Below are positions 1 through 64,000 of a stretch of DNA of 64,000 nucleotides, piece after piece. The stretch covers positions 1 to 64,000 of the forward strand of contig JAFYLH010000021.1 in assembly GCA_017537175.1 (NCBI GenBank), read 5' to 3'. A model generated the notes under the pieces. The model searched no databases, was not told the origin of the DNA, and saw only the letters and a program-made list of their open reading frames with translations. A program made the position numbers and the translations under genes. Positions within the stretch are counted from its first letter, which is position 1. Each line of letters opens with the position of its first letter. This stretch comes from Clostridia bacterium (lineage in GTDB: Bacteria > Bacillota > Clostridia > Oscillospirales > CAG-272).

Positions 1-58
1 ATGCAAGTTTTTCTTCCGTACTATGGACCATATTTTTTCCACCTTTTGGTCTTCCCAT
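1..58 (-). CDS. IS3-family OrfA-like transposase, N-terminal fragment
   Basis: Read on the minus strand, an ATG at 58 is preceded by AAAGGAG with good spacing and opens a 19-codon frame, MGRPKGGKNMVHSTEEKLA, that runs off the window edge. The [MG]RPKGGKN...S.EEKL start is typical of the helix-turn-helix OrfA proteins of IS3-family insertion sequences, which bind the element ends. Only the first residues are visible, so the family call rests on this short match plus the hairpin at 94-130 that could be the element end. Another HTH regulator with a similar start is possible. Confidence 0.5.
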   Translation of the reverse strand, partial: MGRPKGGKNMVHSTEEKLA

Positions 59-93
59 TTTTATCAACTCCTTTTCTTTATTTTAACACAAAA

Positions 94-130
94 AATGATG
101 GTAGACACTTTTTTTGTGTCTACCATCATT
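94..130. repeat. 15-bp perfect inverted repeat, possible IS end or terminator
   Basis: Arms AATGATGGTAGACAC (94-108) and its complement (116-130) enclose a seven-T loop. It lies about 35 nt upstream of the putative OrfA start on the minus strand. A terminal hairpin in this position would fit the outer end of an IS3-type element, where it would also block read-in transcription. On the minus strand it is followed by a T tract, so it could equally be an intrinsic terminator. The second IS end is outside the window. Confidence 0.5.
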
Positions 131-161
131 ATATCACTTCACCGAGAGGAAGTCTTTTTTT

Positions 162-229
162 AATGCAAAATGCAAAATGCACAATGCAAAATGCAAAATT
201 AAGGAAGAAAACCGCTTTGGCGGTTTTCT
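162..229. repeat. Heptamer tandem repeat plus hairpin
   Basis: Six consecutive 7-nt units (AATGCAA, AATGCAA, AATGCAC, AATGCAA, AATGCAA, AATTAAG) span 162-203. A perfect hairpin follows at once, with arms AGAAAACCGC (206-215) and GCGGTTTTCT (220-229) and loop TTTG. The same heptamer-plus-hairpin layout recurs at several other intergenic sites in the window. Confidence 0.75.
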
Positions 230-254
230 GTTTTGTATTGATTCTGCCAAATTA

Positions 255-283
255 TTGACATTTCAACATCAATGTGGTATAAT
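255..283 (+). promoter_or_regulatory. Consensus SigA promoter of the SLH protein gene
   Basis: TTGACA (255-260), a 17-nt spacer, and TATAAT (278-283) preceded by TG at 275-276 (extended -10). This is a perfect consensus, predicting a start near 290 and a leader of about 50 nt before the ATG at 342. Confidence 0.85.
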
Positions 284-341
284 TTTACCAGTAAAAATTG
301 CGCTGTTTTTGTGCAGATTTAACAGAAAGGTGGACGAAAAA

Positions 342-3300
342 ATGTCAAAGCGTCTATTGTCGGCATTCCTGTGTATAGTTATGCTTGTAGGTATGATCCC
401 CTTTGGGGCTGTGAACGCCGCAGTTACATCCCTTCAAGGTAACGGCACAGAGGAATCCCCCTATGAGATCGGCTCGGCTCACGAGCTTGTTTTTATGGCA
501 GAACGGCTCAATGCCTCTGATGCAGCTTATGTAGGCAAGTATTTCAAGCTGATGGCAGATATAGATTTGTCAAGTGTTGAGAGCTTCCCTATGATAGTAA
601 GCTTTTCAGGTGTGCTTTACGGCAACGGTAAAACAATAAGCAATTTAAAGATAAGTGACAACTCGGGTGCAGTTGTTACAACTGATTACGGTATAGCATT
701 TATACATAAGCTCTCGGGACGAATCTGCGACCTGACCTTTGATAATGCTGTAATTACTTCAAATGTAGATGCATCCGCCAACGGTAACTCAGGTGCGGCT
801 GTTGTTGTAGCGGAGACAGTTCAGGACGCTATCGTATCAAGCGTTACCGTAAAGAACTGTCTTGTCGAGACTCCCCTTGTTCCAAAGGCAGGCGGTATTG
901 CGGCTCTTCACGCCCGTGCGGCAAATAAGGGTACCGTTATCGGTATCATCCGTAACTGTGTAGTTGAGGATACCACACTTATCGCAGGTCCCCGTGCGGC
1001 AGGCAATAAGTACGGCCTTATGATGGGCGGTATTGCAGGCTACAGCGCAACAAGTACTATTGAAAACTGCTTTGTAAAGAACGTAACTATGCAGGCGGCA
1101 AACGAGAACACCTGTCCCTTCTATGCCGCTATGATCGTAGGATATGCCGCAGGCGGTGAGATAAGCGGTAATGTTTCGGTAAGCGGTAAGATCGAGAGAA
1201 CAAACGAAACTCAGCTCTTTACCACCGTTAAGGTGGGCGGTATGGTTTCTGCAAAGAACACCACCTCCGGCGGTGCTATAACAAGCACCTATCCCAACCT
1301 TATGGATATCACAAACAACCCCGAGATTCCCGCAGGTGCGGCAATTGCAGGCACAGATACATCCGAAGCCGCCCTTAAGGCTATGGCTACATATCTTGAC
1401 CTTGGCTGGGACTTTGACGATATCTGGAAGATGGTCGGCGAATACCCCTCTCTTAAGGACCCTAACGAAAAGGGTCCCCTTAAGCTTGAGGGTACAGGTA
1501 CAGATGAAGATCCTTATCAGATAGCAGATAAGGATGATCTTCTCTATGCAGTACAGAATCTTAACAACAAGGACGAGCGTATTGTAGGTAAGGCTCTTAA
1601 GCTCACAGCTGACATTGATCTTGGCGGCGTAAGCTTTACACCTATCGAAAAGTTTGACGGTACAATAGACGGTGACGGACATACCATAAGCAACCTTACT
1701 ATTGAGGATACCTCAACTGCAGATAAGGGCGCAGAGTACCGTGTTGCCTTTATCCGTACAAATAACGGTACTGTAAAGAATATCACCTTTGCATCCCCCC
1801 GTATATCAACCCTTGCTTTTTCTGCAGGCGGTAACTCGGGTGCGGCGGTAATCGTAGGCGACAACGCAAACGGCTCTATGATCTCGGGCTGTGTTGTACT
1901 TGATGCGGTAGTATATGCTCCCAATCTTCCAAAGGCAGGCGGTATTGCGGTGCTTAACGCAAGAACCACCAATATCAATGCTACAATAAGCCGCTGTGTA
2001 TTTGAGGGAACTCTGACATTAGGTCCCCGTGCGGGTAACTACGGCCCTATGGTAGGCGGTGTGGCGGCATATTCCGCAACCAGTACGATAGAGTACTGTG
2101 TAGTAAACGCCGATATTATCTATAAGGGCAACGAATCTATCCAGAGCAGTAATATCTATGCAGGTATCATCTGCGGTTACTCCAACCGTGTGACCTACCG
2201 ATCAAACGTGGCATACGGCGGTTCGATAACTATTGACGGCGAGGTAGCGGATCAGAGACTTGCAGGCATTTATGCTCCCATATCCTTTACACAGACTCCT
2301 ATCTCAAATATTTCCTGCGAGGATATTACCTTAAACGGTACAAATATTACCGTAAGTGACAACAACGGTACACTCGTTACCTCCGATATGGTTACCAAGC
2401 AGGAAACCTATGAAAATATAGGCTATAACTTCTATCTTTTCTGGGAAATGACAGAGAAATATCCTCTCCCCAAGAACTCCGATCCCGGTGACCCTCTTGA
2501 GCTTGAGGGTCAGGGTACAAAGGAGGACCCCTATCTTATCGGGGATAAGTATGACCTTCTCTATGCAGTGACCTTCCTTAACGCCCACGATGAGCGTATC
2601 GCAGGTAAGGAGCTTAAGCTTACAGCTGACATAGATCTAAATGGAACAAGCTTTACTCCTATCGAAAAGCTTGACGGTATAATTGACGGTGACGGTCATA
2701 CCATATATAACCTTACTATCAATGATACGGTTACCGCAAATATGGGCGACAGCTATTGCGTTGCCTTTATCCGTACAAATAACGGTACGGTAAAGAACCT
2801 TAACTTTGCTTCTCCCCGTATCTCTACTACCGCACTTTCTACAGGCGGATTTTCCGGAGCTGCGGTAATCGTCGGTGAAAATACAAACGGTTCTCTTGTT
2901 TCGGGCTGTGTTGTAACTGATGCGGTAGTTTATGCGCCCCATCTTCCCAAGGCTGCAGGTATTGCGGTACTTAATGCAAGAACCTCTGGTATCAATGCAA
3001 CCATCAGCCGCTGTGTATTTGAGGGAACTCTTACCTGCGGTCCTCGTGAAGGCACCTACGGACCTATGCTTGGCGGTATTGCGGCATACTCTGCAACCAG
3101 TACAATAGAATACTGCATCGTTGACTGTGATATCATTTACAAGGGCAACGATACTATGGTCAGCCCCAATATCTATGCGGCTATGATCTGCGGCTTTGCA
3201 AACTCTGTAACCTTCCGTTCCAATGTTGCATACGGCGGCTCTGTTACCCTTGAGGGTGAGATTGCCGATCAGAGACTTGCAACCATATATGCGCCTATTT

Positions 3301-6300
3301 CATACGGACAATCCCTTTCAAAGAATATCTCCTGCGATAACATTACCTTGGCAGGTGTAGCAGTAGAAAAGTCTGACAACAACGGTAAGATCGTTACCGC
3401 AGACGAGCTTATCCTGCAGGAGACCTACGAAAAGAACGGATATAACTTCGATCTTCTCTGGACTATGAACGACGGTGAGGGTTATCCTGACAGATATCCT
3501 GTTCCTGTAATATTAGAGTACTCTGACAACGAGATCAACCGTCTTACAGCTAACCTTAAGGGGGCGGCCGAGATCGGCTTTACCTTCCATTACCTTGAGG
3601 GCAAGGATATGGTTATTAAGGTAAGCGAGACCGAAGATTTTGCAAATGCACTTACCTTTACCGCTGTAGGTGACGGTGACATATACAAGGCAGATGCTAA
3701 GGGTCTTAAGACTGCCACCACCTATTACTACCGCGCAGAGGGTGACGGCAAGGTATCTGCTACAGGTAGGTTTACCACCGATGACGGCGAGCTTTCCTTT
3801 ATCAGTATATCCGATACCGAGGGGCAGGACTTCTACGGAGCATCCCAGGCGGCAATGAATATTGCAGGCGCTTTGTATGCAAGCTCTGATGCCGACTTTA
3901 TCCTCCATTCGGGCGATATGGTAGATGATGCAAGAGGAGAAGAGGGCTGGCAGGACCTTATCTATCAGGCACAGGATTCCTTACTTTCAAAGCCTATGGT
4001 AGTTACACTTGGCGAAAAGGACAAGGACGGAGTGCTTGACCACTTCAATCTTGACAACACCTATTACAGCTTTGATTATGCAAACGCGCATATTATAGTT
4101 CTTGATACCAACACTCTGGGTGACGAGCAGATCAACTGGCTCAAGGCCGATGTGGCGGCAACAGATAAGGATTGGGTTATTCTCAGTATGCATAAGGGCC
4201 CCTACACCTCGGGTCAGTTTGCAAATACGGTTGAGGCAAACGAGCTTCGTTCTCTCTTCATAAATGAGCTTGACGATCTGGGCATTGACCTTGTAATTCA
4301 GGGTCACGACCACATTATGGGTCATACCTATGATCTCCATAACGGTGAAGTAAGTGCACAGCCTGTTTATACCGAAACCATAAACGGTAAGCGCTTTAAT
4401 TATACCGTTGACCCCGAGGGCATTGTTTATATGATGTCGGGTGTTATGGGTACAGAGTACGGTAAGCAGATGACCTGTGACGACCTTGATGCATATATTA
4501 TGCAGTTTGAGCGCTCTGACGGCAGAGGCAATGTTCCCACCTATGCAAAGGTTACAGTGCGTGATGACCGCATAGAGGTTGCAACCTATGAAATTAAGGC
4601 TGATATGCAGCCTACAATGATCGAGGGCTTTGGTATTGACAGAGCTGTCGGCAAGGTAGAGAGCATTATTGCAAGCGGTGACTATACAACAGCACGCAAG
4701 GAATTCAATAAGCTTACCACCGCACAGAAGAATCAAATTTCTAACTATTCCGACCTTATTGCAAACGAGGGCGGTAATGCACTTAAAGAAGACGGTGCGG
4801 CTTGGCTGGATGAAAAAGCCACCGAGCGCCGCAGTATCGTTGTAACAAACGATTCCACGGTTGACTTTGACTATGCGCCCGTTCTTGTAAAGCTTGAAAA
4901 TGCTCCTTCAAAAAAGATGGCATTCTATACAACCGAGGGCGAGGCTCTGCCCTATGAGGTAGAAAGCTATAATAAGAACGGTATATCCTATGTTTGGGTA
5001 AATGTTTCCCACATTCCGGCAGATTCTGCCGCTACCCTCTGGGTATACTTTGGCGGCAGGTCTACAGAAGATCCCGATGCTGTATGGAATGACAGCTACG
5101 GCTTGGTTGAGCATTTTGATGATATATCAGATGCTACTATGCACGGTAATGTTACCACCAATACCGAAAATGGCGATGCGGTAGGTATCTTTGACGGTGA
5201 ATCTGCACTTACCTACGGCAGTGTTGGAGATGACTTCAATCACCTGTCGGTATCCGCCATCGTACAGATGGAAGCGGACGGTGATATTCACAGATCGGGT
5301 ATCGTTTCAAAGTATAACAGAAATAACCCCGACGGCAACAGCAGCTATACTCTGCGTGTTGACACAGACGGAAATCTGTTAAGCTTCTACGGTGCGACCT
5401 GGTGGCGTACCAATGAAGTCGTTATAGAAAAATACAATACCACCGAGATGATCGCAGACGGTCAGCCTCATCTTATCACCCTGTCCTACGACGGTTTTAC
5501 CATCGAGACCTTCCTTGACGGTAAATGTATTGCCTGGGAGACTGTGCTTATAGAAAACGCAACCTTCCTTGTACCCGAGATGCTTACCACCATCGGTGCA
5601 TACTCTGACCTTGAAAGGCCCTTTACAGGTAAGATCTATGATGTACAGATCAACGGTGCCCGTCTTAGCGGTCAGTGGGAGGAGTTCAGATATAACAACT
5701 ACTTCGGCGATGCGGTTAAGGTAGGTGAGCCTGAGCATAAGGATGATTTCAGCTTCACCGTAGCATCTGTTGACGGCAGTATAGTAGGTATTGTAAGTAA
5801 GGATGCAACACTTAAAACCGAGATCAACGGTGTGGATGTAAAGTTAGCTGACACTAAGGCAGGCAGATTTGAGGTAGAGGTGCCTCATCCCGGCACAGGC
5901 GAGTTTGAGATCACGGTTACCGCAACCAATGACACAAACACCTTAAGCGACAAGGTTATTATCCCCGCACTTGACGAGGATGCTCCCGCACAGCCCGAAA
6001 TAGGTATGGATGAGGATGACAGTCTCTATGTAAATACCGTTCCCGACAAGAATGACCTTGTTGATGTAACGGTAAATGTAAGCGAGTATATTCCTCTCAG
6101 CTCCGCAAACGCAGCAGTTGCTGTAGGCTCCACCGAGGCAAATACACCCGTAGGTGTTGATCCTACCCTGTTAGGCTACGGCGAATTTACAGACAGCCTT
6201 ACAACTACCGTAGAGGACGGTACAAATCCCTATCAGGTATTCAAGGTAGCTCTTACCGAAGAAGAGGTAAGCTACGGTGCTTGGCGTTTTGCTTGGCAGG

Positions 6301-8399
6301 GAACAAGTGACCGTCAGCTCCACGCATATGCTTATAATGCTTCTCTTGGTGAGTGGACAAAGATCACATCCTCTGTGGGTACAGGCGATATCACAATGAA
6401 TATCGAAATAGAAGGCACAGAATATCTTTACGGCAATTCCCTTTACCTTATGATATTCCGTGGACTCGGTCAGGAATTGGCTGAGATGACCTCCTTTATC
6501 CCTGAGGAAAACCAGTATGATTTCACTATGTTCTGGAACTCTGATACCCAGTATCTCGGTCAGTTTGCAGAAAATATGCTCTATCATCAGCATGAGTGGA
6601 TAGCAGATAACTTTGATGATAAGAAGGGTGTAATTACCTTTAATACAGGCGATGTTTCCAACCGTACCAACTTGAATTACGAATACAACTGGGAGGTTGT
6701 TGATAACAGCTACAATATCTTTGAAGAGGCTGGTATACCCTATACCTTTAACTGGGGCAACCACGACTTAAACTATGATTCTCAGCCCAACGAGACAAGA
6801 TATAACAGGCTCTATTTCCCCACAAGCCGTCTTGACGAAAACAAGGGCGGCTGGGAGGTAAGCTATGCCCCCGATGCAGCAGACGGAACAACCACCCGTG
6901 CTATGGCATATAAGCAGACCATAGACGGCGCAAAGATAATGATACTCTCCCTTGCATATAACTCTTATCTTACCGAGTCTGATCTTACATGGGCAGAGCA
7001 GACACTTGCGGCTAACCCCGATTATACGGTAATCATTATTACCCATAATTACGCTTCCAATTCCGCAATCAAGGATACCAACATCCGTACCCGTCTGGCT
7101 GATGTTTATCCCAATGTCAAGCTGGTTCTTTGCGGACATCTTGACGGTACGGCGGTTCACAAGGATGCCAACGGCAGCTTTGTAGTGCTTCAGGACTATC
7201 AGGGTGAAAGCGGTAAGGTAAAGCACGGCGGCAACGAGTTCTTAAAGCTGATACAGTTTGATGTAGAAAACGATCTTATCTACTTCAACACCTATTCACC
7301 TCTTACAGGCGAGACCCTGTCTCCCATAGGTGAAAAGCCTGATGCAGAGGCAGAGGGACTCTATCAGAAGAACGGTGACGAGTTTGCTCTTAATATCGAG
7401 CTTAACGGCGACAAGACCCGCAGCTTTACCACAGCTGCCCTTACACTTTCAAGCGGTAAGGTGGAATTTACCCATACTGTCAGAATTACAGAGGGTGACT
7501 CTGTAAAGATAGCTCCCAAGGGTCTTACAGCAGGCAGAGAATACCTCTACTATGCCGTTCTTACCGACAGTAGCGGTAATGTGACTGTTACACCCGTACA
7601 TCTCTTTACCGAGATAACAGACAGAGTTGACTATGAGCTTGAAGCGGCAAAGGCTGAGCTTAGTGCAATACTCAGCGCACTTCCCGCATATAAAGAGAGC
7701 GATTATACCGAGGACAGCTGGGATATGTTTATATCCGCAAAGCTTGCGGCAGAGCATATTCTTGAAACAGCAGAGAGTAAGGATATAGTCCTTGAGGCTA
7801 TCAAAAACCTCAACAATGCAACCGAGGCTCTTACCTTAAAGCCTCAGATCAGCTTTACCGATGTAAAGGAAAGCCATTGGTACTATAACGCGGTTATGTA
7901 CGCGGCACAGCGCGGAATATTCAAGGGCAACCCCGACGGCAGCTTTGCTCCCAACAAGGCTATCACAAGAGCCGAGTTTGTTATGGTGCTTGCAAACTAC
8001 TCGGGCGAGGATTATTCTACCGAGGAGTGCAGTAAGTTTACCGATGTTAAATCCTCTGCCTGGTACTACCACGCTATGGCTTGGGCGGCAAATAGAGGTA
8101 TCGTCAACGGTATGACCGAGGACACCTTTGCTCCCACAAAGACCATAACCCGACAGGATCTCTGTCTTATGCTTACAAATTACCTTAAGTATAAGGAAAT
8201 TGAGGTAGAGTCAAGTGTATCCGAGACCTTTGCAGATGACGCAAAGATCGGCAAATGGGCTTATGATGCGGTTTACACCATTAAGTCTATAGGTGTTGTA
8301 TCCGGTATGGGCGCAAACGAATTCCAACCCAGAGGAAATGCAACAAGAGCACAGGTAGCACAAATGATGATGATGTTTGATCAGTATTTAAGTAAATAA
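342..8399 (+). CDS. Giant secreted SLH-domain protein with two metallophosphoesterase domains
   Basis: 2685 residues from ATG 342 (SD AGAAAGG); the frame stays open further upstream but without an SD. A signal peptide covers residues 1-26. Three related repeats of about 335-350 residues follow (near 30, 383 and 720), each opening with G-T-G-T-x-E-D-P-Y-x-I, as in right-handed beta-helix adhesins. Next come an Fn3/purple-phosphatase-like domain (about 1063-1150), metallophosphoesterase 1 (1152-1407), a DUF2341-like domain (about 1493-1573), a LamG/concanavalin-like domain (1585-1800), metallophosphoesterase 2 (2058-2303), a helical linker and three SLH domains (2505-2685). It is probably held non-covalently to secondary wall polymers and may cleave phosphoesters outside the cell. 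Phosphoesterase 1 has GHDH but LGEKD in place of GNHD; phosphoesterase 2 has GNHD but GHLD in place of GHxH. The substrate is unknown. Confidence 0.9.
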   Translation: MSKRLLSAFLCIVMLVGMIPFGAVNAAVTSLQGNGTEESPYEIGSAHELVFMAERLNASDAAYVGKYFKLMADIDLSSVESFPMIVSFSGVLYGNGKTISNLKISDNSGAVVTTDYGIAFIHKLSGRICDLTFDNAVITSNVDASANGNSGAAVVVAETVQDAIVSSVTVKNCLVETPLVPKAGGIAALHARAANKGTVIGIIRNCVVEDTTLIAGPRAAGNKYGLMMGGIAGYSATSTIENCFVKNVTMQAANENTCPFYAAMIVGYAAGGEISGNVSVSGKIERTNETQLFTTVKVGGMVSAKNTTSGGAITSTYPNLMDITNNPEIPAGAAIAGTDTSEAALKAMATYLDLGWDFDDIWKMVGEYPSLKDPNEKGPLKLEGTGTDEDPYQIADKDDLLYAVQNLNNKDERIVGKALKLTADIDLGGVSFTPIEKFDGTIDGDGHTISNLTIEDTSTADKGAEYRVAFIRTNNGTVKNITFASPRISTLAFSAGGNSGAAVIVGDNANGSMISGCVVLDAVVYAPNLPKAGGIAVLNARTTNINATISRCVFEGTLTLGPRAGNYGPMVGGVAAYSATSTIEYCVVNADIIYKGNESIQSSNIYAGIICGYSNRVTYRSNVAYGGSITIDGEVADQRLAGIYAPISFTQTPISNISCEDITLNGTNITVSDNNGTLVTSDMVTKQETYENIGYNFYLFWEMTEKYPLPKNSDPGDPLELEGQGTKEDPYLIGDKYDLLYAVTFLNAHDERIAGKELKLTADIDLNGTSFTPIEKLDGIIDGDGHTIYNLTINDTVTANMGDSYCVAFIRTNNGTVKNLNFASPRISTTALSTGGFSGAAVIVGENTNGSLVSGCVVTDAVVYAPHLPKAAGIAVLNARTSGINATISRCVFEGTLTCGPREGTYGPMLGGIAAYSATSTIEYCIVDCDIIYKGNDTMVSPNIYAAMICGFANSVTFRSNVAYGGSVTLEGEIADQRLATIYAPISYGQSLSKNISCDNITLAGVAVEKSDNNGKIVTADELILQETYEKNGYNFDLLWTMNDGEGYPDRYPVPVILEYSDNEINRLTANLKGAAEIGFTFHYLEGKDMVIKVSETEDFANALTFTAVGDGDIYKADAKGLKTATTYYYRAEGDGKVSATGRFTTDDGELSFISISDTEGQDFYGASQAAMNIAGALYASSDADFILHSGDMVDDARGEEGWQDLIYQAQDSLLSKPMVVTLGEKDKDGVLDHFNLDNTYYSFDYANAHIIVLDTNTLGDEQINWLKADVAATDKDWVILSMHKGPYTSGQFANTVEANELRSLFINELDDLGIDLVIQGHDHIMGHTYDLHNGEVSAQPVYTETINGKRFNYTVDPEGIVYMMSGVMGTEYGKQMTCDDLDAYIMQFERSDGRGNVPTYAKVTVRDDRIEVATYEIKADMQPTMIEGFGIDRAVGKVESIIASGDYTTARKEFNKLTTAQKNQISNYSDLIANEGGNALKEDGAAWLDEKATERRSIVVTNDSTVDFDYAPVLVKLENAPSKKMAFYTTEGEALPYEVESYNKNGISYVWVNVSHIPADSAATLWVYFGGRSTEDPDAVWNDSYGLVEHFDDISDATMHGNVTTNTENGDAVGIFDGESALTYGSVGDDFNHLSVSAIVQMEADGDIHRSGIVSKYNRNNPDGNSSYTLRVDTDGNLLSFYGATWWRTNEVVIEKYNTTEMIADGQPHLITLSYDGFTIETFLDGKCIAWETVLIENATFLVPEMLTTIGAYSDLERPFTGKIYDVQINGARLSGQWEEFRYNNYFGDAVKVGEPEHKDDFSFTVASVDGSIVGIVSKDATLKTEINGVDVKLADTKAGRFEVEVPHPGTGEFEITVTATNDTNTLSDKVIIPALDEDAPAQPEIGMDEDDSLYVNTVPDKNDLVDVTVNVSEYIPLSSANAAVAVGSTEANTPVGVDPTLLGYGEFTDSLTTTVEDGTNPYQVFKVALTEEEVSYGAWRFAWQGTSDRQLHAYAYNASLGEWTKITSSVGTGDITMNIEIEGTEYLYGNSLYLMIFRGLGQELAEMTSFIPEENQYDFTMFWNSDTQYLGQFAENMLYHQHEWIADNFDDKKGVITFNTGDVSNRTNLNYEYNWEVVDNSYNIFEEAGIPYTFNWGNHDLNYDSQPNETRYNRLYFPTSRLDENKGGWEVSYAPDAADGTTTRAMAYKQTIDGAKIMILSLAYNSYLTESDLTWAEQTLAANPDYTVIIITHNYASNSAIKDTNIRTRLADVYPNVKLVLCGHLDGTAVHKDANGSFVVLQDYQGESGKVKHGGNEFLKLIQFDVENDLIYFNTYSPLTGETLSPIGEKPDAEAEGLYQKNGDEFALNIELNGDKTRSFTTAALTLSSGKVEFTHTVRITEGDSVKIAPKGLTAGREYLYYAVLTDSSGNVTVTPVHLFTEITDRVDYELEAAKAELSAILSALPAYKESDYTEDSWDMFISAKLAAEHILETAESKDIVLEAIKNLNNATEALTLKPQISFTDVKESHWYYNAVMYAAQRGIFKGNPDGSFAPNKAITRAEFVMVLANYSGEDYSTEECSKFTDVKSSAWYYHAMAWAANRGIVNGMTEDTFAPTKTITRQDLCLMLTNYLKYKEIEVESSVSETFADDAKIGKWAYDAVYTIKSIGVVSGMGANEFQPRGNATRAQVAQMMMMFDQYLSK

Positions 8400-8402
8400 A
8401 CA

Positions 8403-8436
8403 CTGAAAGAAGGCTTCATTTGAAGCCTTCTTTCAG
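8403..8436. terminator. Bidirectional intrinsic terminator
   Basis: A 16-bp perfect stem (CTGAAAGAAGGCTTCA, 8403-8418, with its complement 8421-8436) and a 2-nt gap separate the convergent SLH and glycosidase genes. The right arm overlaps the glycosidase stop codon (8433-8435). Short T runs follow on the plus strand. Confidence 0.85.
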
Positions 8437-10985
8437 TTTATAACTATTTTGTTTTTACCTTTATCAAGTACAATAGAATAAGCACCGTCGGTTATCTTTA
8501 CAGCCTTATGTGAGAAGGTGTATTCCTTTTTTGCATCAAGACATACAAGTATAGAAGTATTATCATTTAGGGCGGTAATATCTATCTCTTTTATATCACC
8601 CTCATCATATATGATATTATCTATCATCGACGCCCAGCCTGTAGTTACAGTATCGGGTGTATAATAAGCCTCAAAGAAAAGGGATATGGGACAGCTAAGA
8701 CCCGAGAAATGATGATAACCGCTGCCTCTGCCGTTATGACACATAAAGTTCTCAAAGCAGTTGTAGCTTGCATCTACTTCCTTTGCCCATACCTTAAGAG
8801 ATTTATCTGCTATCTCAAAGGCAAGATCATGCTCACCTCGGTCTATAAGTGCCTTCCATAGTATCCATTGGTGGGGCATCCATACAGAGCCGTTCCAGTA
8901 GCCGTAGGGGGAATAGTAGGGCGCACGCTTGTCTACCACACCCACACCGATATCGGTCATAAGGCCGTTCTTGATATTATCAAGGATAGCCTTGTCCTGC
9001 CCGGATGTAGTCACACCTGCAATATAGGGGGTAACACCGTCCATACCCATATTGAAGTTACTGCCGTCCTCATAGCGGAATATAGCCTCTGCCCGACCCT
9101 TTTCATCGTGGGTCATATAAGAGAAGTAGCCGACCTCCTCATCCCATGTCTGAGGTATAGCCTCGGCGAATCGTTCCGCCACCTCGTCATAATAGCCTAT
9201 ATCCTCATTATATCCCATAAGAGAAGCTATCTGCTTCATTATCTTTGAAATAAGTACGGTATTTGCCGTTGTAATAACAGGGGTGGTATTGTCATGGGTA
9301 AACTTATCTCCCCTTGCTCCTGCATCTCTTAGATGATGCTGAGGGGGATAGTCATCCCAACCGCCCGAGTTGTAGGACAGATGCCAGGTCTTTGTGAGTC
9401 CCGACTTCATCTGCTCCACGCCCTTACCGAGATTTGCATAGAAGGAGAAATACTGCTTCATCATAGGATAAAGCTCTTTTAATTCCTCACGCTTTTCGGG
9501 GAAGGAGTCAACTAAATGCTTATATAAGAACACCTGTGTGGGAACAACACTTCCGTGGAAGATATAGGGAGAATGACGGTCGCCCACGGGGGTGAGGTAT
9601 GTGTTTAAGCAATCATAACCTCTCCGGAAGTCGGAGCAGGAAAGACCCATACCGATAAATCCCGAATCCCAAGAATAAAGTGAATTCCAGAAGCGTCCGG
9701 GGGCATTGTGCTTGATATACTGACGGCGGGTATAGATAGGGAACACCACATTGAGAAGTGTGTTGTAGCGCATCATATCCTGAGAGAATGCGTATTCCTT
9801 GCCGTCAGAATTACAGCATACATGCTCAACCTCGTGATATACAGGCTCAAGCTCCTTGTCCTTATAGACTCTGAAATGCCTTATCTCTGTGGAGCTTGCT
9901 TCAAGATAAACGGGAGTTGACTGTATAACCTCGTATATACCCTCGCCAAGACCGCGTACAGTTCTTGAAACATGGTCGTTGACGGTGAGCTGAAGCATCT
10001 TACCTACATCTGCACAGCGGCACTGTCTTTGATGCCGTACACCCTCAAACCATTTGATATTATACCTGTCGGGGTAATCGGGGTATTTAAGAGTCATTCT
10101 GTCCTCACCCACCACCTTTTCGGGGGTAAGGTTATGAGGGATAGGCTCAAATACCACCTTGTCGGCAGAATCGCCCAGGCATACAGAGTCTACAGAAACT
10201 CCCTCTCCCGTAGCATAGAGAATAAGCTCGGTTATATCGGTAGGTTCGATGTGTATTACGGAATAGGTATATTTATCTACCTTAGGACAGGGAAAATCAT
10301 ATTTCTTGCCGTTTACGGCTACTACAAGAGCGCTGTCCTTATCGCAGAAATATCTGATACCTATTTTAGAAGCTCTCTGATCCACGGCATATTTAAGAAA
10401 ATGACCTTCCTTACAGAAGTGATAGCCGTCAATAGCCGTACCAAGACCGGAGGCTCCGTTATGCTCCTCCTCGCCTAAATACTTGCCGTCGGGAGCAATA
10501 TCGGTGCCGCATTTGGCATCACAATGCTCTGTTGCATCTATACATACAGTATCCTCGGGAAGGACGGGTCGGTAGAAGGTATAATAGCCCTCATATTCGC
10601 TTCCCGGCATATTCAAGGGCAACTGCAAAGAAGCCGCAAGAGTAATGTCCAGCGACTGATTAAGGTCGGTGTTATTTACAAAGGTACAGGTGATATCCAC
10701 CTGACTGTCATTTGTAATGTTATAATCTACATCACAGTATATACGATCCTTCCACTCAAGCTCGTAGCGGTATACAAAGCGCGTAAGGTCAGCATTTGCT
10801 CCCCACAGCTTTATACCGGTATCGCTTTTGGAGTTACCTGCAAGCACACTTCGTCTGAAAAAACCGGGGAAAAGCTCCACATTGAAGCTTGCCCCCCTCT
10901 GCCTGTCAAGTATATTGCTTACACCGTAATACTGCTTATTATAAGGACCCCAGTCACCCAGGGTCAGATCATATTGTTTGTCCAT
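8433..10985 (-). CDS. Glycoside hydrolase of the (alpha/alpha)6-barrel MGH1/GH63-like group
   Basis: 850 residues with no signal peptide, so probably cytoplasmic. The N-terminal half (to about residue 380) reads as beta-rich accessory domains. The C-terminal half has hallmarks of (alpha/alpha)6 glycosidases of the trehalase, GH63 and mannosylglycerate-hydrolase type: WDSGFIGMG near 438, GGWDDYPPQ near 544, and YWNGSVWMPHQW near 695. Such enzymes cleave alpha-linked glucosides or mannosides; the substrate cannot be read from the sequence. ATG 10985 is preceded by AAGGATT, which sits at the end of a heptamer repeat block. It follows dut on the same strand but is separated by a hairpin, so co-transcription is uncertain. 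Confidence 0.75.
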   Translation of the reverse strand: MDKQYDLTLGDWGPYNKQYYGVSNILDRQRGASFNVELFPGFFRRSVLAGNSKSDTGIKLWGANADLTRFVYRYELEWKDRIYCDVDYNITNDSQVDITCTFVNNTDLNQSLDITLAASLQLPLNMPGSEYEGYYTFYRPVLPEDTVCIDATEHCDAKCGTDIAPDGKYLGEEEHNGASGLGTAIDGYHFCKEGHFLKYAVDQRASKIGIRYFCDKDSALVVAVNGKKYDFPCPKVDKYTYSVIHIEPTDITELILYATGEGVSVDSVCLGDSADKVVFEPIPHNLTPEKVVGEDRMTLKYPDYPDRYNIKWFEGVRHQRQCRCADVGKMLQLTVNDHVSRTVRGLGEGIYEVIQSTPVYLEASSTEIRHFRVYKDKELEPVYHEVEHVCCNSDGKEYAFSQDMMRYNTLLNVVFPIYTRRQYIKHNAPGRFWNSLYSWDSGFIGMGLSCSDFRRGYDCLNTYLTPVGDRHSPYIFHGSVVPTQVFLYKHLVDSFPEKREELKELYPMMKQYFSFYANLGKGVEQMKSGLTKTWHLSYNSGGWDDYPPQHHLRDAGARGDKFTHDNTTPVITTANTVLISKIMKQIASLMGYNEDIGYYDEVAERFAEAIPQTWDEEVGYFSYMTHDEKGRAEAIFRYEDGSNFNMGMDGVTPYIAGVTTSGQDKAILDNIKNGLMTDIGVGVVDKRAPYYSPYGYWNGSVWMPHQWILWKALIDRGEHDLAFEIADKSLKVWAKEVDASYNCFENFMCHNGRGSGYHHFSGLSCPISLFFEAYYTPDTVTTGWASMIDNIIYDEGDIKEIDITALNDNTSILVCLDAKKEYTFSHKAVKITDGAYSIVLDKGKNKIVIN

Positions 10986-10998
10986 TTTTATAATCCTT

Positions 10999-11084
10999 AA
11001 TGCAGAATGCAGAGTGCAGAATTATGGAAGATTTTTGTCCTTTAAGGGACAAAAATCCACATTAACTCCTAACTCCTAATTAGT
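10999..11084. repeat. Composite element: heptamers, hairpin, heptamers
   Basis: Heptamers AATGCAG, AATGCAG, AGTGCAG (10999-11019) are followed by an 11-bp hairpin (GATTTTTGTCC 11030-11040 with its complement 11047-11057, loop TTTAAG). A second heptamer pair, AACTCCT AACTCCT (11064-11077), then runs into the dut stop codon (11080-11082). On the minus strand the hairpin lies directly after dut and could end its transcript. The last heptamer on that strand reads ATTAAGG and overlaps the glycosidase ribosome-binding site. Confidence 0.75.
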
Positions 11085-11514
11085 TTGTTCCCGTGGAGCC
11101 AAATCCGCCCTCGCCTCGTACTGTTTCGGAAAGCTCGTCTGCTTCTTCATATTCGCAGGTAAGGAAGGGAGTAATGACCATCTGTGCGATTCTTTCTCCT
11201 GCCTCTACCGTCTGGTCTTTATCCGAGTGGTTATGCAGGCACACCATTATCTCACCGCGGTAGTCGGCATCTATAACACCAACCTTGTTTGCGGGAGCAA
11301 GTCCGCGCTTACATGCAAGTCCGCTTCTTGCATAAACAAGACCTACATATCCTTGGGGGATCTCAACTGCAATGCCTGTGTGCATAAGTCTGCTCTCACC
11401 GGGCTTTATGGTAACTGCATCCTCGGCAGAATAGAGGTCAGCACCTGCCGAATATGCAGAGCCGTAGGTGGGGGTATGAGCATTTTCGGTTAACTTTTTA
11501 AATAATAGTTTCAT
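11080..11514 (-). CDS. dut: dUTP diphosphatase (dUTPase)
   Basis: 144 residues, a typical trimeric dUTPase. It hydrolyses dUTP to dUMP and pyrophosphate, limiting uracil in DNA and feeding dTMP synthesis. All five family motifs are visible in order: AGADLYS near residue 24, ARSGLA near 63, GVIDADYRGEI near 79 with the catalytic Asp, RIAQMVI near 110, and the glycine-rich RGEGGFGSTG at the C-terminus that closes over substrate. The ATG (11512-11514) shares one base with the TAA of the upstream NERD gene (TAATG), indicating translational coupling. Confidence 0.97.
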   Translation of the reverse strand: MKLLFKKLTENAHTPTYGSAYSAGADLYSAEDAVTIKPGESRLMHTGIAVEIPQGYVGLVYARSGLACKRGLAPANKVGVIDADYRGEIMVCLHNHSDKDQTVEAGERIAQMVITPFLTCEYEEADELSETVRGEGGFGSTGTN

Positions 11515-12173
11515 TATCTTTTTTTCCTGTATTTCTGTTTGAATGTCATATTTCTTCTGCGTCTGTGGTTTCGCATTATCTGAGATATAATGCGCTGATC
11601 ACGACGGGTAAGTATAAGCTTGTCATCAAGCCTTTCGAGTGTTTCTACCACATTGTCGGGCTTTAAAAGCCAAGGGTAGCGGTGGCTGAAGGTAGTATGT
11701 GAATCGGTAAATACTACATAATTCTTGATGGGAACATTACTGATACCGCTTTTTCTTAAGGCTTTATTGATCGCTTTGATATGACCCTCATTTTGAGTGT
11801 ACGGATTTTCAAATCTCAATACCTTGTCGCCGTAGCGTTGGATCCATACAGGGCCTGAGGGAGAATCTATCCTGCCCTTGTTGCCCTTTACCTCAATTAC
11901 CGCAATACCGCCGCGGGTAACGCATACCACATCCACCTCGGTGTCAAAGGTGCCTTCCTTTGTTACAACAGGAAAATAGAGGTTACGGAACACCGTACCC
12001 TTGTCAAAGGCATTCGAGAGCATTTCGTATATAAAAAACTCTCTGTCTCTGCCGTATTGCAGAATTTTTGCGGCATTGGACTTGCCCATGATCTGCATCA
12101 GACTGTAGAGTATGATCACAGTAATGACAACAATGCCCAGTATAACAAATATCAGACCAAGTGCATATCCCAT
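11514..12173 (-). CDS. Membrane-anchored NERD-domain protein
   Basis: 219 residues. One hydrophobic segment (about 5-29) is followed by a NERD (nuclease-related) domain at about residues 40-155, with the pattern TEVDVVCVTRGGIAVIEVKGNKG that includes the D...ExK core of the PD-(D/E)xK-like fold. NERD proteins are presumed nucleases, but most have no proven activity. The C-terminus is strongly basic (RRRRNMTFKQKYRKKR), which could bind nucleic acid. The gene is coupled to dut by a TAATG overlap, hinting at a shared role in nucleotide or DNA maintenance. The substrate is not known. Confidence 0.85.
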   Translation of the reverse strand: MGYALGLIFVILGIVVITVIILYSLMQIMGKSNAAKILQYGRDREFFIYEMLSNAFDKGTVFRNLYFPVVTKEGTFDTEVDVVCVTRGGIAVIEVKGNKGRIDSPSGPVWIQRYGDKVLRFENPYTQNEGHIKAINKALRKSGISNVPIKNYVVFTDSHTTFSHRYPWLLKPDNVVETLERLDDKLILTRRDQRIISQIMRNHRRRRNMTFKQKYRKKR

Positions 12174-12246
12174 ATAGACTCCTTACCGCCGACATATCGG
12201 CTACATTACACGCTTTACCGATACAAGGCAAGATTATATTAAAACG

Positions 12247-12267
12247 GGGGATGCTAAAAGCATCCCC
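12247..12267 (-). terminator. Intrinsic terminator after the acyl carrier protein gene
   Basis: An 8-bp GC-rich stem (GGGGATGC 12247-12254 with GCATCCCC 12260-12267) and a 5-nt loop, followed on the minus strand by CGTTTTAAT. It ends the ligase-ACP operon before the NERD gene. Confidence 0.8.
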
Positions 12268-12284
12268 TGTCAATCAATAATAAA

Positions 12285-12512
12285 TTACTTATTAAGGTTT
12301 TCAAGGTATGCCACAACATCACCTACAGTGATGAACTTGTGGATATCCTCGTCATTTATCTCGATATCAAATTTTTCTTCGCAGAGAAGGATGAGGTCGG
12401 CAAGCTCAAGGGAGTTAACACCAAGGTCGTTAACGAGCTCAGCATCCATAGTAATATTTTCAGGCTCAACCTGCATTTCCTCAACAAGAATTTCTTTAAT
12501 CTTCTCAAACAT
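12285..12512 (-). CDS. acpP: Acyl carrier protein
   Basis: 75 residues, acidic, four-helix ACP fold. It carries acyl chains on a 4'-phosphopantetheine attached to the Ser of LGVNSLELADL (near residue 35). The usual residue before this Ser is Asp (DSL); here it is Asn, a substitution seen in some specialised carrier proteins. A strong AGGAGG precedes ATG 12512. The gene lies 24 nt downstream of an AMP-forming acyl ligase on the same strand, so this may be a dedicated partner of that enzyme and not the general fatty-acid-synthesis ACP; no fab genes are nearby. Confidence 0.93.
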   Translation of the reverse strand: MFEKIKEILVEEMQVEPENITMDAELVNDLGVNSLELADLILLCEEKFDIEINDEDIHKFITVGDVVAYLENLNK

Positions 12513-12536
12513 AGTAGATTCCTCCTAATAATATGC

Positions 12537-14243
12537 TTATTTAATTAAAAATCTTTTGATTTTTTTAGACGTATTTTTTTCAAATTCTGTGGTTCTTATC
12601 TCAACCTCTCTTACCTGCTTGAAGGAGGGGAGCTTGCGGTTTACCTCAAATATCTGAGCCTTAACAGCCTCAAGAACCTTATCTGCGGGTGTATCCTCGC
12701 CCACTACATCGTAGTTGGGGTATACGATAGCGGTTATAACGACCTCACCATTGTCATTTTCGCGGCCTATAACAACGATCTCGCTTATGGTATCGCAGTC
12801 AGCCATATGCTCTTCAACTTCCTCGGGGAATACATTTTTACCGTTGGAAAGTATGATAACATTTTTCTTTCTGCCTGTGATATGGATAGCACCCTTTTTG
12901 TCGATGAATCCGATATCGCCTGTACGGAAGAAGCCGTCCTCGGTAAACACCTCAGCAGTTGCCTCGGGATTCTTGTAGTAGCCCAACATAACGTTGTCAC
13001 CCTTTGCAAGGATCTCGCCTGTTTCGTCCTCGGGCTTTGCCTTGTCTATTTTTACCTCACAGCCCAAAACAGGGAAGCCGACAGAATGAAGAATTACATT
13101 GTTGGGGTCATTTACCGCAACAAGGGGAGAGCATTCGGTAATACCGTAGCCCTCGATTATGGTGATACCAAAGGTCTCAAAATCCTTGACAAGCTTGGGT
13201 GCAAGAGGCGCACCGCCGCAGATGATGGATCTGAGGTTACCGCCAAAGCCGGCCTTGATATCCTTGAAGAGGGTATCACGCATATCGATGCCTACCTTAA
13301 GCAGAGCATCCGAAAGCTTCATTGCAAATCTGACCTTTTTGGTCATACCCTTCTTTTCTATCTCTGCCCAGAGTCTCTTGTACATTGTCTCAACATACAG
13401 GGGAACCAGCACCAGGGTGTTGGGCTTGAAATAGCTTATGGACTTCATTGTGTTTTTAAGTCCTTCGTTAATGTACGCCTGAGAACCGCAGTTGGGCAGA
13501 GCCAGCTGCTCACAGGTACATTCGTAGGTGTGGTGAATGGGAAGCACCGAAACCATGGTGTTACGGTAGTCCACCTGCATTGTCTGGCAGGAGGAGTTGG
13601 TAGCAGCTGTAAGATTTCGCTGACAGAGCATAACGCCCTTACTTGTTCCCGTGGTACCTGAGGTAAAGATGATAGCACACATCTTTTCCATATCGATCTT
13701 GTGATCAAGGAAGGCTGTGTTGCCGCCTGCAAGCTCTTCTCTACCTATCTTTAACACTTCGCTGAATTTTATGAGCTTGTCGCTTTCACATTCTTCAAGG
13801 TCGCCGTGTATGGGGATAAAATATCTCACACCCGGCATCTTGTCTGCAAGGGGAGGCAGCTTGCCGTTCATACCCTTGGTATATACGATAGCCTCACACT
13901 CTGCAACATTACAGAAGTTTGCAACCTGCTCCAGCTCCAGCTCCTTATCAAGAGGTACTATTACGCCGCCGCCGTTTACTGTAGCAAAATAGGTGGTCAT
14001 GTAGTTGGGGTGGGTCTCACCGATGACAGCTATATGCTTACCCATAAGTCCCAGCTTATGGAAGGCTGTACCCAAAGCATTCATCTGCTCCAGCTGATCA
14101 TTGTGAGAAAAGGTGACAACCTGCTTGTTTTCCTTATAGTGATAAAGAGGCTGATCTCCGAATTTTTTTGCATTAGAGACAACCAGATCTCTGAGATCGG
14201 TTATTATTTTGGGATTATCAATGCGTTTGATTTTTTTAGGCAT
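12537..14243 (-). CDS. AMP-forming acyl-CoA/acyl-ACP synthetase
   Basis: 568 residues. ANL-superfamily adenylating enzyme that activates a carboxylic acid with ATP and transfers it to CoA or a carrier protein. Visible motifs are the P-loop-like IIFTSGTTGTSKGVML near 195, GYGITECSP near 365, TGDIGFIDKKG near 445, and a C-terminal domain with the K of FEKNTSKKIKRF. The start at 14243 is chosen because AAGGAGA lies 6-7 nt upstream; an in-frame ATG 18 nt further upstream has no SD. With the ACP gene 24 nt downstream it may load acyl groups onto that ACP, for example to recycle exogenous fatty acids. The chain-length preference is unknown. Confidence 0.88.
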   Translation of the reverse strand: MPKKIKRIDNPKIITDLRDLVVSNAKKFGDQPLYHYKENKQVVTFSHNDQLEQMNALGTAFHKLGLMGKHIAVIGETHPNYMTTYFATVNGGGVIVPLDKELELEQVANFCNVAECEAIVYTKGMNGKLPPLADKMPGVRYFIPIHGDLEECESDKLIKFSEVLKIGREELAGGNTAFLDHKIDMEKMCAIIFTSGTTGTSKGVMLCQRNLTAATNSSCQTMQVDYRNTMVSVLPIHHTYECTCEQLALPNCGSQAYINEGLKNTMKSISYFKPNTLVLVPLYVETMYKRLWAEIEKKGMTKKVRFAMKLSDALLKVGIDMRDTLFKDIKAGFGGNLRSIICGGAPLAPKLVKDFETFGITIIEGYGITECSPLVAVNDPNNVILHSVGFPVLGCEVKIDKAKPEDETGEILAKGDNVMLGYYKNPEATAEVFTEDGFFRTGDIGFIDKKGAIHITGRKKNVIILSNGKNVFPEEVEEHMADCDTISEIVVIGRENDNGEVVITAIVYPNYDVVGEDTPADKVLEAVKAQIFEVNRKLPSFKQVREVEIRTTEFEKNTSKKIKRFLIK

Positions 14244-14320
14244 AAAATGTCTCCTTAACATAAATATCCACAGAATAATTATAATTAAATATCCTTATCT
14301 TGTCAATAGAAATTGTTGAG

Positions 14321-14349
14321 TTTACAAAATACTATTTTTATGATATAAT
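14321..14349 (+). promoter_or_regulatory. SigA promoter
   Basis: TTTACA (14321-14326), 17-nt spacer, TATAAT (14344-14349), 30 nt upstream of the ATG at 14379. Confidence 0.75.
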
Positions 14350-14378
14350 ATACAAAAGACTTGAAAGGATTATTTGTT

Positions 14379-14966
14379 ATGTCTGCCCAAAAAAAGAAGA
14401 TAATTATTGTTTTTGCCGTTGTTATTTCGGCTCTTGTGATTCTCGGTGTGTTGAGCCTTATACTGGAACGCATAGATCTATTTTCTGATCCCGTGCCGGA
14501 ATATGAGTTTTATATTCCTTTGGAGGATGAGGAATATCTCACAGATCCCGACTATCTGCAAATGGACAGGGTGCTTCGTTATACAGACACTATGGGTCAG
14601 CAATGGTTCATATACGATGAGGACAGCTGTGGCGAGCTGGGAGCGAAGTTCTTTTTTGTTTACTTTTCCGTACTTGAGTACGGTGATGCACAGGCACTCA
14701 ATGAGCTGTACAGCGATGAGCTTGGCAATTTTGATCCCTTTACTCCTCAACGCACCTATCATAAGGAAGTAAAATACAGAAGCAGCGGAGAGGTAGACGA
14801 CAAAACCTCTTATATTACATATTCTCTCGATTATAACATTATGAAAAACGACGGAAGCTTCCGCCGTGACATAGGATCTGATATGAGCCGTACCCAGTAT
14901 GTAACGGTTTATTATACCGAAGATGATATATGGATAGAATCGGTAGAAAGCGAATACAGAAAATGA
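14379..14966 (+). CDS. Uncharacterised single-pass membrane protein
   Basis: 195 residues from ATG 14379 (SD GAAAGGA, 9 nt upstream); a TTG 18 nt upstream is less likely. A short basic N-terminus (MSAQKKK) and one membrane helix (residues 8-29) are followed by an acidic extracytoplasmic domain of about 165 residues without a recognised motif. Both ends are closed: it has its own promoter and a terminator directly downstream. The topology suggests a surface-exposed or membrane-tethered protein. I do not recognise the family. Confidence 0.8.
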   Translation: MSAQKKKIIIVFAVVISALVILGVLSLILERIDLFSDPVPEYEFYIPLEDEEYLTDPDYLQMDRVLRYTDTMGQQWFIYDEDSCGELGAKFFFVYFSVLEYGDAQALNELYSDELGNFDPFTPQRTYHKEVKYRSSGEVDDKTSYITYSLDYNIMKNDGSFRRDIGSDMSRTQYVTVYYTEDDIWIESVESEYRK

Positions 14967-14970
14967 TAAT

Positions 14971-14999
14971 AAAAAAGACTCGCGGAACGAGTCTTTTTT
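14971..14999. terminator. Bidirectional intrinsic terminator
   Basis: Arms AAAAAAGACTCG (14971-14982) and CGAGTCTTTTTT (14988-14999), loop CGGAA, with T tracts on both strands. It serves the upstream plus-strand gene and could stop transcripts from mltG. Confidence 0.9.
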
Positions 15000-15101
15000 T
15001 AATGTATAGGAAATTTCGTTGTGGCGTGTGATGAATAAATGGTGTTTTTTGAGCCTCAGAGCGCAGTTTGGGTGCGGCGACTCGCCGCTTTTTTATTATC
15101 A

Positions 15102-16940
15102 TCAGTCACCCTGATACTTTTGTACATTTCTGTCATGCTCTGCCCAGGTCTTTGCATAATGGTTGTAGCCGTCCATATCGGATACAAAGTAGAGATAATC
15201 TGTATCATTGGGGTACAGAGCCCAGTTGAGTGCATTGAGGGATGCATTGCAGATGGGACCCTCGGGCAAGCCGCCGTAGAGGTAGGTATTGTATCCGTTG
15301 TCATAGGTTAAGATCTGGTTGTTTGTCAGCTCAAGCTTAACATCTTCCTTGGGCATGGTATACTGTACCGTCGCATTACTTTCCAGCTTCATATTAATAT
15401 CAAGTCTGTTGTGGAAAACAGAGGATACCAAGGGATAGTCGGAAATATACATTGCCTCCTTCTGTATAAGCGAAGCCATAATAACGATATCGTCAACGCT
15501 CATACCCAGCTCCTCAACTCTTGCCTTGTTTTCTATGTCAAACTTTGCCTCAAAGTTGGAGAGCAGCTTGTAGAGGGCATCTGCCTCGGAGCAGTTGGTA
15601 AAGAAGTTGTAGGTGTCGGGGAAGAGATAACCGTCAAGACGGTAGATACGGTTGGAGGTGTCTATCTTATCAAGCTCCTCAAGGAACCAGAAATCAAACT
15701 CATAGTTTTGGATAGTATCCTCAAAGCCCTCTTGTGTTCCTATACCGTTTTCAACAAAGAGGTCTATGATCTCCTGTGTGGTAGAGCCTTCAACTATAGT
15801 GAGAGTTATCTCCTCACGGCCGGAGGATGGCTTGAATTGAGCAATAAGCATATCGTAGCTCATTGTAGGATTAACAGTATGGCTGCCTGCCACATAGTTA
15901 CCGCTGTCCTTCTTTTTGAGAAAATCGATATACAGCTTGAACATATTGGGATATTCAATAACATCCTTTGCCTTGAGCTCCTTTGCAATATCATCAAGTG
16001 TAGCTCCTGCGGGAATGCTTACTACAACATCCACATCGGTCTTGACAAAGGCAAAGCAATCGTTACCTACAAAAATAATAGCGAGGGAAAGACAACCCGA
16101 TATTACAAGCACGGATACGATATATATAACAGCCTTAACCGCATTGGAAAGAACTCCTCCGCCTACTGTTTCTTCAAAGCCCTTGGGTGCATCTGCGCGC
16201 TTGTTTTTGCTTGCGGTCTTTTTCTTTGGTTCGGGACGGGGTTTTACCACCTTACTCTCCCTGGTGGCATAGCGATTACGCTTGCTTTGGTTGTTCTGTA
16301 CAAGTCTGCGTGCCTCTTCCTTCTGCTTTTCAAGGTATGCAAGCTGCTCTGCACTCATTTCGGCGGTATCCAGAACGCGAGTCTTTTGTGCATCCTCTCT
16401 TGCCTTCATCGCACTTTCTCTTGCCATACGCACCTTGTCTGCACGGGAGACACTTTCGGCTGTAGGCTTGGGCGTAGGATTGGTGACAGGCTTAGGTGTC
16501 ACGGGAGTTGTCGCAGGTCTTGAAGCAACAGGATTTACAGTTGGCTTTGGTGTTGCGGGATTTACCGCAGGTCTTGAAGCTGCGGGATTTACTACCGGCT
16601 TTGGTGTTGCGGGATTCACGGTAGGATTAGGGGCAACAGGAGTCGCCGCAGGCTTGGGAGCTACAGGAGCCGCCGCAGGCTTGGGAGCTGTGGGAGTTAC
16701 CGCAGGCTTGGGAGCTACAGGAACCGCCGAAGGCTTAGGGGCAACAGGAGCCGCCGCAGGCTTGGGAGCTGTGGGAGTCGCCGCAGGCTTGGGAGCTACA
16801 GGAGCCGCAGCAGGCTTGGGAGCTACAGGAACCGCAGCAGGGTCAGATACAGAACCGTTCGCGGGTTTACGGCTTGTTGCTTCCTGTGTTATTCGCTTGA
16901 TCTCATCCATAGGGGATAGCTTATTGTTGTTATTGTTCAT
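15102..16940 (-). CDS. mltG: Endolytic murein transglycosylase MltG with long Pro/Ala/Lys N-terminus
   Basis: 612 residues against about 340-380 in typical MltG. MltG (YceG) cuts nascent peptidoglycan strands at the membrane and sets glycan length. The extra length is a cytoplasmic N-terminus: 13 tandem nine-residue units of the type VAPKPAAAP (39-155), then a charged Lys/Arg/Glu helix region. One membrane helix (about 263-293), a LysM-like domain and the YceG catalytic domain follow. Family signatures are LDGYLFPDTY, ASLIQKEA near 487, VFHNRL, SNATVQYTM and GLPEGPICN. The catalytic Glu lies in the ASxxxKEx segment; here the first Glu of the common EKE pattern is Gln and the second is kept, so activity should be checked. 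ATG 16940 has SD GGAG; the CPBP gene upstream ends 10 nt before. Confidence 0.93.
   Translation of the reverse strand: MNNNNNKLSPMDEIKRITQEATSRKPANGSVSDPAAVPVAPKPAAAPVAPKPAATPTAPKPAAAPVAPKPSAVPVAPKPAVTPTAPKPAAAPVAPKPAATPVAPNPTVNPATPKPVVNPAASRPAVNPATPKPTVNPVASRPATTPVTPKPVTNPTPKPTAESVSRADKVRMARESAMKAREDAQKTRVLDTAEMSAEQLAYLEKQKEEARRLVQNNQSKRNRYATRESKVVKPRPEPKKKTASKNKRADAPKGFEETVGGGVLSNAVKAVIYIVSVLVISGCLSLAIIFVGNDCFAFVKTDVDVVVSIPAGATLDDIAKELKAKDVIEYPNMFKLYIDFLKKKDSGNYVAGSHTVNPTMSYDMLIAQFKPSSGREEITLTIVEGSTTQEIIDLFVENGIGTQEGFEDTIQNYEFDFWFLEELDKIDTSNRIYRLDGYLFPDTYNFFTNCSEADALYKLLSNFEAKFDIENKARVEELGMSVDDIVIMASLIQKEAMYISDYPLVSSVFHNRLDINMKLESNATVQYTMPKEDVKLELTNNQILTYDNGYNTYLYGGLPEGPICNASLNALNWALYPNDTDYLYFVSDMDGYNHYAKTWAEHDRNVQKYQGD
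16476..16826 (-). repeat. 27-bp coding minisatellite in mltG
   Basis: Thirteen imperfect copies of a 27-bp unit encode V/T/A-A/T-P-K/R-P-x-x-x-P nine-mers. The copies nearer the 5' end of the gene are closest to each other (APKPAA type); later copies drift to TPKPVVNP and ASRPAVNP. This fits expansion by slippage or unequal recombination. It encodes a proline-rich, likely extended cytoplasmic stalk. Confidence 0.85.
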
Positions 16941-16950
16941 ATTTTTCTCC

Positions 16951-17886
16951 TTACTTAAGGGTCAGGGTTAATATTATGTAGCTGATAACACAGAGTATAA
17001 ATACAGGTGACAGTGCCGCCTGTGCATCCGGTCCCAGCTTGTTGTCTTTTTTACGCTTTTTTCTCTTTTTGGGAGAGGACATTTCTCCTCTGATGCCCTT
17101 GTTATAATAGATCTTCTCTATACATTGAAGTGTGAGTATAAGGAATACAAAGAATATTATTGCCAATATAAAGAGCACAAATACAGGGCTGTCTGTCTGA
17201 GATATCAGTCTCAGGAGCTGAGGCTCAAACAAAAGGCTGAAAATATTGTTGAGCAGATGAACGATCATTGCACAGAACACAGAGTTTGTTATGACCGTTA
17301 CATATCCCAGAACTATACCGCCGAAAAAGTATACAGGAAACTGATACATATTGAAGTGAAGCATGGCAAACAGAGCTGCCGACAGCATCACGGCGGTGGT
17401 GGGTGTGGTCTTGCAGTCCCGATACTCACCAAGGACTATTCCTCTGAAGATAAATTCCTCGGTTACGGCGGGTATGATAGCAATAGCTATCAGTATATAC
17501 AAAAGATTGGATATAGAGGAAGCATCGTTTGGCAGGTAGCTTTCGTACAGGGTGTACTGCTGGCTGTAATAACCTATGGCATACAGACCTACCTTGATAA
17601 GTGCCGAGCCCGATGCAAGCACAAAGAATGAGCATACCGCCATCCAAAGCTTGTCAAGTGAAAAGGCATTGAAATGCACCTTGGAGATAAATCCGCTTCC
17701 CTTTAATCTGCAGTAAAGGATACCGGGTATGATAAACAGTATTATCTGCAGGATAATAACTGCAAGAAACACATTGTCCCGCTGTCCCAGCTTTTCTACA
17801 TCCGCAAGGGTCGATGCACCCATAAGCAGATATATGATAAATACCAGCAAGGGAGCGGTGATAGAAGGTTTAAGCTTAATTCGCAT
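16951..17886 (-). CDS. CPBP-family intramembrane metalloprotease
   Basis: 311 residues and about eight membrane helices. The CPBP (Abi/CAAX) signatures are EEFIFRG near residue 142, FAMLHF, and HLLNN near 225, supplying the Glu and His residues expected for catalysis. Members process membrane or prenylated peptides, or protect against bacteriocins; the substrate here is unknown. Start 17886 (MRIKLKPS) overlaps the end of the 5-formyl-THF cyclo-ligase gene by 11 nt, with GGAG 12 nt upstream. A start at 17937 would overlap more and lacks an SD. The C-terminal tail is basic (KKRKKRKK) with a last membrane helix. Confidence 0.85.
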   Translation of the reverse strand: MRIKLKPSITAPLLVFIIYLLMGASTLADVEKLGQRDNVFLAVIILQIILFIIPGILYCRLKGSGFISKVHFNAFSLDKLWMAVCSFFVLASGSALIKVGLYAIGYYSQQYTLYESYLPNDASSISNLLYILIAIAIIPAVTEEFIFRGIVLGEYRDCKTTPTTAVMLSAALFAMLHFNMYQFPVYFFGGIVLGYVTVITNSVFCAMIVHLLNNIFSLLFEPQLLRLISQTDSPVFVLFILAIIFFVFLILTLQCIEKIYYNKGIRGEMSSPKKRKKRKKDNKLGPDAQAALSPVFILCVISYIILTLTLK

Positions 17887-18469
17887 TGATGGTAATAACT
17901 CCTTTTTCGGTAACCAAAAAATCGACGGCAGTATCATATCTGCCTCTGGGTAGTTGCTCTACTACACAGGCGCTGTATCCAACACCCATCCTTGCACCGC
18001 CAAAGCCGCTCAGATATCTGTCATAATATCCCTTTCCGTAGCCTATACGGTAGCCCAGCCTGTCAAAGGCAAGGGCAGGGACAAAGCATACCGAGTTTTC
18101 GCCCTTTCGTTTCAATGGGTCATAGACAGGAAGGGAGGGGTCGGGCTCACGGATACCGTAGCTGCCCTCCTTAAGCTGATCAAGGCTGCTTACAATGTAA
18201 TAGGTCATTGTATGCTCATTCGGATTACAGCGGGGAAAGGCAACTGTCTTTCCTCTTTTTAAGGCATCCTGCGCTATAGGCATAATATCGATCTCACCCG
18301 TAAGGGGAGCATACAGCAAAAGTGCATCTGCAAAGCGGTAGGAGGCAAGGGACATGAACCGGTGACAGATCTTACTGTCATATGCACTTTTAAGTGCCGG
18401 ATCCATAGCTTTGCGAAAATCCTTGAATTTTTCTCTTATTTGGTTTTTTCGTTCACGCAATTCATTCAT
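17876..18469 (-). CDS. 5-formyltetrahydrofolate cyclo-ligase
   Basis: 197 residues. It converts 5-formyl-THF to 5,10-methenyl-THF with ATP, returning folate to the one-carbon pool. The signature VPALAFDRLGYRIGYGKGYY (near 130-150) is the conserved substrate and phosphate-binding region, and the N-terminal basic helix (RERKNQIREKFK) is typical. The 3' end overlaps the CPBP gene by 11 nt, suggesting coupling. This enzyme is often named Fau, YgfA or MTHFS. Confidence 0.95.
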   Translation of the reverse strand: MNELRERKNQIREKFKDFRKAMDPALKSAYDSKICHRFMSLASYRFADALLLYAPLTGEIDIMPIAQDALKRGKTVAFPRCNPNEHTMTYYIVSSLDQLKEGSYGIREPDPSLPVYDPLKRKGENSVCFVPALAFDRLGYRIGYGKGYYDRYLSGFGGARMGVGYSACVVEQLPRGRYDTAVDFLVTEKGVITINAN

Positions 18470-18523
18470 AAGTTAATATCCTCGGGTGAAAAGCGGTGGA
18501 TTTTGGACGGCTTACCGAGCCGT

Positions 18524-19060
18524 TCAAGCCTGTGTCTTTTTTGCAAGCTCAGAGGTGAACTCTGATCCTTTAAAGTAATTTACTATCGCTAAACCGAATG
18601 TAAATGCAACACCCATACCCTTTGCGGTTATGATGTTGCCGTCACATACCACCTTGCCGGGACTAAGGATAGCACCGGTAAGCTTGTCCTCAAACCCGGG
18701 GAAACAGGTTGCGTGCTTTCCGTTGAGTAAGCCGGCCTGGCCGAGGACATAGGGGGCAGCACAGATAGCGGTAATAAGCTTACCCTCGCACTCAGCCTTC
18801 TTAAGACACTCCTGAACCTTATCACAGGCGTTAAGATTGTCCGCACCGGGAAGTCCTCCGGGGAGCATAATGCCCTCAAAATCCGCTTCCATTTCGTTAA
18901 GGGTGATATCAGCATGCACCTTGATGCCGTGGGTTCCGGTAACAAGGGTTGTTTCGTTTATTGATACCGTCTTTACGGGTATACCTGCACGGAGGATGAG
19001 ATCATAGGGGCACAGAGCCTCTATCTCTTCAAAGCCGTCGGCGAGAAAAATGTAAAACAT
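18524..19060 (-). CDS. DJ-1/PfpI-family protein
   Basis: 178 residues from ATG 19060 (SD GAGGAGA, about 10 nt). A longer frame to 19102 lacks a ribosome site. DJ-1 fold: FLADGFEEIEAL at the N-terminus carries the conserved Glu, and AICAAPYVLG carries the nucleophile-elbow Cys near 100. Family members act in methylglyoxal or oxidative-stress handling or as chaperone-like proteins; the activity of this one is not deducible. It sits 23 nt after the ftsK stop codon, probably in the same transcript. Confidence 0.9.
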   Translation of the reverse strand: MFYIFLADGFEEIEALCPYDLILRAGIPVKTVSINETTLVTGTHGIKVHADITLNEMEADFEGIMLPGGLPGADNLNACDKVQECLKKAECEGKLITAICAAPYVLGQAGLLNGKHATCFPGFEDKLTGAILSPGKVVCDGNIITAKGMGVAFTFGLAIVNYFKGSEFTSELAKKTQA

Positions 19061-19083
19061 AATATATGTTCTCCTCTGTCGTA

Positions 19084-21582
19084 TTATTCCTGTGACATAC
19101 ACATTTCGGCAAACTCAGCGGGTGTCATAAGCACCTGTCTGGGCTTATTGCCCTCGGGCGCGCCTACTATGCCCATTTTTTCCATTGTGTCGATGAGCTT
19201 TGCCGCTCTGCCGTAGCCTAATGAGAGCTTACGCTGAATAAGGGAAGTGGATATTTTACCCGATTCCACAGCCAACTCTATAGCTTGTTTGAGCATGGGA
19301 TCTGCGTCATCATCGTCATCAATATCACCGGCAGAGGCCATGCCGGAGCCTTTCTTAACTCCGCACTTTGCAGCCTCCTGCTCGATCTTTTCTATTACAG
19401 ATTCGTCGTATTCGCTCTCGCCAACCTTCTGACGGATAAAATCGGTAACCTTGGCAACATCGTCCTCGTGAACAAAGGAGCCCTGAACACGCATAGGCTT
19501 GGGTGCGCCAACCGGAGCATAGAGCATATCTCCGCGGCCGATAAGCTTTTCCGCACCTGCCATATCCAGTATGGTACGGCTGTCGACCTGGCTTGTGGTC
19601 TTGCAGGAGATTCGGGAAGGAATGTTAGCCTTGATAAGACCTGTTACAACATCAACAGAGGGACGCTGTGTACCTAAGATAAGATGCATACCCGCTGCTC
19701 TTGCCTTCTGAGCAAGACGGCAGATAGAGTCCTCTACCTGATCGGGGGCTGTCATCATAAGGTCGGCTAACTCGTCGATAATTATTACTATCTGAGGGAT
19801 ATATTCGTAGGTGGGGTCATCCTTGGTCTTCATATTGAAGTTATAGATATCACGCACACCAAGGGACTCCATAAGCTGATAGCGTCTTTCCATCTCGCCT
19901 ACCGCCCACTGCAGTGAGCCTGCGGCCTTTTTGGGGTCGGTAACAACGGGGACAAGGAGATGGGGAAGTCCGTTATAGGGGACAAACTCAACCTTTTTGG
20001 GGTCGATAAGTATAAGCTTTACCTCGTCGGGGGTAGCCTTGTAGAGTATACTTACAATAATAGAGTTGATACATACCGATTTACCCTGACCTGTAGCACC
20101 GGCTACAAGGAGGTGGGGCATCTTGGCAATATCCATATATATGGGCTCGCCTGCCACATCAACGCCAAGGGACGCGGTAAGTCGGCTGGTCGCATCCTTA
20201 AAGGTAGCGGCTTCAAGCTGCTCACGCAGGCCTACGACTGTTCTGGTCTTGTTGGGAACCTCAATACCCACCGCTGCCTTGCCGGGAATGGGAGCCTCAA
20301 TACGGATACCGCTTGTGGCAAGGTTAAGAGCTATATCGTCAACCAGATTTGCTATCTGACGGACTCTTACACCCTCCTCAGGCTGAAGCTCGTAACGGGT
20401 AATGGCAGGGCCTCTGGAGATATCAATGATCTTGGTGCGCACCTTAAAGCTTGCAAGGGTTTCCACCAGCTTGTTTGCATTGCTGCGCAGCTCCTCGGTG
20501 ATATCCTCGTTCTCAGGCTTTTTAGCCTGACTTAAAAGTGTTATGGGAGGGAACACATATTTGGGCTTTTCTTTTTTGACCGGCTTTTCCTCGGGGATAT
20601 CCTCAACGATCTTCGTTTCGATATCAAGTACACCCTGTTGTGCCGCCTTGCGGATAAGCTCCTGCTCATCCTCATCAAGATAGACCTCGTCAAGATTTAC
20701 CTGATCGCCTGTGTACGGCTTTTCGTCTTTTTTGAACTTAGGTACATCAATTTCGTTTGTCTGATTGATCTCGTTCTTGATGCGCTCAAATATCTCTGGA
20801 TCCACCTTGGGCGAGTCATCCACAGGCTCGTTCATATCAAGCACTCTTTGGGGAGGGGTATAGAAATCCTCCTCCTCGGGCAGATATGCCTCAGGCTTTT
20901 CGTTATGGAGAGCTCTTTGCTTTTCTTTTTCCTTTTCCTTTTCCTTTTTGAGCTCCTGATATTCTTCTTTTTTTACTGTAAAGTAGTTTGAAAGATAGTT
21001 ACCTACCATAGCAGGGGTAAGGCCGACAAAGAATATGCCGAATATCACCATAAGGGGCAGGGTGATAATAATAATGCCGGGCAGGTAAATGAGCTTTTTA
21101 AGAGCACTGCCCACAAGCCCGCCTATTGCACCTCCGCACTTAAGGGTAATACCGTTATCCCAAAGTATGCCCATATTGAATGTTGTAGAAAACTCTCCGA
21201 AGGAGTGTATCAATGCAGACAGGGAAAGCAATACCACAGTACCGAATATGGCGCGCTTGATAAGATTAAAGTTCTTCGCATCGGGTATCCAGAAAAAGGC
21301 TATAACACCCAGCATAAAAGGCATAATGAAGCCTGCCGCTCCAAAAAGGCCCAGAAACAGATGATGAAGCAGCTTACCTAAATCACCCGAATAATTTGTA
21401 AAATAAAGACAGATTGCCAGATACAGAGAAAATGCTCCCAGTATCCAGGGCATTATATAATGCACCGTCGAAAGCTCAGTTTTCTTGGAAGAGCCCTTTT
21501 TTGTTGTCTTTTTTGCCGCGGTCTTACCCTTGGCTGTGGATTTTTTGTATACTTTTGTTGTTGTTTTCTTTTTAGTTGGCAT
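19084..21582 (-). CDS. ftsK: DNA translocase FtsK/SpoIIIE
   Basis: 832 residues, the usual size for Gram-positive FtsK/SpoIIIE. A Lys/Thr-rich N-terminus (KKKTTTKVYKK) leads into four membrane helices (about 40-190), a charged linker (200-375), and the RecA-like motor with Walker A GATGQGKS near 495, LILIDPKKVEFV, Walker B IVIIIDELADLMM and GTQRPSVDVVTG. The C-terminal winged-helix gamma domain (GYGRAAKLIDTMEKMGIVG) reads KOPS/SRS-like sequences. It pumps chromosomal DNA through the division or sporulation septum. SD AGGAAG precedes ATG 21582. Confidence 0.97.
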   Translation of the reverse strand: MPTKKKTTTKVYKKSTAKGKTAAKKTTKKGSSKKTELSTVHYIMPWILGAFSLYLAICLYFTNYSGDLGKLLHHLFLGLFGAAGFIMPFMLGVIAFFWIPDAKNFNLIKRAIFGTVVLLSLSALIHSFGEFSTTFNMGILWDNGITLKCGGAIGGLVGSALKKLIYLPGIIIITLPLMVIFGIFFVGLTPAMVGNYLSNYFTVKKEEYQELKKEKEKEKEKQRALHNEKPEAYLPEEEDFYTPPQRVLDMNEPVDDSPKVDPEIFERIKNEINQTNEIDVPKFKKDEKPYTGDQVNLDEVYLDEDEQELIRKAAQQGVLDIETKIVEDIPEEKPVKKEKPKYVFPPITLLSQAKKPENEDITEELRSNANKLVETLASFKVRTKIIDISRGPAITRYELQPEEGVRVRQIANLVDDIALNLATSGIRIEAPIPGKAAVGIEVPNKTRTVVGLREQLEAATFKDATSRLTASLGVDVAGEPIYMDIAKMPHLLVAGATGQGKSVCINSIIVSILYKATPDEVKLILIDPKKVEFVPYNGLPHLLVPVVTDPKKAAGSLQWAVGEMERRYQLMESLGVRDIYNFNMKTKDDPTYEYIPQIVIIIDELADLMMTAPDQVEDSICRLAQKARAAGMHLILGTQRPSVDVVTGLIKANIPSRISCKTTSQVDSRTILDMAGAEKLIGRGDMLYAPVGAPKPMRVQGSFVHEDDVAKVTDFIRQKVGESEYDESVIEKIEQEAAKCGVKKGSGMASAGDIDDDDDADPMLKQAIELAVESGKISTSLIQRKLSLGYGRAAKLIDTMEKMGIVGAPEGNKPRQVLMTPAEFAEMCMSQE

Positions 21583-21603
21583 TTTTACTTCCTGAAATTC
21601 TTA

Positions 21604-22443
21604 TTAAAATACATTGCAAAGGTCAAGCACGACCATAAGTACACCTAAAACGAGACAGTATATGGAAAATACCTTGAAATTGGATTTTTTTGATATGTAG
21701 ATAAGCAGCTTCATTGCTCCGAGGCCAGAAGCAAAGGCTACCAGAGTTCCTACGATATAGGGCAGGATATCCTGAGAGGAAACAGCACCCTCAAACAGGT
21801 CGGGAATGTCGGTAATGGCTGCACCCAATATGGCGGGAATACTCATAATAAAGGAGAACTTTACCGCATACTCACGGTTAAAGCCCTGTGTAAGACCGCC
21901 TGTAATGGTGGAGCCTGAACGGGAAAGACCGGGCAGGGTTGCGCACATCTGGAACAGACCCGTGATAAGCGCATTATGGGGTTTTACATTCTCTGCATTT
22001 GTCTTACCGCTGGCAAGCTTATCCGAAACAAAGAGCATAACTCCGTTTACAATAAGTATGATACCTATAGCCCAGCTGAACTCACCGATAAGCTCGATAT
22101 AATCCTTAAAGGGAACTATCAGAACAAGGGGGAGCGTTGCAATGATGACCATAAGCACAAATCGTTCATGCACGGTAGCATCCTTAAGCTTGAACTCACG
22201 CTTGAATATTTTTTTAAGCATAGTGAAGAATGCGGGTACAAGAGGGAAGATATCCTCGTGATATACAACAAACACGGCAGCAAGAGTACCCAGATGAAGC
22301 ATTATATCAAATGTGAGAGGGATGTTTTCAAATTCGGGGAAGAAGTTCTGAAAAAGCGACAGATGTCCCGAGCTTGATATGGGGAGAAACTCCGCCAAAC
22401 CCTGTATAATTCCACTGATAATAACAAACAGCCATATGTTCAT
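21604..22443 (-). CDS. uppP: Undecaprenyl-diphosphatase UppP (BacA)
   Basis: 279 residues from ATG 22443 with AAGGTGG upstream; the longer frame to 22575 runs into the upstream terminator and is rejected. An integral membrane phosphatase that recycles undecaprenyl pyrophosphate for cell-wall synthesis. Signatures are GIIQGLAEFLPISSSGHL (residues 10-27) with the E/S catalytic cluster, and LPGLSRSGSTITGGL near 170. It lies 21 nt before ftsK on the minus strand and is part of the envelope gene run. Bacitracin sensitivity usually depends on this enzyme. Confidence 0.96.
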   Translation of the reverse strand: MNIWLFVIISGIIQGLAEFLPISSSGHLSLFQNFFPEFENIPLTFDIMLHLGTLAAVFVVYHEDIFPLVPAFFTMLKKIFKREFKLKDATVHERFVLMVIIATLPLVLIVPFKDYIELIGEFSWAIGIILIVNGVMLFVSDKLASGKTNAENVKPHNALITGLFQMCATLPGLSRSGSTITGGLTQGFNREYAVKFSFIMSIPAILGAAITDIPDLFEGAVSSQDILPYIVGTLVAFASGLGAMKLLIYISKKSNFKVFSIYCLVLGVLMVVLDLCNVF

Positions 22444-22550
22444 GCAATAATTACCCACCTTAATAAGATTATAATCTATTATATGATACCACAAAATTAA
22501 AAATAATACAATAGTTTTACAGGTTAATAATGTAAAAACAATCAATAAAA

Positions 22551-22586
22551 AAGAAGATTTTTGCCCCAAGGTCAAAAATCTTCTTC
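22551..22586 (-). terminator. Intrinsic terminator after the cyclase-family gene
   Basis: Arms AAGAAGATTTTTG (22551-22563) and its complement (22573-22585), followed on the minus strand by TTTTTTATTG. The stem resembles the AGATTTTTG hairpins found next to heptamer repeats elsewhere in the window. Confidence 0.85.
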
Positions 22587-22590
22587 TTAA

Positions 22591-23172
22591 TTATTCATTT
22601 TCTATAAGTATCGCTCTTACGGGAGCACCGTCACAGCCCCCTAAGTTTATGGGCTGGGCGCAGAGCATATATTCTCCCTCGGGAACATGGGCAAGTCTGA
22701 TACCCTCAAGGAGGACTATATCCTTGGCAAGCAGTATCTTGTGCACCTCCATAGGGGCGTTATGAGGTCCTACCGTCTGGCTTTCGTTGCCCAAAAGGTT
22801 AATTGCGGCATTGGCAAACACCTGAGCGGCTGCTTTTGTTACCGTAGCATCACCCTTTATGAGTATACGGCTTATTCCGTTTGCTTTTATCAGTATATTT
22901 TCTGCATCCGTGCTGCTTACATCTCCATTATGCTCGGCAACATAAGCCTGACCTACAGTTTTTATAAGGGACAGCATATCCACGGTCTTGCCGTCATCAA
23001 AAAAGTGATAGGGAGCATCTATATGGGTTCCGTTGTGGGCGCACACAGAAAGGGCGGTAAGGTTACATACATCACCCTTATGTATTGATGCGAGTGTTTC
23101 TTTTTTTGGAGCGGGATCTCCGGGATAAACCTCACAGGAGAACAGCTCTTGCGTAATGTCATAAATAATCAT
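22591..23172 (-). CDS. Cyclase-family (kynurenine-formamidase-like) metal hydrolase
   Basis: 193 residues. The family signature HNGTHIDAPYHF (near 46-57) supplies the zinc-binding His and Asp residues of the swivelling alpha/beta hydrolases (PF04199). Known members are arylformamidases and isatin or other ring-opening hydrolases; the substrate here is unknown. No tryptophan-degradation genes are nearby. The gene has no Shine-Dalgarno site: a TTGACA-17-TACAAT promoter lies so close that transcription should start at or next to the A of the ATG, so the message may be leaderless. Confidence 0.88.
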   Translation of the reverse strand: MIIYDITQELFSCEVYPGDPAPKKETLASIHKGDVCNLTALSVCAHNGTHIDAPYHFFDDGKTVDMLSLIKTVGQAYVAEHNGDVSSTDAENILIKANGISRILIKGDATVTKAAAQVFANAAINLLGNESQTVGPHNAPMEVHKILLAKDIVLLEGIRLAHVPEGEYMLCAQPINLGGCDGAPVRAILIENE

Positions 23173-23178
23173 AGTATA

Positions 23179-23207
23179 ATTGTACTATAATCAAGACGGT
23201 ATGTCAA
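23179..23207 (-). promoter_or_regulatory. SigA promoter placed for a leaderless transcript
   Basis: On the minus strand, TTGACA (23207-23202), 17-nt spacer, TACAAT (23184-23179). The start codon begins at 23172, seven nt after the -10, where initiation is expected. Confidence 0.75.
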
Positions 23208-23226
23208 CCAAAAATGCATTTAATAC

Positions 23227-23255
23227 TTGAAAAGAGGATCGTTTTATGGTAGAAT
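23227..23255 (+). promoter_or_regulatory. SigA promoter of the ThyX-like gene
   Basis: TTGAAA (23227-23232), 17-nt spacer, TAGAAT (23250-23255) with TG at 23247-23248. It is followed by SD GGGGGAG (23273-23279) seven nt before ATG 23287. Confidence 0.75.
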
Positions 23256-23286
23256 ATAAAAAATACTAATATGGGGGAGTTTGCAT

Positions 23287-23910
23287 ATGATTAAACTTGA
23301 AAAGGTTAGTGTAATGAATTTTGAAAATGCTGTCAGAGGGGCACGCAACCCTATGAACAGCTGGGATAAGATGGATTCCTGCTACGATGATAACGGCAAT
23401 TATATTTTAGGTCCAAACGACCTGGGTCTTTGTCAGCGTCTCTGTAAGGCAGGCTCTGATCACCGCAAGTTTGTAAGACAGATCTTTGTATCTGTGGATA
23501 TTACAGCACCCCTCTACTGGTGGAAGGAATTTGATACCTACAAGGTAGGCACCGTTGCCAACTCTACCTCTACCATGCACAAGATACACTCAAAGGAGTT
23601 TACCCTTGACGATTTCAGCTGTGATCATATGACCGAGGAATGTAAGGCTGAATTTACAAAGGTTGTTGAGTATATGGAGGTGCTTCGTCAGAAGTATCTT
23701 GTTGATAAGGATAAGAAGTACTGGTACGATATGATCCAGTTTCTACCCTCAAGCTACAACCAGATGCGTACCTGTACTCTTAACTATGAAAATCTGGTAA
23801 ACATATACTATGCAAGAAAGAGCCATAAGCTTGACGAATGGCATGTTATGTGTGACTTTATAGAGAAGCTTCCTTATTTCAAGGAATTCTTCATCGATAC
23901 CAAAGAATAA
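23287..23910 (+). CDS. ThyX-like protein lacking the catalytic signature
   Basis: 207 residues from ATG 23287 (SD GGGGGAG). The order of features recalls flavin-dependent thymidylate synthase: HRKFVRQIFVSVDITAPLYW in place of the early R-H/aromatic region, and late on MIQFLPSSYNQMRTCTLNYE then NIYYARKSHKLDEWHVMCDF, which parallels the ThyX 'LP..yT..w..N.R.l..fl..R' region. The canonical RHRxxSxNExSxRY motif is absent, so it is unlikely to be a working ThyX. Proteins of this type are usually annotated as hypothetical or phage-related. It has its own promoter and a terminator hairpin. The fold is an inference from pattern only. Confidence 0.55.
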   Translation: MIKLEKVSVMNFENAVRGARNPMNSWDKMDSCYDDNGNYILGPNDLGLCQRLCKAGSDHRKFVRQIFVSVDITAPLYWWKEFDTYKVGTVANSTSTMHKIHSKEFTLDDFSCDHMTEECKAEFTKVVEYMEVLRQKYLVDKDKKYWYDMIQFLPSSYNQMRTCTLNYENLVNIYYARKSHKLDEWHVMCDFIEKLPYFKEFFIDTKE

Positions 23911-23920
23911 ATCAAAAGAA

Positions 23921-23985
23921 GCTTTTCGCCTTATGGCGAAAAGCCTCCTTAATTCTGCATTCTGCATTCTGAATTCTGCATTTGA
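23921..23985. repeat. Hairpin plus heptamer repeat between convergent genes
   Basis: A perfect 10-bp hairpin (GCTTTTCGCC 23921-23930, loop TTAT, complement 23935-23944) is followed by heptamers AATTCTG, CATTCTG, CATTCTG, AATTCTG, CATTTGA (23951-23985) that abut the spoVG stop codon. The hairpin can terminate the convergent transcripts. It belongs to the same element family as 10999-11084. Confidence 0.8.
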
Positions 23986-23986
23986 A

Positions 23987-24277
23987 TTATGCCTCAGCAT
24001 AATCGTTTGCTGCCTGTTCGGCAAGCTCGCGCTCGTATGCCTCGATAACACCGTTCTCCAGACTTGCTCTGAAATCCGCATTTATGGGATGAACGATATC
24101 ACGGTATGTACCGTCGGGGTTCTTGCGTGAGGGCATTACGATGAACAACTTTTCACGCGCATTTATTACTTTAATGTCATGTACCGCAAGCTGATGGTCG
24201 AAGGTTACAGAAGCAATAGCTTTCATAGGGCCTTCCTCGTTGAAAAGTTTTCTTATCTTGATGTCAGTAATTTCCAC
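23987..24277 (-). CDS. spoVG: Septation/sporulation regulator SpoVG
   Basis: 96 residues, GTG start at 24277 with AAGGAGG 9 nt upstream. A small conserved protein that binds nucleic acid and modulates septum formation, sporulation and other genes in Bacillota. The match extends over the whole protein: MEITDIKIRKL, GPMKAIASVTFD, AVHDIKVI, FIVMPSRK, and DIVHPINADFR. Its SigA-like promoter faces murC across a 201-nt divergent gap. Confidence 0.97.
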   Translation of the reverse strand: MEITDIKIRKLFNEEGPMKAIASVTFDHQLAVHDIKVINAREKLFIVMPSRKNPDGTYRDIVHPINADFRASLENGVIEAYERELAEQAANDYAEA

Positions 24278-24344
24278 GGGCTTTTTCCTCCTTATTGAAA
24301 TACGCTTACGGTGCCGGGTAGTGCTTGTCCGTTGCTATGGTAAA

Positions 24345-24373
24345 ATTATACAAGACAAATATGAATTATTCAA
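24345..24373 (-). promoter_or_regulatory. SigA-like promoter of spoVG
   Basis: On the minus strand, TTGAAT (24373-24368), 17-nt spacer, TATAAT (24350-24345). In Bacillus spoVG is SigH-driven; here the boxes look like SigA. Confidence 0.7.
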
Positions 24374-24478
24374 TAAGGCATAATTATAAATATATTAATA
24401 TTTTATTTAAATCATACAAAAAAAGCTGAAAAAATGTAAAATATGTGTGATTTTGTATGAAAATAGAAAGGCTTTGTA

Positions 24479-25855
24479 ATGAATAAAACCGAGCTGAATC
24501 AGTTATTATCAAGAGTTAAAAAATTGCATTTTATAGGTATTGGCGGTATAAGTATGTCCAGCCTTGCTATGATAGCAAGAGACCGCGGCTTTGAGGTTAC
24601 AGGCTCTGACCGAACTAAGAGCGAAGCCACCCAAAAGCTGGAGAATGCCGGCATCAGGGTCATCTATGCTCACGAGGCTGCAAATGTTGAGGGCTGTGAT
24701 GCGATTGTGTTTACCGCTGCCGTTCACGATGACAACCCCGAGATGGCAAGAGCCATAGAACTGGGTCTGCCCCGCATAAAGAGAGCCGAATTTTTAGGCT
24801 ATATCATGCAGGCATACAAAAACCGCATAGGTGTTGCGGGTATGCACGGCAAATCCACCACTACCTCTATGATATCAGAGGTGTTTATGACAGCAAATGC
24901 CGATCCCACCGTTGTAAACGGAGTTAAGTTGCCTATGCTTGACGGAGGAGCTTACCGTGTGGGCGGTGAGGAGCATTTTATCTTTGAGGCCTGCGAATAT
25001 ACCGATTCCTTTTTATCATTCTTCCCCAGTATAGCGGTGGTTCTTAATGTTGACCTTGACCATGTGGATTATTTCAGCGGAATAGACCATATAATCGATT
25101 CCTTCAGCCGCTATCTCAGCCTTGCGGATACGGCGGTCGTCAATATTGACGATGACTATACCGTTGATGCCTGTGACGGATATGAGGGAGATCTTATCCG
25201 TGTAAGCACCAAGGGCAACGAGGCAGAATACAACGCGGTTGACATCAGCTTTGAAAATGGCTTCGGAAGCTTTGATGTTATCAAGGGAGCGCAGAATTTA
25301 GGCAGAGTAGCTCTGAATGTACCCGGTGAGCACTGTGTGCTTGATGCCCTTGTGGCTGTGGCTGTGGCCGATATATGCGGCTTACCCTTTGAGCCTGTGG
25401 CAAAGGCACTTTCGGCCTTTAAGGGTGCTAACCGCCGATTTGAATATATCGGTAAGTATAACGGTATAGATGTATATGACGATTATGCCCACCATCCCAC
25501 AGAGATCGAGACCACTCTTTCGGGTGTTATACAGAGAGGGTACAATAAGATCTGGTGTGTTTTCCAGTCCCATACCTATAGCCGAACCGCAGGACTTTTT
25601 GACGAGTTCGCAAGAGCCTTTGACGCTATAGATACGGTTATTTTTGCAGATATATTTGCCGCAAGAGAGACAGATACCCTTGGTGTGTCCGCTGAGCTTC
25701 TTGCCGAGAGGGCAGGGGAAAAAGCTTTGTACTTAGGCGGCTTTGATAAGATAGAGGAATATCTCAAGGCAAACGCCAAGCCGGGTGATCTGATCCTTAC
25801 AATGGGAGCCGGCGATGTTTGTAAAATCGCGTATTCGATAGTTAATGAGAAATAA
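24479..25855 (+). CDS. murC: UDP-N-acetylmuramate-L-alanine ligase
   Basis: 458 residues, full family length. It adds L-Ala to UDP-MurNAc with ATP, the first amino-acid step of peptidoglycan precursor synthesis in the cytoplasm. The UDP-binding HFIGIGGISMSSLA lies near the N-terminus, the ATP loop GMHGKSTTT near 122, then the central VVLNVDLDHVDYF and DDYAHHPTEI. SD AGAAAGG precedes ATG 24479. It stands alone between a divergent spoVG and its own terminator, not in a dcw cluster. Confidence 0.97.
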   Translation: MNKTELNQLLSRVKKLHFIGIGGISMSSLAMIARDRGFEVTGSDRTKSEATQKLENAGIRVIYAHEAANVEGCDAIVFTAAVHDDNPEMARAIELGLPRIKRAEFLGYIMQAYKNRIGVAGMHGKSTTTSMISEVFMTANADPTVVNGVKLPMLDGGAYRVGGEEHFIFEACEYTDSFLSFFPSIAVVLNVDLDHVDYFSGIDHIIDSFSRYLSLADTAVVNIDDDYTVDACDGYEGDLIRVSTKGNEAEYNAVDISFENGFGSFDVIKGAQNLGRVALNVPGEHCVLDALVAVAVADICGLPFEPVAKALSAFKGANRRFEYIGKYNGIDVYDDYAHHPTEIETTLSGVIQRGYNKIWCVFQSHTYSRTAGLFDEFARAFDAIDTVIFADIFAARETDTLGVSAELLAERAGEKALYLGGFDKIEEYLKANAKPGDLILTMGAGDVCKIAYSIVNEK

Positions 25856-25866
25856 TAATCAATAAG

Positions 25867-25890
25867 AAAAAGCCCCGACGGGGCTTTTTT
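25867..25890 (+). terminator. Intrinsic terminator after murC
   Basis: AAAAAGCCCC (25867-25876), GAC loop, GGGGCTTTTTT. It also faces the end of the convergent pfkA. Confidence 0.92.
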
Positions 25891-25912
25891 CTTTGGTTAA
25901 CTTATTTTAAGA

Positions 25913-27004
25913 TCATGCAAGAAGATTTGCCAGAGCATACATCTTGTCAAGCTCTGCCTTACGCATAGCGCAGAAAGCCTTCATAGCTTCAACCTGCTCT
26001 TCGCTGAACTTGTCGAGGTCACCGTCCTTAAGCTTGCCCTTGTACATTCTGTCAAGGATAAGAGCGTAGGAGATATCGGTCTCAACGATCTCGCCGTTTC
26101 TTGCACATACAACGCAGTCACTCTTACCTGCGAGGATAAGCTCAACAGCCTTTTCAGCGAACTGAGCAGCCATAAGTCTGTCACGGAGAGTAGGAGCACC
26201 GCCGCGAACCATGTGTGCGGGACGGCAGAACTTGGTGTCGATCCAAGCGCCTTCAGCCTTGGTCTCGGTGTTGATGCGCTTGGTGAGGTATTCGCCGTAG
26301 GGAACACCGTCCTTTTCGGGGAAGCCCTCTGCTACAGCGATGATAAAGCTGCGCTGACCGTTTGCTCTTGCAGCCTTGAGCTTAGCAATAGCAGCCTCTT
26401 CGTCAAAATCACACTCGGGGATAGCAACGATGGTTGCACCAAGAGCGATACCGGACTGGAGTGCAAGGTAGCCTGCGCCTCTGCCCATGATCTCGATAAC
26501 ATTACATCTTGCGTGAGACCAGCAGGTGTCGCGGAGTCTGTCACCAAGCATAAGGTTGGTGTTCATAGCGGTATCAAAGCCAAGCGCATAGTCGGTGGAT
26601 GTGATATCGTTGTCGATGGTAGCGGGGATACCGATGGTGGGAATGCCTCTGTGGCTTAAGTCGGTCGCACCTCTGAAGGTGCCGTCGCCGCCGATAGCGA
26701 TGATAGCATCGATATTTTCTTCCTTACAGGTAGCAATAGCCTTTGCCATACCCTCTTCGGTCTTGAACTCGTCACAACGGTCGGAAAGAAGAGTTGTACC
26801 GCCTGCGTTGATAAAGTTAAGAACATCTGTGTTCTTGAGAGGCTTGATGTTGTTATAGATAAGACCCTTATAGCCCTCGTAGATAGCTACTACCTCAATA
26901 CCCTGCTTGAGAGCAGCAAGTGCAACGGCTCTTACCGCTGTGCTCATACCGGGAGCATCGCCGCCCGAGGTAAGAACACCTATTTTCTTGATTGTGTTTG
27001 CCAT
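25913..27004 (-). CDS. pfkA: 6-phosphofructokinase
   Basis: 363 residues from ATG 27004 (SD AGGAGG). It phosphorylates fructose 6-phosphate in glycolysis. Signatures are LTSGGDAPGMSTAVRAV (Ser where the family usually has Asn), IGGDGTFRGATDL, PATIDNDITSTDYALGFDTA, and MGRGAGYLALQSGIALGA. The Gly in GGDGT is the residue typical of ATP-dependent enzymes, where PPi-dependent ones carry Asp. About 40 residues longer than E. coli PfkA, mainly at the C-terminus. The longer frame to 27046 has no SD. Confidence 0.96.
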   Translation of the reverse strand: MANTIKKIGVLTSGGDAPGMSTAVRAVALAALKQGIEVVAIYEGYKGLIYNNIKPLKNTDVLNFINAGGTTLLSDRCDEFKTEEGMAKAIATCKEENIDAIIAIGGDGTFRGATDLSHRGIPTIGIPATIDNDITSTDYALGFDTAMNTNLMLGDRLRDTCWSHARCNVIEIMGRGAGYLALQSGIALGATIVAIPECDFDEEAAIAKLKAARANGQRSFIIAVAEGFPEKDGVPYGEYLTKRINTETKAEGAWIDTKFCRPAHMVRGGAPTLRDRLMAAQFAEKAVELILAGKSDCVVCARNGEIVETDISYALILDRMYKGKLKDGDLDKFSEEQVEAMKAFCAMRKAELDKMYALANLLA

Positions 27005-27050
27005 AAATATATCCTCCTGAAGAATCATTATCAAGTTGATTAACATTACT

Positions 27051-27079
27051 ATAATAATATATTATTTGGCAAAAATCAA
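27051..27079 (-). promoter_or_regulatory. Promoter of pfkA
   Basis: On the minus strand, TTGATT (27079-27074), 17-nt spacer, TATTAT (27056-27051), about 47 nt upstream of the pfkA ATG. Confidence 0.65.
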
Positions 27080-27136
27080 GTAATATCAATAAATTTATAT
27101 TTATTTTCAAAATATATATACTTTTATAAAAAACTA

Positions 27137-27145
27137 TGCTATAAT
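27137..27145 (+). promoter_or_regulatory. Extended -10 promoter of the DUF1385 gene
   Basis: TGC-TATAAT (27137-27145) with no clear -35 (TATACT at 17-nt spacing). It is 34 nt before ATG 27179. Confidence 0.55.
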
Positions 27146-27178
27146 AATATAATATGAAATATAATTCAGGAGAAACTA

Positions 27179-28366
27179 ATGTCTAAGAAGAATAAAAAGG
27201 AATTAAACTGCCGTTTGGGAACCGTAGGCGGAGAAGCGGTCCTTGAAGGCGTTATGATGAAGGGTAAGGACGGTACCATGGGTGTGGCGGTCCGCAAAGA
27301 GGACGGCAGCATAGTAGTGACCAAGCAAAAGACTACCTCAATCCGCAAAAAGCATAAGATACTTAATATACCCATCGTCCGTGGTGTGGTAGGAATGATA
27401 GAATCATTTCTTCTCAGCTACAAGGTGCTCACCATCTCTGCCGAAACCTACGGCGAAGGTATAGAGGAAGAGCCCTCCAAGTTTGAAAAGTGGCTGGAAA
27501 AGGTATTCGGCAAATCCCTTATGGATTTTGTAATGGTCATAGCATCTGTACTTGGTGTTGCTTTGGCGCTGGGACTTTTCTTCTTCCTGCCTACTATTAT
27601 AACCAAGAGTATCGATGTTCTTTGTGTGGGCGGTGGTGAGCTGTTTGGCTTTTGGGGTGATTTCTTCTCCCAAAAAACAGCCTTTGGCGAAGCCTGGTCC
27701 TTGTTTGTCAACAGCTGGTCGGGCTATTGGAGCGCTATCAGTAAAGAAGAAATTGTCGGCCTCGGTATGTGGCGAAATCTTATAGAGGGCGGAATAAAGA
27801 TACTGCTTTTTATTTCTTATATTTCTCTTGTATCCCTTATGAAGGATATCCGCCGCACCTTCCAGTATCACGGTGCAGAGCATAAGTCTATCTTCTGTTA
27901 TGAGGCAGGAGAGGAGCTTACTCCCGAGAATGTCAAAAAGTACAGCCGCTATCATCCCCGTTGCGGCACCAGCTTTTTGTTTGTAATGCTTATTATAAGC
28001 GTGCTTATATTTTCTCTGCCCTTTGTACCCTGGGGCAACTCCTTCCACAGACTTCTTATCAAGCTTCCCCTTATGCCTTTGGCTATCGGCCTTGGCTTTG
28101 AGTTTATTATGTTTGCGGGTAAGCACGATAACTGGTTTATCCGTCTGCTCTCCTTGCCGGGTCTTCTTATGCAGCGCATAACCACCCGTGAGCCTGACGA
28201 AAAACAGATCGAGGTTGCCATAACAGCACTTAAGACCGCACTTCCCGAGGATTTCCCCGATTTTGTCCCCCCCACCGAGGAGAATCTGAAAAAGGCTGCC
28301 GAGGAAGCGGCAAAGGCAGAGGAAGCGGCAAAGGCAGAACAAGCAAGCGAAGAAAACAATGACTGA
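27179..28366 (+). CDS. DUF1385 (YqhQ) membrane protein
   Basis: 395 residues. The family start GGEAVLEGVMMKGKDGTMGVAVR is followed by IPIVRGVVGMIES and about four membrane helices. The conserved centre FQYHGAEHKSIFCYEAGEELTPENVKKYSRYHPRCGT is rich in His, Cys and Glu and suggests metal binding. The function is not established. As in many Bacillota the gene is paired with prmC: the reading frames overlap by 8 nt (ATGACTGA). The C-terminus is an Ala/Glu/Lys-rich tail. Confidence 0.93.
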   Translation: MSKKNKKELNCRLGTVGGEAVLEGVMMKGKDGTMGVAVRKEDGSIVVTKQKTTSIRKKHKILNIPIVRGVVGMIESFLLSYKVLTISAETYGEGIEEEPSKFEKWLEKVFGKSLMDFVMVIASVLGVALALGLFFFLPTIITKSIDVLCVGGGELFGFWGDFFSQKTAFGEAWSLFVNSWSGYWSAISKEEIVGLGMWRNLIEGGIKILLFISYISLVSLMKDIRRTFQYHGAEHKSIFCYEAGEELTPENVKKYSRYHPRCGTSFLFVMLIISVLIFSLPFVPWGNSFHRLLIKLPLMPLAIGLGFEFIMFAGKHDNWFIRLLSLPGLLMQRITTREPDEKQIEVAITALKTALPEDFPDFVPPTEENLKKAAEEAAKAEEAAKAEQASEENND

Positions 28367-29048
28367 CCGCGAGCTTTCCTTTTTAAAGGAGCATTTTGAA
28401 GGAGGATCCCTTGATGATGCCATATCCCGTGTAGAGGCGGGAGAGCCTCTTGCATATGTTATAGGTGAGTGGTATTTTTGGGATGATACCTTTAAGCTCA
28501 ACAGAGCCTGTCTTATTCCAAGACCGGATACCGAGCATCTGGTAGAGCATGGGTTAAAGCATATTAAACCCGGAGACCGTATAGCCGATCTCTGCTGCGG
28601 AAGCGGTTGCATAGGACTTTCTGTTCTTAAGCATACAAGGGATACGGTATGTACCTTTGTTGATATATCAGAGGACGCCTTGTCTATGGCTAAGCTCAAT
28701 GCCGAAAGTATGGGATTGAGCGACAGATGCAGATTTATCTGTCTTGACATTTTAAAAAACAGGGTGGAGGGTGACTTTGATGTTATCCTGTCAAATCCTC
28801 CGTATATACAAAGTGATGTGGTGTCTGCCCTTGAGGTAACAAAGCACGAGCCCCGTATAGCCCTTGACGGCGGAGCGGACGGAATGGATTTTTACCGTGT
28901 GCTTGTCCGCGACTATGATCCCGGGGTAATGATCCTTGAGATAGGCTATGACCAAAAGGAAGACATAGAAGCTCTTTGCGATTGTAAGGTATATAACGAC
29001 TACGTCGGTAACCCCAGAGTTGCAGTTAAAATGCAAAATGTAAAATAA
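28359..29048 (+). CDS. prmC: Release-factor glutamine methyltransferase PrmC, short form
   Basis: 229 residues, about 50 fewer than usual. PrmC methylates the Gln of the GGQ motif in peptide-chain release factors. SAM-binding ADLCCGSGCIGLSVLKH and the catalytic NPPY (near 146) are intact. The shortening is at the N-terminus: the usual helical release-factor-binding domain is cut to about 35 residues (LSFLKEHFEGGSLDDAISRV). It overlaps DUF1385 by 8 nt, so it is translationally coupled. A prfA gene is not in the window. Confidence 0.93.
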   Translation: MTDRELSFLKEHFEGGSLDDAISRVEAGEPLAYVIGEWYFWDDTFKLNRACLIPRPDTEHLVEHGLKHIKPGDRIADLCCGSGCIGLSVLKHTRDTVCTFVDISEDALSMAKLNAESMGLSDRCRFICLDILKNRVEGDFDVILSNPPYIQSDVVSALEVTKHEPRIALDGGADGMDFYRVLVRDYDPGVMILEIGYDQKEDIEALCDCKVYNDYVGNPRVAVKMQNVK

Positions 29049-29053
29049 AAGTT

Positions 29054-29132
29054 GATTTTCGACTTCGGTCGAAAATCTTCCTTTAATTGAGAATTAAGAA
29101 TTAAGAATTGAGAATTGAGGATTGAGGATATT
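29054..29132. repeat. UUCG hairpin plus heptamer array before ddl
   Basis: A perfect 10-bp hairpin with TTCG loop (GATTTTCGAC 29054-29063, complement 29068-29077) is followed by CTTCCTT and heptamers GAATTAA, GAATTAA, GAATTGA, GAATTGA, GGATTGA, GGATATT (29091-29132), which end exactly at the ddl ATG. The last two units supply GAGGA as the only candidate ribosome-binding site. Confidence 0.8.
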
Positions 29133-30173
29133 ATGAATATAGTAGTTTTAGCAGGAGGCCTTAGTCCCGAAAGAGATGTTTCTTTGGTTTCGGGAAGTCT
29201 TATAGCCAACGCCCTTGTGCAGAACGGTCACAGGGTTTGTCTCTGTGATGTTTATATGGGTATAGAGTATGACGGTGATATTGCAAACCTCTTTACAGAT
29301 AAGTCTGATCACAGCTACAGTATAGCCACCACCGAGCCCGACCTTGATGCGGTTAAGGCATCTAACGGCGGAAGAGAAGCGCTTATCGGTGTCAATGTGC
29401 TTGATATCTGTGCATATGCCGATGTTGTTTTCCTTGCACTTCACGGTGCTATGGGAGAAAACGGCTCTCTTCAGGCTACACTTGATAACTTTGGCATCAA
29501 GTGCTATACAGGCAGCGGTTATGCCGGAAGCCTTCTTGCAATGGACAAGGCTATTTCAAAGCAGATAATGACCCAGAGCGGAATTCCCAATGCCGACGGA
29601 ATCATTTACGATACCGACGTTGATTCTGTAGAGCGTGTTGCCCGTGAGGTTGGCTACCCCTGTGTTGTTAAACCCGCAAACTGCGGTTCAAGCGTAGGTG
29701 TTTCTATCGTTTCGGACGAGGCAGAGCTTACTGCGGCTCTTGATTATGCCAAGAAATACGAAAATAAGATCGTAATAGAGAAGAAGATAAACGGCAGAGA
29801 GTTTTCGGTTGCCGTGCTTGACGGCGTAGCTCTTCCTCCTATCGAGATAATTCCCACAGACGGCTGGTATGATTACAAAAACAAGTACCAGGGAACCACC
29901 AAGGAGGTAACTCCCGCCGAGATAACCGAGGCTCAGACCAAGCGCATTTCCGAGCTTGCTTTGGCTGTACATAAATGTCTTTGTCTCGGGGGATACTCAA
30001 GAGTAGATTTTCTTCTCAACAAAGAGGACGGCGAGTTCTACTGTCTGGAGGCAAATACTCTTCCCGGTATGACTCCCAACAGCCTTATGCCCCAGGAGGC
30101 AGCAGCGGCAGGTATAACCTATAATGAGCTTTGTGAGAAGTTAGTTGAGCTTGCATATAAGAAAGGACATTAA
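29133..30173 (+). CDS. ddl: D-alanine-D-alanine ligase
   Basis: 346 residues from ATG 29133; the frame extends to 29115 but that part is heptamer repeat. An ATP-grasp enzyme that joins two D-Ala for the peptidoglycan stem. Signatures are VVLAGGLSPERDVSLVSG, LHGAMGENGSLQA, MDKAISKQIM, CVVKPANCGSSVGVSIV, and GYSRVDFLLN...YCLEANTLPGMT. It is followed 2 nt later by murI, giving a small cell-wall operon ddl-murI. Confidence 0.97.
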   Translation: MNIVVLAGGLSPERDVSLVSGSLIANALVQNGHRVCLCDVYMGIEYDGDIANLFTDKSDHSYSIATTEPDLDAVKASNGGREALIGVNVLDICAYADVVFLALHGAMGENGSLQATLDNFGIKCYTGSGYAGSLLAMDKAISKQIMTQSGIPNADGIIYDTDVDSVERVAREVGYPCVVKPANCGSSVGVSIVSDEAELTAALDYAKKYENKIVIEKKINGREFSVAVLDGVALPPIEIIPTDGWYDYKNKYQGTTKEVTPAEITEAQTKRISELALAVHKCLCLGGYSRVDFLLNKEDGEFYCLEANTLPGMTPNSLMPQEAAAAGITYNELCEKLVELAYKKGH

Positions 30174-30175
30174 TA

Positions 30176-30958
30176 ATGATAGGTGTTTTTGACAGCGGAA
30201 TGGGCGGTCTTACCGCCATTAAGCAGATAGTCAAAATGATGCCCCAAGAGGATATAATATATTTCGGTGACACGGGCAGAGTGCCTTACGGAACCAGGTC
30301 TAAGGATACTATTATCAAGTATTCCCGACAGGATGTAAGATTTCTGCTTTCCAAGGGTGTAGATGCCATACTTATTGCCTGCGGTACTGTCAGCGCCAAT
30401 GCCATAGATATTTTGAGGAGCGAATTTAATGTTCCCATATTCGGTGTTGTTGAGGCGGCGGCAGAAAAGGCCTGTGAGCTCACGGGCAACGGCAAGGTTG
30501 GTATCATCGGTACAAACGCTACCGTTAAGAGCGGAGCTTATGTAAAGCATATCAATGCCATCCGTCCCGATATCGAAACAGTGTCAACACCCTGTCCTTT
30601 GTTTGTTCCTTTGGTGGAAAACGGCTTTACCGATGCCGAGGACGAGATAACAAGGCTCTGCGCCAAAAGATATCTCGAGGATATCAAGAGCTTTGGTGCG
30701 GACACACTTATTTTGGGTTGTACCCATTATCCTATTATTGCACCCGTTATCTCAAAGGTGCTTCCCGGTGTTGATCTGGTCAACACAGGCGCAGAGGCGG
30801 CAAAGAAGCTGTTTGAAAGTATTTCTCCCAGAGGCGGCTCGGGCAGGATAGAGTATTATGTCAGCGACGATGTGGATTCCTTTAAGTCGGCGGCAAGCAC
30901 CTTCCTTGAGATGCCTGTAGGCGACAATGTTTTTAAGGTGGATATAGAAAAATATTAA
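30176..30958 (+). CDS. murI: Glutamate racemase
   Basis: 260 residues. It interconverts L- and D-glutamate to supply D-Glu for peptidoglycan. FDSGMGGLTAIK, YFGDTGRVPYGTRS, the first catalytic Cys in IACGTVSA (most family members have ACNT; here Gly replaces Asn), and the second in LGCTHYPII. Its SD GAAAGGA lies inside the last codons of ddl. It is terminated by the hairpin at 30970. Confidence 0.96.
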   Translation: MIGVFDSGMGGLTAIKQIVKMMPQEDIIYFGDTGRVPYGTRSKDTIIKYSRQDVRFLLSKGVDAILIACGTVSANAIDILRSEFNVPIFGVVEAAAEKACELTGNGKVGIIGTNATVKSGAYVKHINAIRPDIETVSTPCPLFVPLVENGFTDAEDEITRLCAKRYLEDIKSFGADTLILGCTHYPIIAPVISKVLPGVDLVNTGAEAAKKLFESISPRGGSGRIEYYVSDDVDSFKSAASTFLEMPVGDNVFKVDIEKY

Positions 30959-30969
30959 TGCGAATTAAA

Positions 30970-31002
30970 GAAGATTTTTGCCCTTTTCGGGCAAAAATCT
31001 TC
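30970..31002 (+). terminator. Terminator hairpin after murI
   Basis: A 14-bp perfect stem (GAAGATTTTTGCCC 30970-30983, loop TTTTC, complement 30989-31002). The stem matches the AAGATTTTTG family seen at 11030 and 22551. There is no long T tract on the plus strand, only CTTT. Confidence 0.75.
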
Positions 31003-31022
31003 CTTTATATTATATATGTGAT

Positions 31023-31451
31023 ATGAATATACTTATAAGTGCCTGTCTTTTGGGACAAAAATGCCGTTATGACGGCAAGGATAAAAACCGCATAGATCTG
31101 TCAGTCTTTGAATGTCATAATCTGATACCCGTATGTCCCGAGGTTGACGGAGGACTGCCCGTGCCCAGAGCAGCGGCAGAGCGTGTCGGCTCCCTCATTA
31201 TAAATAATGAAGGAAAGGATGTTACTGCCGAGTACACAAAAGGAGCTGAGCTGGCGTTACATACCGCACTTGAAAATAACTGCAAAATAGCAATACTGAA
31301 AGCAAAAAGCCCTTCCTGCGGAAAAGGGAAGATATACGACGGTACATTCAGCCGTACACTTGCCGACGGCAACGGAGTAACCGCCGAGCTTCTGCAGGCG
31401 AACGGCATAGCGGTATATACCGAAGACGAAATAAACCTTATACAATTATAA
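31023..31451 (+). CDS. DUF523 family protein
   Basis: 142 residues from ATG 31023. The family pattern ISACLLGQKCRYDGKDK at the start, IPVCPEVDGGLPVPRAAAER, and LKAKSPSCGKGKIYDGTFSR match DUF523 across the length. Conserved Cys residues suggest metal or Fe-S binding, but the role is unproven. No convincing SD precedes the ATG, and only about 20 nt separate it from the murI terminator, so initiation may depend on a short or absent leader. Confidence 0.92.
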   Translation: MNILISACLLGQKCRYDGKDKNRIDLSVFECHNLIPVCPEVDGGLPVPRAAAERVGSLIINNEGKDVTAEYTKGAELALHTALENNCKIAILKAKSPSCGKGKIYDGTFSRTLADGNGVTAELLQANGIAVYTEDEINLIQL

Positions 31452-31456
31452 TGTAA

Positions 31457-31520
31457 AAACGGTTACTTTCAAAAAGTAACCGTTTCATCATCAATTCTGC
31501 ACTCTGCATTCTGCATTAAA
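31457..31520. repeat. Hairpin plus heptamer repeat
   Basis: A 12-bp hairpin (AAACGGTTACTT 31457-31468, loop TCAAA, complement 31474-31485) acts as terminator for DUF523. Heptamers AATTCTG, CACTCTG, CATTCTG, CATTAAA follow at 31493-31520. Confidence 0.8.
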
Positions 31521-31522
31521 AA

Positions 31523-31545
31523 ATTGCGTACCCGAGGTACGCAAT
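31523..31545 (-). terminator. Intrinsic terminator after the AbrB gene
   Basis: Arms ATTGCGTACC (31523-31532) and GGTACGCAAT (31536-31545), with TTTTTTAATG following on the minus strand, 3 nt after the AbrB stop codon. Confidence 0.88.
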
Positions 31546-31548
31546 CAA

Positions 31549-31791
31549 TTATAAGCTCTTGAGCTTTTCAAGACAGTCCTTGCAGATAAGCTTACCGTTG
31601 AAATGAGTAACATCGGCAGCGTTACCGCAGAAGAGACAAGCGGGCTCGTACTTCTTGAGGATAACCATATCGCCGTCAACAAAGATCTCAACCGCATCGC
31701 GGCTCTTGATATCAAGATTGTTTCTGATTTCGATAGGAAGAACTATTCTTCCTAATTCGTCGATTTTTCTTACTACACCTGTAGATTTCAT
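31549..31791 (-). CDS. AbrB-family regulator with C-terminal zinc ribbon
   Basis: 80 residues. The first 50 are a SpoVT/AbrB swapped-hairpin DNA-binding domain (GVVRKIDELGRIVLPIEIRN). The rest holds two CxxC pairs (ACLFCGN and ICKDCLEKL), a probable zinc ribbon, unlike the all-AbrB form. Such proteins are transition-state or global regulators acting as oligomers. SD GGGAGG precedes ATG 31791 and a strong SigA promoter lies upstream. It diverges from the ribosomal operon. Confidence 0.93.
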   Translation of the reverse strand: MKSTGVVRKIDELGRIVLPIEIRNNLDIKSRDAVEIFVDGDMVILKKYEPACLFCGNAADVTHFNGKLICKDCLEKLKSL

Positions 31792-31825
31792 GTTTTCGCC
31801 TCCCGGGAAAATAACTATCGAATCT

Positions 31826-31854
31826 ATTTTACATTATATGTTAAAGTATGTCAA
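31826..31854 (-). promoter_or_regulatory. SigA promoter of the AbrB gene
   Basis: On the minus strand, TTGACA (31854-31849), 17-nt spacer, TAAAAT (31831-31826). Confidence 0.8.
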
Positions 31855-31985
31855 TCAAAATCCGGTTAAGAAACACTAAAGATTTACATAAACCGTCTTT
31901 TTTCTACCTATTATCTATATATACGGGAGCAGATTAACAAAAATAATAGGTGTTATTAATAAATTGTAAATTGTGAAATTTGGTA

Positions 31986-32014
31986 TTGCAATTATTATAA
32001 TAGTATGTTACAAT
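31986..32014 (+). promoter_or_regulatory. Main promoter of the S10-spc-alpha operon
   Basis: TTGCAA (31986-31991), 17-nt spacer, TACAAT (32009-32014) preceded by TG at 32006-32007 (extended -10). It predicts a start near 32021 and a leader of about 250 nt before rpsJ. Confidence 0.75.
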
Positions 32015-32020
32015 AGTCAA

Positions 32021-32270
32021 GCTTGATGTGCGATGAAGCGGTAGGTGGCTTACCTATGAGTAAGGGAATTACCGTGGAGTATGTCCGATCTCCAGTCGGG
32101 CGCAAAGAGTTGGCACTCCCAAACAGCAGATCTCACCTGTTGTCAGGGATTATGTCGGAATTTTGCATGGCAAATTTCCGTTTTAATTTCGTGGGAGCAA
32201 GAAACACCCGGCAGGGTGTAAGCTAATTCTCGCCTTCAGCCGAAAAATAATTTTTTAGGAGGCAAACCAA
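32021..32270 (+). promoter_or_regulatory. Structured S10-operon leader with possible attenuator
   Basis: About 250 nt without a convincing gene. It contains CCGATCTCCAGTCGGG and, at 32156-32180, a hairpin with arms CGGAATTTTGC and GCAAATTTCCG (one mismatch) followed directly by TTTTAATTT, the layout of an intrinsic terminator. rpsJ begins 90 nt later. This fits autogenous control of the operon by a ribosomal protein through premature termination; the ligand cannot be named from the sequence. Confidence 0.55.
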
Positions 32271-32582
32271 GTGGCAGTTAATGAAAAGCTCAGAATCAGA
32301 CTCAGAAGCTACGATCACACTCTGATCGACGCGGCGGCAGCAAAGATTGTTGAGACTGCAAAGAGAAACGGTGCGGCAGTTTCCGGCCCCATTCCGCTTC
32401 CCACTGAAAAGGAGATAGTTACTATCCTCCGTGCAGTTCACAAGTACAAGGACAGCCGTGAGCAGTTTGAAATGAGAACACACAAGAGACTTATCGACGT
32501 GATCAAGCCCTCTAAGGCAGCGGCAGATGCTATTATGAGTCTCGAACTTCCCGCCGGCGTTGAAATCGAAGTTAAGCTTTAA
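32271..32582 (+). CDS. rpsJ: Ribosomal protein S10 (uS10)
   Basis: 103 residues, GTG start with TAGGAGG 8 nt upstream. Part of the 30S head and also the NusE subunit of antitermination complexes. The match [20 protein letters not shown] to THKRLIDVI and the VEIEVKL end are typical. First gene of the operon, separated from rplC by an unusually long 160-nt spacer. Confidence 0.98.
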
Positions 32583-32742
32583 TTTATTAATTAAGGTAAG
32601 CTTCTCGGTAAGTGCGTAAGTGACGCACACTGCCGGGATCTGAATTAACTATTCACCGAGGTGAAGTTTTACGTCAAGTTGCTCCGCTTTCTTACATTAT
32701 AAGGAATGAGCAACCAATAACCTAAAACAGGAGGAAAACAAA
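32583..32742 (+). other. Structured 160-nt spacer between rpsJ and rplC
   Basis: No open frame of note. A perfect hairpin GTGCGT (32612-32617), loop AAGTG, ACGCAC (32623-32628) is flanked by CGG/CCG outer pairs. A second hairpin TTCAC-CGAG-GTGAA (32652-32665) is followed by GTTTTA. Neighbouring genes in this operon are 10-25 nt apart, so the gap probably carries an RNA signal (attenuation, processing or protein binding). Confidence 0.6.
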
Positions 32743-33375
32743 ATGAAGAAAGGCATTATTGCTAAGAAGATCGGTATGACCCAGATCTTCGACGAAGTGG
32801 GAAATGTAATTCCCGTAACTGTTGTTGAAGCAGGCCCTTGCGTGGTTGTGCAGAAGAAGACAGTAGAAAATGACGGCTACGAAGCAATCAAGGTTGGTTT
32901 CGAAACCGTAGTTGAGAAGAAGCTCAACAAGGCTCAGCAGGGCCAGTTCAAGAAGGCAAACGTTGCTTGCATGAAGTACCTCAAGGAGTTCAGACTCGAG
33001 GACTGCAGCGCTCTCAACGTAGGCGACACTCTTACAGCAGACACCTTCGCAGCAGGCGAAAAGATCGATGTAACAGGTACCTCCAAGGGTCACGGTTACT
33101 GCGGTGCTGTTAAGAGATGGGGAGCACACGTGCTCAGAAACACACACGGTGGCGGTCCTGTTCACAGACAGCCCGGTTCCATGGGTGCATGTTCCAGCCC
33201 CTCCAGAATCTTCAAGAACAAGAAGATGGCTGGTCAGTGGGGTAACGAAAAGGTTACAGTTTTAAATCTTGACGTTGTTCGCGTAGATGCAGAGAAGAAT
33301 CTTATCGCTATCAAGGGTGCTATTCCCGGCGCTAAGAACAGCATCGTTTATCTCCGCAACAGCGTAAAGGCATAA
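32743..33375 (+). CDS. rplC: Ribosomal protein L3 (uL3)
   Basis: 210 residues. An early 50S assembly protein near the peptidyl-transferase centre. [11 protein letters not shown] at the N-terminus and the loop [18 protein letters not shown] then [13 protein letters not shown] are the conserved central extension; the Gln of HRQPGS is a methylation site in some bacteria. AGGAGG lies 8 nt before the ATG. Confidence 0.98.
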
Positions 33376-33394
33376 GCGGAAGGAGGAAAACACA

Positions 33395-34018
33395 ATGGCA
33401 AATCTGAAGGTTGTTGATATGACCGGCAAGGGTGTCGGCGAAATGACAGTTTCTGATGCAGTATTCGCACAGGATGTTAATACCGCAGTTCTCCACGCCG
33501 CAGTTAAGATGTATCTTGCAAACCAGAGACAGGGCACACAGTCCACTCTGACCCGTACCGAGGTTTCCGGCGGCGGTAAGAAGCCCTGGAGACAGAAGGG
33601 TACAGGCCGTGCAAGACAGGGTTCCACCAGAGCACCCCAGTGGACACACGGTGGTGTGGCTCTCGGTCCTAAGCCCAGAAGCTACCGCATCTCCATGAAC
33701 AAGAAGGTTAAGAGAATCGCTATGAAGAGCGCACTCTCCGACAAGGTAGCTACAGAAAATATGATAGTAATCGACAGCATTGCTACAAACGAGTACAAGA
33801 CCAAGGTTATGGCTAACATGCTTACAGCAGTTGGTGCAGCTAAGAAGTCTCTCGTAGTTCTCGCTGAGAAGGATGAAAAGGTTGTTGCATCTCTTAGCAA
33901 CATTCCCGGTGTTAAGGTTGCTTACGTTAATACTCTTAACGTATACGACATTCTCAACGCAGGCTCCTTCGTATGCGCTAAGGCAGCTGTAGAGAAGATC
34001 GAGGAGGTATACGCATGA
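33395..34018 (+). CDS. rplD: Ribosomal protein L4 (uL4)
   Basis: 207 residues. Lines the 50S exit tunnel; in some bacteria it also represses its own S10 operon. The extended loop KPWRQKGTGRARQGSTRAP is intact. AAGGAGG precedes the ATG, and the stop overlaps the rplW start (ATGA). Confidence 0.98.
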   Translation: MANLKVVDMTGKGVGEMTVSDAVFAQDVNTAVLHAAVKMYLANQRQGTQSTLTRTEVSGGGKKPWRQKGTGRARQGSTRAPQWTHGGVALGPKPRSYRISMNKKVKRIAMKSALSDKVATENMIVIDSIATNEYKTKVMANMLTAVGAAKKSLVVLAEKDEKVVASLSNIPGVKVAYVNTLNVYDILNAGSFVCAKAAVEKIEEVYA

Positions 34019-34308
34019 ACAATTACGATGTAATCATCAAGCCCATCATCACAGAGCATTCTATGGAGATGATCGCTGATAAGAAGTACACCTTCAAGGT
34101 AGCAAAGAACGCAACCAAGCCTATGATCGCAGATGCTGTTGAGGCAGTATTCGGCGTAAAGGTTGCAAAGGTTAACACCATCAATTGTAAGTCTAAGCCC
34201 AAGAGACTCGGCGCTCGTCCTGCAGGTCGTACTGCAGAGTGGAAGAAGGCAGTAGTTACACTTAAGCCCGACTCCAAGACCATCGAGTTCTTCGACGGTA
34301 TGATGTAA
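34015..34308 (+). CDS. rplW: Ribosomal protein L23 (uL23)
   Basis: 97 residues. Sits at the tunnel exit and docks trigger factor and SRP. Begins NNYDVIIKPIITEHSME, with KKYTFKVAKNATKP and the NTINCKSKPKR loop. Start overlaps rplD by 4 nt, so translation is coupled. Confidence 0.97.
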   Translation: MNNYDVIIKPIITEHSMEMIADKKYTFKVAKNATKPMIADAVEAVFGVKVAKVNTINCKSKPKRLGARPAGRTAEWKKAVVTLKPDSKTIEFFDGMM

Positions 34309-34327
34309 TCGAAGGAGGATCTGAATA

Positions 34328-35158
34328 ATGGCAGCTAGAAAGTATAAGCCTACGACTCCGGCGAGAAGAAATATGTCTGTACCGTCTTTTGCGGAGATAA
34401 CAAAGAACTCGCCCGAAAAGAGCTTAATCAAGATCTTAAAGAAGAATGCCGGACGCAACAGCTACGGCAGAATCACCGTTCGTCATCAGGGCGGCGGTAA
34501 CAAGAAGAAGTACAGAATTATCGATTTCAAGCGCAACTACGAGGGTGCAGCTAAGGTAATCGGTATCGAGTACGACCCCAACAGAACAGCTTACATCGCA
34601 CTTCTCGAGAACGCAGAAGGCAAGAAGAGCTACATCATCGCTCCCGACGGTGTAACTGCAGGTCAGACACTTTACACAGGTGCTGATGCTGATATCAAGC
34701 CCGGTAACACACTTCCTATAGCAAACATTCCTACCGGTACCTTTATCAACAACATCGAGCTTTATCCCGGTAAGGGCGGCCAGCTTGTACGTAGTGCAGG
34801 CGCTGCAGCTCAGCTGATGGCAAAGGAAAACGGAATGGCTCAGGTTAGACTTCCCTCCGGCGAGGTTAGACTTGTTCGCCTCGACTGCAAGGCAACAATC
34901 GGTCAGATCGGTAACATCGAGCATGATACCGTTAAGATCGGTAAGGCAGGTAAGAAGCGTCATATGGGTATCCGTCCCACAGTTCGCGGTTCTGTAATGA
35001 ACCCCTGTGACCACCCTCACGGTGGTGGTGAAGGCAGATCTCCCATCGGTAGACCCGCACCTGTTACACCTTGGGGTAAGCCCGCTCTCGGTTACAAGAC
35101 CAGAAACAAGAAGGCTCGTACTGAGAAGATGATCGTAAAACACAGAAACGGTAAATAA
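34328..35158 (+). CDS. rplB: Ribosomal protein L2 (uL2)
   Basis: 276 residues. Largest core 50S protein, needed for subunit joining and peptidyl transfer. [20 protein letters not shown] near 40 and the functional [15 protein letters not shown] near 225 are intact, ending [22 protein letters not shown]. Confidence 0.98.
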
Positions 35159-35173
35159 GGAGGAAGCGAAGTA

Positions 35174-35455
35174 ATGAGCAGAAGCTTAAAGAAGGGACCT
35201 TTCGTCGAAGCAAAGCTTTTTGAGCGCGTATGCGCAATGAACGCAGCAAACGAAAAGAAAGTCCTTAAAACATGGTCCAGAGCTTCCACCATATTCCCGG
35301 AGTTCGTTGGACACACAATCGCCGTACATGACGGCAGAAAGCATGTTCCTGTATATGTTACAGAGGACATGGTAGGACACAAGCTCGGTGAATTTGCACC
35401 CACCAGAACATACCGCGGTCATGCAGGTTCCAAGACCAGCAACAACGGTAAGTAA
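35174..35455 (+). CDS. rpsS: Ribosomal protein S19 (uS19)
   Basis: 93 residues. 30S head protein near the A site. [37 protein letters not shown] and [12 protein letters not shown] are conserved. SD AAGGAGG; 15 nt after rplB. Confidence 0.98.
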
Positions 35456-35475
35456 TTTGTAGGGAGGATATAATA

Positions 35476-35811
35476 ATGGAAGCAAGAGCACATCTTAAAT
35501 ATGCCAGAATTTCTCCCCGCAAGGTTCAGATCGTTCTCGATCTGATCAGGGGTAAGGACACTGATACAGCAATGGCAATTCTCAAGAATACACCCAAGGC
35601 AGCATCCGAGCATCTTATCAAGCTGCTCAAGTCTGCTGTGGCTAATGCTGAACACAACTTCAATATGGATGGCAAGAACCTCTATGTATCCGAGTGCTTC
35701 GTATGCCCCGGCCCCACACTCAAGCGCATGATGCCCAGAGCAAAGGGTCGCGGTGACAGGATCTTAAAGAGAACCAGCCATATGACAATAGTTGTAAAAG
35801 AAAAAGAGTAA
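35476..35811 (+). CDS. rplV: Ribosomal protein L22 (uL22)
   Basis: 111 residues. Its beta-hairpin reaches the exit tunnel and is a macrolide-resistance hot spot. [18 protein letters not shown] and the tip [18 protein letters not shown] are standard. SD GGGAGGA. Confidence 0.98.
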
Positions 35812-35828
35812 GAAGGAGGCATTACCAA

Positions 35829-36740
35829 ATGGGTCAGAAAGTTAATCCGCACGGTTTACGTGTTGGCGTAATCAAAGATTGGGATTCCAGATGGTTCGCA
35901 AAGGACGAAGTTTTCGGCGATACACTGGTATCCGACTACAATCTCAGAAAGTATCTGAAGGATTCTCTTAAAGAGGCAGGCGTTCCCAAGGTTGAGATCG
36001 AACGCGACAATGAGCGTGTAAGAGTATTCATTCACTGCGCTAAGCCCGGTATGATCATCGGTCGTGGCGGCTCTGAGATCACCAAGCTCAAGGAAACCCT
36101 TGAGGCAAAGGTTGGTAAGCCTGTAGTAGTTAACGTAGTAGAAGTAAAGACTCCCGACCTCAACGCTCAGCTTGTTGCTGAGAACATCGCAGGTCAGCTC
36201 GAGCGCAGAGTTGCGTTCCGCCGTGCTATGAAGCAGTCTATCGGCAGAACCATGCGTCTCGGTGCAAAGGGTATCAAGATCTCCCTTTCCGGACGTCTTG
36301 CAGGTGCAGAAATCGCGCGTTGCGAGCACTACCACGAAGGTACTATTCCGCTTCAGACCATCCGTGCTGACATAGACTACGGTTTCTATGAAGCAAACAC
36401 AACCTACGGTAAGATCGGTATCAAGGTATGGATCTACAAGGGCGAGGTTCTTGCTGAGTCTGCAAACAGAACCAGAAGAAACACCGCTGAGAATGGCGAC
36501 AGACGCGACAACAGACGCCGCGGCGATCGCAACGGCGACCGTAGAGACAGAAATAACAACGACAGAGGAAACAGAGATTTCCGCAACAATAACAGAGGTA
36601 ACGGCAGAGGCTTTAACCGCGATGAAAAGAAGGAAGTTCGTAACTTCTCCAACAGAAATCCCGGTTTTAAGAAGCCTGTAAAGGAAGCTCCCGTTGTGGA
36701 GGCACCCGCTGCTGAAACTGCGGAAGGAGGCAACGAATAA
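35829..36740 (+). CDS. rpsC: Ribosomal protein S3 (uS3) with an Arg/Asn/Asp/Gly-rich tail
   Basis: 303 residues; the conserved S3 body ends near 217 and about 86 residues follow. It forms the mRNA entry helicase site with S4 and S5. KH-domain [11 protein letters not shown] and the C-terminal [14 protein letters not shown] are intact. The tail (about 218-303) is low complexity, with repeated RRD, RNGD, NNNRG units and then an Ala/Pro/Glu end, so it is probably disordered and RNA-binding. SD GAAGGAGG; the stop TAA overlaps the rplP ATG (TAATG). Confidence 0.97.
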
Positions 36741-37162
36741 TGTTAATGCCTAAGAGAGTTAAATACAGACGTGTGCACCGCGGCAGACTTAAGGGTAAGG
36801 CTTCCCGCGGCACAGAGATCGCATACGGTCAGTATGGTCTCGTTGCTACCGAGCCCGCATGGATCACCAGCAACCAGATCGAGGCAGCCCGTATCGCGAT
36901 GACCCGTTACATCCGCCGTGGCGGTAATGTATGGATCAAGATATTCCCCGACAAGCCTATCACAGAGAAGCCTGCTGAAACCCGAATGGGTTCCGGTAAG
37001 GGTTCCCCCGAGTACTGGGTAGCAGTAGTTAAGCCCGGTAGAGTAATGTTTGAGATGGACGGCGTTGCACCTGAGGTAGCTAAGGAAGCTATGCGTCTTG
37101 CTATGCACAAGCTCCCCATCAAGTGTAAGTTCGTACAGAAAGCTGTAGAAGAGGAGGCATAA
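36740..37162 (+). CDS. rplP: Ribosomal protein L16 (uL16)
   Basis: 140 residues, beginning [16 protein letters not shown] as is usual. Late-assembling 50S protein at the A-site tRNA elbow. [18 protein letters not shown] and the KLPIKCKFV end are conserved. AAGGAGG is 9 nt before ATG 36740, inside rpsC. Confidence 0.98.
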
Positions 37163-37165
37163 AAA

Positions 37166-37354
37166 GTGAAGATCAATGAACTCAGAGAAATGAGTGTAGA
37201 AGCACTCGAAAAGAAGCTCGGCGAGCTCAAGCAGGAACTTTTTAACCTTCGTTTCCAGCACGCTATCAACCAGCTCGACAATCCTCACAAGATCGTAGAT
37301 GTCAAGAGAGACATCGCCCGCGTTATGACTCTTCTCAATGAGAAGAACGCGTAA
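37166..37354 (+). CDS. rpmC: Ribosomal protein L29 (uL29)
   Basis: 62 residues, GTG start at 37166 with GAGGAGG upstream. Two-helix 50S protein at the tunnel exit. [20 protein letters not shown] and [18 protein letters not shown] are typical. Confidence 0.97.
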
Positions 37355-37375
37355 GGAAAGAGGAGGTAAATAGTA

Positions 37376-37636
37376 ATGGAAATGACACGTAACCTCAGAA
37401 AGACCAGAGTAGGTATGGTTGTAAGCGATAAGATGGACAAGACCATCGTAGTTGCTATTCAGGACAACGTTAAGCACCCTATGTACGGCAAGGTATTGAA
37501 GCGTACACTCAAGGTTCACGCTCATGACGAGAACAACGAGTGCGGCATCGGTGACAGAGTTACAATCATGGAGACAAGACCTCTTTCCAAGACAAAGAGA
37601 TGGAGACTTGTCAACATCGTTGAAAAAGCTAAGTAA
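37376..37636 (+). CDS. rpsQ: Ribosomal protein S17 (uS17)
   Basis: 86 residues, OB-fold primary 16S-binding protein. [20 protein letters not shown] and [18 protein letters not shown] are conserved. AGGAGG lies before ATG 37376; 48 nt separate it from rplN. Confidence 0.98.
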
Positions 37637-37684
37637 GCTAAATAGTTGCTACCAAATCATAGTAACTTACAGGAGGATAACTAA

Positions 37685-38053
37685 GTGTTACAGCAAGAAT
37701 CACGTATGAAGGTTGCCGATAATACCGGCGCCAAAGAATTATTGTGCATTCGCGTACTTGGCGGTACAGGCAGACGTTATGCTAACATCGGTGACGTTAT
37801 TGTTGCATCAGTTAAGAAGGCAGCACCCAACGGTACAGTTAAGAAGGGTGATGTTGTAAAGGCTGTTGTAGTAAGAACAGTTAAGGGCGTTAAGCGTAAT
37901 GACGGTTCCTACATCAAGTTCGACGAAAATGCAGCTATCATTATAAAAGATGACAAGACACCCCGCGGTACCCGTGTGTTTGGTCCCGTGGCAAGAGAGC
38001 TCCGTGATAAGGACTATCTTAAGATCCTTTCACTTGCACCCGAAGTACTTTAA
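37685..38053 (+). CDS. rplN: Ribosomal protein L14 (uL14)
   Basis: 122 residues, GTG start ([19 protein letters not shown]). 50S protein at the intersubunit bridge and the RsfS docking site. [19 protein letters not shown] and [13 protein letters not shown] are intact. SD AGGAGG; start of the spc gene group. Confidence 0.98.
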
Positions 38054-38065
38054 GGAGGAATTACA

Positions 38066-38380
38066 ATGAATAAGGTTCATGTTAGAAGAGACGACACCGT
38101 CATTGTTCTTTCCGGTGACGATAAGGGCAAGAAGGGCAAGGTTGTCGAGGTTTCCCCTAAGGAGGGAAAGGTAATCGTTAACGGTGTTCACGTTGTTTCT
38201 AAGCACACCAAGCCCCGTAAGCAGGGTGAGGCCGGCGGAATCGTAAAGGTTGAGGGCGCTATCTATGCAGATAAGGTTGCTCTTTACTGCGACAAGTGCG
38301 GCAAGGGCGTTCGCGCTAAGTACAACGAAGTTAACGGTAAGAAAGTAAGAGTTTGCGCTAAGTGCGGCAAGGAACTTTAA
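38066..38380 (+). CDS. rplX: Ribosomal protein L24 (uL24), zinc-ribbon form
   Basis: 104 residues. 50S assembly-initiator protein with a KOW motif (DDTVIVLSGDDKGKKGKV). Four cysteines at the C-terminus (YCDKCGKGV and VCAKCGKEL) give a zinc ribbon found in only some L24 proteins. SD AAGGAGG. Confidence 0.97.
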   Translation: MNKVHVRRDDTVIVLSGDDKGKKGKVVEVSPKEGKVIVNGVHVVSKHTKPRKQGEAGGIVKVEGAIYADKVALYCDKCGKGVRAKYNEVNGKKVRVCAKCGKEL

Positions 38381-38395
38381 TAGGAGGGTATAGTA

Positions 38396-38935
38396 ATGGC
38401 AAGACTTAACGATATGTACAAGGCTGAAGTTGCTCCCGCCTTAATGAAGAAGTTCAACTACAAGAGCACAATGCAGATTCCTAAGTTTGATAAGATCGTT
38501 ATCAATGTAGGTGTAGGCGATGCTAAGGATAACTCCAAGGCAATCGACTCTGTAATCACTGACATCTCTGCAATCGCAGGTCAGAAGGCAGTTCCCACCT
38601 ACGCAAAGAAGTCTGTAGCTAACTTCAAGCTCCGTGAGGGCATGAAGATCGGCGTTAAGGTTACACTCAGAGGCGAGAGAATGTACGAGTTTATGGATAG
38701 ACTCTTCAACTTCTCACTTCCCCGTGTCCGCGACTTCAAGGGTATCAATCCCAACGCCTTCGACGGTAGAGGTAACTACTCTCTCGGTCTGAAGGAACAG
38801 CTTATCTTCCCCGAGATCGAGTACGAGAAGATCGACAAGATCCGTGGTATGGATATCGCATTCGTAACAACAGCTCAGACAGATGAAGAAGCAAGAGAGC
38901 TTCTTACACTCATGGGCGCACCCTTTGCAAAGTAA
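38396..38935 (+). CDS. rplE: Ribosomal protein L5 (uL5)
   Basis: 179 residues. Binds 5S rRNA and contacts P-site t[19 protein letters not shown] near 25, [20 protein letters not shown], and [16 protein letters not shown] are conserved. SD TAGGAGG. Confidence 0.98.
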
Positions 38936-38954
38936 TTAGAAGGAGGACGAAACA

Positions 38955-39140
38955 ATGGCTAAGAAGGCTATGGTATTAAAGCAGCAGAAGGCACAGAAGT
39001 TCTCTACAAGAGAATACAACAGATGTAAAATCTGCGGTCGTCCCCATGCTTATCTCCGCAAGTACGGTATCTGCCGTATCTGCTTCAGAGAGCTTGCATA
39101 CAAGGGCGAAATTCCCGGAGTTCGTAAAGCATCGTGGTAA
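38955..39140 (+). CDS. rpsN: Ribosomal protein S14 type Z (uS14)
   Basis: 61 residues with the zinc pattern [20 protein letters not shown]. 30S head protein. The short zinc form is standard in Gram-positive bacteria. SD AAGGAGG. It is followed by an unusual 176-nt gap before rpsH. Confidence 0.98.
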
Positions 39141-39316
39141 TCTCCACGCTCAATCGGAAGGAGCAAGGGAAGAAGTGAGTAGCTGTCTGCGAAATTCCGT
39201 GTGATGTGTACGCACAGAGCAAAGGAGCGCAGTATGGCTGCAGGCACTGCCTGCCCAGGCTAACCGCCGATACTAAGTCGCTATAAGCGGCAATTGCAAA
39301 TAGGAGGATTAGAATA
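39141..39316 (+). other. Structured 176-nt spacer between rpsN and rpsH
   Basis: No convincing gene. Hairpins include GCAGGC-ACT-GCCTGC (39240-39254), TGTG...CACA around 39200-39216, and CCGC (39264-39267) with GCGG (39287-39290). In E. coli S8 represses the spc operon by binding an rRNA-like site in the same transcript, so an S8-binding or processing element just before rpsH is plausible but unproven. Confidence 0.55.
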
Positions 39317-39712
39317 ATGCAAATGTCAGACGTAATTGCGGATATGCTTACGCGTATCAGAAACGCAGGCAACGCAAAGCACGAAACAGTTGATGTTCCC
39401 GCTTCCAACATGAAGAAGGCTATCGCCGACATTCTTGTTAACGAGGGTTACATCAAGGGATACCAGGTTGTTGAAGACGGCAAGCAGGGTATCATCAGAA
39501 TCACACTTAAGTATGTAAACAAGAAGAAGGCTATTACAGGCATCAAGCGTGTATCCAAGCCCGGTCTCCGTGTTTACTCCAACTGCGAGGATATTCCCAA
39601 GGTTATGAACGGTCTCGGAATTGCGATCATCTCCACTTCCAAGGGCATCATGACCGACAAGAAGGCTCGTTTAGAAAACGTAGGCGGCGAAGTGCTTGCC
39701 TTCGTATGGTAA
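39317..39712 (+). CDS. rpsH: Ribosomal protein S8 (uS8)
   Basis: 131 residues. Primary 16S binder of the central domain and a classical spc-operon autoregulator. [20 protein letters not shown] at the start and [20 protein letters not shown] at the end. SD TAGGAGG, ATG 39317 (a second ATG two codons later is possible). Confidence 0.98.
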
Positions 39713-39734
39713 TAAGATAGGGAGGATTTAGAAT

Positions 39735-40274
39735 ATGTCCAGAATTGGTAGACAGCCTATAAATGTTCCCGCAGGCGTTGAAGTTACAGTAGGCGCTGAC
39801 AACCTTGTTACCGTAAAGGGTCCCAAGGGAACACTCACACAGGCATTTAACACAGAAATGAAGATCACCGTAGACGGCGCAACAGTAGTTGTTGAGCGTC
39901 CTTCGGAGTCTAAGGAACACAAGTCTCTTCATGGCCTCACCAGAACACTTATCAACAACATGGTTGTAGGTGTAAGCCAGGGCTATTCCAAGAAGCTTGA
40001 GATCAACGGCGTAGGTTACAGAGCAGCTAAGGCTGGTAAGGTACTCCAGCTCAACCTCGGTTACTCCCACGACGTTAAGTTTGAAGATGCAGACGGCGTT
40101 ACCTTTGAGGTGCCCGATGCTAACACAATCATCGTATCCGGTATCGACAAGCAGAAGGTTGGTCAGGTTGCAGCTCTCGTAAGAGAGAAGAGACCCCCTG
40201 AACCCTACCACGGCAAGGGTATCAAGTACGCAGACGAGCATATCCGCCGCAAGGCTGGTAAGGCCGGTAAGTAA
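39735..40274 (+). CDS. rplF: Ribosomal protein L6 (uL6)
   Basis: 179 residues, two tandem L6 folds near the sarcin-ricin loop. SRIGRQPINVPAGVEV at the start, INGVGYRAAKAGK centrally, and RPPEPYHGKGIKYADE at the end are standard. SD GGGAGGA. Confidence 0.98.
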   Translation: MSRIGRQPINVPAGVEVTVGADNLVTVKGPKGTLTQAFNTEMKITVDGATVVVERPSESKEHKSLHGLTRTLINNMVVGVSQGYSKKLEINGVGYRAAKAGKVLQLNLGYSHDVKFEDADGVTFEVPDANTIIVSGIDKQKVGQVAALVREKRPPEPYHGKGIKYADEHIRRKAGKAGK

Positions 40275-40292
40275 GAAAGGAGAGGGTTTGCA

Positions 40293-40652
40293 ATGGTATC
40301 TAGAAAAGACACAAACAAGGCACGTCTTAAGAGACATGCAAGAGTCAGAGCAAAGATTTCCGGTACTCCCGAGAGACCCCGTCTTTGTGTATATCGCTCC
40401 AACGCTAACATCTCTGTACAGATCATAGACGATGTTAACGGAAACACTCTCGTTTCCGCATCCACACTCGAGAAGACCTTTACCGAATACGGCGGCAACA
40501 AGACTGCTGCTCGTGAGATCGGTAAGATCATCGCAGCAAGAGCACTTGAGAAGAATATCGACACAGTTGTATTTGACCGTGGCGGTTACCTTTATCACGG
40601 ACGTGTACTCGAGCTTGCTGAAGGCGCTCGCGAGGGCGGCCTGAAATTCTGA
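40293..40652 (+). CDS. rplR: Ribosomal protein L18 (uL18)
   Basis: 119 residues; binds 5S r[21 protein letters not shown] and [20 protein letters not shown] are conserved. SD GAAAGGAG. Confidence 0.98.
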
Positions 40653-40671
40653 GTAGGAGGAGTAATAAGAT

Positions 40672-41169
40672 ATGGCACAGAAAATAGATGCAGCTACATT
40701 GGATCTTATCGAAACCAATGTTGCTATAAAGCGTGTATCTAAGACCGTTAAGGGTGGTCGTATCATCCGTTTCACAGCGATCATGATCGTTGGTGACGGT
40801 AACGGTCACGTAGGTTACGGTTCCGGTAAGGCAGCCGAGGTTCCCGAGGCTATCCGTAAGGCAATCGAAGATGCAAAGAAGAATATGATCAAGGTATCTC
40901 TCAAGGGTACAACTATTCCCCACGAAGTTATCGGTGAGTACGGCGCAGGCAGAGTACTTCTCAAGCCCGCTGCAGAAGGTACCGGTATCATCGCAGGTGG
41001 CGTAGTTCGTAAGGTTCTTGAGGCTGCAGGTATCAAGAACATCAGAGCTAAGTGTCTGCGTTCCAACAACCCCGCAAATGTTGTTAAGGCAACATTCGAG
41101 GGCCTCAAGGCACTTCGCACCGCAGAGGAAGTTGCTGCTATCCGCGGCATCTCCGCTGATCAGTTATAA
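40672..41169 (+). CDS. rpsE: Ribosomal protein S5 (uS5)
   Basis: 165 residues. Accuracy and mRNA-entry protein of the 30S body. [20 protein letters not shown] and [20 protein letters not shown] form the S5 domain, then [27 protein letters not shown]. Confidence 0.98.
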
Positions 41170-41187
41170 TAAGGAGGGTCTTTAGAA

Positions 41188-41364
41188 ATGGCTAAGATTA
41201 AAGTTACTCTCGTAAAGAGCCTCATCGGCGCTAAGCCCAATCAGAAGCTTACCGCTAAGTCCCTTGGTCTTGCTAAGATCGGTGATTACATCGAGCACGA
41301 GGACAACGCAGTTCTCGCAGGCAAGGTAAAGGTTATATCTCACCTCGTTAAAGTTGGCGAGTAA
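41188..41364 (+). CDS. rpmD: Ribosomal protein L30 (uL30)
   Basis: 58 residues, ATG 41188 with AAGGAGG upstream, stop 41362-41364. Starts MAKIKVTLVKSLIGAKPNQK and continues AKSLGLAKIGDYI; this is the usual small 50S protein encoded between rpsE and rplO. Confidence 0.96.
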   Translation: MAKIKVTLVKSLIGAKPNQKLTAKSLGLAKIGDYIEHEDNAVLAGKVKVISHLVKVGE

Positions 41365-41386
41365 ATTCTAAAAGGAGGAAAAACCA

Positions 41387-41827
41387 ATGAAGCTCCATGA
41401 ACTTTCACCCGCTCCCGGTTCTGCTAAGCCTGCATGGCGTAAGGGCAGAGGCCACGGTTCGGGTAACGGCAAGACCGCAGGTAAGGGTCACAAGGGCCAG
41501 AACGCTCGTTCCGGCGGCGGTGTTCGTCCCGGTTTTGAGGGCGGTCAGCTTCCGCTTTATAGAAAGCTTCCCAAGAGAGGATTCAACAACATCTTCTCCA
41601 AGGAATATGCTATCGTCAACGTAGAGGATCTCAACAAGTTTGAAGACGGCGCTACCGTTGATATGACAGCACTTCTTGAGTCCGGCATGCTCCGCAAGGA
41701 ACTCGACGGTCTTAAGGTTTTAGGTAATGGCGAAATTACCAAGAAGTTAACTGTTAAGGCTAAGATCTTCTCCGCATCCGCAAAAGAAAAGATCGAGGCT
41801 GCAGGAGGAAAGGCAGAGGTGATCTAA
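41387..41827 (+). CDS. rplO: Ribosomal protein L15 (uL15)
   Basis: 146 residues. Late 50S assembly protein. The glycine-rich [20 protein letters not shown] and [17 protein letters not shown] are typical. SD AAGGAGG. secY starts 1 nt after its stop codon. Confidence 0.98.
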
Positions 41828-41828
41828 G

Positions 41829-43136
41829 GTGCTTAAGACATTTAAAAATGCCTGGAAGATACCGGATCTCCGCAAGAAGATACTCTTTACTATCTTCATA
41901 GTTGTTCTTTACAGACTCGGCGCGAATATTTTCGTACCCTACATCGATTCCCATGTTATGGAAGGTGTTTTCAACAACGCTGACGTAGCAGGCTCTATGT
42001 TCCAGTACCTCAACATTCTCTCCGGTTCTGCACTTTCACAGGCAACTCTCTTCGCACTTTCCATTTCTCCCTACATTACAGCATCCATCGTTATACAGCT
42101 TCTTTCTGTAGCAATCCCCGCTCTTGAGAGACTCTCCAAGGAAGGCGAGGAGGGCAAGAAGATCCTGACTCAGTGGACTCGTATAATCACCGTTGTACTT
42201 GGTCTTATAACCGCTACCGGTTATTACCTGACCATGAGAAACGGCTTCGGTCAGGGTGCAGAAATCCTTACCGATAAGGGTGTATTTGCTGCTATCGTTA
42301 TCATCGTATGCTATGTTGCAGGTACTGCACTTGTAATGTGGCTTGCAGAGCTCATCAACGAGCACGGTATCGGTAACGGTATCTCCATCATCCTTTTTGC
42401 TAACATTCTGGCAGGCTCACAGACAATAGTTCAGACTATTATCGGCTACATCACCAAGGGTCCCTGGTGGCTCGTTGTTGCAGAAATTGTTATTTTTGTA
42501 TCACTTGCTATCGTTACCTTTGTTGTATTCATCACCGAAAGTGAGAGAAGACTTCCTGTACAGTATGCAAAGAAGGTAGTTGGCCGTAAGATGTACGGCG
42601 GTCAGAGCACACATCTTCCCATCAAGCTTAATATGTCCGGCGTTATGCCTATAATCTTTGCGAACTCTATCGTGGCTCTGCCCTCGACCATCGCACTGAT
42701 CTTCCCGGCTAACGACACAACTTCTTGGTGGTATCATGTTGTAAACTTCTTCTCACCCAACGGATGGTTCTATCCCATAGCATTTGCAGTGCTTATCGTA
42801 GCATTTGCATACTTCTATATTTCGATTTCCTTCAACCCTGTTGAAGTATCCAACAATCTTAAGAAGAACGGTGGCTTCATCCCCGGTATCAGACCCGGCA
42901 GACCCACCTCCGACTATATTACAAAGGTTCTTAACAGAATCGTTCTTATGGGCGCATTCTTCCTTTGCATTATAGCTATCATTCCTATGATTGCAAACTG
43001 GGTAAGCGGCGGTGCGCTCCAGGGTATCGCATTCGGCGGTTCCTCACTGCTCATCGTTGTAGGTGTTGTACTTGAGACAGCACGCGAGATCGAGGGTCAG
43101 ATGACCATGCGTCACTACAAGGGCTTCCTTGAGTAA
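41829..43136 (+). CDS. secY: Preprotein translocase subunit SecY
   Basis: 435 residues, GTG start. The channel-forming subunit of the Sec translocon with ten membrane helices. YRLGANIFVPYID near the N-terminus, the plug region with GSALSQATLFALSISPYITA, and the cytoplasmic loops ESERRLPVQYAKKVVGRKMYG and GGFIPGIRPGRPTSDYI (SecA/ribosome contacts). SecE and SecG are not in this window. Confidence 0.98.
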   Translation: MLKTFKNAWKIPDLRKKILFTIFIVVLYRLGANIFVPYIDSHVMEGVFNNADVAGSMFQYLNILSGSALSQATLFALSISPYITASIVIQLLSVAIPALERLSKEGEEGKKILTQWTRIITVVLGLITATGYYLTMRNGFGQGAEILTDKGVFAAIVIIVCYVAGTALVMWLAELINEHGIGNGISIILFANILAGSQTIVQTIIGYITKGPWWLVVAEIVIFVSLAIVTFVVFITESERRLPVQYAKKVVGRKMYGGQSTHLPIKLNMSGVMPIIFANSIVALPSTIALIFPANDTTSWWYHVVNFFSPNGWFYPIAFAVLIVAFAYFYISISFNPVEVSNNLKKNGGFIPGIRPGRPTSDYITKVLNRIVLMGAFFLCIIAIIPMIANWVSGGALQGIAFGGSSLLIVVGVVLETAREIEGQMTMRHYKGFLE

Positions 43137-43148
43137 AATGAACGAAGC

Positions 43149-43185
43149 GATGCTGCCAAAGAGCTACGGCTCTTTGGCGGGCATC
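43149..43185 (+). other. Long GC-rich hairpin between secY and adk
   Basis: Inner perfect 10-bp arms GCCAAAGAGC (43155-43164) and GCTCTTTGGC (43169-43178) with loop TACG, extended by GATGC/GCATC (43149-43153 and 43181-43185). No T tract follows, so it is probably a processing or stability hairpin and not a terminator. Confidence 0.7.
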
Positions 43186-43218
43186 TAACCACCCAAGTAA
43201 TGAGTGGAGGAAATATTA

Positions 43219-43848
43219 ATGAAGATAATATTCTTAGGAGCACCCGGTGCAGGTAAGGGAACACAGGCTGAGATCGCGGCCGAGACCTTTAACATTCCTG
43301 CAATATCCACAGGTGCAATAATCCGTGAGGCAATCAAGACAGGCACCGAGATGGGCACCAAGGCTAAGGAATTTACCAGCAAGGGTGCACTGGTTCCCGA
43401 TGAGGTTGTTATCGGTATAATCAAAGAGAGACTGGCAAAGGACGACTGTGCAAACGGCTTCATCCTTGACGGTTTCCCCAGAACGGTTCCTCAGGCTGAG
43501 GCGCTTGACGCTATGGGCGTTACTATCGACAAGGTAGTAAACATTGAGGTACCCGACGAAAAGATAGTTACACGTATGAGCGGCAGACGCGCATGTCCTG
43601 CATGCGGCGCTACCTTCCATACAGAGTATAAGCCGTCTAAGTCCGGTGAGACCTGTGACAAGTGCGGTGCCGGTCTTACAATCAGAGAGGACGATAAGCC
43701 CGAGGTTGTACTTGACAGACTCGCAACCTATCACGAGGTTACCGAGCCCTTAAAGGACTACTATGAAAAGACGGGTAAGCTTGTAACAGTCATCGGTCAG
43801 GAGGAAGTTGCAGATACAACTGCTCTTACTCTTGCAGCATTGAAGTAA
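43219..43848 (+). CDS. adk: Adenylate kinase, zinc-lid type
   Basis: 209 residues from ATG 43219 (SD TGGAGG); an upstream in-frame start at 43204 lies on the SD itself. Converts ATP and AMP to two ADP. P-loop FLGAPGAGKGTQA, DGFPRTVPQAEAL, and a LID with CPACG and CDKCG that binds structural zinc, typical of Gram-positive enzymes. Confidence 0.97.
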   Translation: MKIIFLGAPGAGKGTQAEIAAETFNIPAISTGAIIREAIKTGTEMGTKAKEFTSKGALVPDEVVIGIIKERLAKDDCANGFILDGFPRTVPQAEALDAMGVTIDKVVNIEVPDEKIVTRMSGRRACPACGATFHTEYKPSKSGETCDKCGAGLTIREDDKPEVVLDRLATYHEVTEPLKDYYEKTGKLVTVIGQEEVADTTALTLAALK

Positions 43849-43857
43849 ACTTCATTT

Positions 43858-44610
43858 ATGATCCAGTTAAAAAATCCCGAGCAGATAGCTCTTATGAAAC
43901 AGGCAGGACGCATCACAGGCGAAGCATTAGCCCTCGCAGGTGAGGCGGTCAGAGAAGGTATCACCACCAAGCACCTTGATGATATGATCCGTCATCACAT
44001 CGAAAAGTGCGGTGCCAAGCCCTCCTTTTTAGGATACGGGGGATTCCCCGGAAGCGCTTGCATCAGCATAAACGAGCAGGTGATACACGGTATACCCTCT
44101 CCCAATGTTTACCTGCAAGAGGGCGATATCGTAAAGATCGATGTCGGAGCCTATTACCGCGGCTTTCACGGCGACAGTGCAAATACTTTCGCTGTAGGTA
44201 ATATAACTCCCGAGGCAAAAAAGCTGATCGATACTACAAAAGAATCATTCTTCCGCGGTATTGAGCAGTTTGCCCAAGGAAACAGGATAGGCGATATCGG
44301 TCATGCGATAGAGTCATATGTAACTGCAAACGGTTACAATGTCGTTAAAAAATATGTGGGACACGGTGTGGGCCGCGAGTTGCACGAGTCTCCCGAGGTT
44401 CCTAACTACGGCAAGCCGGGCAGAGGTCCGAGAATTGCGGTAGGTATGGCAATAGCGATCGAGCCTATGGTAAACATGGGTACAAGCGATGTTGTCGAGC
44501 TTAGCGACGGCTGGACGGTTTTGAGTGCGGACAGATCACTGTCCTGTCACTATGAGCATACGGTTGCTCTTACCGAAAACGGTGTCGAAATACTTACACT
44601 TGTGGAGTAG
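43858..44610 (+). CDS. map: Methionine aminopeptidase type I
   Basis: 250 residues. Removes the initiator Met from nascent proteins. Metal ligands are visible in KIDVGAYYRGFHGDSA (Asp pair), GHGVGRELHESP (His), IAIEPMVN (Glu) and SCHYEHTVALT (Glu). It starts 9 nt after adk; the upstream TGAAGTAAAC is a poor SD, so translation may rely on coupling to adk. Confidence 0.97.
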   Translation: MIQLKNPEQIALMKQAGRITGEALALAGEAVREGITTKHLDDMIRHHIEKCGAKPSFLGYGGFPGSACISINEQVIHGIPSPNVYLQEGDIVKIDVGAYYRGFHGDSANTFAVGNITPEAKKLIDTTKESFFRGIEQFAQGNRIGDIGHAIESYVTANGYNVVKKYVGHGVGRELHESPEVPNYGKPGRGPRIAVGMAIAIEPMVNMGTSDVVELSDGWTVLSADRSLSCHYEHTVALTENGVEILTLVE

Positions 44611-44615
44611 ACATT

Positions 44616-44879
44616 ATGATCGGTAGAATAGCGGTAAGTACACAGGGCAGAGACAAGGGCAGGGCGTTCATAATAGTTGACACACCCGAAGAAAACTTTG
44701 TAATGCTTTGTGACGGTGAGCTCAGAAGATTAGAAAAACCGAAGAGAAAAAAGCTTAAGCATATAAAGCTTCTTGCAATCGACCCGGTAGAGATACCGGA
44801 GACCAACAAAAAGCTCAATGAGCTTATAAAAAACATTTCTCAATCATATTTAGGAGGAAATTTCCGTGGCAAAGGATGA
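44616..44879 (+). CDS. KOW-domain RNA-binding protein
   Basis: 87 residues. The N-terminal half is a KOW motif as in L14e/L27e-like proteins ([20 protein letters not shown]), the second half a basic and charged tail ([12 protein letters not shown]). It commonly occurs between map and infA in Bacillota, yet its ribosome- or RNA-related role is not defined. It starts 5 nt after map, and its end overlaps infA by 14 nt. Confidence 0.9.
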
Positions 44880-45084
44880 CGTAATTGAGTTCGAGGGAAC
44901 AGTAGTAGAAGCATTGCCCAATGCAAACTTCAAGGTACAGCTCCCCAACGGACACTTTGTAACAGCACACATTTCAGGCAAACTGAGAATGAATTATATA
45001 TGGATACTTCCCGGCGATAAGGTTACAGTTGAGGTTTCTATGTATGACCTCACCAAGGGCCGTATCACCTGGCGTGCCAAATAA
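44866..45084 (+). CDS. infA: Translation initiation factor IF-1
   Basis: 72 residues, GTG start at 44866 with TAGGAGG inside the preceding gene. OB-fold factor that occupies the 30S A site during initiation. [31 protein letters not shown] and [12 protein letters not shown]...KGRITWR are conserved. Confidence 0.98.
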
Positions 45085-45102
45085 GAAAGGATAGGTATTA
45101 AA

Positions 45103-45216
45103 ATGAAGGTTAAACCGTCCGTTAAGAAGATCTGCGAAAAGTGCAAGATCATTAAGAGAAAAGGTAACGTAATGGTTATATGCGAGAACCCCAAGCATAA
45201 GCAGAGACAGGGTTAA
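45103..45216 (+). CDS. rpmJ: Ribosomal protein L36 (bL36), zinc form
   Basis: 37 residues, ATG 45103, stop 45214-45216. [20 protein letters not shown] then [15 protein letters not shown] carry the CCCH zinc ligands of the C+ paralogue. Confidence 0.96.
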
Positions 45217-45263
45217 TCGCAGCATTCGCTGAATGCATTATACTAAAATAAGGAGAAAATCAA

Positions 45264-45632
45264 ATGGCTCGTATAGCAGGCGTAGATATTCCTAATTCTA
45301 AACGTATTGAAATCGCACTGACCTATATATACGGTATCGGCAGAACATCTGCTGTAAAGATCCTTGAGACCACAGGTATCGACCCCGACACCCGTGCAAA
45401 GGACCTTACCGAGGATCAGGTAGCTAAGCTCCGTGACGAGATCGAAAACAACTACATGGTAGAGGGTGACCTTCGCCGTGAGGTTGGTATGAACATCAAG
45501 AGACTTATCGAGGTAAACTGCTACCGCGGTATGCGTCACAGAAAAGGCCTTCCCGTAAGAGGTCAGCGTACCAAGACTAACGCGAGAACCAGAAAGGGTC
45601 CCGCTAAGACTATCGCAAATAAGAAGAAGTAA
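45264..45632 (+). CDS. rpsM: Ribosomal protein S13 (uS13)
   Basis: 122 residues. 30S head protein contacting P-site tRNA and L5. [28 protein letters not shown], and [20 protein letters not shown] are conserved. SD AAGGAG. Confidence 0.98.
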
Positions 45633-45646
45633 GGAGTGACAACCTA

Positions 45647-46039
45647 ATGGCTAACGTAAAGAAAGTTACCAGAAAGCGCCGTGAGCGCAAGAATATTGAA
45701 AAGGGCGCTGCACACATCAGAGCAACTTTCAATAACACAATCGTAACCATAACGGATGTGGCCGGAAACGCAGTATCATGGGCATCTGCCGGTGAGCTCG
45801 GTTTCAAGGGTTCCAGAAAGTCCACTCCGTTTGCTGCACAGATGGCAGCAGAGACCGCTGCAAAGGCAGCAGTAGATCACGGCATGAAGACCGTTGAGGT
45901 TTTTGTTAAGGGCCCCGGTTCCGGTCGTGAATCCGCAATCCGCGCACTTCAGACTGCAGGTCTTGACATCACAATGATCAAGGATGTTACACCCATCCCT
46001 CACAACGGATGCAGACCGCCTAAGCGCCGCAGAGTTTAA
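45647..46039 (+). CDS. rpsK: Ribosomal protein S11 (uS11)
   Basis: 130 residues. 30S platform protein near the E site. [34 protein letters not shown], and [15 protein letters not shown] at the end. Confidence 0.98.
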
Positions 46040-46060
46040 TTTTAAGGGAGGATCAGAAAT

Positions 46061-46687
46061 ATGGCAAGATATACAGGACCTGCTTGCAGACTTTGCCGCA
46101 GAGAGGGCACAAAGCTCTTCCTCAAAGGCGAAAGATGTCTTTCCGGTAAGTGCTCCTTCGACCGCAGACCTACTGCTCCCGGCCAGCACGGCGCAGCAAG
46201 AAAGAAGGTTGAAGAGTACGGAATGCAGCTTCGTGAGAAGCAGAAGACCAAGAGATACTACGGAGTTCTTGAGAAGCAGTTCAAGAGCTATTATGTAAAG
46301 GCAGATAAGATGGAGGGCATCACAGGTGAAAACCTTCTCAGCCTTCTCGAGAGACGTCTCGACAACGTAGTTTACAGAATGGGTATGGCAGAGAGCAGAA
46401 CCGATGCTCGTCAGCTCGTACTTCACGGACATTTCACACTTAACGGTAAGAAGGTTACCATCCCCTCTATCCAGATCAAGGTAGGCGATGTTATTACTGT
46501 TAAGGAAACCAGCCGCGCATCCGAGAAGATCAAGGGACTTATGGAAGGTCTCGACGGAAGAATATTCCCCAAGTGGCTTGACGTTGACAAGAAGAATGTA
46601 CAGGCTAAGGTAATTGCACTTCCCAAGAGAGAGGACATCGAATTCCCGTTCGAGGAGCAGCTGATCGTGGAGTTGTACTCCAAGTAA
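46061..46687 (+). CDS. rpsD: Ribosomal protein S4 (uS4), zinc-binding type
   Basis: 208 residues. 16S assembly initiator and, in many bacteria, autoregulator of the alpha operon. The N-terminus holds a Cys4 zinc knuckle ([18 protein letters not shown], then SGKC); the S4 RNA-binding domain [20 protein letters not shown] follows near 105. SD GGGAGGA. Confidence 0.98.
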
Positions 46688-46757
46688 TCATGCCTCCGGT
46701 AATAGCGCATAGCTATTATAAACAACTAATTAAATATAGTAAATGGAGGAAAAGTGC

Positions 46758-47705
46758 ATGATAGAAATAGAAAAGCCCAATATTGAGACCATGGAGTTAA
46801 GTGACGACGGTAAGTTTGGTACCTTTACCGTGGAGCCCCTCGAAAGAGGATTCGGCACCACTCTGGGTAACTCCCTTCGCCGTGTGCTTCTGAGCTCTCT
46901 TCCCGGTGTTGCTGTTGTATCTATCAAGATAGACGGCGTACTCCACGAGATCTCCACCGTACCCGGTGTTAAGGAAGATGTCACCGAGATCGTTCTCAAT
47001 GTTAAGGGAATCATTGCAAAGCTGTTCAGTGAAGGACAGAAGACAGTCGTTTTAGATGTTGTAGGCCCCGCAGTTGCAACTGCAGGCGACATCAAGGCAG
47101 ACGGCGAAATCGAAATTCTCAACCCCGACCATGTTATTGCAACAGTCGGTGAGAACACCCGTTTCTATATGGAGTTAACACTTGATCACGGCAGAGGATA
47201 TGTTTCTCAGGAAAAGAACAAGCAGAACAATCCCGCTACGATCGGTGTTATATATACCGATTCGATCTACACCCCCGTGTATAATGTAAGCTACAAGGTA
47301 GAAAATACACGCGTGGGCAATGTTACCGATTTTGATAAGCTCACTCTCAATGTTGAGACCAACGGAACCATTTCCGCAAAGGAAGCTGTATCGCTCGGTG
47401 CCAAGATACTCAACGAGCATCTCAACCTCTTCGTTGATCTCTCTGACGAGGCGAAGAAGGCAGAGATCATGGTCGAAAGACCTGAGACTCAGAAAGAGAA
47501 AGTTCTTGAGATGGTCATTGAGGAGCTTGACATGTCTGTTCGTAGCTTCAACTGCTTGAAGCGTGCAGGCATCAACACAGTTGAGGATCTGACCAACCGT
47601 ACCGAAGAGGATATGATCAAGGTCAGAAACCTCGGTAAGAAATCACTCGAAGAAGTAATCCAGAAGCTTCATTCGCTCGGCTTGGATCTCAAGAAGGACG
47701 AGTAA
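46758..47705 (+). CDS. rpoA: RNA polymerase subunit alpha
   Basis: 315 residues from ATG 46758 (SD TGGAGGA); a start at 46743 would lie on the SD. The N-terminal dimerisation domain ([20 protein letters not shown] near 22) assembles the polymerase. The C-terminal domain (about 245-310, [19 protein letters not shown]) contacts UP elements and activators. The 70-nt gap after rpsD contains a small AATAGC/GCTATT hairpin. Confidence 0.98.
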
Positions 47706-47754
47706 GCAAACTACATTGATAGACGAACCCAATCTTTAAAGGAGGTAAGTTTAA

Positions 47755-48099
47755 ATGCCTAGCAACAGAAAACTCGGTAGAACAAGCGCACACCGTAAGG
47801 CTATGCTCCGCGGTATGGTAACATACCTGCTTGAGAACGGTCAGATCGAGACCACTCTCACCAGAGCAAAGGAAGTACGCTCCATCACCGAAAAGATGAT
47901 AACACTCGGCAAGACCAACACACTGGCTTCCCGCCGTGCTGCTCTTGCAGTAATAACTAAGGAAGACGTAGTAAAGAAGCTCTTTGACCAGATCGCTCCT
48001 AAGTACGAAGACCGCAACGGTGGATACACCTGTATCTACAAGCTCGGTCCCCGTCGCGGCGACGCTGCAGAGATGGCTATCGTTAAGCTCGTTGACTAA
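47755..48099 (+). CDS. rplQ: Ribosomal protein L17 (bL17)
   Basis: 114 residues, last gene of the supercluster. [20 protein letters not shown] and [13 protein letters not shown], ending [24 protein letters not shown]; a terminator follows 10 nt after the stop. Confidence 0.98.
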
Positions 48100-48109
48100 T
48101 AGCTAAAAG

Positions 48110-48138
48110 AATGCACCCCGTATGGGGTGCATTTTTTC
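48110..48138 (+). terminator. Terminator of the ribosomal operon
   Basis: A 10-bp stem AATGCACCCC (48110-48119) with its complement (48124-48133), followed by TTTTTCTTTTTC. Strong intrinsic terminator. Confidence 0.95.
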
Positions 48139-48248
48139 TTTTTCTGTAGTAATTTACCCCCCTCAACTGTAATAATATATAGAAAGGCAATCATCATTAA
48201 AATTAATTTTATAGACATAATTATTTTGTCATATTGATGATTTTATAC

Positions 48249-48277
48249 TTGAAATTTGCCATATTCTATGTTATAAT
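48249..48277 (+). promoter_or_regulatory. Promoter of CBM9-like gene 1
   Basis: TTGAAA (48249-48254), 17-nt spacer, TATAAT (48272-48277) with extended -10 TG at 48269-48270. Upstream (48139-48248) is AT-rich sequence with no gene. Confidence 0.8.
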
Positions 48278-48310
48278 ACCCACAGTTATTTTATTAGGAG
48301 GAATTTCGTC

Positions 48311-49486
48311 ATGAAGAAATTCATTGCACTCGCTGCAGCATTACTTATTCTCATATGCTCTATGGCTACCACCGTTATGGCCGGACCTAATGGCATTGTT
48401 GAGAACCCCCCCATCAATGTACCCGGTATGACACCTACAATCGACGGTACTATCAATGAAAACGAGGGTTGGTCTGTTTCTGCTCTTATGAACTATGAGA
48501 CCCTTGGTTTCTACTGGCACGTTAACCCCCTTACTATGGACGGTAATGTAAGATTTGCATGGGATAACGATAATCTTTATTACTGTGCAAAAATCACAGA
48601 CGGTCTTAAGGCTACTCACGAGATCACAGGCGAGACAATTCCCGCAGGCTACAACTCCTTCCTCTACTCCGAGGGTGATGACTGGATCGACGTAAACCCC
48701 GATAATGCCGCTGACAATTACGGTTATGACGGTGATATCTTTGGTATTATCATTGACCCCCTGTCTGTAATGCTTGATGCAGGCTTTACCGGCAACGAGG
48801 ACTATACTCCTTGGTACCTTGTAGGTCTTTTCGAGGGCGATGTTGCCAAGATGTACAGAAACAAGGTCAACGAAGGTGAAATCACCGATGATGTTAAGGT
48901 TGCAGGTCACAAGACAGCTGACGGCTGGCAGCTTGAGGCAGCTATTCCGTGGGATATAATCATCAAGGACATTGAGGATATCTCCTTTGGCGAATGTGTA
49001 ATCGATAAGGCAGAGCTTCTCAAGGACGGCGCGTATGTAAGACTCGGTGCTATGTATCACGACCGTTTCGACGATCCCGAAGCAGGTGAAAGATCCACAT
49101 GGGGCCGTTTTGTAACCTGTCCTACCACTCTTGCTACCGGTATGTCCGGTAACGGTTCCTCCGGTACCAATGTACTTTCCTGCGGTATCAACCTCTATCT
49201 TCAGGCTCCCACAACCGGCGGTGACAACAATACTGATGACACCACCACCGCTGAGGCTGAGACCTCTTATGAGGATGTAACCGACTCCGACGGTAAGGTT
49301 GTAACAGATGCTTCCGGAAACAAGGTTACTCAGAAGGTTACTGTAAAGACCACCACCAAGAAGGCTACCACAGGCACCACCACAGGCGGTAATGCTGCTC
49401 AGACCTTTGATATGGGTATTGCTATCGCTGTAGGCGCACTTGCTGCTTCCGGTATAGGTCTTGTTGCTGCAAAGAAGAGAAAGTAA
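48311..49486 (+). CDS. Secreted CBM9-like protein 1 with AAQTFD C-terminal anchor
   Basis: 391 residues. Signal peptide 1-24 (cleavage after VMA). The body is a CBM9/DOMON-like beta-sandwich: TPTIDGTINENEGWSVSALM, VRFAWDNDNLYYCAKITD, WQLEAAIPWDIIIKD, AMYHDRFDDPEAGE. The family binds sugars or redox cofactors; no catalytic motif is seen. A Thr/Lys-rich linker (KTTTKKATTG) leads to GGNAAQTFDMGIAIAVGALA, a hydrophobic helix and KKRK, the layout of a sortase substrate although the usual LPxTG is replaced by AAQTFD. First of four adjacent paralogues, with its own promoter and terminator. Confidence 0.88.
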   Translation: MKKFIALAAALLILICSMATTVMAGPNGIVENPPINVPGMTPTIDGTINENEGWSVSALMNYETLGFYWHVNPLTMDGNVRFAWDNDNLYYCAKITDGLKATHEITGETIPAGYNSFLYSEGDDWIDVNPDNAADNYGYDGDIFGIIIDPLSVMLDAGFTGNEDYTPWYLVGLFEGDVAKMYRNKVNEGEITDDVKVAGHKTADGWQLEAAIPWDIIIKDIEDISFGECVIDKAELLKDGAYVRLGAMYHDRFDDPEAGERSTWGRFVTCPTTLATGMSGNGSSGTNVLSCGINLYLQAPTTGGDNNTDDTTTAEAETSYEDVTDSDGKVVTDASGNKVTQKVTVKTTTKKATTGTTTGGNAAQTFDMGIAIAVGALAASGIGLVAAKKRK

Positions 49487-49502
49487 TTTAATATATATTA
49501 TG

Positions 49503-49530
49503 AAAAAAAGACACTTCGGTGTCTTTTTTT
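49503..49530 (+). terminator. Terminator with TTCG loop
   Basis: AAAAAAAGACAC (49503-49514), TTCG, GTGTCTTTTTTT (49519-49530). Confidence 0.93.
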
Positions 49531-49551
49531 TTCTTTGGATAAATAAAACTA

Positions 49552-49580
49552 TTGATTTTTTAAAAATCATATGATATAAT
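49552..49580 (+). promoter_or_regulatory. Promoter of CBM9-like gene 2
   Basis: TTGATT (49552-49557), 17-nt spacer, TATAAT (49575-49580) with TG at 49572-49573. Confidence 0.8.
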
Positions 49581-49611
49581 ATCTATATATGAAATTCAGG
49601 AGGAAATTACA

Positions 49612-50766
49612 ATGAAAAAACTTTGCGCAATTCTTGCACTTGCACTTGTGCTTGCAATGACACTTGCCATGACTGTTTCGGCAGGACCTCACGGTATTGT
49701 TGAAAACGCACCCATCACCTTTACCAAGACAACACCTACTGTTGACGGTACTATCAACGGCGACGAGGGTTGGTCGACATCTGCACTTATGAACGCAGAG
49801 ACCCTTGGTTATTATTGGCATCAGAATCCCCTTACCATGGACGGTAATGTTAAGTTTGCATGGGATGAAGAGAACTTCTATTATTGTGCTGACATCGTTG
49901 AAGGTCTCAGTGCCGTAAGAGAAGCAGACGGCTTTGTGTATGAGGAAGGCTCTAACCAGTTTAACTATTCTACAGGTGAGGACTGGATCGATGTTGATAC
50001 CAATGATCCCACATTACATTACGGTTATGACGGTGATGTATTTGGTCTTATGATCGACCCCTTGAACATCTTCATTGAGTACGGCTTTACAGGTAACCAG
50101 GACTACACTCCCTGGTATCTTATCGGTCTCTTTGAGGGTGATGTAGCCAAGATGTACAGACAGAAGGTAAATGCAGGCGATATCACCGATCAGGTTAAGG
50201 TTGAAGGTAAGAAGACCGATAAGGGTTGGTGCTTTGAAGCAGCTATTCCGTGGGATATCATCATCAAGGATGTTGAGGATATCACCTATAGCGAATGCAT
50301 TATAAACAAGGCTGATCTTTTCAAGGATGGTGCTGTAATCAAGACATCCTGTATATATCAGGACAGATTTATCGACGAGGAAGCAGGCGAGGTTGCTACC
50401 TTTGGTCGTTATATAACAGCTCCCACCACTCTTGCTGACGGTAATCCCGGCCATGCAGGCTCCGGTGACAATGCTATGTCCTGCGGTATTACACTTAACG
50501 TTTCTAATCCCGCTTCCTCTAACGATGATAGCGCAACCGGTGATGATACTGAGTTCGTTACCGATGAAAGCGGTAATGCTGTAACAGACGCTTCCGGTAA
50601 CAAGGTTACACAGAAGGCTACCTCCAAGACCACCACCAAGAAGGCTACTACAGGTACTACCACAGGCGGTAATGCTGCTCAGACCTTTGATATGGGCATT
50701 GCTATCGCTGTAGGCGCACTTGCTGTATCCGGTATCGGTCTTGTAGCTTCTAAGAAGAGAAGATAA
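49612..50766 (+). CDS. Secreted CBM9-like protein 2 with AAQTFD C-terminal anchor
   Basis: 384 residues, closely related to protein 1 over its whole length. Signal peptide 1-24 (MTVSA|GPHG). The CBM9-like body shows TPTVDGTINGDEGWSTSALM, VKFAWDEENFYYCADIVE, CFEAAIPWDIIIKDVED, and IYQDRFIDEEAGE. The C-terminus again has TTTKKATTGTTTGGNAAQTFD then a membrane helix and KKRR. SD AGGAGG. Its charge pattern differs from protein 1 around the putative ligand loops (KKTDKGWCFEA), suggesting divergence of binding. Confidence 0.88.
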   Translation: MKKLCAILALALVLAMTLAMTVSAGPHGIVENAPITFTKTTPTVDGTINGDEGWSTSALMNAETLGYYWHQNPLTMDGNVKFAWDEENFYYCADIVEGLSAVREADGFVYEEGSNQFNYSTGEDWIDVDTNDPTLHYGYDGDVFGLMIDPLNIFIEYGFTGNQDYTPWYLIGLFEGDVAKMYRQKVNAGDITDQVKVEGKKTDKGWCFEAAIPWDIIIKDVEDITYSECIINKADLFKDGAVIKTSCIYQDRFIDEEAGEVATFGRYITAPTTLADGNPGHAGSGDNAMSCGITLNVSNPASSNDDSATGDDTEFVTDESGNAVTDASGNKVTQKATSKTTTKKATTGTTTGGNAAQTFDMGIAIAVGALAVSGIGLVASKKRR

Positions 50767-50775
50767 GTAATTGAT

Positions 50776-50820
50776 ATTACATAACAAAAAAGACGCTTCG
50801 GCGTCTTTTTGTTATGTAAT
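50776..50820 (+). terminator. Long terminator hairpin with TTCG loop
   Basis: About 20 bp of pairing (50776-50796 with 50801-50820; core AGACGC-TTCG-GCGTCT), one extra A on the left arm. T run within the right arm. Confidence 0.9.
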
Positions 50821-50837
50821 ATATTTACAATAAACTA

Positions 50838-50866
50838 TTGATTTATAGAATGTACAATGCTACAAT
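50838..50866 (+). promoter_or_regulatory. Promoter of CBM9-like genes 3 and 4
   Basis: TTGATT (50838-50843), 17-nt spacer, TACAAT (50861-50866) with TG at 50858-50859. Confidence 0.8.
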
Positions 50867-50894
50867 GAGTATATAAAATATAAGGAGTAAGACT

Positions 50895-52052
50895 ATGAAA
50901 AAAATTATTACTGTCTTATTGGCAATATTGATGCTTTCGGCATTATCATTTAATGTGCTGGCCGGTCCCGAGGGAGTTGTTGAAAATCCTCCGATCGACC
51001 TTTCCAAAGTAACTCCCACCGTTGACGGAAATATTACCGAAAACGAGGGCTGGTCTGCTGCTGCAGTTATGGATTACGATTCCTTAGGCTTTTTCTGGCA
51101 TGTAAATCCTATTACCTTTAAGGGTAGTGTAAGATTTGCATATGATGATGAATACTTCTATTATGCCGCAGATCTCACCGACGGTCTTGAGGCTACCCAC
51201 GAGATCACAGGCGAACTTATTCCCGCCGGAACAAACGAGTTTATTTATTCTACCGGAACAGACGATATTGACTTAAAGGATGACGGAACAGCCTTTGGTT
51301 ATAACGGCGATGTTTTTGGTATGCTTATAGATCCCATGGGACTTTTTATCGAAAACGGCTTTACAGGTAACGAGGACAACACCCCCTGGTATATGATAGG
51401 TCTCTTTGAGGGAGATGTTGCCAGGATGTACCGCGAAAAGGTAAATGCGGGTGATGTCACCGACCGTGTAAAGCTTGCGGGACACAAGACCTCGCAGGGC
51501 TGGTGTCTTGAGGCAGGCATTCCTTGGGATATGATAATAGAGGATATTGAGGCTGTAAGCTACGGTGAATGTATTATCGACAAGGCAGAGCTTCTTAACA
51601 ACAGATCTCTTATCCGTGCAGGAGCAATGTATCACGACCGCTTCAACGATCCCGAGGCGGGCGAGGTTGCAACCTGGGGCTGCTTTGTAACAGTTCCCAC
51701 AACCCTTGCAGACGGAACCCCCGGTCATTTGGGTACAGGTACAAATGTTATGTCCCTTGGTCTTAACCTCTATCTTGAAAGCAAGAGTGATGATGACACT
51801 ACAACCGACGGCACTACCGAGCCCGACACATCATTTGTTGATGTTACCGATGATAAGGGTAATACCGTAACAGACGATAAGGGCAACAAGGTTACACAGA
51901 AGGTTACCGTAAAGACCACTACCAAAAAGGCTGCCACAGGTACCACTACAGGCGGTAATGCTGCGCAGACCTTTGATATGGGTATTGCAATCGCTGTAGG
52001 CGCACTTGCTGCTTCCGGTATCGGTCTTGCTGTTACTAAGAGGAGAAGATGA
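50895..52052 (+). CDS. Secreted CBM9-like protein 3 with AAQTFD C-terminal anchor
   Basis: 385 residues. Signal peptide 1-23 (NVLA|GPEG). The CBM9-like body includes TPTVDGNITENEGWSAAAVM, VRFAYDDEYFYYAADLTD, WCLEAGIPWDMIIEDIE, and AMYHDRFNDPEAGEVATWG. The same Thr/Lys linker, GGNAAQTFDMG, membrane helix and KRRR end follow. Its stop TGA overlaps the next gene's start, so proteins 3 and 4 are made from one message. Confidence 0.88.
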   Translation: MKKIITVLLAILMLSALSFNVLAGPEGVVENPPIDLSKVTPTVDGNITENEGWSAAAVMDYDSLGFFWHVNPITFKGSVRFAYDDEYFYYAADLTDGLEATHEITGELIPAGTNEFIYSTGTDDIDLKDDGTAFGYNGDVFGMLIDPMGLFIENGFTGNEDNTPWYMIGLFEGDVARMYREKVNAGDVTDRVKLAGHKTSQGWCLEAGIPWDMIIEDIEAVSYGECIIDKAELLNNRSLIRAGAMYHDRFNDPEAGEVATWGCFVTVPTTLADGTPGHLGTGTNVMSLGLNLYLESKSDDDTTTDGTTEPDTSFVDVTDDKGNTVTDDKGNKVTQKVTVKTTTKKAATGTTTGGNAAQTFDMGIAIAVGALAASGIGLAVTKRRR

Positions 52053-53146
52053 TGAAAAAAACAATTTGTGTTTTCATCATACTTTCTGTGCTCAGCCTGA
52101 CAGTATTTGCTAACCCAAATATGCAGGCAGATATCGGAAATATAAATGTTCCTATGGCAACACCTGTGATAGACGGAGTTATAAATGCAGGCGAGGGCTG
52201 GAGCGAGGGTGTGTATGCCTATAAGGATCTTATGGCTACCTTTGGTAACTGCAATGAGATCCTGCAGTCCTTCTATCTTTATTATGCCTATGATAATGAC
52301 GGCATCTACTATGCCGCCGACATTACAGACAATAGCTTTGTACTCTCTACCGGTGAGGACGATATAGACAATGTCAAGAACGATTTTAATATAAAGGACG
52401 AGGTAGTTTACGGCTACAACGGAGATATATTTACCTTTACTGTCGATCCCATGGGAGCCTTTCTCAATGAAGGCTATATGAGTAATACCGACTATAATGC
52501 CTGGTATTCGGTAGGTATATTTGAGGGAAATGTATGCCGTATGTACAGGGCTCATAACCGTAGCGGTGATATAACCTCGGATGTTAAGCTTAAGGGAGCG
52601 GTGACCGATGCAGGCTGGCGCTTTGAAGCCTTTATCCCCTGGGACTTTATATCAACAGATGCCGAGGATATGTCATACGGAGATATATCCCTTACTCCGG
52701 CTCAGCTTTGCGCTTCGGGAGCATCCCACAGAGCCATGGCGATATATATGGACAGATTTGTGGATCCCGAGTCGGGAGACATAGCCACCTTCCAGCGCTT
52801 TGCCACCTGCGGCTTCACTCTGTCCGACGGATTGCTGGGATATATGTCCTCGGGTATGTGTCTCAAGGCCTACGGTATCACCCTGACCCTTGGCGGTACA
52901 GGTGATGGGGCAGATACTACAAAAACAGAGGATACTACAGCATCAAGTACAGAAAGTACTACCGACACTTCATCCAACAAAAAGGATACCAAAGCCACCA
53001 CAGTAAAGACCACCACCAAAAAGGCGACTACAGGTACTGCCACAGGCGGTAATGCCGCACAGACCTTTGATCTGGGAATTGCCATAGGTATAGGTGTGGC
53101 AATAGCAGCGGTGATAGCATTTATATTTGTAAAGAAAAAATTATGA
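52052..53146 (+). CDS. Secreted CBM9-like protein 4, divergent paralogue
   Basis: 364 residues; ATG 52052 is preferred over the ATG three nt earlier because AGGAG is then 6 nt away. Signal peptide 1-20 (TVFA|NPNM). It is the most diverged copy: TPVIDGVINAGEGWSEGVYA, YYAYDNDGIYYAADITD, WRFEAFIPWDFISTDAED, MAIYMDRFVDPESGD. The anchor is kept (GGNAAQTFDLGIAIGIGVA, KKKL). It overlaps gene 3 by one base, so expression should be coupled. Lower codon uniformity than copies 1-2 fits older divergence. Confidence 0.86.
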   Translation: MKKTICVFIILSVLSLTVFANPNMQADIGNINVPMATPVIDGVINAGEGWSEGVYAYKDLMATFGNCNEILQSFYLYYAYDNDGIYYAADITDNSFVLSTGEDDIDNVKNDFNIKDEVVYGYNGDIFTFTVDPMGAFLNEGYMSNTDYNAWYSVGIFEGNVCRMYRAHNRSGDITSDVKLKGAVTDAGWRFEAFIPWDFISTDAEDMSYGDISLTPAQLCASGASHRAMAIYMDRFVDPESGDIATFQRFATCGFTLSDGLLGYMSSGMCLKAYGITLTLGGTGDGADTTKTEDTTASSTESTTDTSSNKKDTKATTVKTTTKKATTGTATGGNAAQTFDLGIAIGIGVAIAAVIAFIFVKKKL

Positions 53147-53153
53147 TAAAATA

Positions 53154-53183
53154 AAAGGCGTTGCTATAAAAAGCAACGCCTTT
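53154..53183. terminator. Terminator between convergent genes
   Basis: AAAGGCGTTGCT (53154-53165) pairs with AGCAACGCCTTT (53172-53183). It lies between the CBM9-like gene 4 and the minus-strand unknown gene. Confidence 0.88.
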
Positions 53184-53185
53184 AT

Positions 53186-53551
53186 CTACACTGCCATCGC
53201 ATCATCAGGAATTCCGCATTTACGCATAAATTCCATAAGTCCGTCACGGACCTCGTCCCGTTCAAAGTCTGCCTCCTCAAGGGTGTCATCATCAAAGGCA
53301 TTGAGTCGGTGATAATAATCTATGGCAAGAATAAGATAATCGTCGTTATCGAGATCAAAGTTATCGTATATAAGATCCTCGCATTCGCCGAACTCTCTTT
53401 CCTCTATCAATGAGGTTATATGATCGTAGAGCTCATCGGTAACATCTCCGGTCTTTTCGTAGCTTACGCAATTGGAACCAAAAAGTATCTTTGAGGCTAT
53501 CTGAACAAGAGCCTCTATCTGTCTTGCAACAAGGTCATTTTCGTAAAACAT
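53186..53551 (-). CDS. Small acidic protein of unknown function (DUF6483-like start)
   Basis: 121 residues, strongly acidic, predicted all-helical. The N-terminus FYENDLVARQIEALVQIASKILFG resembles the start of DUF6483-type proteins of Bacillota; the remainder (helical, with LILAIDYYHRLNAFDDDTLE) has no motif I recognise. SD AGGAGG precedes ATG 53551. It stands alone between a terminator and the divergent nitroreductase gene. The family link is tentative. Confidence 0.8.
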   Translation of the reverse strand: MFYENDLVARQIEALVQIASKILFGSNCVSYEKTGDVTDELYDHITSLIEEREFGECEDLIYDNFDLDNDDYLILAIDYYHRLNAFDDDTLEEADFERDEVRDGLMEFMRKCGIPDDAMAV

Positions 53552-53642
53552 GGTATTTTCCTCCTAAACTTAATAAACAGTATAAAATATCCTCTTAATT
53601 TTGTCAAGAGATTGTGTTACAATATAGCCTGAGGTGATAAAA

Positions 53643-54152
53643 TTGACATTTATGGAATTGGCTAAGAACAGATATTCTGTCAGAAAATATAAACAGGATG
53701 CTATCCCAAATGAAATACTTGACCGTATAATAGAGGCGGGTATGTATGCTCCCACCGCCTGCAACAATCAGCCCCAAAGGATATATGTTGCAAAGTCAAG
53801 TGGGGCTTTGGCAAAGCTCAAGGAGTGTACCCCCTATACATTTGAGGCTCCCGTGGTTATGGTAATAGGCTATGACAAGACCCGCAGCTGGCAGAACAAG
53901 CGTATGCCGGGGTATGAGTCGGGTGAGACAGATGCTTCTATAGTTACCACACATATGATGCTTGAGGCGTGGGAACAGGGAATAGGCTCCTGCTGGGTAG
54001 GTGTTTTTAATGCAGATGAGGTATCAAAAGCCCTCGGACTTCCCGAAAATATCCGCGTTACCGCCCTTATGCCTATGGGTTATGCTGATATGGAGGCAGG
54101 CCCCAGACACAGTCAGTTTAGAGAAAGAGAAGATATAGTAGAAGAGATCTGA
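53643..54152 (+). CDS. Nitroreductase-family flavoprotein
   Basis: 169 residues. Start taken as TTG 53643 (MTFMELAKNRYSVRKYK), because GAGGTGA lies 5 nt upstream and the alignment begins as family members do; ATG 53652 is 14 nt from the SD. FMN-dependent NAD(P)H oxidoreductase fold: RYSVRKYKQDAIP and MYAPTACNNQPQRIYV for FMN phosphate binding, and AWEQGIGSCWVGVFN. The substrate is unknown. An extended -10 (TG-T-TACAAT, 53615-53623) lies just upstream. It overlaps the MATE gene by one base. Confidence 0.92.
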   Translation: MTFMELAKNRYSVRKYKQDAIPNEILDRIIEAGMYAPTACNNQPQRIYVAKSSGALAKLKECTPYTFEAPVVMVIGYDKTRSWQNKRMPGYESGETDASIVTTHMMLEAWEQGIGSCWVGVFNADEVSKALGLPENIRVTALMPMGYADMEAGPRHSQFREREDIVEEI

Positions 54153-55501
54153 TGAATAATAAAGACATTTTTGAGAATCTGTCGGTACCGAGGGCTGTGG
54201 CAAAGTTAGCCGTGCCTACGGTACTGAGTCAGCTTGTAGTATTGATATATAACCTTGCCGATGCCTTCTTTGTGGGTCACACCAACGATCCCTCCCAGAT
54301 CGCAGCCCTGACGGTAAGCTTTCCCATATTTATGTGCCTTACCATGGTGGCAAACCTTTTCGGTATAGGTGCCAACAGCTTTATGTCCCGTTCGCTTGGA
54401 GAAAAGAAGCCGGAAAATGCCCGTCGTGCCTCCACCTTTGGCTTTTACGGTGCCTTTATCGCGGTAGGCGTACTTATCCTTGTGCTTGAGCTTTTCAATA
54501 AGCCTATACTTAACCTTGCAGGTGCGGTGACAGAGTCCACCTTTGGTTATACCAAAAACTATCTTTTCTGGACCTTTACTGTAGGCGGTATCCCCACGGT
54601 AGGCTCTATGGTGCTGGGTCATCTTATCCGTGCAGAGGGTAATACCAAGCAGGCAAGCATAGGTGTAGCACTTGGCGGTATACTCAACATAGTACTCGAC
54701 TGGCTGTTTGTTGACGGTTTCAAAATGGGAATCGGGGGAGCGGGTATTGCTACCTGTATAGCGAACTTTATTTCCTTCGGGTATCTTTTGACGGTAGCAC
54801 TTATTTTAAAAAACAGCGTAATTACGCTGAATCCCCTTAAGTTCAAGATAAACAAGCATATTGCAGGACCTGTTATTCTTGTTGGTATACCTGCAGCTAC
54901 GGTTATAATTCTCGGTACGGTTTCAAATATCCTTCTTACCAACTTCATGTCCGATTACAAGGATGTCGCTATCGCAGCTCAGGGAACTGTACAGAAGATC
55001 GGCTCTGTCGGAATACAGATAACAGTAGGTCTGACACAGGGCATAATGCCCCTTTTAGGCTATTGCTACGGTGCGGGAAATATGAAAAGGTTTAAGAGTG
55101 TAAACCATTTGTCCTTTATTATACTTGCCTTATATGCGGGCTTTTGTATAACGATGGCGGAGCTGTTTGCCGAACCGTTACTGAATGTTTTCACCACAGA
55201 GGCTCAAACGGTGGAGAAGGGAATAGGCTTTATCCGTATATGGTTCTTATGTGTTCCGGGTATGTGCTTTACCAATCTGTTCGGGGCAATATTCCAGTCT
55301 ATGGGCAGATGGTTCCAGTCACTTGTTCTTTCCCTTGTGAGACAGCTTGTTATACTTATTCCCCTGCTCATGATACTTAAAAGAATCGGCGGCGAGATGG
55401 GACTTATGTGTGCCCAGCCTATAGCAGATACATTGACTCTCATTACAGGAATCGTGATGTATATTGTAATAATGAAAAAGACAAAAGAAGTCTCGGAGTA
55501 A
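54152..55501 (+). CDS. MATE-family efflux transporter
   Basis: 449 residues with twelve predicted membrane helices. FENLSVPRAVAKLAVPTVLSQ at the start, LADAFFVGHTNDPSQIAA, and RAEGNTKQASIGVALGGILN are typical of MATE drug/sodium or proton antiporters. ATG 54152 shares its A with the nitroreductase stop (TGATG), so a two-gene operon of oxidoreductase plus exporter, which may detoxify an aromatic compound (inference). Confidence 0.95.
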   Translation: MNNKDIFENLSVPRAVAKLAVPTVLSQLVVLIYNLADAFFVGHTNDPSQIAALTVSFPIFMCLTMVANLFGIGANSFMSRSLGEKKPENARRASTFGFYGAFIAVGVLILVLELFNKPILNLAGAVTESTFGYTKNYLFWTFTVGGIPTVGSMVLGHLIRAEGNTKQASIGVALGGILNIVLDWLFVDGFKMGIGGAGIATCIANFISFGYLLTVALILKNSVITLNPLKFKINKHIAGPVILVGIPAATVIILGTVSNILLTNFMSDYKDVAIAAQGTVQKIGSVGIQITVGLTQGIMPLLGYCYGAGNMKRFKSVNHLSFIILALYAGFCITMAELFAEPLLNVFTTEAQTVEKGIGFIRIWFLCVPGMCFTNLFGAIFQSMGRWFQSLVLSLVRQLVILIPLLMILKRIGGEMGLMCAQPIADTLTLITGIVMYIVIMKKTKEVSE

Positions 55502-55512
55502 CCGAGGCTTCT
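55486..55512. terminator. Terminator between the MATE and rtcB genes
   Basis: AGAAGTCTCGG (55486-55496), loop AGTAA, CCGAGGCTTCT (55502-55512), one G-T pair. The loop contains the MATE stop codon; followed by TTCAGTTTG. Confidence 0.8.
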
Positions 55513-55513
55513 T

Positions 55514-56719
55514 TCAGTTTGCTTTAAAATTATATATAGGTCTAATATGAGCTGTAATGTCGGCAGTAGGTGTAATATGCTTAAGTATATGCTCCATCGT
55601 CTTATATGCCATAGGCGATTCGTCAAGGGTCGAGGTGTTGACACAGGTGGTGTATATACCCGACATCTGCGACTCATACTCCGCCATAGTCAGCTTCTCA
55701 AAGGCATCGGTACGGCTCATTATTCTGCCTGCACCGTGGGGAGCAGAGAAGTTCCAATCGGGGTTGCCCTTGCCTCTGCAGACGAGAGAGCCATCACGCA
55801 TATTGATGGGGATAAGTAGCTTTTCTCCTGCCTTTGCAGGTACAGAGCCCTTACGGAGTATCATAGCCTCCACATCAATATAGTTATGTATTGTGTGGAA
55901 AGAATCAATTGCTTTCAAGCCTGTCATCTCAAGGATAAGCTCTGCCATCTTCTCACGGTTGCGGGCGGCAAAGTGCTGACAGATGTCAATATCGTGGATA
56001 TAGTCCTCCATATAAGAGCCGTAGAGGTAACAGAGCGAGCGTGGAATAGCGGGCTCACTTGTCTTAAATTCCTTTTCCAGCTGCTTAAGTGCTGTCTGTA
56101 TCTCTGTTTTTCTGCCATCGGCTTTATATGTGCGGATTATATCCTCGCGCTTTTTAAAATACTCATCCTTGCCCATAGCAAGATCTATTGCAATACCCTG
56201 ATAATGCTCTGCCACCTGTGTACCGAGATTACGGCTGCCTGAATGAATTACAAGGTACTTGTTACCCTCATCATCAATATCTATCTCAATAAAATGATTT
56301 CCTCCGCCAAGAGTGCCTATGCTGCGCTCAAGTCTTTTGGAATCCTTAAGCGCACGGAAGCAACGAAGTGCCTGCAGGTCAAAACGCTCCTTTCTGCCCT
56401 CCCATACCTTCTTTCCGCAGGGAATGGTATGAACGGCAGCATCAAAAACCTCAAGGTCAATGTCGATCTTTCCAAGCTCCACGGTATACATACCGCAGCC
56501 TATATCAACGCCCACCATATTTGGTACGACCTTGTCAACTATAGTCATTGTTGTACCGATGGTACAACCCACACCTGCGTGTACATCGGGCATTATTCTT
56601 ATCCTTGAGGCGGCAAAATCCTCAATATCGCAGACCGATTTTATCTGCTCGTAAGCTGTGCCCTCAACGCTGTCTGTAAAGCAGAGGGCGGTATTAAAAT
56701 TTCCTTTTATCTCTATCAT
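55514..56719 (-). CDS. rtcB: RtcB-family RNA ligase
   Basis: 401 residues from ATG 56719 (SD GAAAGGA). RtcB joins RNA 2',3'-cyclic phosphate or 3'-phosphate ends to 5'-OH ends with GTP and Mn. Signatures are MPDVHAGVGCTIGTT near 43, VGVDIGCGM near 70 with the metal Cys, LGGGNHFIEI near 138, HSGSRNLG near 156 and PHGAGRIMSR near 325, where the His takes GMP. It is the short (about 400-residue) form. It follows a TROVE/vWA gene on the same strand, an association known from bacterial RNA-repair operons; a terminator-like hairpin lies between them. Confidence 0.94.
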   Translation of the reverse strand: MIEIKGNFNTALCFTDSVEGTAYEQIKSVCDIEDFAASRIRIMPDVHAGVGCTIGTTMTIVDKVVPNMVGVDIGCGMYTVELGKIDIDLEVFDAAVHTIPCGKKVWEGRKERFDLQALRCFRALKDSKRLERSIGTLGGGNHFIEIDIDDEGNKYLVIHSGSRNLGTQVAEHYQGIAIDLAMGKDEYFKKREDIIRTYKADGRKTEIQTALKQLEKEFKTSEPAIPRSLCYLYGSYMEDYIHDIDICQHFAARNREKMAELILEMTGLKAIDSFHTIHNYIDVEAMILRKGSVPAKAGEKLLIPINMRDGSLVCRGKGNPDWNFSAPHGAGRIMSRTDAFEKLTMAEYESQMSGIYTTCVNTSTLDESPMAYKTMEHILKHITPTADITAHIRPIYNFKAN

Positions 56720-56742
56720 TATTTTTCCTTTCAAATGCAAAA

Positions 56743-56761
56743 GGGGCAGTTTAACTGCCCC
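56743..56761 (-). terminator. Terminator-like hairpin between TROVE and rtcB genes
   Basis: GGGGCAG (56743-56749) pairs with CTGCCCC (56755-56761); on the minus strand TTTTGCATTT follows. It begins at the TROVE stop codon, 24 nt before the rtcB start. It may act as a partial terminator setting the ratio of the two proteins. Confidence 0.7.
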
Positions 56762-58218
56762 TATGCTGTTATTTTTGAATATCTCTCGTCCGAGAGGATC
56801 TCTAACATGTATGTGTAGGGGTCGGTATTACCCTTGACTACCCTTGAAAATATTGCGGTAGTACAACCGCTGACAAGTATGACACCCTGCTCGTTTTTTG
56901 TAACCGGCTGCTGGCGTCTTCGGCTCTGTACATTCCAGAACACAAGCTCGGGAAGCTCGTAGCCTGCTTCGTTAAACAGCCTTTTGGCATATTCAAAGTT
57001 GGTAAGAGAAGCATCCTCGGCACACCAGTCAAACTCCATATCCGAAATGATATAGATCTTTGAAGGCATTTCCTTCTTGGGAGTGGAGTACTTGACAGCA
57101 GTATTTAAGATAAGCTCAAATACCTTCTGAATATTTGTATTTGCCACCTCGTTGAACTCTGCACAATAGCGTACCTTTTCCGAAATATTATTGCCCTTTA
57201 TCTCCACAAGCTGAGGATTCTCGGAGAAGGTGATAAAGTGATTTGCAAAACGGCCCTTATTTCTCTCTGCATAATAGATACCAAGGGAAAGAGCAACTGT
57301 TGCAGGCATAGGATCGCCGTAAGAGTACATAGATCCCGAGCCGTCAACCACAACAAGGGTGTTTTCTTCGCTTGTGTAGTCGGGCAGAGCATTCCATGTA
57401 GTGTCGATAGCCGCCTGTTCATCCTCATCAAGAGCGTTTCGGAGCAGAGGTCTTATTATCTCATAGGGGTATAGGGTAGAAGTATTTAATTTTATGTTGC
57501 CGGCTCTGACCTGTTCAAGATAGCTTCTGTACCTTTCGCCGTCGTTACGGCAGAAGGCTTCGCGGTACTTGAACATAGCCTTGGAGGGCTGAGCTGCATA
57601 ATCAAAGGTATAATCCCTTGTACGCAGATTATTTTCGATTATTCTGATATAACTGCGGAGCTTGGTAAGTGTCTGTCGATACTGCTTTTCTGTCATACCC
57701 AACTGCTTTGCAATGATCTTGGCATTTTTCACCGCTTCGGCATTGGATGTGTTTACCGAGGGCAGCCACTTTGCCAAAAGGGAAACAGGGTTACCCTTTT
57801 CCATATCGCAAAGATCCTTTTCAAGACTCTGTCTGATATATTCTATTGCACTTACCTGACAGGGAGTACCCATAAGTACCAAAAGGTCATCGTACCTGCC
57901 GTATTCGGCAATGCTTTCGATATTCTTTTTTACCGCATCGGGATGAAAAACACAAAGATGCTTAAGTATAACGCGGAACACTCTGCGTTCTCCCAATCCT
58001 CCTCGTACATCCCTTGCATAGAACAGGGTCTTTAATGCAAGCTCGGGGGCTTCGGTATAGGCTTTTGTGAATCTGCCGACTATCTCCTTTTCATTTGCCT
58101 GCCGTAAAGCACCGATTGTTGCAAACAGATCAAGGACATATGACATAGTGCTGAGATTGGTTACGGCACCGTTCTCGGTATAAGTAATATTTGCTTCTTT
58201 CTTCAGGTTCTCTAACAT
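56761..58218 (-). CDS. TROVE/vWA (Ro60-like, DUF2828-type) RNA-binding protein
   Basis: 485 residues from ATG 58218 (SD AAAGGAGG); a longer frame to 58275 lacks an SD and would enter the RNA array. Residues 1-280 are helical repeats as in TROVE/DUF2828 proteins (TENGAVTNLST, LKTLFYARDVRGGLGERRVF, IAEYGRYDDLLVL). Residues 285-485 form a von Willebrand A domain with the metal site VVDGSGSM near 290, and ISDMEFDW. Ro60 proteins form a ring that holds small Y RNAs on its outside and samples misfolded RNA ends. Upstream is an array of six box-bearing RNA units and downstream is RtcB, supporting an RNA-repair or RNA-quality role. Assignment to the TROVE superfamily is from pattern memory. Confidence 0.85.
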   Translation of the reverse strand: MLENLKKEANITYTENGAVTNLSTMSYVLDLFATIGALRQANEKEIVGRFTKAYTEAPELALKTLFYARDVRGGLGERRVFRVILKHLCVFHPDAVKKNIESIAEYGRYDDLLVLMGTPCQVSAIEYIRQSLEKDLCDMEKGNPVSLLAKWLPSVNTSNAEAVKNAKIIAKQLGMTEKQYRQTLTKLRSYIRIIENNLRTRDYTFDYAAQPSKAMFKYREAFCRNDGERYRSYLEQVRAGNIKLNTSTLYPYEIIRPLLRNALDEDEQAAIDTTWNALPDYTSEENTLVVVDGSGSMYSYGDPMPATVALSLGIYYAERNKGRFANHFITFSENPQLVEIKGNNISEKVRYCAEFNEVANTNIQKVFELILNTAVKYSTPKKEMPSKIYIISDMEFDWCAEDASLTNFEYAKRLFNEAGYELPELVFWNVQSRRRQQPVTKNEQGVILVSGCTTAIFSRVVKGNTDPYTYMLEILSDERYSKITA

Positions 58219-58248
58219 CGAAACCCCTCCTTTATAATAAAATAATAA

Positions 58249-58319
58249 ACAAGATACTTTCCGCCACGATGGCAAGTCCTCCTTTTGGGGAGAATCGTTA
58301 CTTTGCTGTAAGTATCTTT
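58249..58319 (-). ncRNA. Array RNA unit F (nearest the TROVE gene)
   Basis: Minus strand. Box AAAGATACTT-ACAGCAA (58319-58303) at the 5' end; the 3' end AAGTATCTT-GT (58259-58249) pairs with AAGATACTT, nine perfect base pairs. Inside are GCCA-TCG-TGGC (58263-58273) and CTCC/GGAG hairpins. The unit is 71 nt and ends about 30 nt before the TROVE start codon. Confidence 0.75.
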
Positions 58320-58323
58320 AATT

Positions 58324-58406
58324 TCAAGATGCACACATTAATACCTCGTTTATATGTACGAGGGTCATTACAGACGACCTTATGTATTATTGCTGTTCGC
58401 ATCTTT
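58324..58406 (-). ncRNA. Array RNA unit E
   Basis: Minus strand. Box AAAGATGCGA-ACAGCAA (58406-58390); 3' end GCATCTT-GA (58332-58324) pairs with AAGATGC, seven base pairs. An internal 6-bp hairpin CCTCGT/ACGAGG spans 58344-58363. 83 nt. Confidence 0.75.
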
Positions 58407-58407
58407 T

Positions 58408-58447
58408 TGTCTTCACGTTCCGACATGTGTCCTACGAGCCGAAGACA
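58408..58447 (-). other. Box-less hairpin between units E and C
   Basis: TGTCTTC (58408-58414) and GAAGACA (58441-58447) pair perfectly over 7 bp around a 26-nt loop. No ACAGCAA box. It could be a separate RNA or a spacer structure. Confidence 0.45.
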
Positions 58448-58451
58448 TATA

Positions 58452-58533
58452 ACAAGGCACATGTTTCATTGATAATAATTGGATTTCTCCGCATATATTC
58501 AGTACATCTGAAAGAGTTGCTGTCTGTGCCTTT
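58452..58533 (-). ncRNA. Array RNA unit C
   Basis: Minus strand. Box AAAGGCACAG-ACAGCAA (58533-58517); 3' end TGTGCCTT-GT (58461-58452) pairs with AAGGCACA, eight perfect base pairs. 82 nt. The central part is AT-rich. Confidence 0.75.
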
Positions 58534-58534
58534 T

Positions 58535-58647
58535 AAAACAATAGCGGTATCTCGGTTTATGGCCGTCGGCACCATTGTTTTCTTTTTATACCCCCGATAC
58601 GCAAGGCATTCCCACAGTGCGATACAATGGAGATATCAACGTATCGG
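58535..58647 (-). other. Two box-less hairpins between units C and D
   Basis: Hairpin H: AAAACAAT (58535-58542) with ATTGTTTT (58574-58581), containing an inner CGG/CCG stem. Hairpin G: CCGATACG (58594-58601) with CGTATCGG (58640-58647). Both are perfect 8-bp stems enclosing about 30-40 nt and lack the ACAGCAA box. Confidence 0.5.
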
Positions 58648-58657
58648 ATATATTTAT

Positions 58658-58802
58658 ACAAGACCCATATCGTCCGTGCAGAATATCTGCTTTTATGCTT
58701 TTGAGGCATCTGCCCGCAGGCTTCAGATAATACCACAACCTCTTATCTACTAAGGATAAGTGCTACTCAGCCAATGATCGTGTTTTTGCTGTTGGGGTCT
58801 TT
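58658..58802 (-). ncRNA. Array RNA unit D, long form
   Basis: Minus strand. Box AAAGACCCCA-ACAGCAA (58802-58786); 3' end GGGTCTT-GT (58666-58658) pairs with AAGACCC, seven perfect base pairs. 145 nt, about twice the others, with internal hairpins such as CTTATC/GATAAG (58742-58760) and GCAGA/TCTGC near 58679. Confidence 0.72.
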
Positions 58803-58808
58803 ATATTA

Positions 58809-58873
58809 ACAAGGCACGCTTTACGGTAAACGAATTTCAAGTTCGCATCTCACGGCTTGCTGTATGTGCCTTT
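58809..58873 (-). ncRNA. Array RNA unit B
   Basis: Minus strand. Box AAAGGCACAT-ACAGCAA (58873-58857); 3' end GTGCCTT-GT (58817-58809) pairs with AAGGCAC, seven perfect base pairs. 65 nt. Internal CGAA/TTCG hairpin near 58831-58845. It directly abuts unit A. Confidence 0.75.
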
Positions 58874-58935
58874 ACAAGGTGCATTGTAGTCAAACGAGTC
58901 AAAATCGTGTACTCCATTTTGCTGTCTGCGCCTTT
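58874..58935 (-). ncRNA. Array RNA unit A (promoter-proximal)
   Basis: Minus strand. Box AAAGGCGCAG-ACAGCAA (58935-58919); 3' end TGCACCTT-GT (58883-58874) pairs with AAGGCGCA with one C/A mismatch. 62 nt. A TAAAAT box lies 10 nt upstream, so transcription should begin about 3 nt before the AAAG. Confidence 0.72.
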
Positions 58936-58944
58936 CGTGACCTT

Positions 58945-58973
58945 ATTTTACCCCAAAATTCTCCAATAATCAC
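58945..58973 (-). promoter_or_regulatory. Candidate promoter of the RNA array
   Basis: On the minus strand, GTGATT (58973-58968), 17-nt spacer, TAAAAT (58950-58945); the -35 is weak. The predicted start, near 58938, coincides with the first RNA unit, just after the WYL-operon terminator. Confidence 0.55.
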
Positions 58974-58978
58974 GGAAA

Positions 58979-59012
58979 AAAAGCTGCGAACTCACAAAAG
59001 TTCACAGCTTTT
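58979..59012 (-). terminator. Terminator of the WYL operon
   Basis: AAAAGCTG-C-GAACT (58979-58992) pairs with AGTTC-A-CAGCTTTT (58999-59012), one internal mismatch; a run of Ts follows on the minus strand. It includes the stop codon of the WYL gene (58992-58994). Confidence 0.85.
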
Positions 59013-59903
59013 CTGATCTATTAATTTATTTTTTATAAGGCTTTTAAAGCTCTCGGGAGCTATCACCTCAACGGTAGGACCAAAGGACAGTACCCTTATT
59101 ACCATCTCGGATGTATCACCTTTGTCAAAGCTCATATGTAACAGATATCTGCCGTCGTCGCTCCTCTCCACCCTTTTTTTAAGATGGGCAAAGTGCATAA
59201 GGCATCGCTCAAGCGTGTTGCGCTCATCCCTTATTTCAAGGGTGACATTTTCCTCCTCGGTTTCGTATTTACCCGATGCTATGACATCATCGCCGTAATA
59301 TACCTTGCATTTCTGTATACGGGCAAGGTTGACTGCCCGCACAAATCCGCAGCCGCTTGTAACAAGGCGGAACTTGTCGTCCTTTGCCGAGTATTCCAGC
59401 CTCTCGGGGATGCATCTTATATACACCCTCTCACCGTAACGGTTGTTGATCTCTATTTTGAGATTATGCCCCTGCCGCATTGCGGTAAGTATTGTGCGGA
59501 AGTGATCGATATATCGTTCATCCTCATAAGGATCGCCGTCATCGTATTTGTCGTATACACAGTAATCCGCTTCGGTGAATAAGGGAATAACATCATCCAA
59601 GCCCTCAAGCTCAACCCTAAAGAGCTTTATTCTCGGGTCAAGGGATATTGCCTTTAACCACTGCCTTTGAATCTCGGTCATTGGCATGGTAGGCTTATGC
59701 CGTATAGGTGTGGTCATATCCTGACGGACAAGCTGCCATTTTTGATTTTTAAGTGAGGGAAGGATGGTGAGTACACTTTCGCCAAAGGCGTTTTCTTCAA
59801 CTATTTTTGCAAGATCCTTATCTGCTGAATTGTTATCTGTCAGCTTGTCAAGTATTCTTGCCACCGCATTATAATAGACGGAGTATATCTCGTTGAATAT
59901 CAT
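58992..59903 (-). CDS. WYL-domain regulator 1
   Basis: 303 residues. No classical N-terminal HTH is obvious; residues 1-90 are helical. From about 130 the WYL-type beta-rich domain is seen (LTAMRQGHNLKIEINNRYGE, VYIRCIPERLEYSAKDDKFRL), followed by a C-terminal extension (WCX-like; MSFDKGDTSEMVIRVLSFGP). WYL domains bind nucleic acids or nucleotides and control defence and RNA-repair loci. The ATG overlaps the end of WYL gene 2 (ATGA), so the two are coupled. It lies just upstream of the RNA array and the TROVE and rtcB genes. Confidence 0.85.
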   Translation of the reverse strand: MIFNEIYSVYYNAVARILDKLTDNNSADKDLAKIVEENAFGESVLTILPSLKNQKWQLVRQDMTTPIRHKPTMPMTEIQRQWLKAISLDPRIKLFRVELEGLDDVIPLFTEADYCVYDKYDDGDPYEDERYIDHFRTILTAMRQGHNLKIEINNRYGERVYIRCIPERLEYSAKDDKFRLVTSGCGFVRAVNLARIQKCKVYYGDDVIASGKYETEEENVTLEIRDERNTLERCLMHFAHLKKRVERSDDGRYLLHMSFDKGDTSEMVIRVLSFGPTVEVIAPESFKSLIKNKLIDQKSCELL

Positions 59904-61150
59904 TCACTCACCTCCCCGATACCGTAGATACGGTACATTTCTTCAATATCGTCCTTAAAGCGCTTTTCAAGCTCCTTGTTTGAAAAATCAAGGTCTGTTA
60001 TCCTGCATATAAAGGTGCGTATCCAGGGAACAAGCTCGCTTGTATCGTATACCTCGGCATGGAATCGGTATGTATTATCATCTATCTTATCGATATGACC
60101 TATGCGCTTTTCCCGTTCAAGGCGGCGGATTATATGCGCTTCATCCTCATCTATATGTACGGTAAACTCAACATACTCTGTGTGATCTCTGCCGTATTTG
60201 TCACGGTTGGCGGTAACACCCCAGATCTTAGATTGCATAGAGTCAAGCTCTGCTCTTAATTCATCAAATCTGGGAGTAGACTCTTTTATTTCGATATCGG
60301 ACAGATAATCAACACGGAAGGATTTTATCCTGTTATATTCGGCATCATATGCCAACAGATGCTGCCTGCCGTTCTGTGTGCTTATAAATATTCTCAGCGG
60401 AATCAACCTAAGCCTTGTGTCGCGGTCAAAGTGACGGCTGTGGTTGGTCACTGTAATGATCGACTTTTTCTGCATGGCACTAAACAGCATAGCCAAAACA
60501 TTACTGTCAATAGCCGATGTAATATAATGATGCTTAAATCCAAAGAAGTCGTTATGCTCCTTTTGTTTATCCAGCAGATAAGAACCTATGACACCAACAG
60601 GCATAGCCTCAGAGAAATAATGCAATACATCATTTATATCGTCAGGCATCTCATGCTCGCTTCGCCTGTAAAGCATTTTTCTGCCGGATTTTTGCGCTTT
60701 AATAATGCCGAGCTCTGTATATTCCTTGAGCTTTTTTCTTAGAGTCGATTCATCAAACAGCATAGGCTCATCAAAACCGGAGAGATATGCATCCGCCCTT
60801 TCCATTATCTCGGAAAGACAAAGGCTGATATCGGGAGAGCAGAGAATGTCAAAAAGAATAAAATGCAGAGTTATATCCTTGTCGGTAAAGCTCTTTGATT
60901 TCAAAGCCTTGTACAGGGGATTGTGTGTAACTATACGGCTGTCAATAGATATAAAAACATTTTTACCCTCAGAGCCGCGGACAAAGCTCATATGCTCACC
61001 CAGCCAGCTTTCCATGCGTCTGCGCTCGTCGTCATAGGAACGGGCGCTTTTGCCGGTATATTCATTTCTGCTCTTGAAGCCGTAAACATAGAACTCACGC
61101 ATATATTCACGGATATTTTCAAAGTTTTTTATAAGCTCGCTGTATGCCAT
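59900..61150 (-). CDS. WYL-domain regulator 2
   Basis: 416 residues from ATG 61150 (SD AAAGGAGA). An N-terminal region of about 190 residues with a winged-helix-like stretch (DESTLRKKLKEYTELGIIKA near 145) precedes a WYL domain (about 205-310: MFSAMQKKSIITVTNHSRHF, LRLIPLRIFISTQNGRQHLL, RIKSFRVDYLSDIEI) and a C-terminal WCX-type extension. Probably a sensor-regulator acting as a pair with WYL 1. A TATAAT (minus strand, about 61176-61181) lies 27 nt upstream. Confidence 0.85.
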   Translation of the reverse strand: MAYSELIKNFENIREYMREFYVYGFKSRNEYTGKSARSYDDERRRMESWLGEHMSFVRGSEGKNVFISIDSRIVTHNPLYKALKSKSFTDKDITLHFILFDILCSPDISLCLSEIMERADAYLSGFDEPMLFDESTLRKKLKEYTELGIIKAQKSGRKMLYRRSEHEMPDDINDVLHYFSEAMPVGVIGSYLLDKQKEHNDFFGFKHHYITSAIDSNVLAMLFSAMQKKSIITVTNHSRHFDRDTRLRLIPLRIFISTQNGRQHLLAYDAEYNRIKSFRVDYLSDIEIKESTPRFDELRAELDSMQSKIWGVTANRDKYGRDHTEYVEFTVHIDEDEAHIIRRLEREKRIGHIDKIDDNTYRFHAEVYDTSELVPWIRTFICRITDLDFSNKELEKRFKDDIEEMYRIYGIGEVSE

Positions 61151-61257
61151 AACCTCTCTCCTTTCGCTGTGATATTATTATAGATCCGTATATGTCCCAA
61201 AAACCGTACTTATTATACAATATAAAGGATTTTTTTGCAATATGCCGTATTAACTTG

Positions 61258-61283
61258 ACTTTATCATTGTAATATGATAAAGT
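61258..61283 (+). promoter_or_regulatory. Promoter and palindromic operator of the NiaR-type gene
   Basis: A perfect inverted repeat ACTTTATCAT (61258-61267), 6-nt spacer, ATGATAAAGT (61274-61283) fills the space between TTGACT (61255-61260) and TAAAGT (61278-61283). An operator covering the promoter of a regulator gene suggests autorepression. Confidence 0.75.
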
Positions 61284-61303
61284 GTTAAAGAGGCGGTGAT
61301 GAA

Positions 61304-61816
61304 ATGAAGGCAGATGAGAGAAGAAAAGCAATTATAGATACTTTGAGAGAAGGTAATACAGCTGTAAACGGTACTGCTATGGCAGAAAAATTCGGTGTTT
61401 CCCGTCAGATAATAGTAAGCGATATTTCTGCTCTTAAGGCAGAGGGCTTTGATATACGGTCCACTCACAGCGGATATGTTTTGCACACCTCCGATGTTAT
61501 AAAAAAGGCCTTTAAGGTACGGCATACAAGGGAGCAGACCGAGGATGAGCTTACCCTTATAGTGTCCTTTGGCGGCAGGGTAGAAAATGTCTATGTATGG
61601 CATAAGGTATACGGACGCATAGAAGCGGGCCTTGGCATCGGCAGTAAAAATGATATCGAACGGTTTATGGAGGGTGTAAGAAGCGGCAAATCCACCGAGC
61701 TTATGAACATAACCGGAGGCTACCACTATCACACCGTATCGGCAGAGAATAAGGCTGTGCTTGATGAAATAGAAAAAGCCCTTAATACTAAGGGTTATAT
61801 AGTATCAGAAATATAA
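61304..61816 (+). CDS. NiaR-type transcriptional repressor (HTH plus 3H domain)
   Basis: 170 residues. N-terminal DeoR/BirA-like HTH (MAEKFGVSRQIIVSDISALK) and a C-terminal 3H domain with the three conserved histidines (VRHTREQTEDEL, VYVWHKVYG, GGYHYHTVSA) that bind a divalent metal and niacin. Family members repress NAD synthesis or niacin uptake when niacin is present. No nad or niaX gene is in the window, so the regulon lies elsewhere, with likely self-control through the palindrome at 61258. Confidence 0.93.
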   Translation: MKADERRKAIIDTLREGNTAVNGTAMAEKFGVSRQIIVSDISALKAEGFDIRSTHSGYVLHTSDVIKKAFKVRHTREQTEDELTLIVSFGGRVENVYVWHKVYGRIEAGLGIGSKNDIERFMEGVRSGKSTELMNITGGYHYHTVSAENKAVLDEIEKALNTKGYIVSEI

Positions 61817-61849
61817 ATAAGGCTTTTCGATGAAACGAAAAGCCTTATT
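61816..61849. terminator. Bidirectional terminator
   Basis: AATAAGGCTTTTCG (61816-61829) pairs with CGAAAAGCCTTATT (61836-61849), loop ATGAAA. It ends the NiaR gene and the convergent kinase gene, whose stop codon lies inside. Confidence 0.9.
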
Positions 61850-62939
61850 TTGGTAACAGAACGGTAAATGTTACGGTATTATCTTCACTTTTGAGGCTTA
61901 TTTCTCCGCCGTGAAGCTCTACTATACGCTTTGCAAGGGCAAGACCTATACCGTTGCCGGTAGAGGAATGGGATTCGTCTCCCTGATAAAATTTATCGAA
62001 TATTCTTGTTTGCTTGCTTTCGGGGATAGTACTGCCCGTGTTTGTTATTTCTACCTTTATATCCTCATCCTCACTCAAAAGGATGCCGATATATCCGTCG
62101 GTATATTTGATGGCATTGTCAAGGAGATTTATCCATACCTCCTGCAAAAGCTCCTTATTGGCGCTGATTGTTTGTTCGCCTAATTTCAGGTCAAAGTCGA
62201 TATTCTTATCCGACCATTTTGGCTCGAGAAGCAGTATTGAATTTCTAAGCTGCTCGGAAAGATTATATTCGCTTATATCGGTAAGTATGGTCTGGTTTTC
62301 TACCTTTGTGAGGTTAAGAACATTGGTGGCCATTGCCGAAAGGCGCAGGGATTCCTTTTCTATGATATCAAGATACTCAAGCCGCTGCTCCTCTGTAAGG
62401 TTACCCTTTTTCAAAAGCTTTGCAAAGCCTGCGATAGAAACGATAGGGGTCTTGAATTCGTGAGAAAAATTATTGATAAAATCCTGCCTGAGCATCTGGG
62501 TGTTTTCCAGCTGCTCTGCCATTAGGTTAAAGCTGTCTACCGCCTGTTCCACCGCAGGGATTGAGGAAAGATTTTTTCCCACCTTCATTCTCGCCTTAAA
62601 GTCTCCTGAGGCAAGACGGTCTATAGCAACTATAAGATTATATAAGGGCTTAATGGGTATTTTTGATGCACCAAAGGAGGCGGCAAGTCCTACTATGATA
62701 CTGACAGCCGCCATCAGCCCGAACAGGGTCACGGGGCTGGTGGTTTCGTTTATTGAAATAATGATACCGGTGTATGCCAGCAGGTTCACAAGACCAAAGG
62801 CGACCAATACCGCTATAAGTATAATACAGAACACAAACAGCATTATCATAAAGCTCAGCCTTATACGGCTCAAGCCCTTGATGCGTTTAAGATCCTTGAT
62901 GCGGCTCAAGGCTCTGATGTGTCTTTTATTTTTCTTCAT
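61845..62939 (-). CDS. Sensor histidine kinase
   Basis: 364 residues. Two membrane helices (about 28-55 and 72-92) enclose only a 15-residue external loop (SINETTSP), so it is unlikely to bind a large outside ligand. HAMP linker, HisKA with NFSHEFKTP (His near 160), and HATPase_c with NLLDNAIKYT, GNGIGLALAKRIVELHGG. A basic N-terminal tail with repeated RIKDLKRIKGLSRIR. It follows its response-regulator gene by 25 nt on the minus strand. Confidence 0.95.
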   Translation of the reverse strand: MKKNKRHIRALSRIKDLKRIKGLSRIRLSFMIMLFVFCIILIAVLVAFGLVNLLAYTGIIISINETTSPVTLFGLMAAVSIIVGLAASFGASKIPIKPLYNLIVAIDRLASGDFKARMKVGKNLSSIPAVEQAVDSFNLMAEQLENTQMLRQDFINNFSHEFKTPIVSIAGFAKLLKKGNLTEEQRLEYLDIIEKESLRLSAMATNVLNLTKVENQTILTDISEYNLSEQLRNSILLLEPKWSDKNIDFDLKLGEQTISANKELLQEVWINLLDNAIKYTDGYIGILLSEDEDIKVEITNTGSTIPESKQTRIFDKFYQGDESHSSTGNGIGLALAKRIVELHGGEISLKSEDNTVTFTVLLPK

Positions 62940-62964
62940 ATTGAATTCTCCGTTTTTCGGGATC

Positions 62965-63639
62965 TCAGATTTTTTTGACAGCCTTGTATCCCAAGCCTCT
63001 TACAGATACTATCTCAAATTCCTGCCAGCCCTCAAAGCGGCGGCGCAGTCTTCCTATATGTACAGTAACCGTTTCCCAGCCTGTTTCGCTTTCCTGTCCC
63101 CATATTTCATCCATAAGCTGAATACGGGTGAATATCTGACCCGGGAAGGACAACAGCTTATAAAGGAGCATAAATTCCTTCTGGGGAAGCTCCTGAACAC
63201 TACCGTGGCCTGATACCGTAAGAGATCTGTAGTCCAGAGTGACCTCGCCTACTGTAAGCTTTTGCTCGTTTGCTATTCTTGCCCGTCTTAAAAGAGCCTT
63301 GATACGCAGTATCATCTCCTCCTCGTCAACAGGCTTTGTCATATAGTCATCGGTTCCCGCCATAAATCCCAGACGCTTTTCCTCGGGCAGCTGCTTTGCG
63401 GATACCATAAGAACGGGTAGATTGCTGTCTGTTGTGCGCAGCGTTTTGGTAAACTCATATCCGTCCATATAAGGCATCATTATATCAAGCACTACCAGAT
63501 CTATATGCTCTCTGTCGATTATCTCAAGAGCTTCAATTCCGTTTTCTGCGGTGAAAACAGTATAGTTTTCTGCCTCAAGCACAGCACGGAACAGCATTCT
63601 TGTGTGCTTGTCATCATCTACAACAAGTATGTGAAACAT
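62965..63639 (-). CDS. OmpR-family response regulator
   Basis: 224 residues. Receiver domain with VVDDDKHTR, phosphoacceptor Asp in VVLDIMMPYMDG near 52, and TKPVDEEEM (Lys near 100). Winged-helix DNA-binding domain from about 125 (LPQKEFMLLYKLLSFPGQ, DEIWG, VTVHIGRLRRRFE, IVSVRGLGYKAV). SD GAGGTGAT. First gene of a two-gene operon with the kinase. Targets unknown; the palindromic site at 63814-63844 next to the divergent promoter is a candidate. Confidence 0.96.
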   Translation of the reverse strand: MFHILVVDDDKHTRMLFRAVLEAENYTVFTAENGIEALEIIDREHIDLVVLDIMMPYMDGYEFTKTLRTTDSNLPVLMVSAKQLPEEKRLGFMAGTDDYMTKPVDEEEMILRIKALLRRARIANEQKLTVGEVTLDYRSLTVSGHGSVQELPQKEFMLLYKLLSFPGQIFTRIQLMDEIWGQESETGWETVTVHIGRLRRRFEGWQEFEIVSVRGLGYKAVKKI

Positions 63640-63656
63640 TTTATCACCTCTAATAT

Positions 63657-63685
63657 ATTTTATTATGATATTATGTTAATGTCAA
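63657..63685 (-). promoter_or_regulatory. SigA promoter of the two-component operon
   Basis: On the minus strand, TTGACA (63685-63680), 17-nt spacer, TAAAAT (63662-63657). Confidence 0.8.
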
Positions 63686-63787
63686 GTTTATATTTTGCGT
63701 TATCAAATTTTTTATCGGATGCATTGTTGCGCTCTTGTTGAAGATTTCTAAATAATTAAGAGTAAACCACGGTTTTGTTAATAAATA

Positions 63788-63816
63788 TTGACAAATCTGT
63801 ATATGCCTGTTATAAT
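63788..63816 (+). promoter_or_regulatory. Consensus extended -10 promoter
   Basis: TTGACA (63788-63793), 17-nt spacer, TATAAT (63811-63816) with TG at 63808-63809. It serves the last, truncated gene. Confidence 0.88.
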
Positions 63817-63844
63817 ATTAACACAAATCTTGTTAATATTAACA
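63814..63844 (+). promoter_or_regulatory. Nested palindromes overlapping the start site
   Basis: AATATTAACA (63814-63823) and its complement TGTTAATATT (63831-63840) form an inverted repeat with 7-nt spacer. TGTTAATATTAACA (63831-63844) is itself a perfect 14-bp palindrome. They cover the -10 and the predicted start, so a repressor site is likely. Confidence 0.7.
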
Positions 63845-63867
63845 TAGATTTAAACTTGGAGGTAGTT

Positions 63868-64000
63868 ATGTTTGAATTCTTAAAGATCAATGCCGATCTG
63901 GGTGTAATCTTTATGTGTGCCGTGGGTGTTATTCTTTCGGTGCTTTTGGTAATAGGAATCAAAAGGGTAAAGATATTTGATCCGAGGATGAACGAGATAT
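63868..64000 (+). CDS. Membrane protein, N-terminal fragment
   Basis: ATG 63868 with GGAGG upstream opens a frame of 44 codons to the window edge: MFEFLKINADLGVIFMCAVG, a membrane helix (VILSVLLVIGI), then KRVKIFDPRMNEI. The strong promoter and operator show it is a regulated gene. Too short for family assignment. Confidence 0.75.
   Translation, partial: MFEFLKINADLGVIFMCAVGVILSVLLVIGIKRVKIFDPRMNEI

Follow-up and report, generated by a model that had tools for sequence, protein, structure and literature searches.

What are the short, similar elements that occupy positions 58249–58935 on the minus strand of the 64,000-nt clostridial DNA stretch analyzed here (the window), shortly 5′ of the ATG at 58218 of a gene for a 485-aa protein? 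A first-pass annotation, made from the letters of the window, had described six small RNA units at this site, each opened by a 17-nt box and closed by pairing of its own ends, and had proposed that they might constitute a Y-RNA-like family linked to a neighboring Ro60-like gene.

The array and its Ro60-like neighbor

All six 17-nt boxes were recovered where they had been described. They share the pattern NAAGRYRCNN-ACAGCAA, and each unit has a covarying closing helix that ends in CTTG, its closing 3′ end being the reverse complement of positions 2–8 of that unit’s box with a G after it. On the minus strand, unit A (58874..58935, 62 nt) carries the box AAAGGCGCAG-ACAGCAA and the closing sequence TGCACCTTG, with one C/A mismatch. 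It is followed by unit B (58809..58873, 65 nt; box AAAGGCACAT-ACAGCAA, closing sequence GTGCCTTG), unit C (58658..58802, 145 nt; AAAGACCCCA-ACAGCAA and GGGTCTTG), unit D (58452..58533, 82 nt; AAAGGCACAG-ACAGCAA and TGTGCCTTG), unit E (58324..58406, 83 nt; AAAGATGCGA-ACAGCAA and TGCATCTTG) and unit F (58249..58319, 71 nt; AAAGATACTT-ACAGCAA and AAGTATCTTG). Units B–F form at least seven consecutive pairs with their own boxes (seven Watson–Crick pairs plus G); the mismatch in unit A is the sole flaw, as the first-pass annotation had noted, and its length range of 62 to 145 nt was correct.

Across the 2.32-Mb genome assembly, the pattern AAAGRNNCNNACAGCAA has six matches, every one of them within the array, a distribution at odds with the mobile or dispersed repeat that had been named as the finding that would speak against RNA units. 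A looser unit scan of the window locus returned six sense and zero antisense matches, with a mean of 0.20 in 20 dinucleotide shuffles. MFE z-scores for units A–F were −1.4, −1.1, −1.7, −2.3, −4.2 and −2.6. Folding energy alone is only modest evidence, with modest values (−1.1 to −1.7) in three of the six, and the case for RNA units therefore rests on covariation. At the Rfam gathering threshold, the whole window yielded no match, and a relaxed search of the array gave two subthreshold, chance-level matches that assigned no unit to any family. ARAGORN predicted zero tRNAs in the window, and the array likewise had no match to the Rfam tRNA family (RF00005). By eye, the C–D (58657-58534) and D–E (58451-58407) spacers on the minus strand also seem to contain end-paired hairpins without a box.

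The adjoining gene (56764..58218, minus strand) encodes the 485-aa protein, previously read as a Ro60-like TROVE/vWA protein. The Ro60-like part of that reading was upheld by the predicted fold, while the TROVE assignment was not: Pfam gave DUF2828, DUF7788 and a weak VWA_2 match (E 0.11), with no match to TROVE (PF05731) at E values up to 10. Zero matches were returned by a PDB sequence search with the protein, sequence similarity to Ro60 is absent and PF05731 had no match in the window’s genome. An AlphaFold2 model (pLDDT 83) adopts a helical-repeat plus vWA-like fold, and Ro60/TROVE structures filled rows 1–13 of the Foldseek results and rows 1–10 of the VIA results, ahead of all others. 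Residues D292, S294, S296, T361 and D393, unchanged across the 42 sequences aligned, correspond to the MIDAS-type DxSxS motif of a vWA domain, present here as an invariant DxSGS. Because Pfam TROVE gives no match, the Ro60 assignment rests on fold, and we refer to the protein as Ro60-type by predicted fold. It is like Ro60/Rsr (TROVE, PF05731) in its predicted helical-repeat and vWA-like architecture and in the invariant DxSGS, T361 and D393, but belongs to a DUF2828/DUF7788 lineage that lacks Pfam TROVE or PDB sequence matches and is common in phages. DUF2828 homologues number at least 8000, and the domain was present in 681 of 50,697 phage records and 4 of 72,556 plasmids.

Boxed units in bacterial and viral relatives

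The DUF2828 gene is patchily distributed, occurring in 10 of 196 genomes of relatives and 7 of 398 genomes of the phylum, with the window’s own genome in both sets. Together with 14 loci in named genome contigs, these collections provided 30 bacterial loci including the window, which are partly dependent (L056–L058 come from one genus, and species may overlap between the two genome collections). Every one of the 30 contained at least one unit, giving 93 units with box variants allowed and one to seven per locus. The scan covered the 1300 nt that precede the DUF2828 gene, except in L018, L051 and L053, where the RtcB gene leads and the 1300 nt ahead of it were scanned. In L015 (genome G117), the array lies before RtcB, and L022 has variant boxes. 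The bacterial consensus comprises a 5′ A-A-A-G-R-Y-R-C-N-N-A-C-A-G-C-A-A and a 3′ G-Y-R-Y-C-T-T-G, with unit lengths ranging from 45 to 230 nt. Paired ends, the loss of which in relatives had been considered a point against the RNA reading, are thus kept beside the gene in 30/30 bacterial loci and in 56/80 viral loci, the latter being the best 80 of at least 440.

Unit counts that require pairing are biased by selection, and the loose 93-unit scan includes a few probable chance units, such as a 195-nt one in L049. We therefore relied on an unbiased test in which 87 boxes were chosen on sequence alone and pairing was scored afterwards; such a box was present in 29 of the 30 loci. Seven Watson–Crick pairs plus G were found downstream of 80 of the 87 boxes (82 when G–U pairs were allowed), compared to a mean of 9.2 and a maximum of 19 in 1000 permutations. 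The five boxes that failed even then were unit A of the window, a variant unit of L026, the embedded modules of L029 and L055 and an apparent chance box in L048. Box density was 87 per 39 kb within the upstream stretches versus 45 per 430 kb elsewhere. The exact box was present, singly or on separate contigs, in 33 of the 186 genomes that lack the gene; a reversed control pattern occurred in 31 of all 196. The loosest scan, applied to 24 loci, gave 86 sense and 9 antisense matches with a shuffle mean of 7.15, and 15 wider loci held six antisense matches. The RNA family is real, strongly selected and tied to the DUF2828 Ro lineage, and the window contains a six-copy array of it.

Classical TROVE loci, detected in 9 of 398 phylum genomes, had 14 sense and 6 antisense ACAGCAA occurrences, none of them helix-closed, and no boxed array; one chance-like pairing was located beside ACAGCAC. 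One classical TROVE locus, L163 (genome G198; in-frame stop in the match), occurs with RtcB and two WYL-type regulators and without boxed units.

Viral loci were studied in the best 80 of at least 440 confirmed contigs, a set with some near-duplicates (for example, L061/L062). In these best 80 contigs, ACAGCAA occurred outside the gene 339 times on the gene’s strand and 68 times on the opposite strand; closure by seven pairs plus G was seen for 147 of the 339 sense occurrences (permuted mean 4.3, maximum 13) and 0 of the 68 antisense ones. At least one closed unit, with 61 distinct helix words overall, was present in 56 of the best 80 loci, and the strict test found zero units in the other 24. 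Each of eight named phages (LeBron, FADO, AG20, dune, phi-pp2, EfsSzw-1, QDYZ and phiM19) had, in the stretch read, one or more sense matches with at least seven pairs. Their matches totaled 23 sense versus 3 antisense, were weakest in phi-pp2 and phiM19 and included one in FADO within another gene; the three antisense matches indicate the background level. The boxed units of dune are located at about 9712-9778 of L164, and those of FADO at about 3189-5913 of L142. The helix sequence varies (GAGCGC in LeBron, AGGAAGC in AG20), while ACAGCAA remains constant, as does, in most cases, the G that follows the helix. In viral contigs and named phages, units also lie kilobases from the gene, amid tRNAs or downstream of the gene. 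In Listeria phage AG20, three boxed units immediately precede the Ro gene, and the Ro-like gene shares a single 19.5-kb stretch with RtcB and 17 tRNA genes. This wide spread in phages, which often carry many tRNAs, adds to the first-pass annotation, as do the promoter-like element before the array and the tRNA mimics in some relatives’ units described below.

Locus architecture and tRNA-like interiors

The window locus is ordered WYL–WYL–[array]–DUF2828–RtcB. All components are on the minus strand, with WYL-domain regulator 1 at 59903..61150, WCX-domain (WYL-type) regulator 2 at 58995..59903 and the RtcB RNA ligase, recognized earlier and matching PF01139, at 55517..56740. At least 19 of the 30 bacterial loci contain RtcB, which in one of them is a 62-residue fragment, and at least 12 of 30 contain the WYL pair, in a set in which some contigs end close by; neither seems to be obligatory for the locus. 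Ten neighbor proteins scanned from seven loci included no consistent extra partner, and neither RtcA nor RtcR was found among eight neighboring proteins scanned at the window locus.

An operator-like conserved element, TTCGCAGCTTTTTTTCCGTGA (58970..58990, minus strand), has its sole window match before unit A and zero matches in shuffles. The −10-like hexamer TAAAAT (58945..58950, minus strand) lies between CCGTGA and unit A, exactly 19 nt from the former and 9 nt from the latter. This succession of CCGTGA, exactly 19 nt and a −10-like hexamer precedes the first unit in 9 of the 30 loci (the window and eight relatives), with hexamer-to-unit gaps of 7 or 9 nt in six of the nine and 15, 27 and 41 nt in the rest. 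Transcription is predicted to start at or just before unit A. Since the spacing is fixed and a sigma-70 scan listed no site, and thus no −35-type site, before unit A, the region looks like an activator-dependent promoter starting at or near this unit. The core motif is also located upstream of WYL1 in L018 and L051, which suggests that the WYL proteins may be autoregulated.

Several other features were observed around these loci. In L056, L057 and L058 (one genus), the DUF2828 gene is followed after ~100 bases by a tRNA-Ser(GGA) gene; in L022, it is preceded at a distance of ~1.4 kb by thirteen consecutive tRNA genes (1169-2369). In L027, an Rfam GA-cis RNA (5525-5611, minus strand, 63.4 bits) adjoins the Ro-like locus on the opposite strand. 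Elsewhere in the window (49612-53146, plus strand), three similar-looking, secreted-looking tandem proteins share, by eye, a C-terminal GGNAAQTFD before a hydrophobic segment.

Some unit interiors in relatives are tRNA-like. The Rfam tRNA model matched units of L008, L011, L014, L017, L018 (two), L021, L024 and L027 with 33.7 to 53.1 bits. A strict T arm was present in 17 of the 93 bacterial units, distributed over 16 of the 30 loci (shuffles: mean 0.26, maximum 2), and hairpins with a 5-bp stem, a 7-nt loop, U33 and purine 37 in 34 of 93 (shuffles: 1.65, maximum 6). With T loops excluded, 22 of 93 units had anticodon-type loops, among them CTTGAAA four times (including window unit B), CTGAAAA and CTAAAAA three times each and also TTTCGGG, CTCATAA and CTGTCAC. 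Arm order was judged from T-arm position and by eye, the D-arm pattern being too strict to inform. In 15 of the 17 bacterial T-arm units, the arm ends 9–21 nt before the 3′ end, so that the closing helix occupies the place of the acceptor stem; in L019 and L048, it is central. ARAGORN identified tRNA-Phe genes between units in L046 and L054, and the one in L046 adjoins a Phe-like unit. None of the six window units has a strict T arm, and mimicry in the window itself is therefore limited to the anticodon-type stem-loop of unit B (58830..58846, minus strand), which has a 5-bp stem, the 7-nt loop CTTGAAA, U33 and purine 37.

Other connectivities were also encountered. Two divergent bacterial loci with 42–44% protein identity carry the helix handle as a hairpin inside tRNA-like genes, located at about −220 to −20 (L055) and about −500 to −300 (L029) relative to the DUF2828 gene. 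The two genes of L055 have intact acceptor and T arms and handle hairpins capped by GTAA or GCTA, with ACAGCAA following the GTAA one only. In L029, ACAGCAA follows the hairpin in both genes, one of which is a predicted cloverleaf and the other less clear. Judging from these embedded hairpins, the handle looks portable. Among 29 viral or named-phage units with a T arm, the arm was 14–19 nt from the 3′ end in 10, was followed by 53–76 nt in 17 and lay between these positions in 2. In FADO and LeBron units among these 17, the T arm is succeeded by a closed acceptor-type hairpin and a D-type arm, which is the YrlA order (seen by eye in two FADO units). The boxed unit of the mycobacteriophage LeBron matched the YrlA model with 39.8 bits (E 4.4e-7), the gathering score being 69. 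This subgathering match and the Ro60-like predicted fold of the neighbor protein strengthen the Y-RNA-like interpretation of the first-pass annotation.

Known systems and possible functions

YrlA has been described as a 90–150-nt RNA with a basal stem by which Rsr is held and a tRNA-like domain that binds PNPase (PMC8394870), and as a circularly permuted tRNA (PMC11472068). In Salmonella, the rsr-yrlBA-rtcBA operon is switched on by tRNA fragments (PMC7790460, PMC8394870). For phages, a review on jumbo phages notes that TROVE proteins act as platforms for RNA repair and have a tRNA-like partner (PMC7824862), a paper on a Vibrio phage notes a Ro60-related protein (PMC7765460) and, in Listeria phage CKA15, Y RNAs were proposed upstream of an Rsr-like gene preceded by highly transcribed non-coding regions (PMC12282133).

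The units resemble Y RNAs in that they adjoin a Ro60-type gene (by predicted fold) and have a conserved terminal helix that joins their two ends. They share with YrlA (RF02553) the small size, the proximity to a Ro60-type gene, the end-to-end helix and, in relatives’ units, a tRNA-like domain; in some bacteria, YrlA likewise shares an operon with RtcB (PMC8394870, PMC7790460). Unlike the units, the printed YrlA consensus stem has no ACAGCAA box. Further differences are the canonical order of the T arm in 15/17 bacterial T-arm units, the often retained anticodon-type loops and the copy number, with one to seven boxed units per locus as opposed to an operon named rsr-yrlBA-rtcBA in Salmonella. 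The permuted YrlA order (T arm, acceptor, D arm) was not found in the window, where 0/6 units have a strict T arm. We also rejected assignment of the units to Rfam YrlA, which had zero matches in the window and, with LeBron as the best relative, reached 39.8 of 69 bits, below gathering.

Like the Salmonella operon, which unites a Ro-type protein, Y RNAs and RtcB under a dedicated regulator (PMC7790460), the window locus combines a Ro-like gene, probable Y RNAs and RtcB with putative regulators of its own, but it differs by its flanking WYL-type pair, a six-unit array ahead of the genes and another RNA signature. The putative Y RNAs of CKA15 are comparable in that transcribed non-coding regions lie upstream of a DUF2828-type Rsr-like protein (PMC12282133). 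In contrast, the available portion of the authors’ account contains no such motif or structure, and the region for which it states coordinates differs from the positions of boxed units (PMC12282133). The AG20 equivalent (L145, 7480-7971) of the highly transcribed cka15 region 26,236-26,727 (PMC12282133) contained zero boxed units, the three boxed ones of AG20 being closer to the Ro gene. A literature search of titles and abstract openings revealed no recognizable account of the box or the arrays; one query, crowded by primer sequences, gave little information. What is likely new is the ACAGCAA-plus-helix signature, distinct from the YrlA consensus stem, with the Y-RNA likeness residing in position, end helix and the mimicry of relatives.

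We consider it quite probable that the units form a Y-RNA family, present in multiple copies, that belongs to the phage-type Ro lineage; they are likely held via helix and box. The DUF2828/DUF7788 protein is predicted to hold each unit by the 7–9-bp end-to-end helix, the inner ACAGCAA box and the outer G. Unit interiors would then be interchangeable modules, including tRNA mimics in the normal order (D, anticodon and T arms, with the closing helix as acceptor stem) or, in phages, in the YrlA-permuted order. The locus is likely one transcription unit, activated by the two WYL regulators from the conserved promoter with a start at or near unit A, and the unit RNAs would be cut apart and subsequently loaded onto the Ro-like ring. 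Ring and modules could collect or gate tRNA and further structured RNAs in quality control, with RtcB of the locus sealing cleaved RNAs.

A different job for the RNAs, compatible with Ro binding and competing only over this last point, would be that of sacrificial tRNA decoys: the anticodon-type stem-loops would act as baits, not gates or tethers, that anticodon nucleases cut instead of tRNAs on the Ro-like ring and RtcB reseals. Competitive inhibition of an anticodon nuclease has been floated for YrlA (PMC7790460). Decoys would also fit the anticodon-type 7-nt loops in 22/93 units, RtcB in 19/30 bacterial loci, the tRNA-Phe gene beside the Phe-like unit of L046 and the large tRNA clusters close to the phage orthologues of AG20 (where RtcB is also present), dune and phi-pp2. 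However, 71 of 93 units have no recognizable anticodon-type loop and RtcB was not found in the stretches read of 11/30 bacterial loci; to our knowledge, loops such as AAA and UCG are not usual bacterial anticodons. On balance, we regard decoys as rather unlikely. RtcB could alternatively ligate the units end to end into circles, in keeping with their end-to-end closure, the few unpaired bases outside the helix and the 19/30 loci with RtcB. Such ligation would presumably need neither a conserved ACAGCAA nor a trailing G, units are kept in the 11 loci without an RtcB match and in phages without annotated RtcB in the stretch read (for example, L164) and no self-cleavage or processing site was seen, which makes circles very improbable.

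Much the same judgment, improbable, applies to a cis-acting leader, that is, a structured 5′ UTR that would control DUF2828–RtcB, for example by feedback of the Ro-like protein, and never give rise to separate RNAs. Its placement would suit the window and eight further loci, in which the array lies between the promoter-like element and the first gene, but not viral and named-phage units that lie downstream of the gene, amid tRNAs or kilobases away. As many as seven copies, unrelated in their interiors, would moreover be excessive for a leader, and tRNA-mimic interiors are better suited to trans-acting RNAs. Tandem copies with unrelated interiors resemble integron attC arrays, so that a mobile hairpin repeat (a MITE or attC-like DNA element) was also weighed, as was chance. 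Both are extremely improbable given that 6/6 exact genome boxes are at the array locus, that helices in viral loci covary on the sense strand and not on the other, that they also covary in bacterial arrays and that linkage to DUF2828 holds in 30/30 bacterial loci.

A more far-reaching and doubtful scenario would be a second, phage-linked Ro/Y-RNA world. In it, DUF2828 rings would run a modular set of RNAs recognized by a single portable handle, made up of the 7-bp helix, two bases, ACAGCAA and the trailing G. This handle would be grafted on tRNAs with three or more connectivities, namely acceptor-terminal, YrlA-permuted and as a capped hairpin inside tRNA-like genes that are otherwise complete. 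The arrays might then serve as baits or platforms against tRNA-cutting enzymes in bacteria and tRNA-rich phages, with repair by RtcB.

If the Y-RNA reading is true, the RNA partner of a widespread, mostly unnamed lineage of Ro-like proteins could be recognized by a simple signature of sequence plus helix. The job of Ro proteins and Y RNAs in RNA-repair operons and in tRNA-rich phages would become testable in phages of Escherichia coli and Bacillus subtilis. In addition, the occurrence of tRNA mimics in both canonical and permuted order with a shared Ro handle would bear on the origin of Y RNAs from tRNAs.
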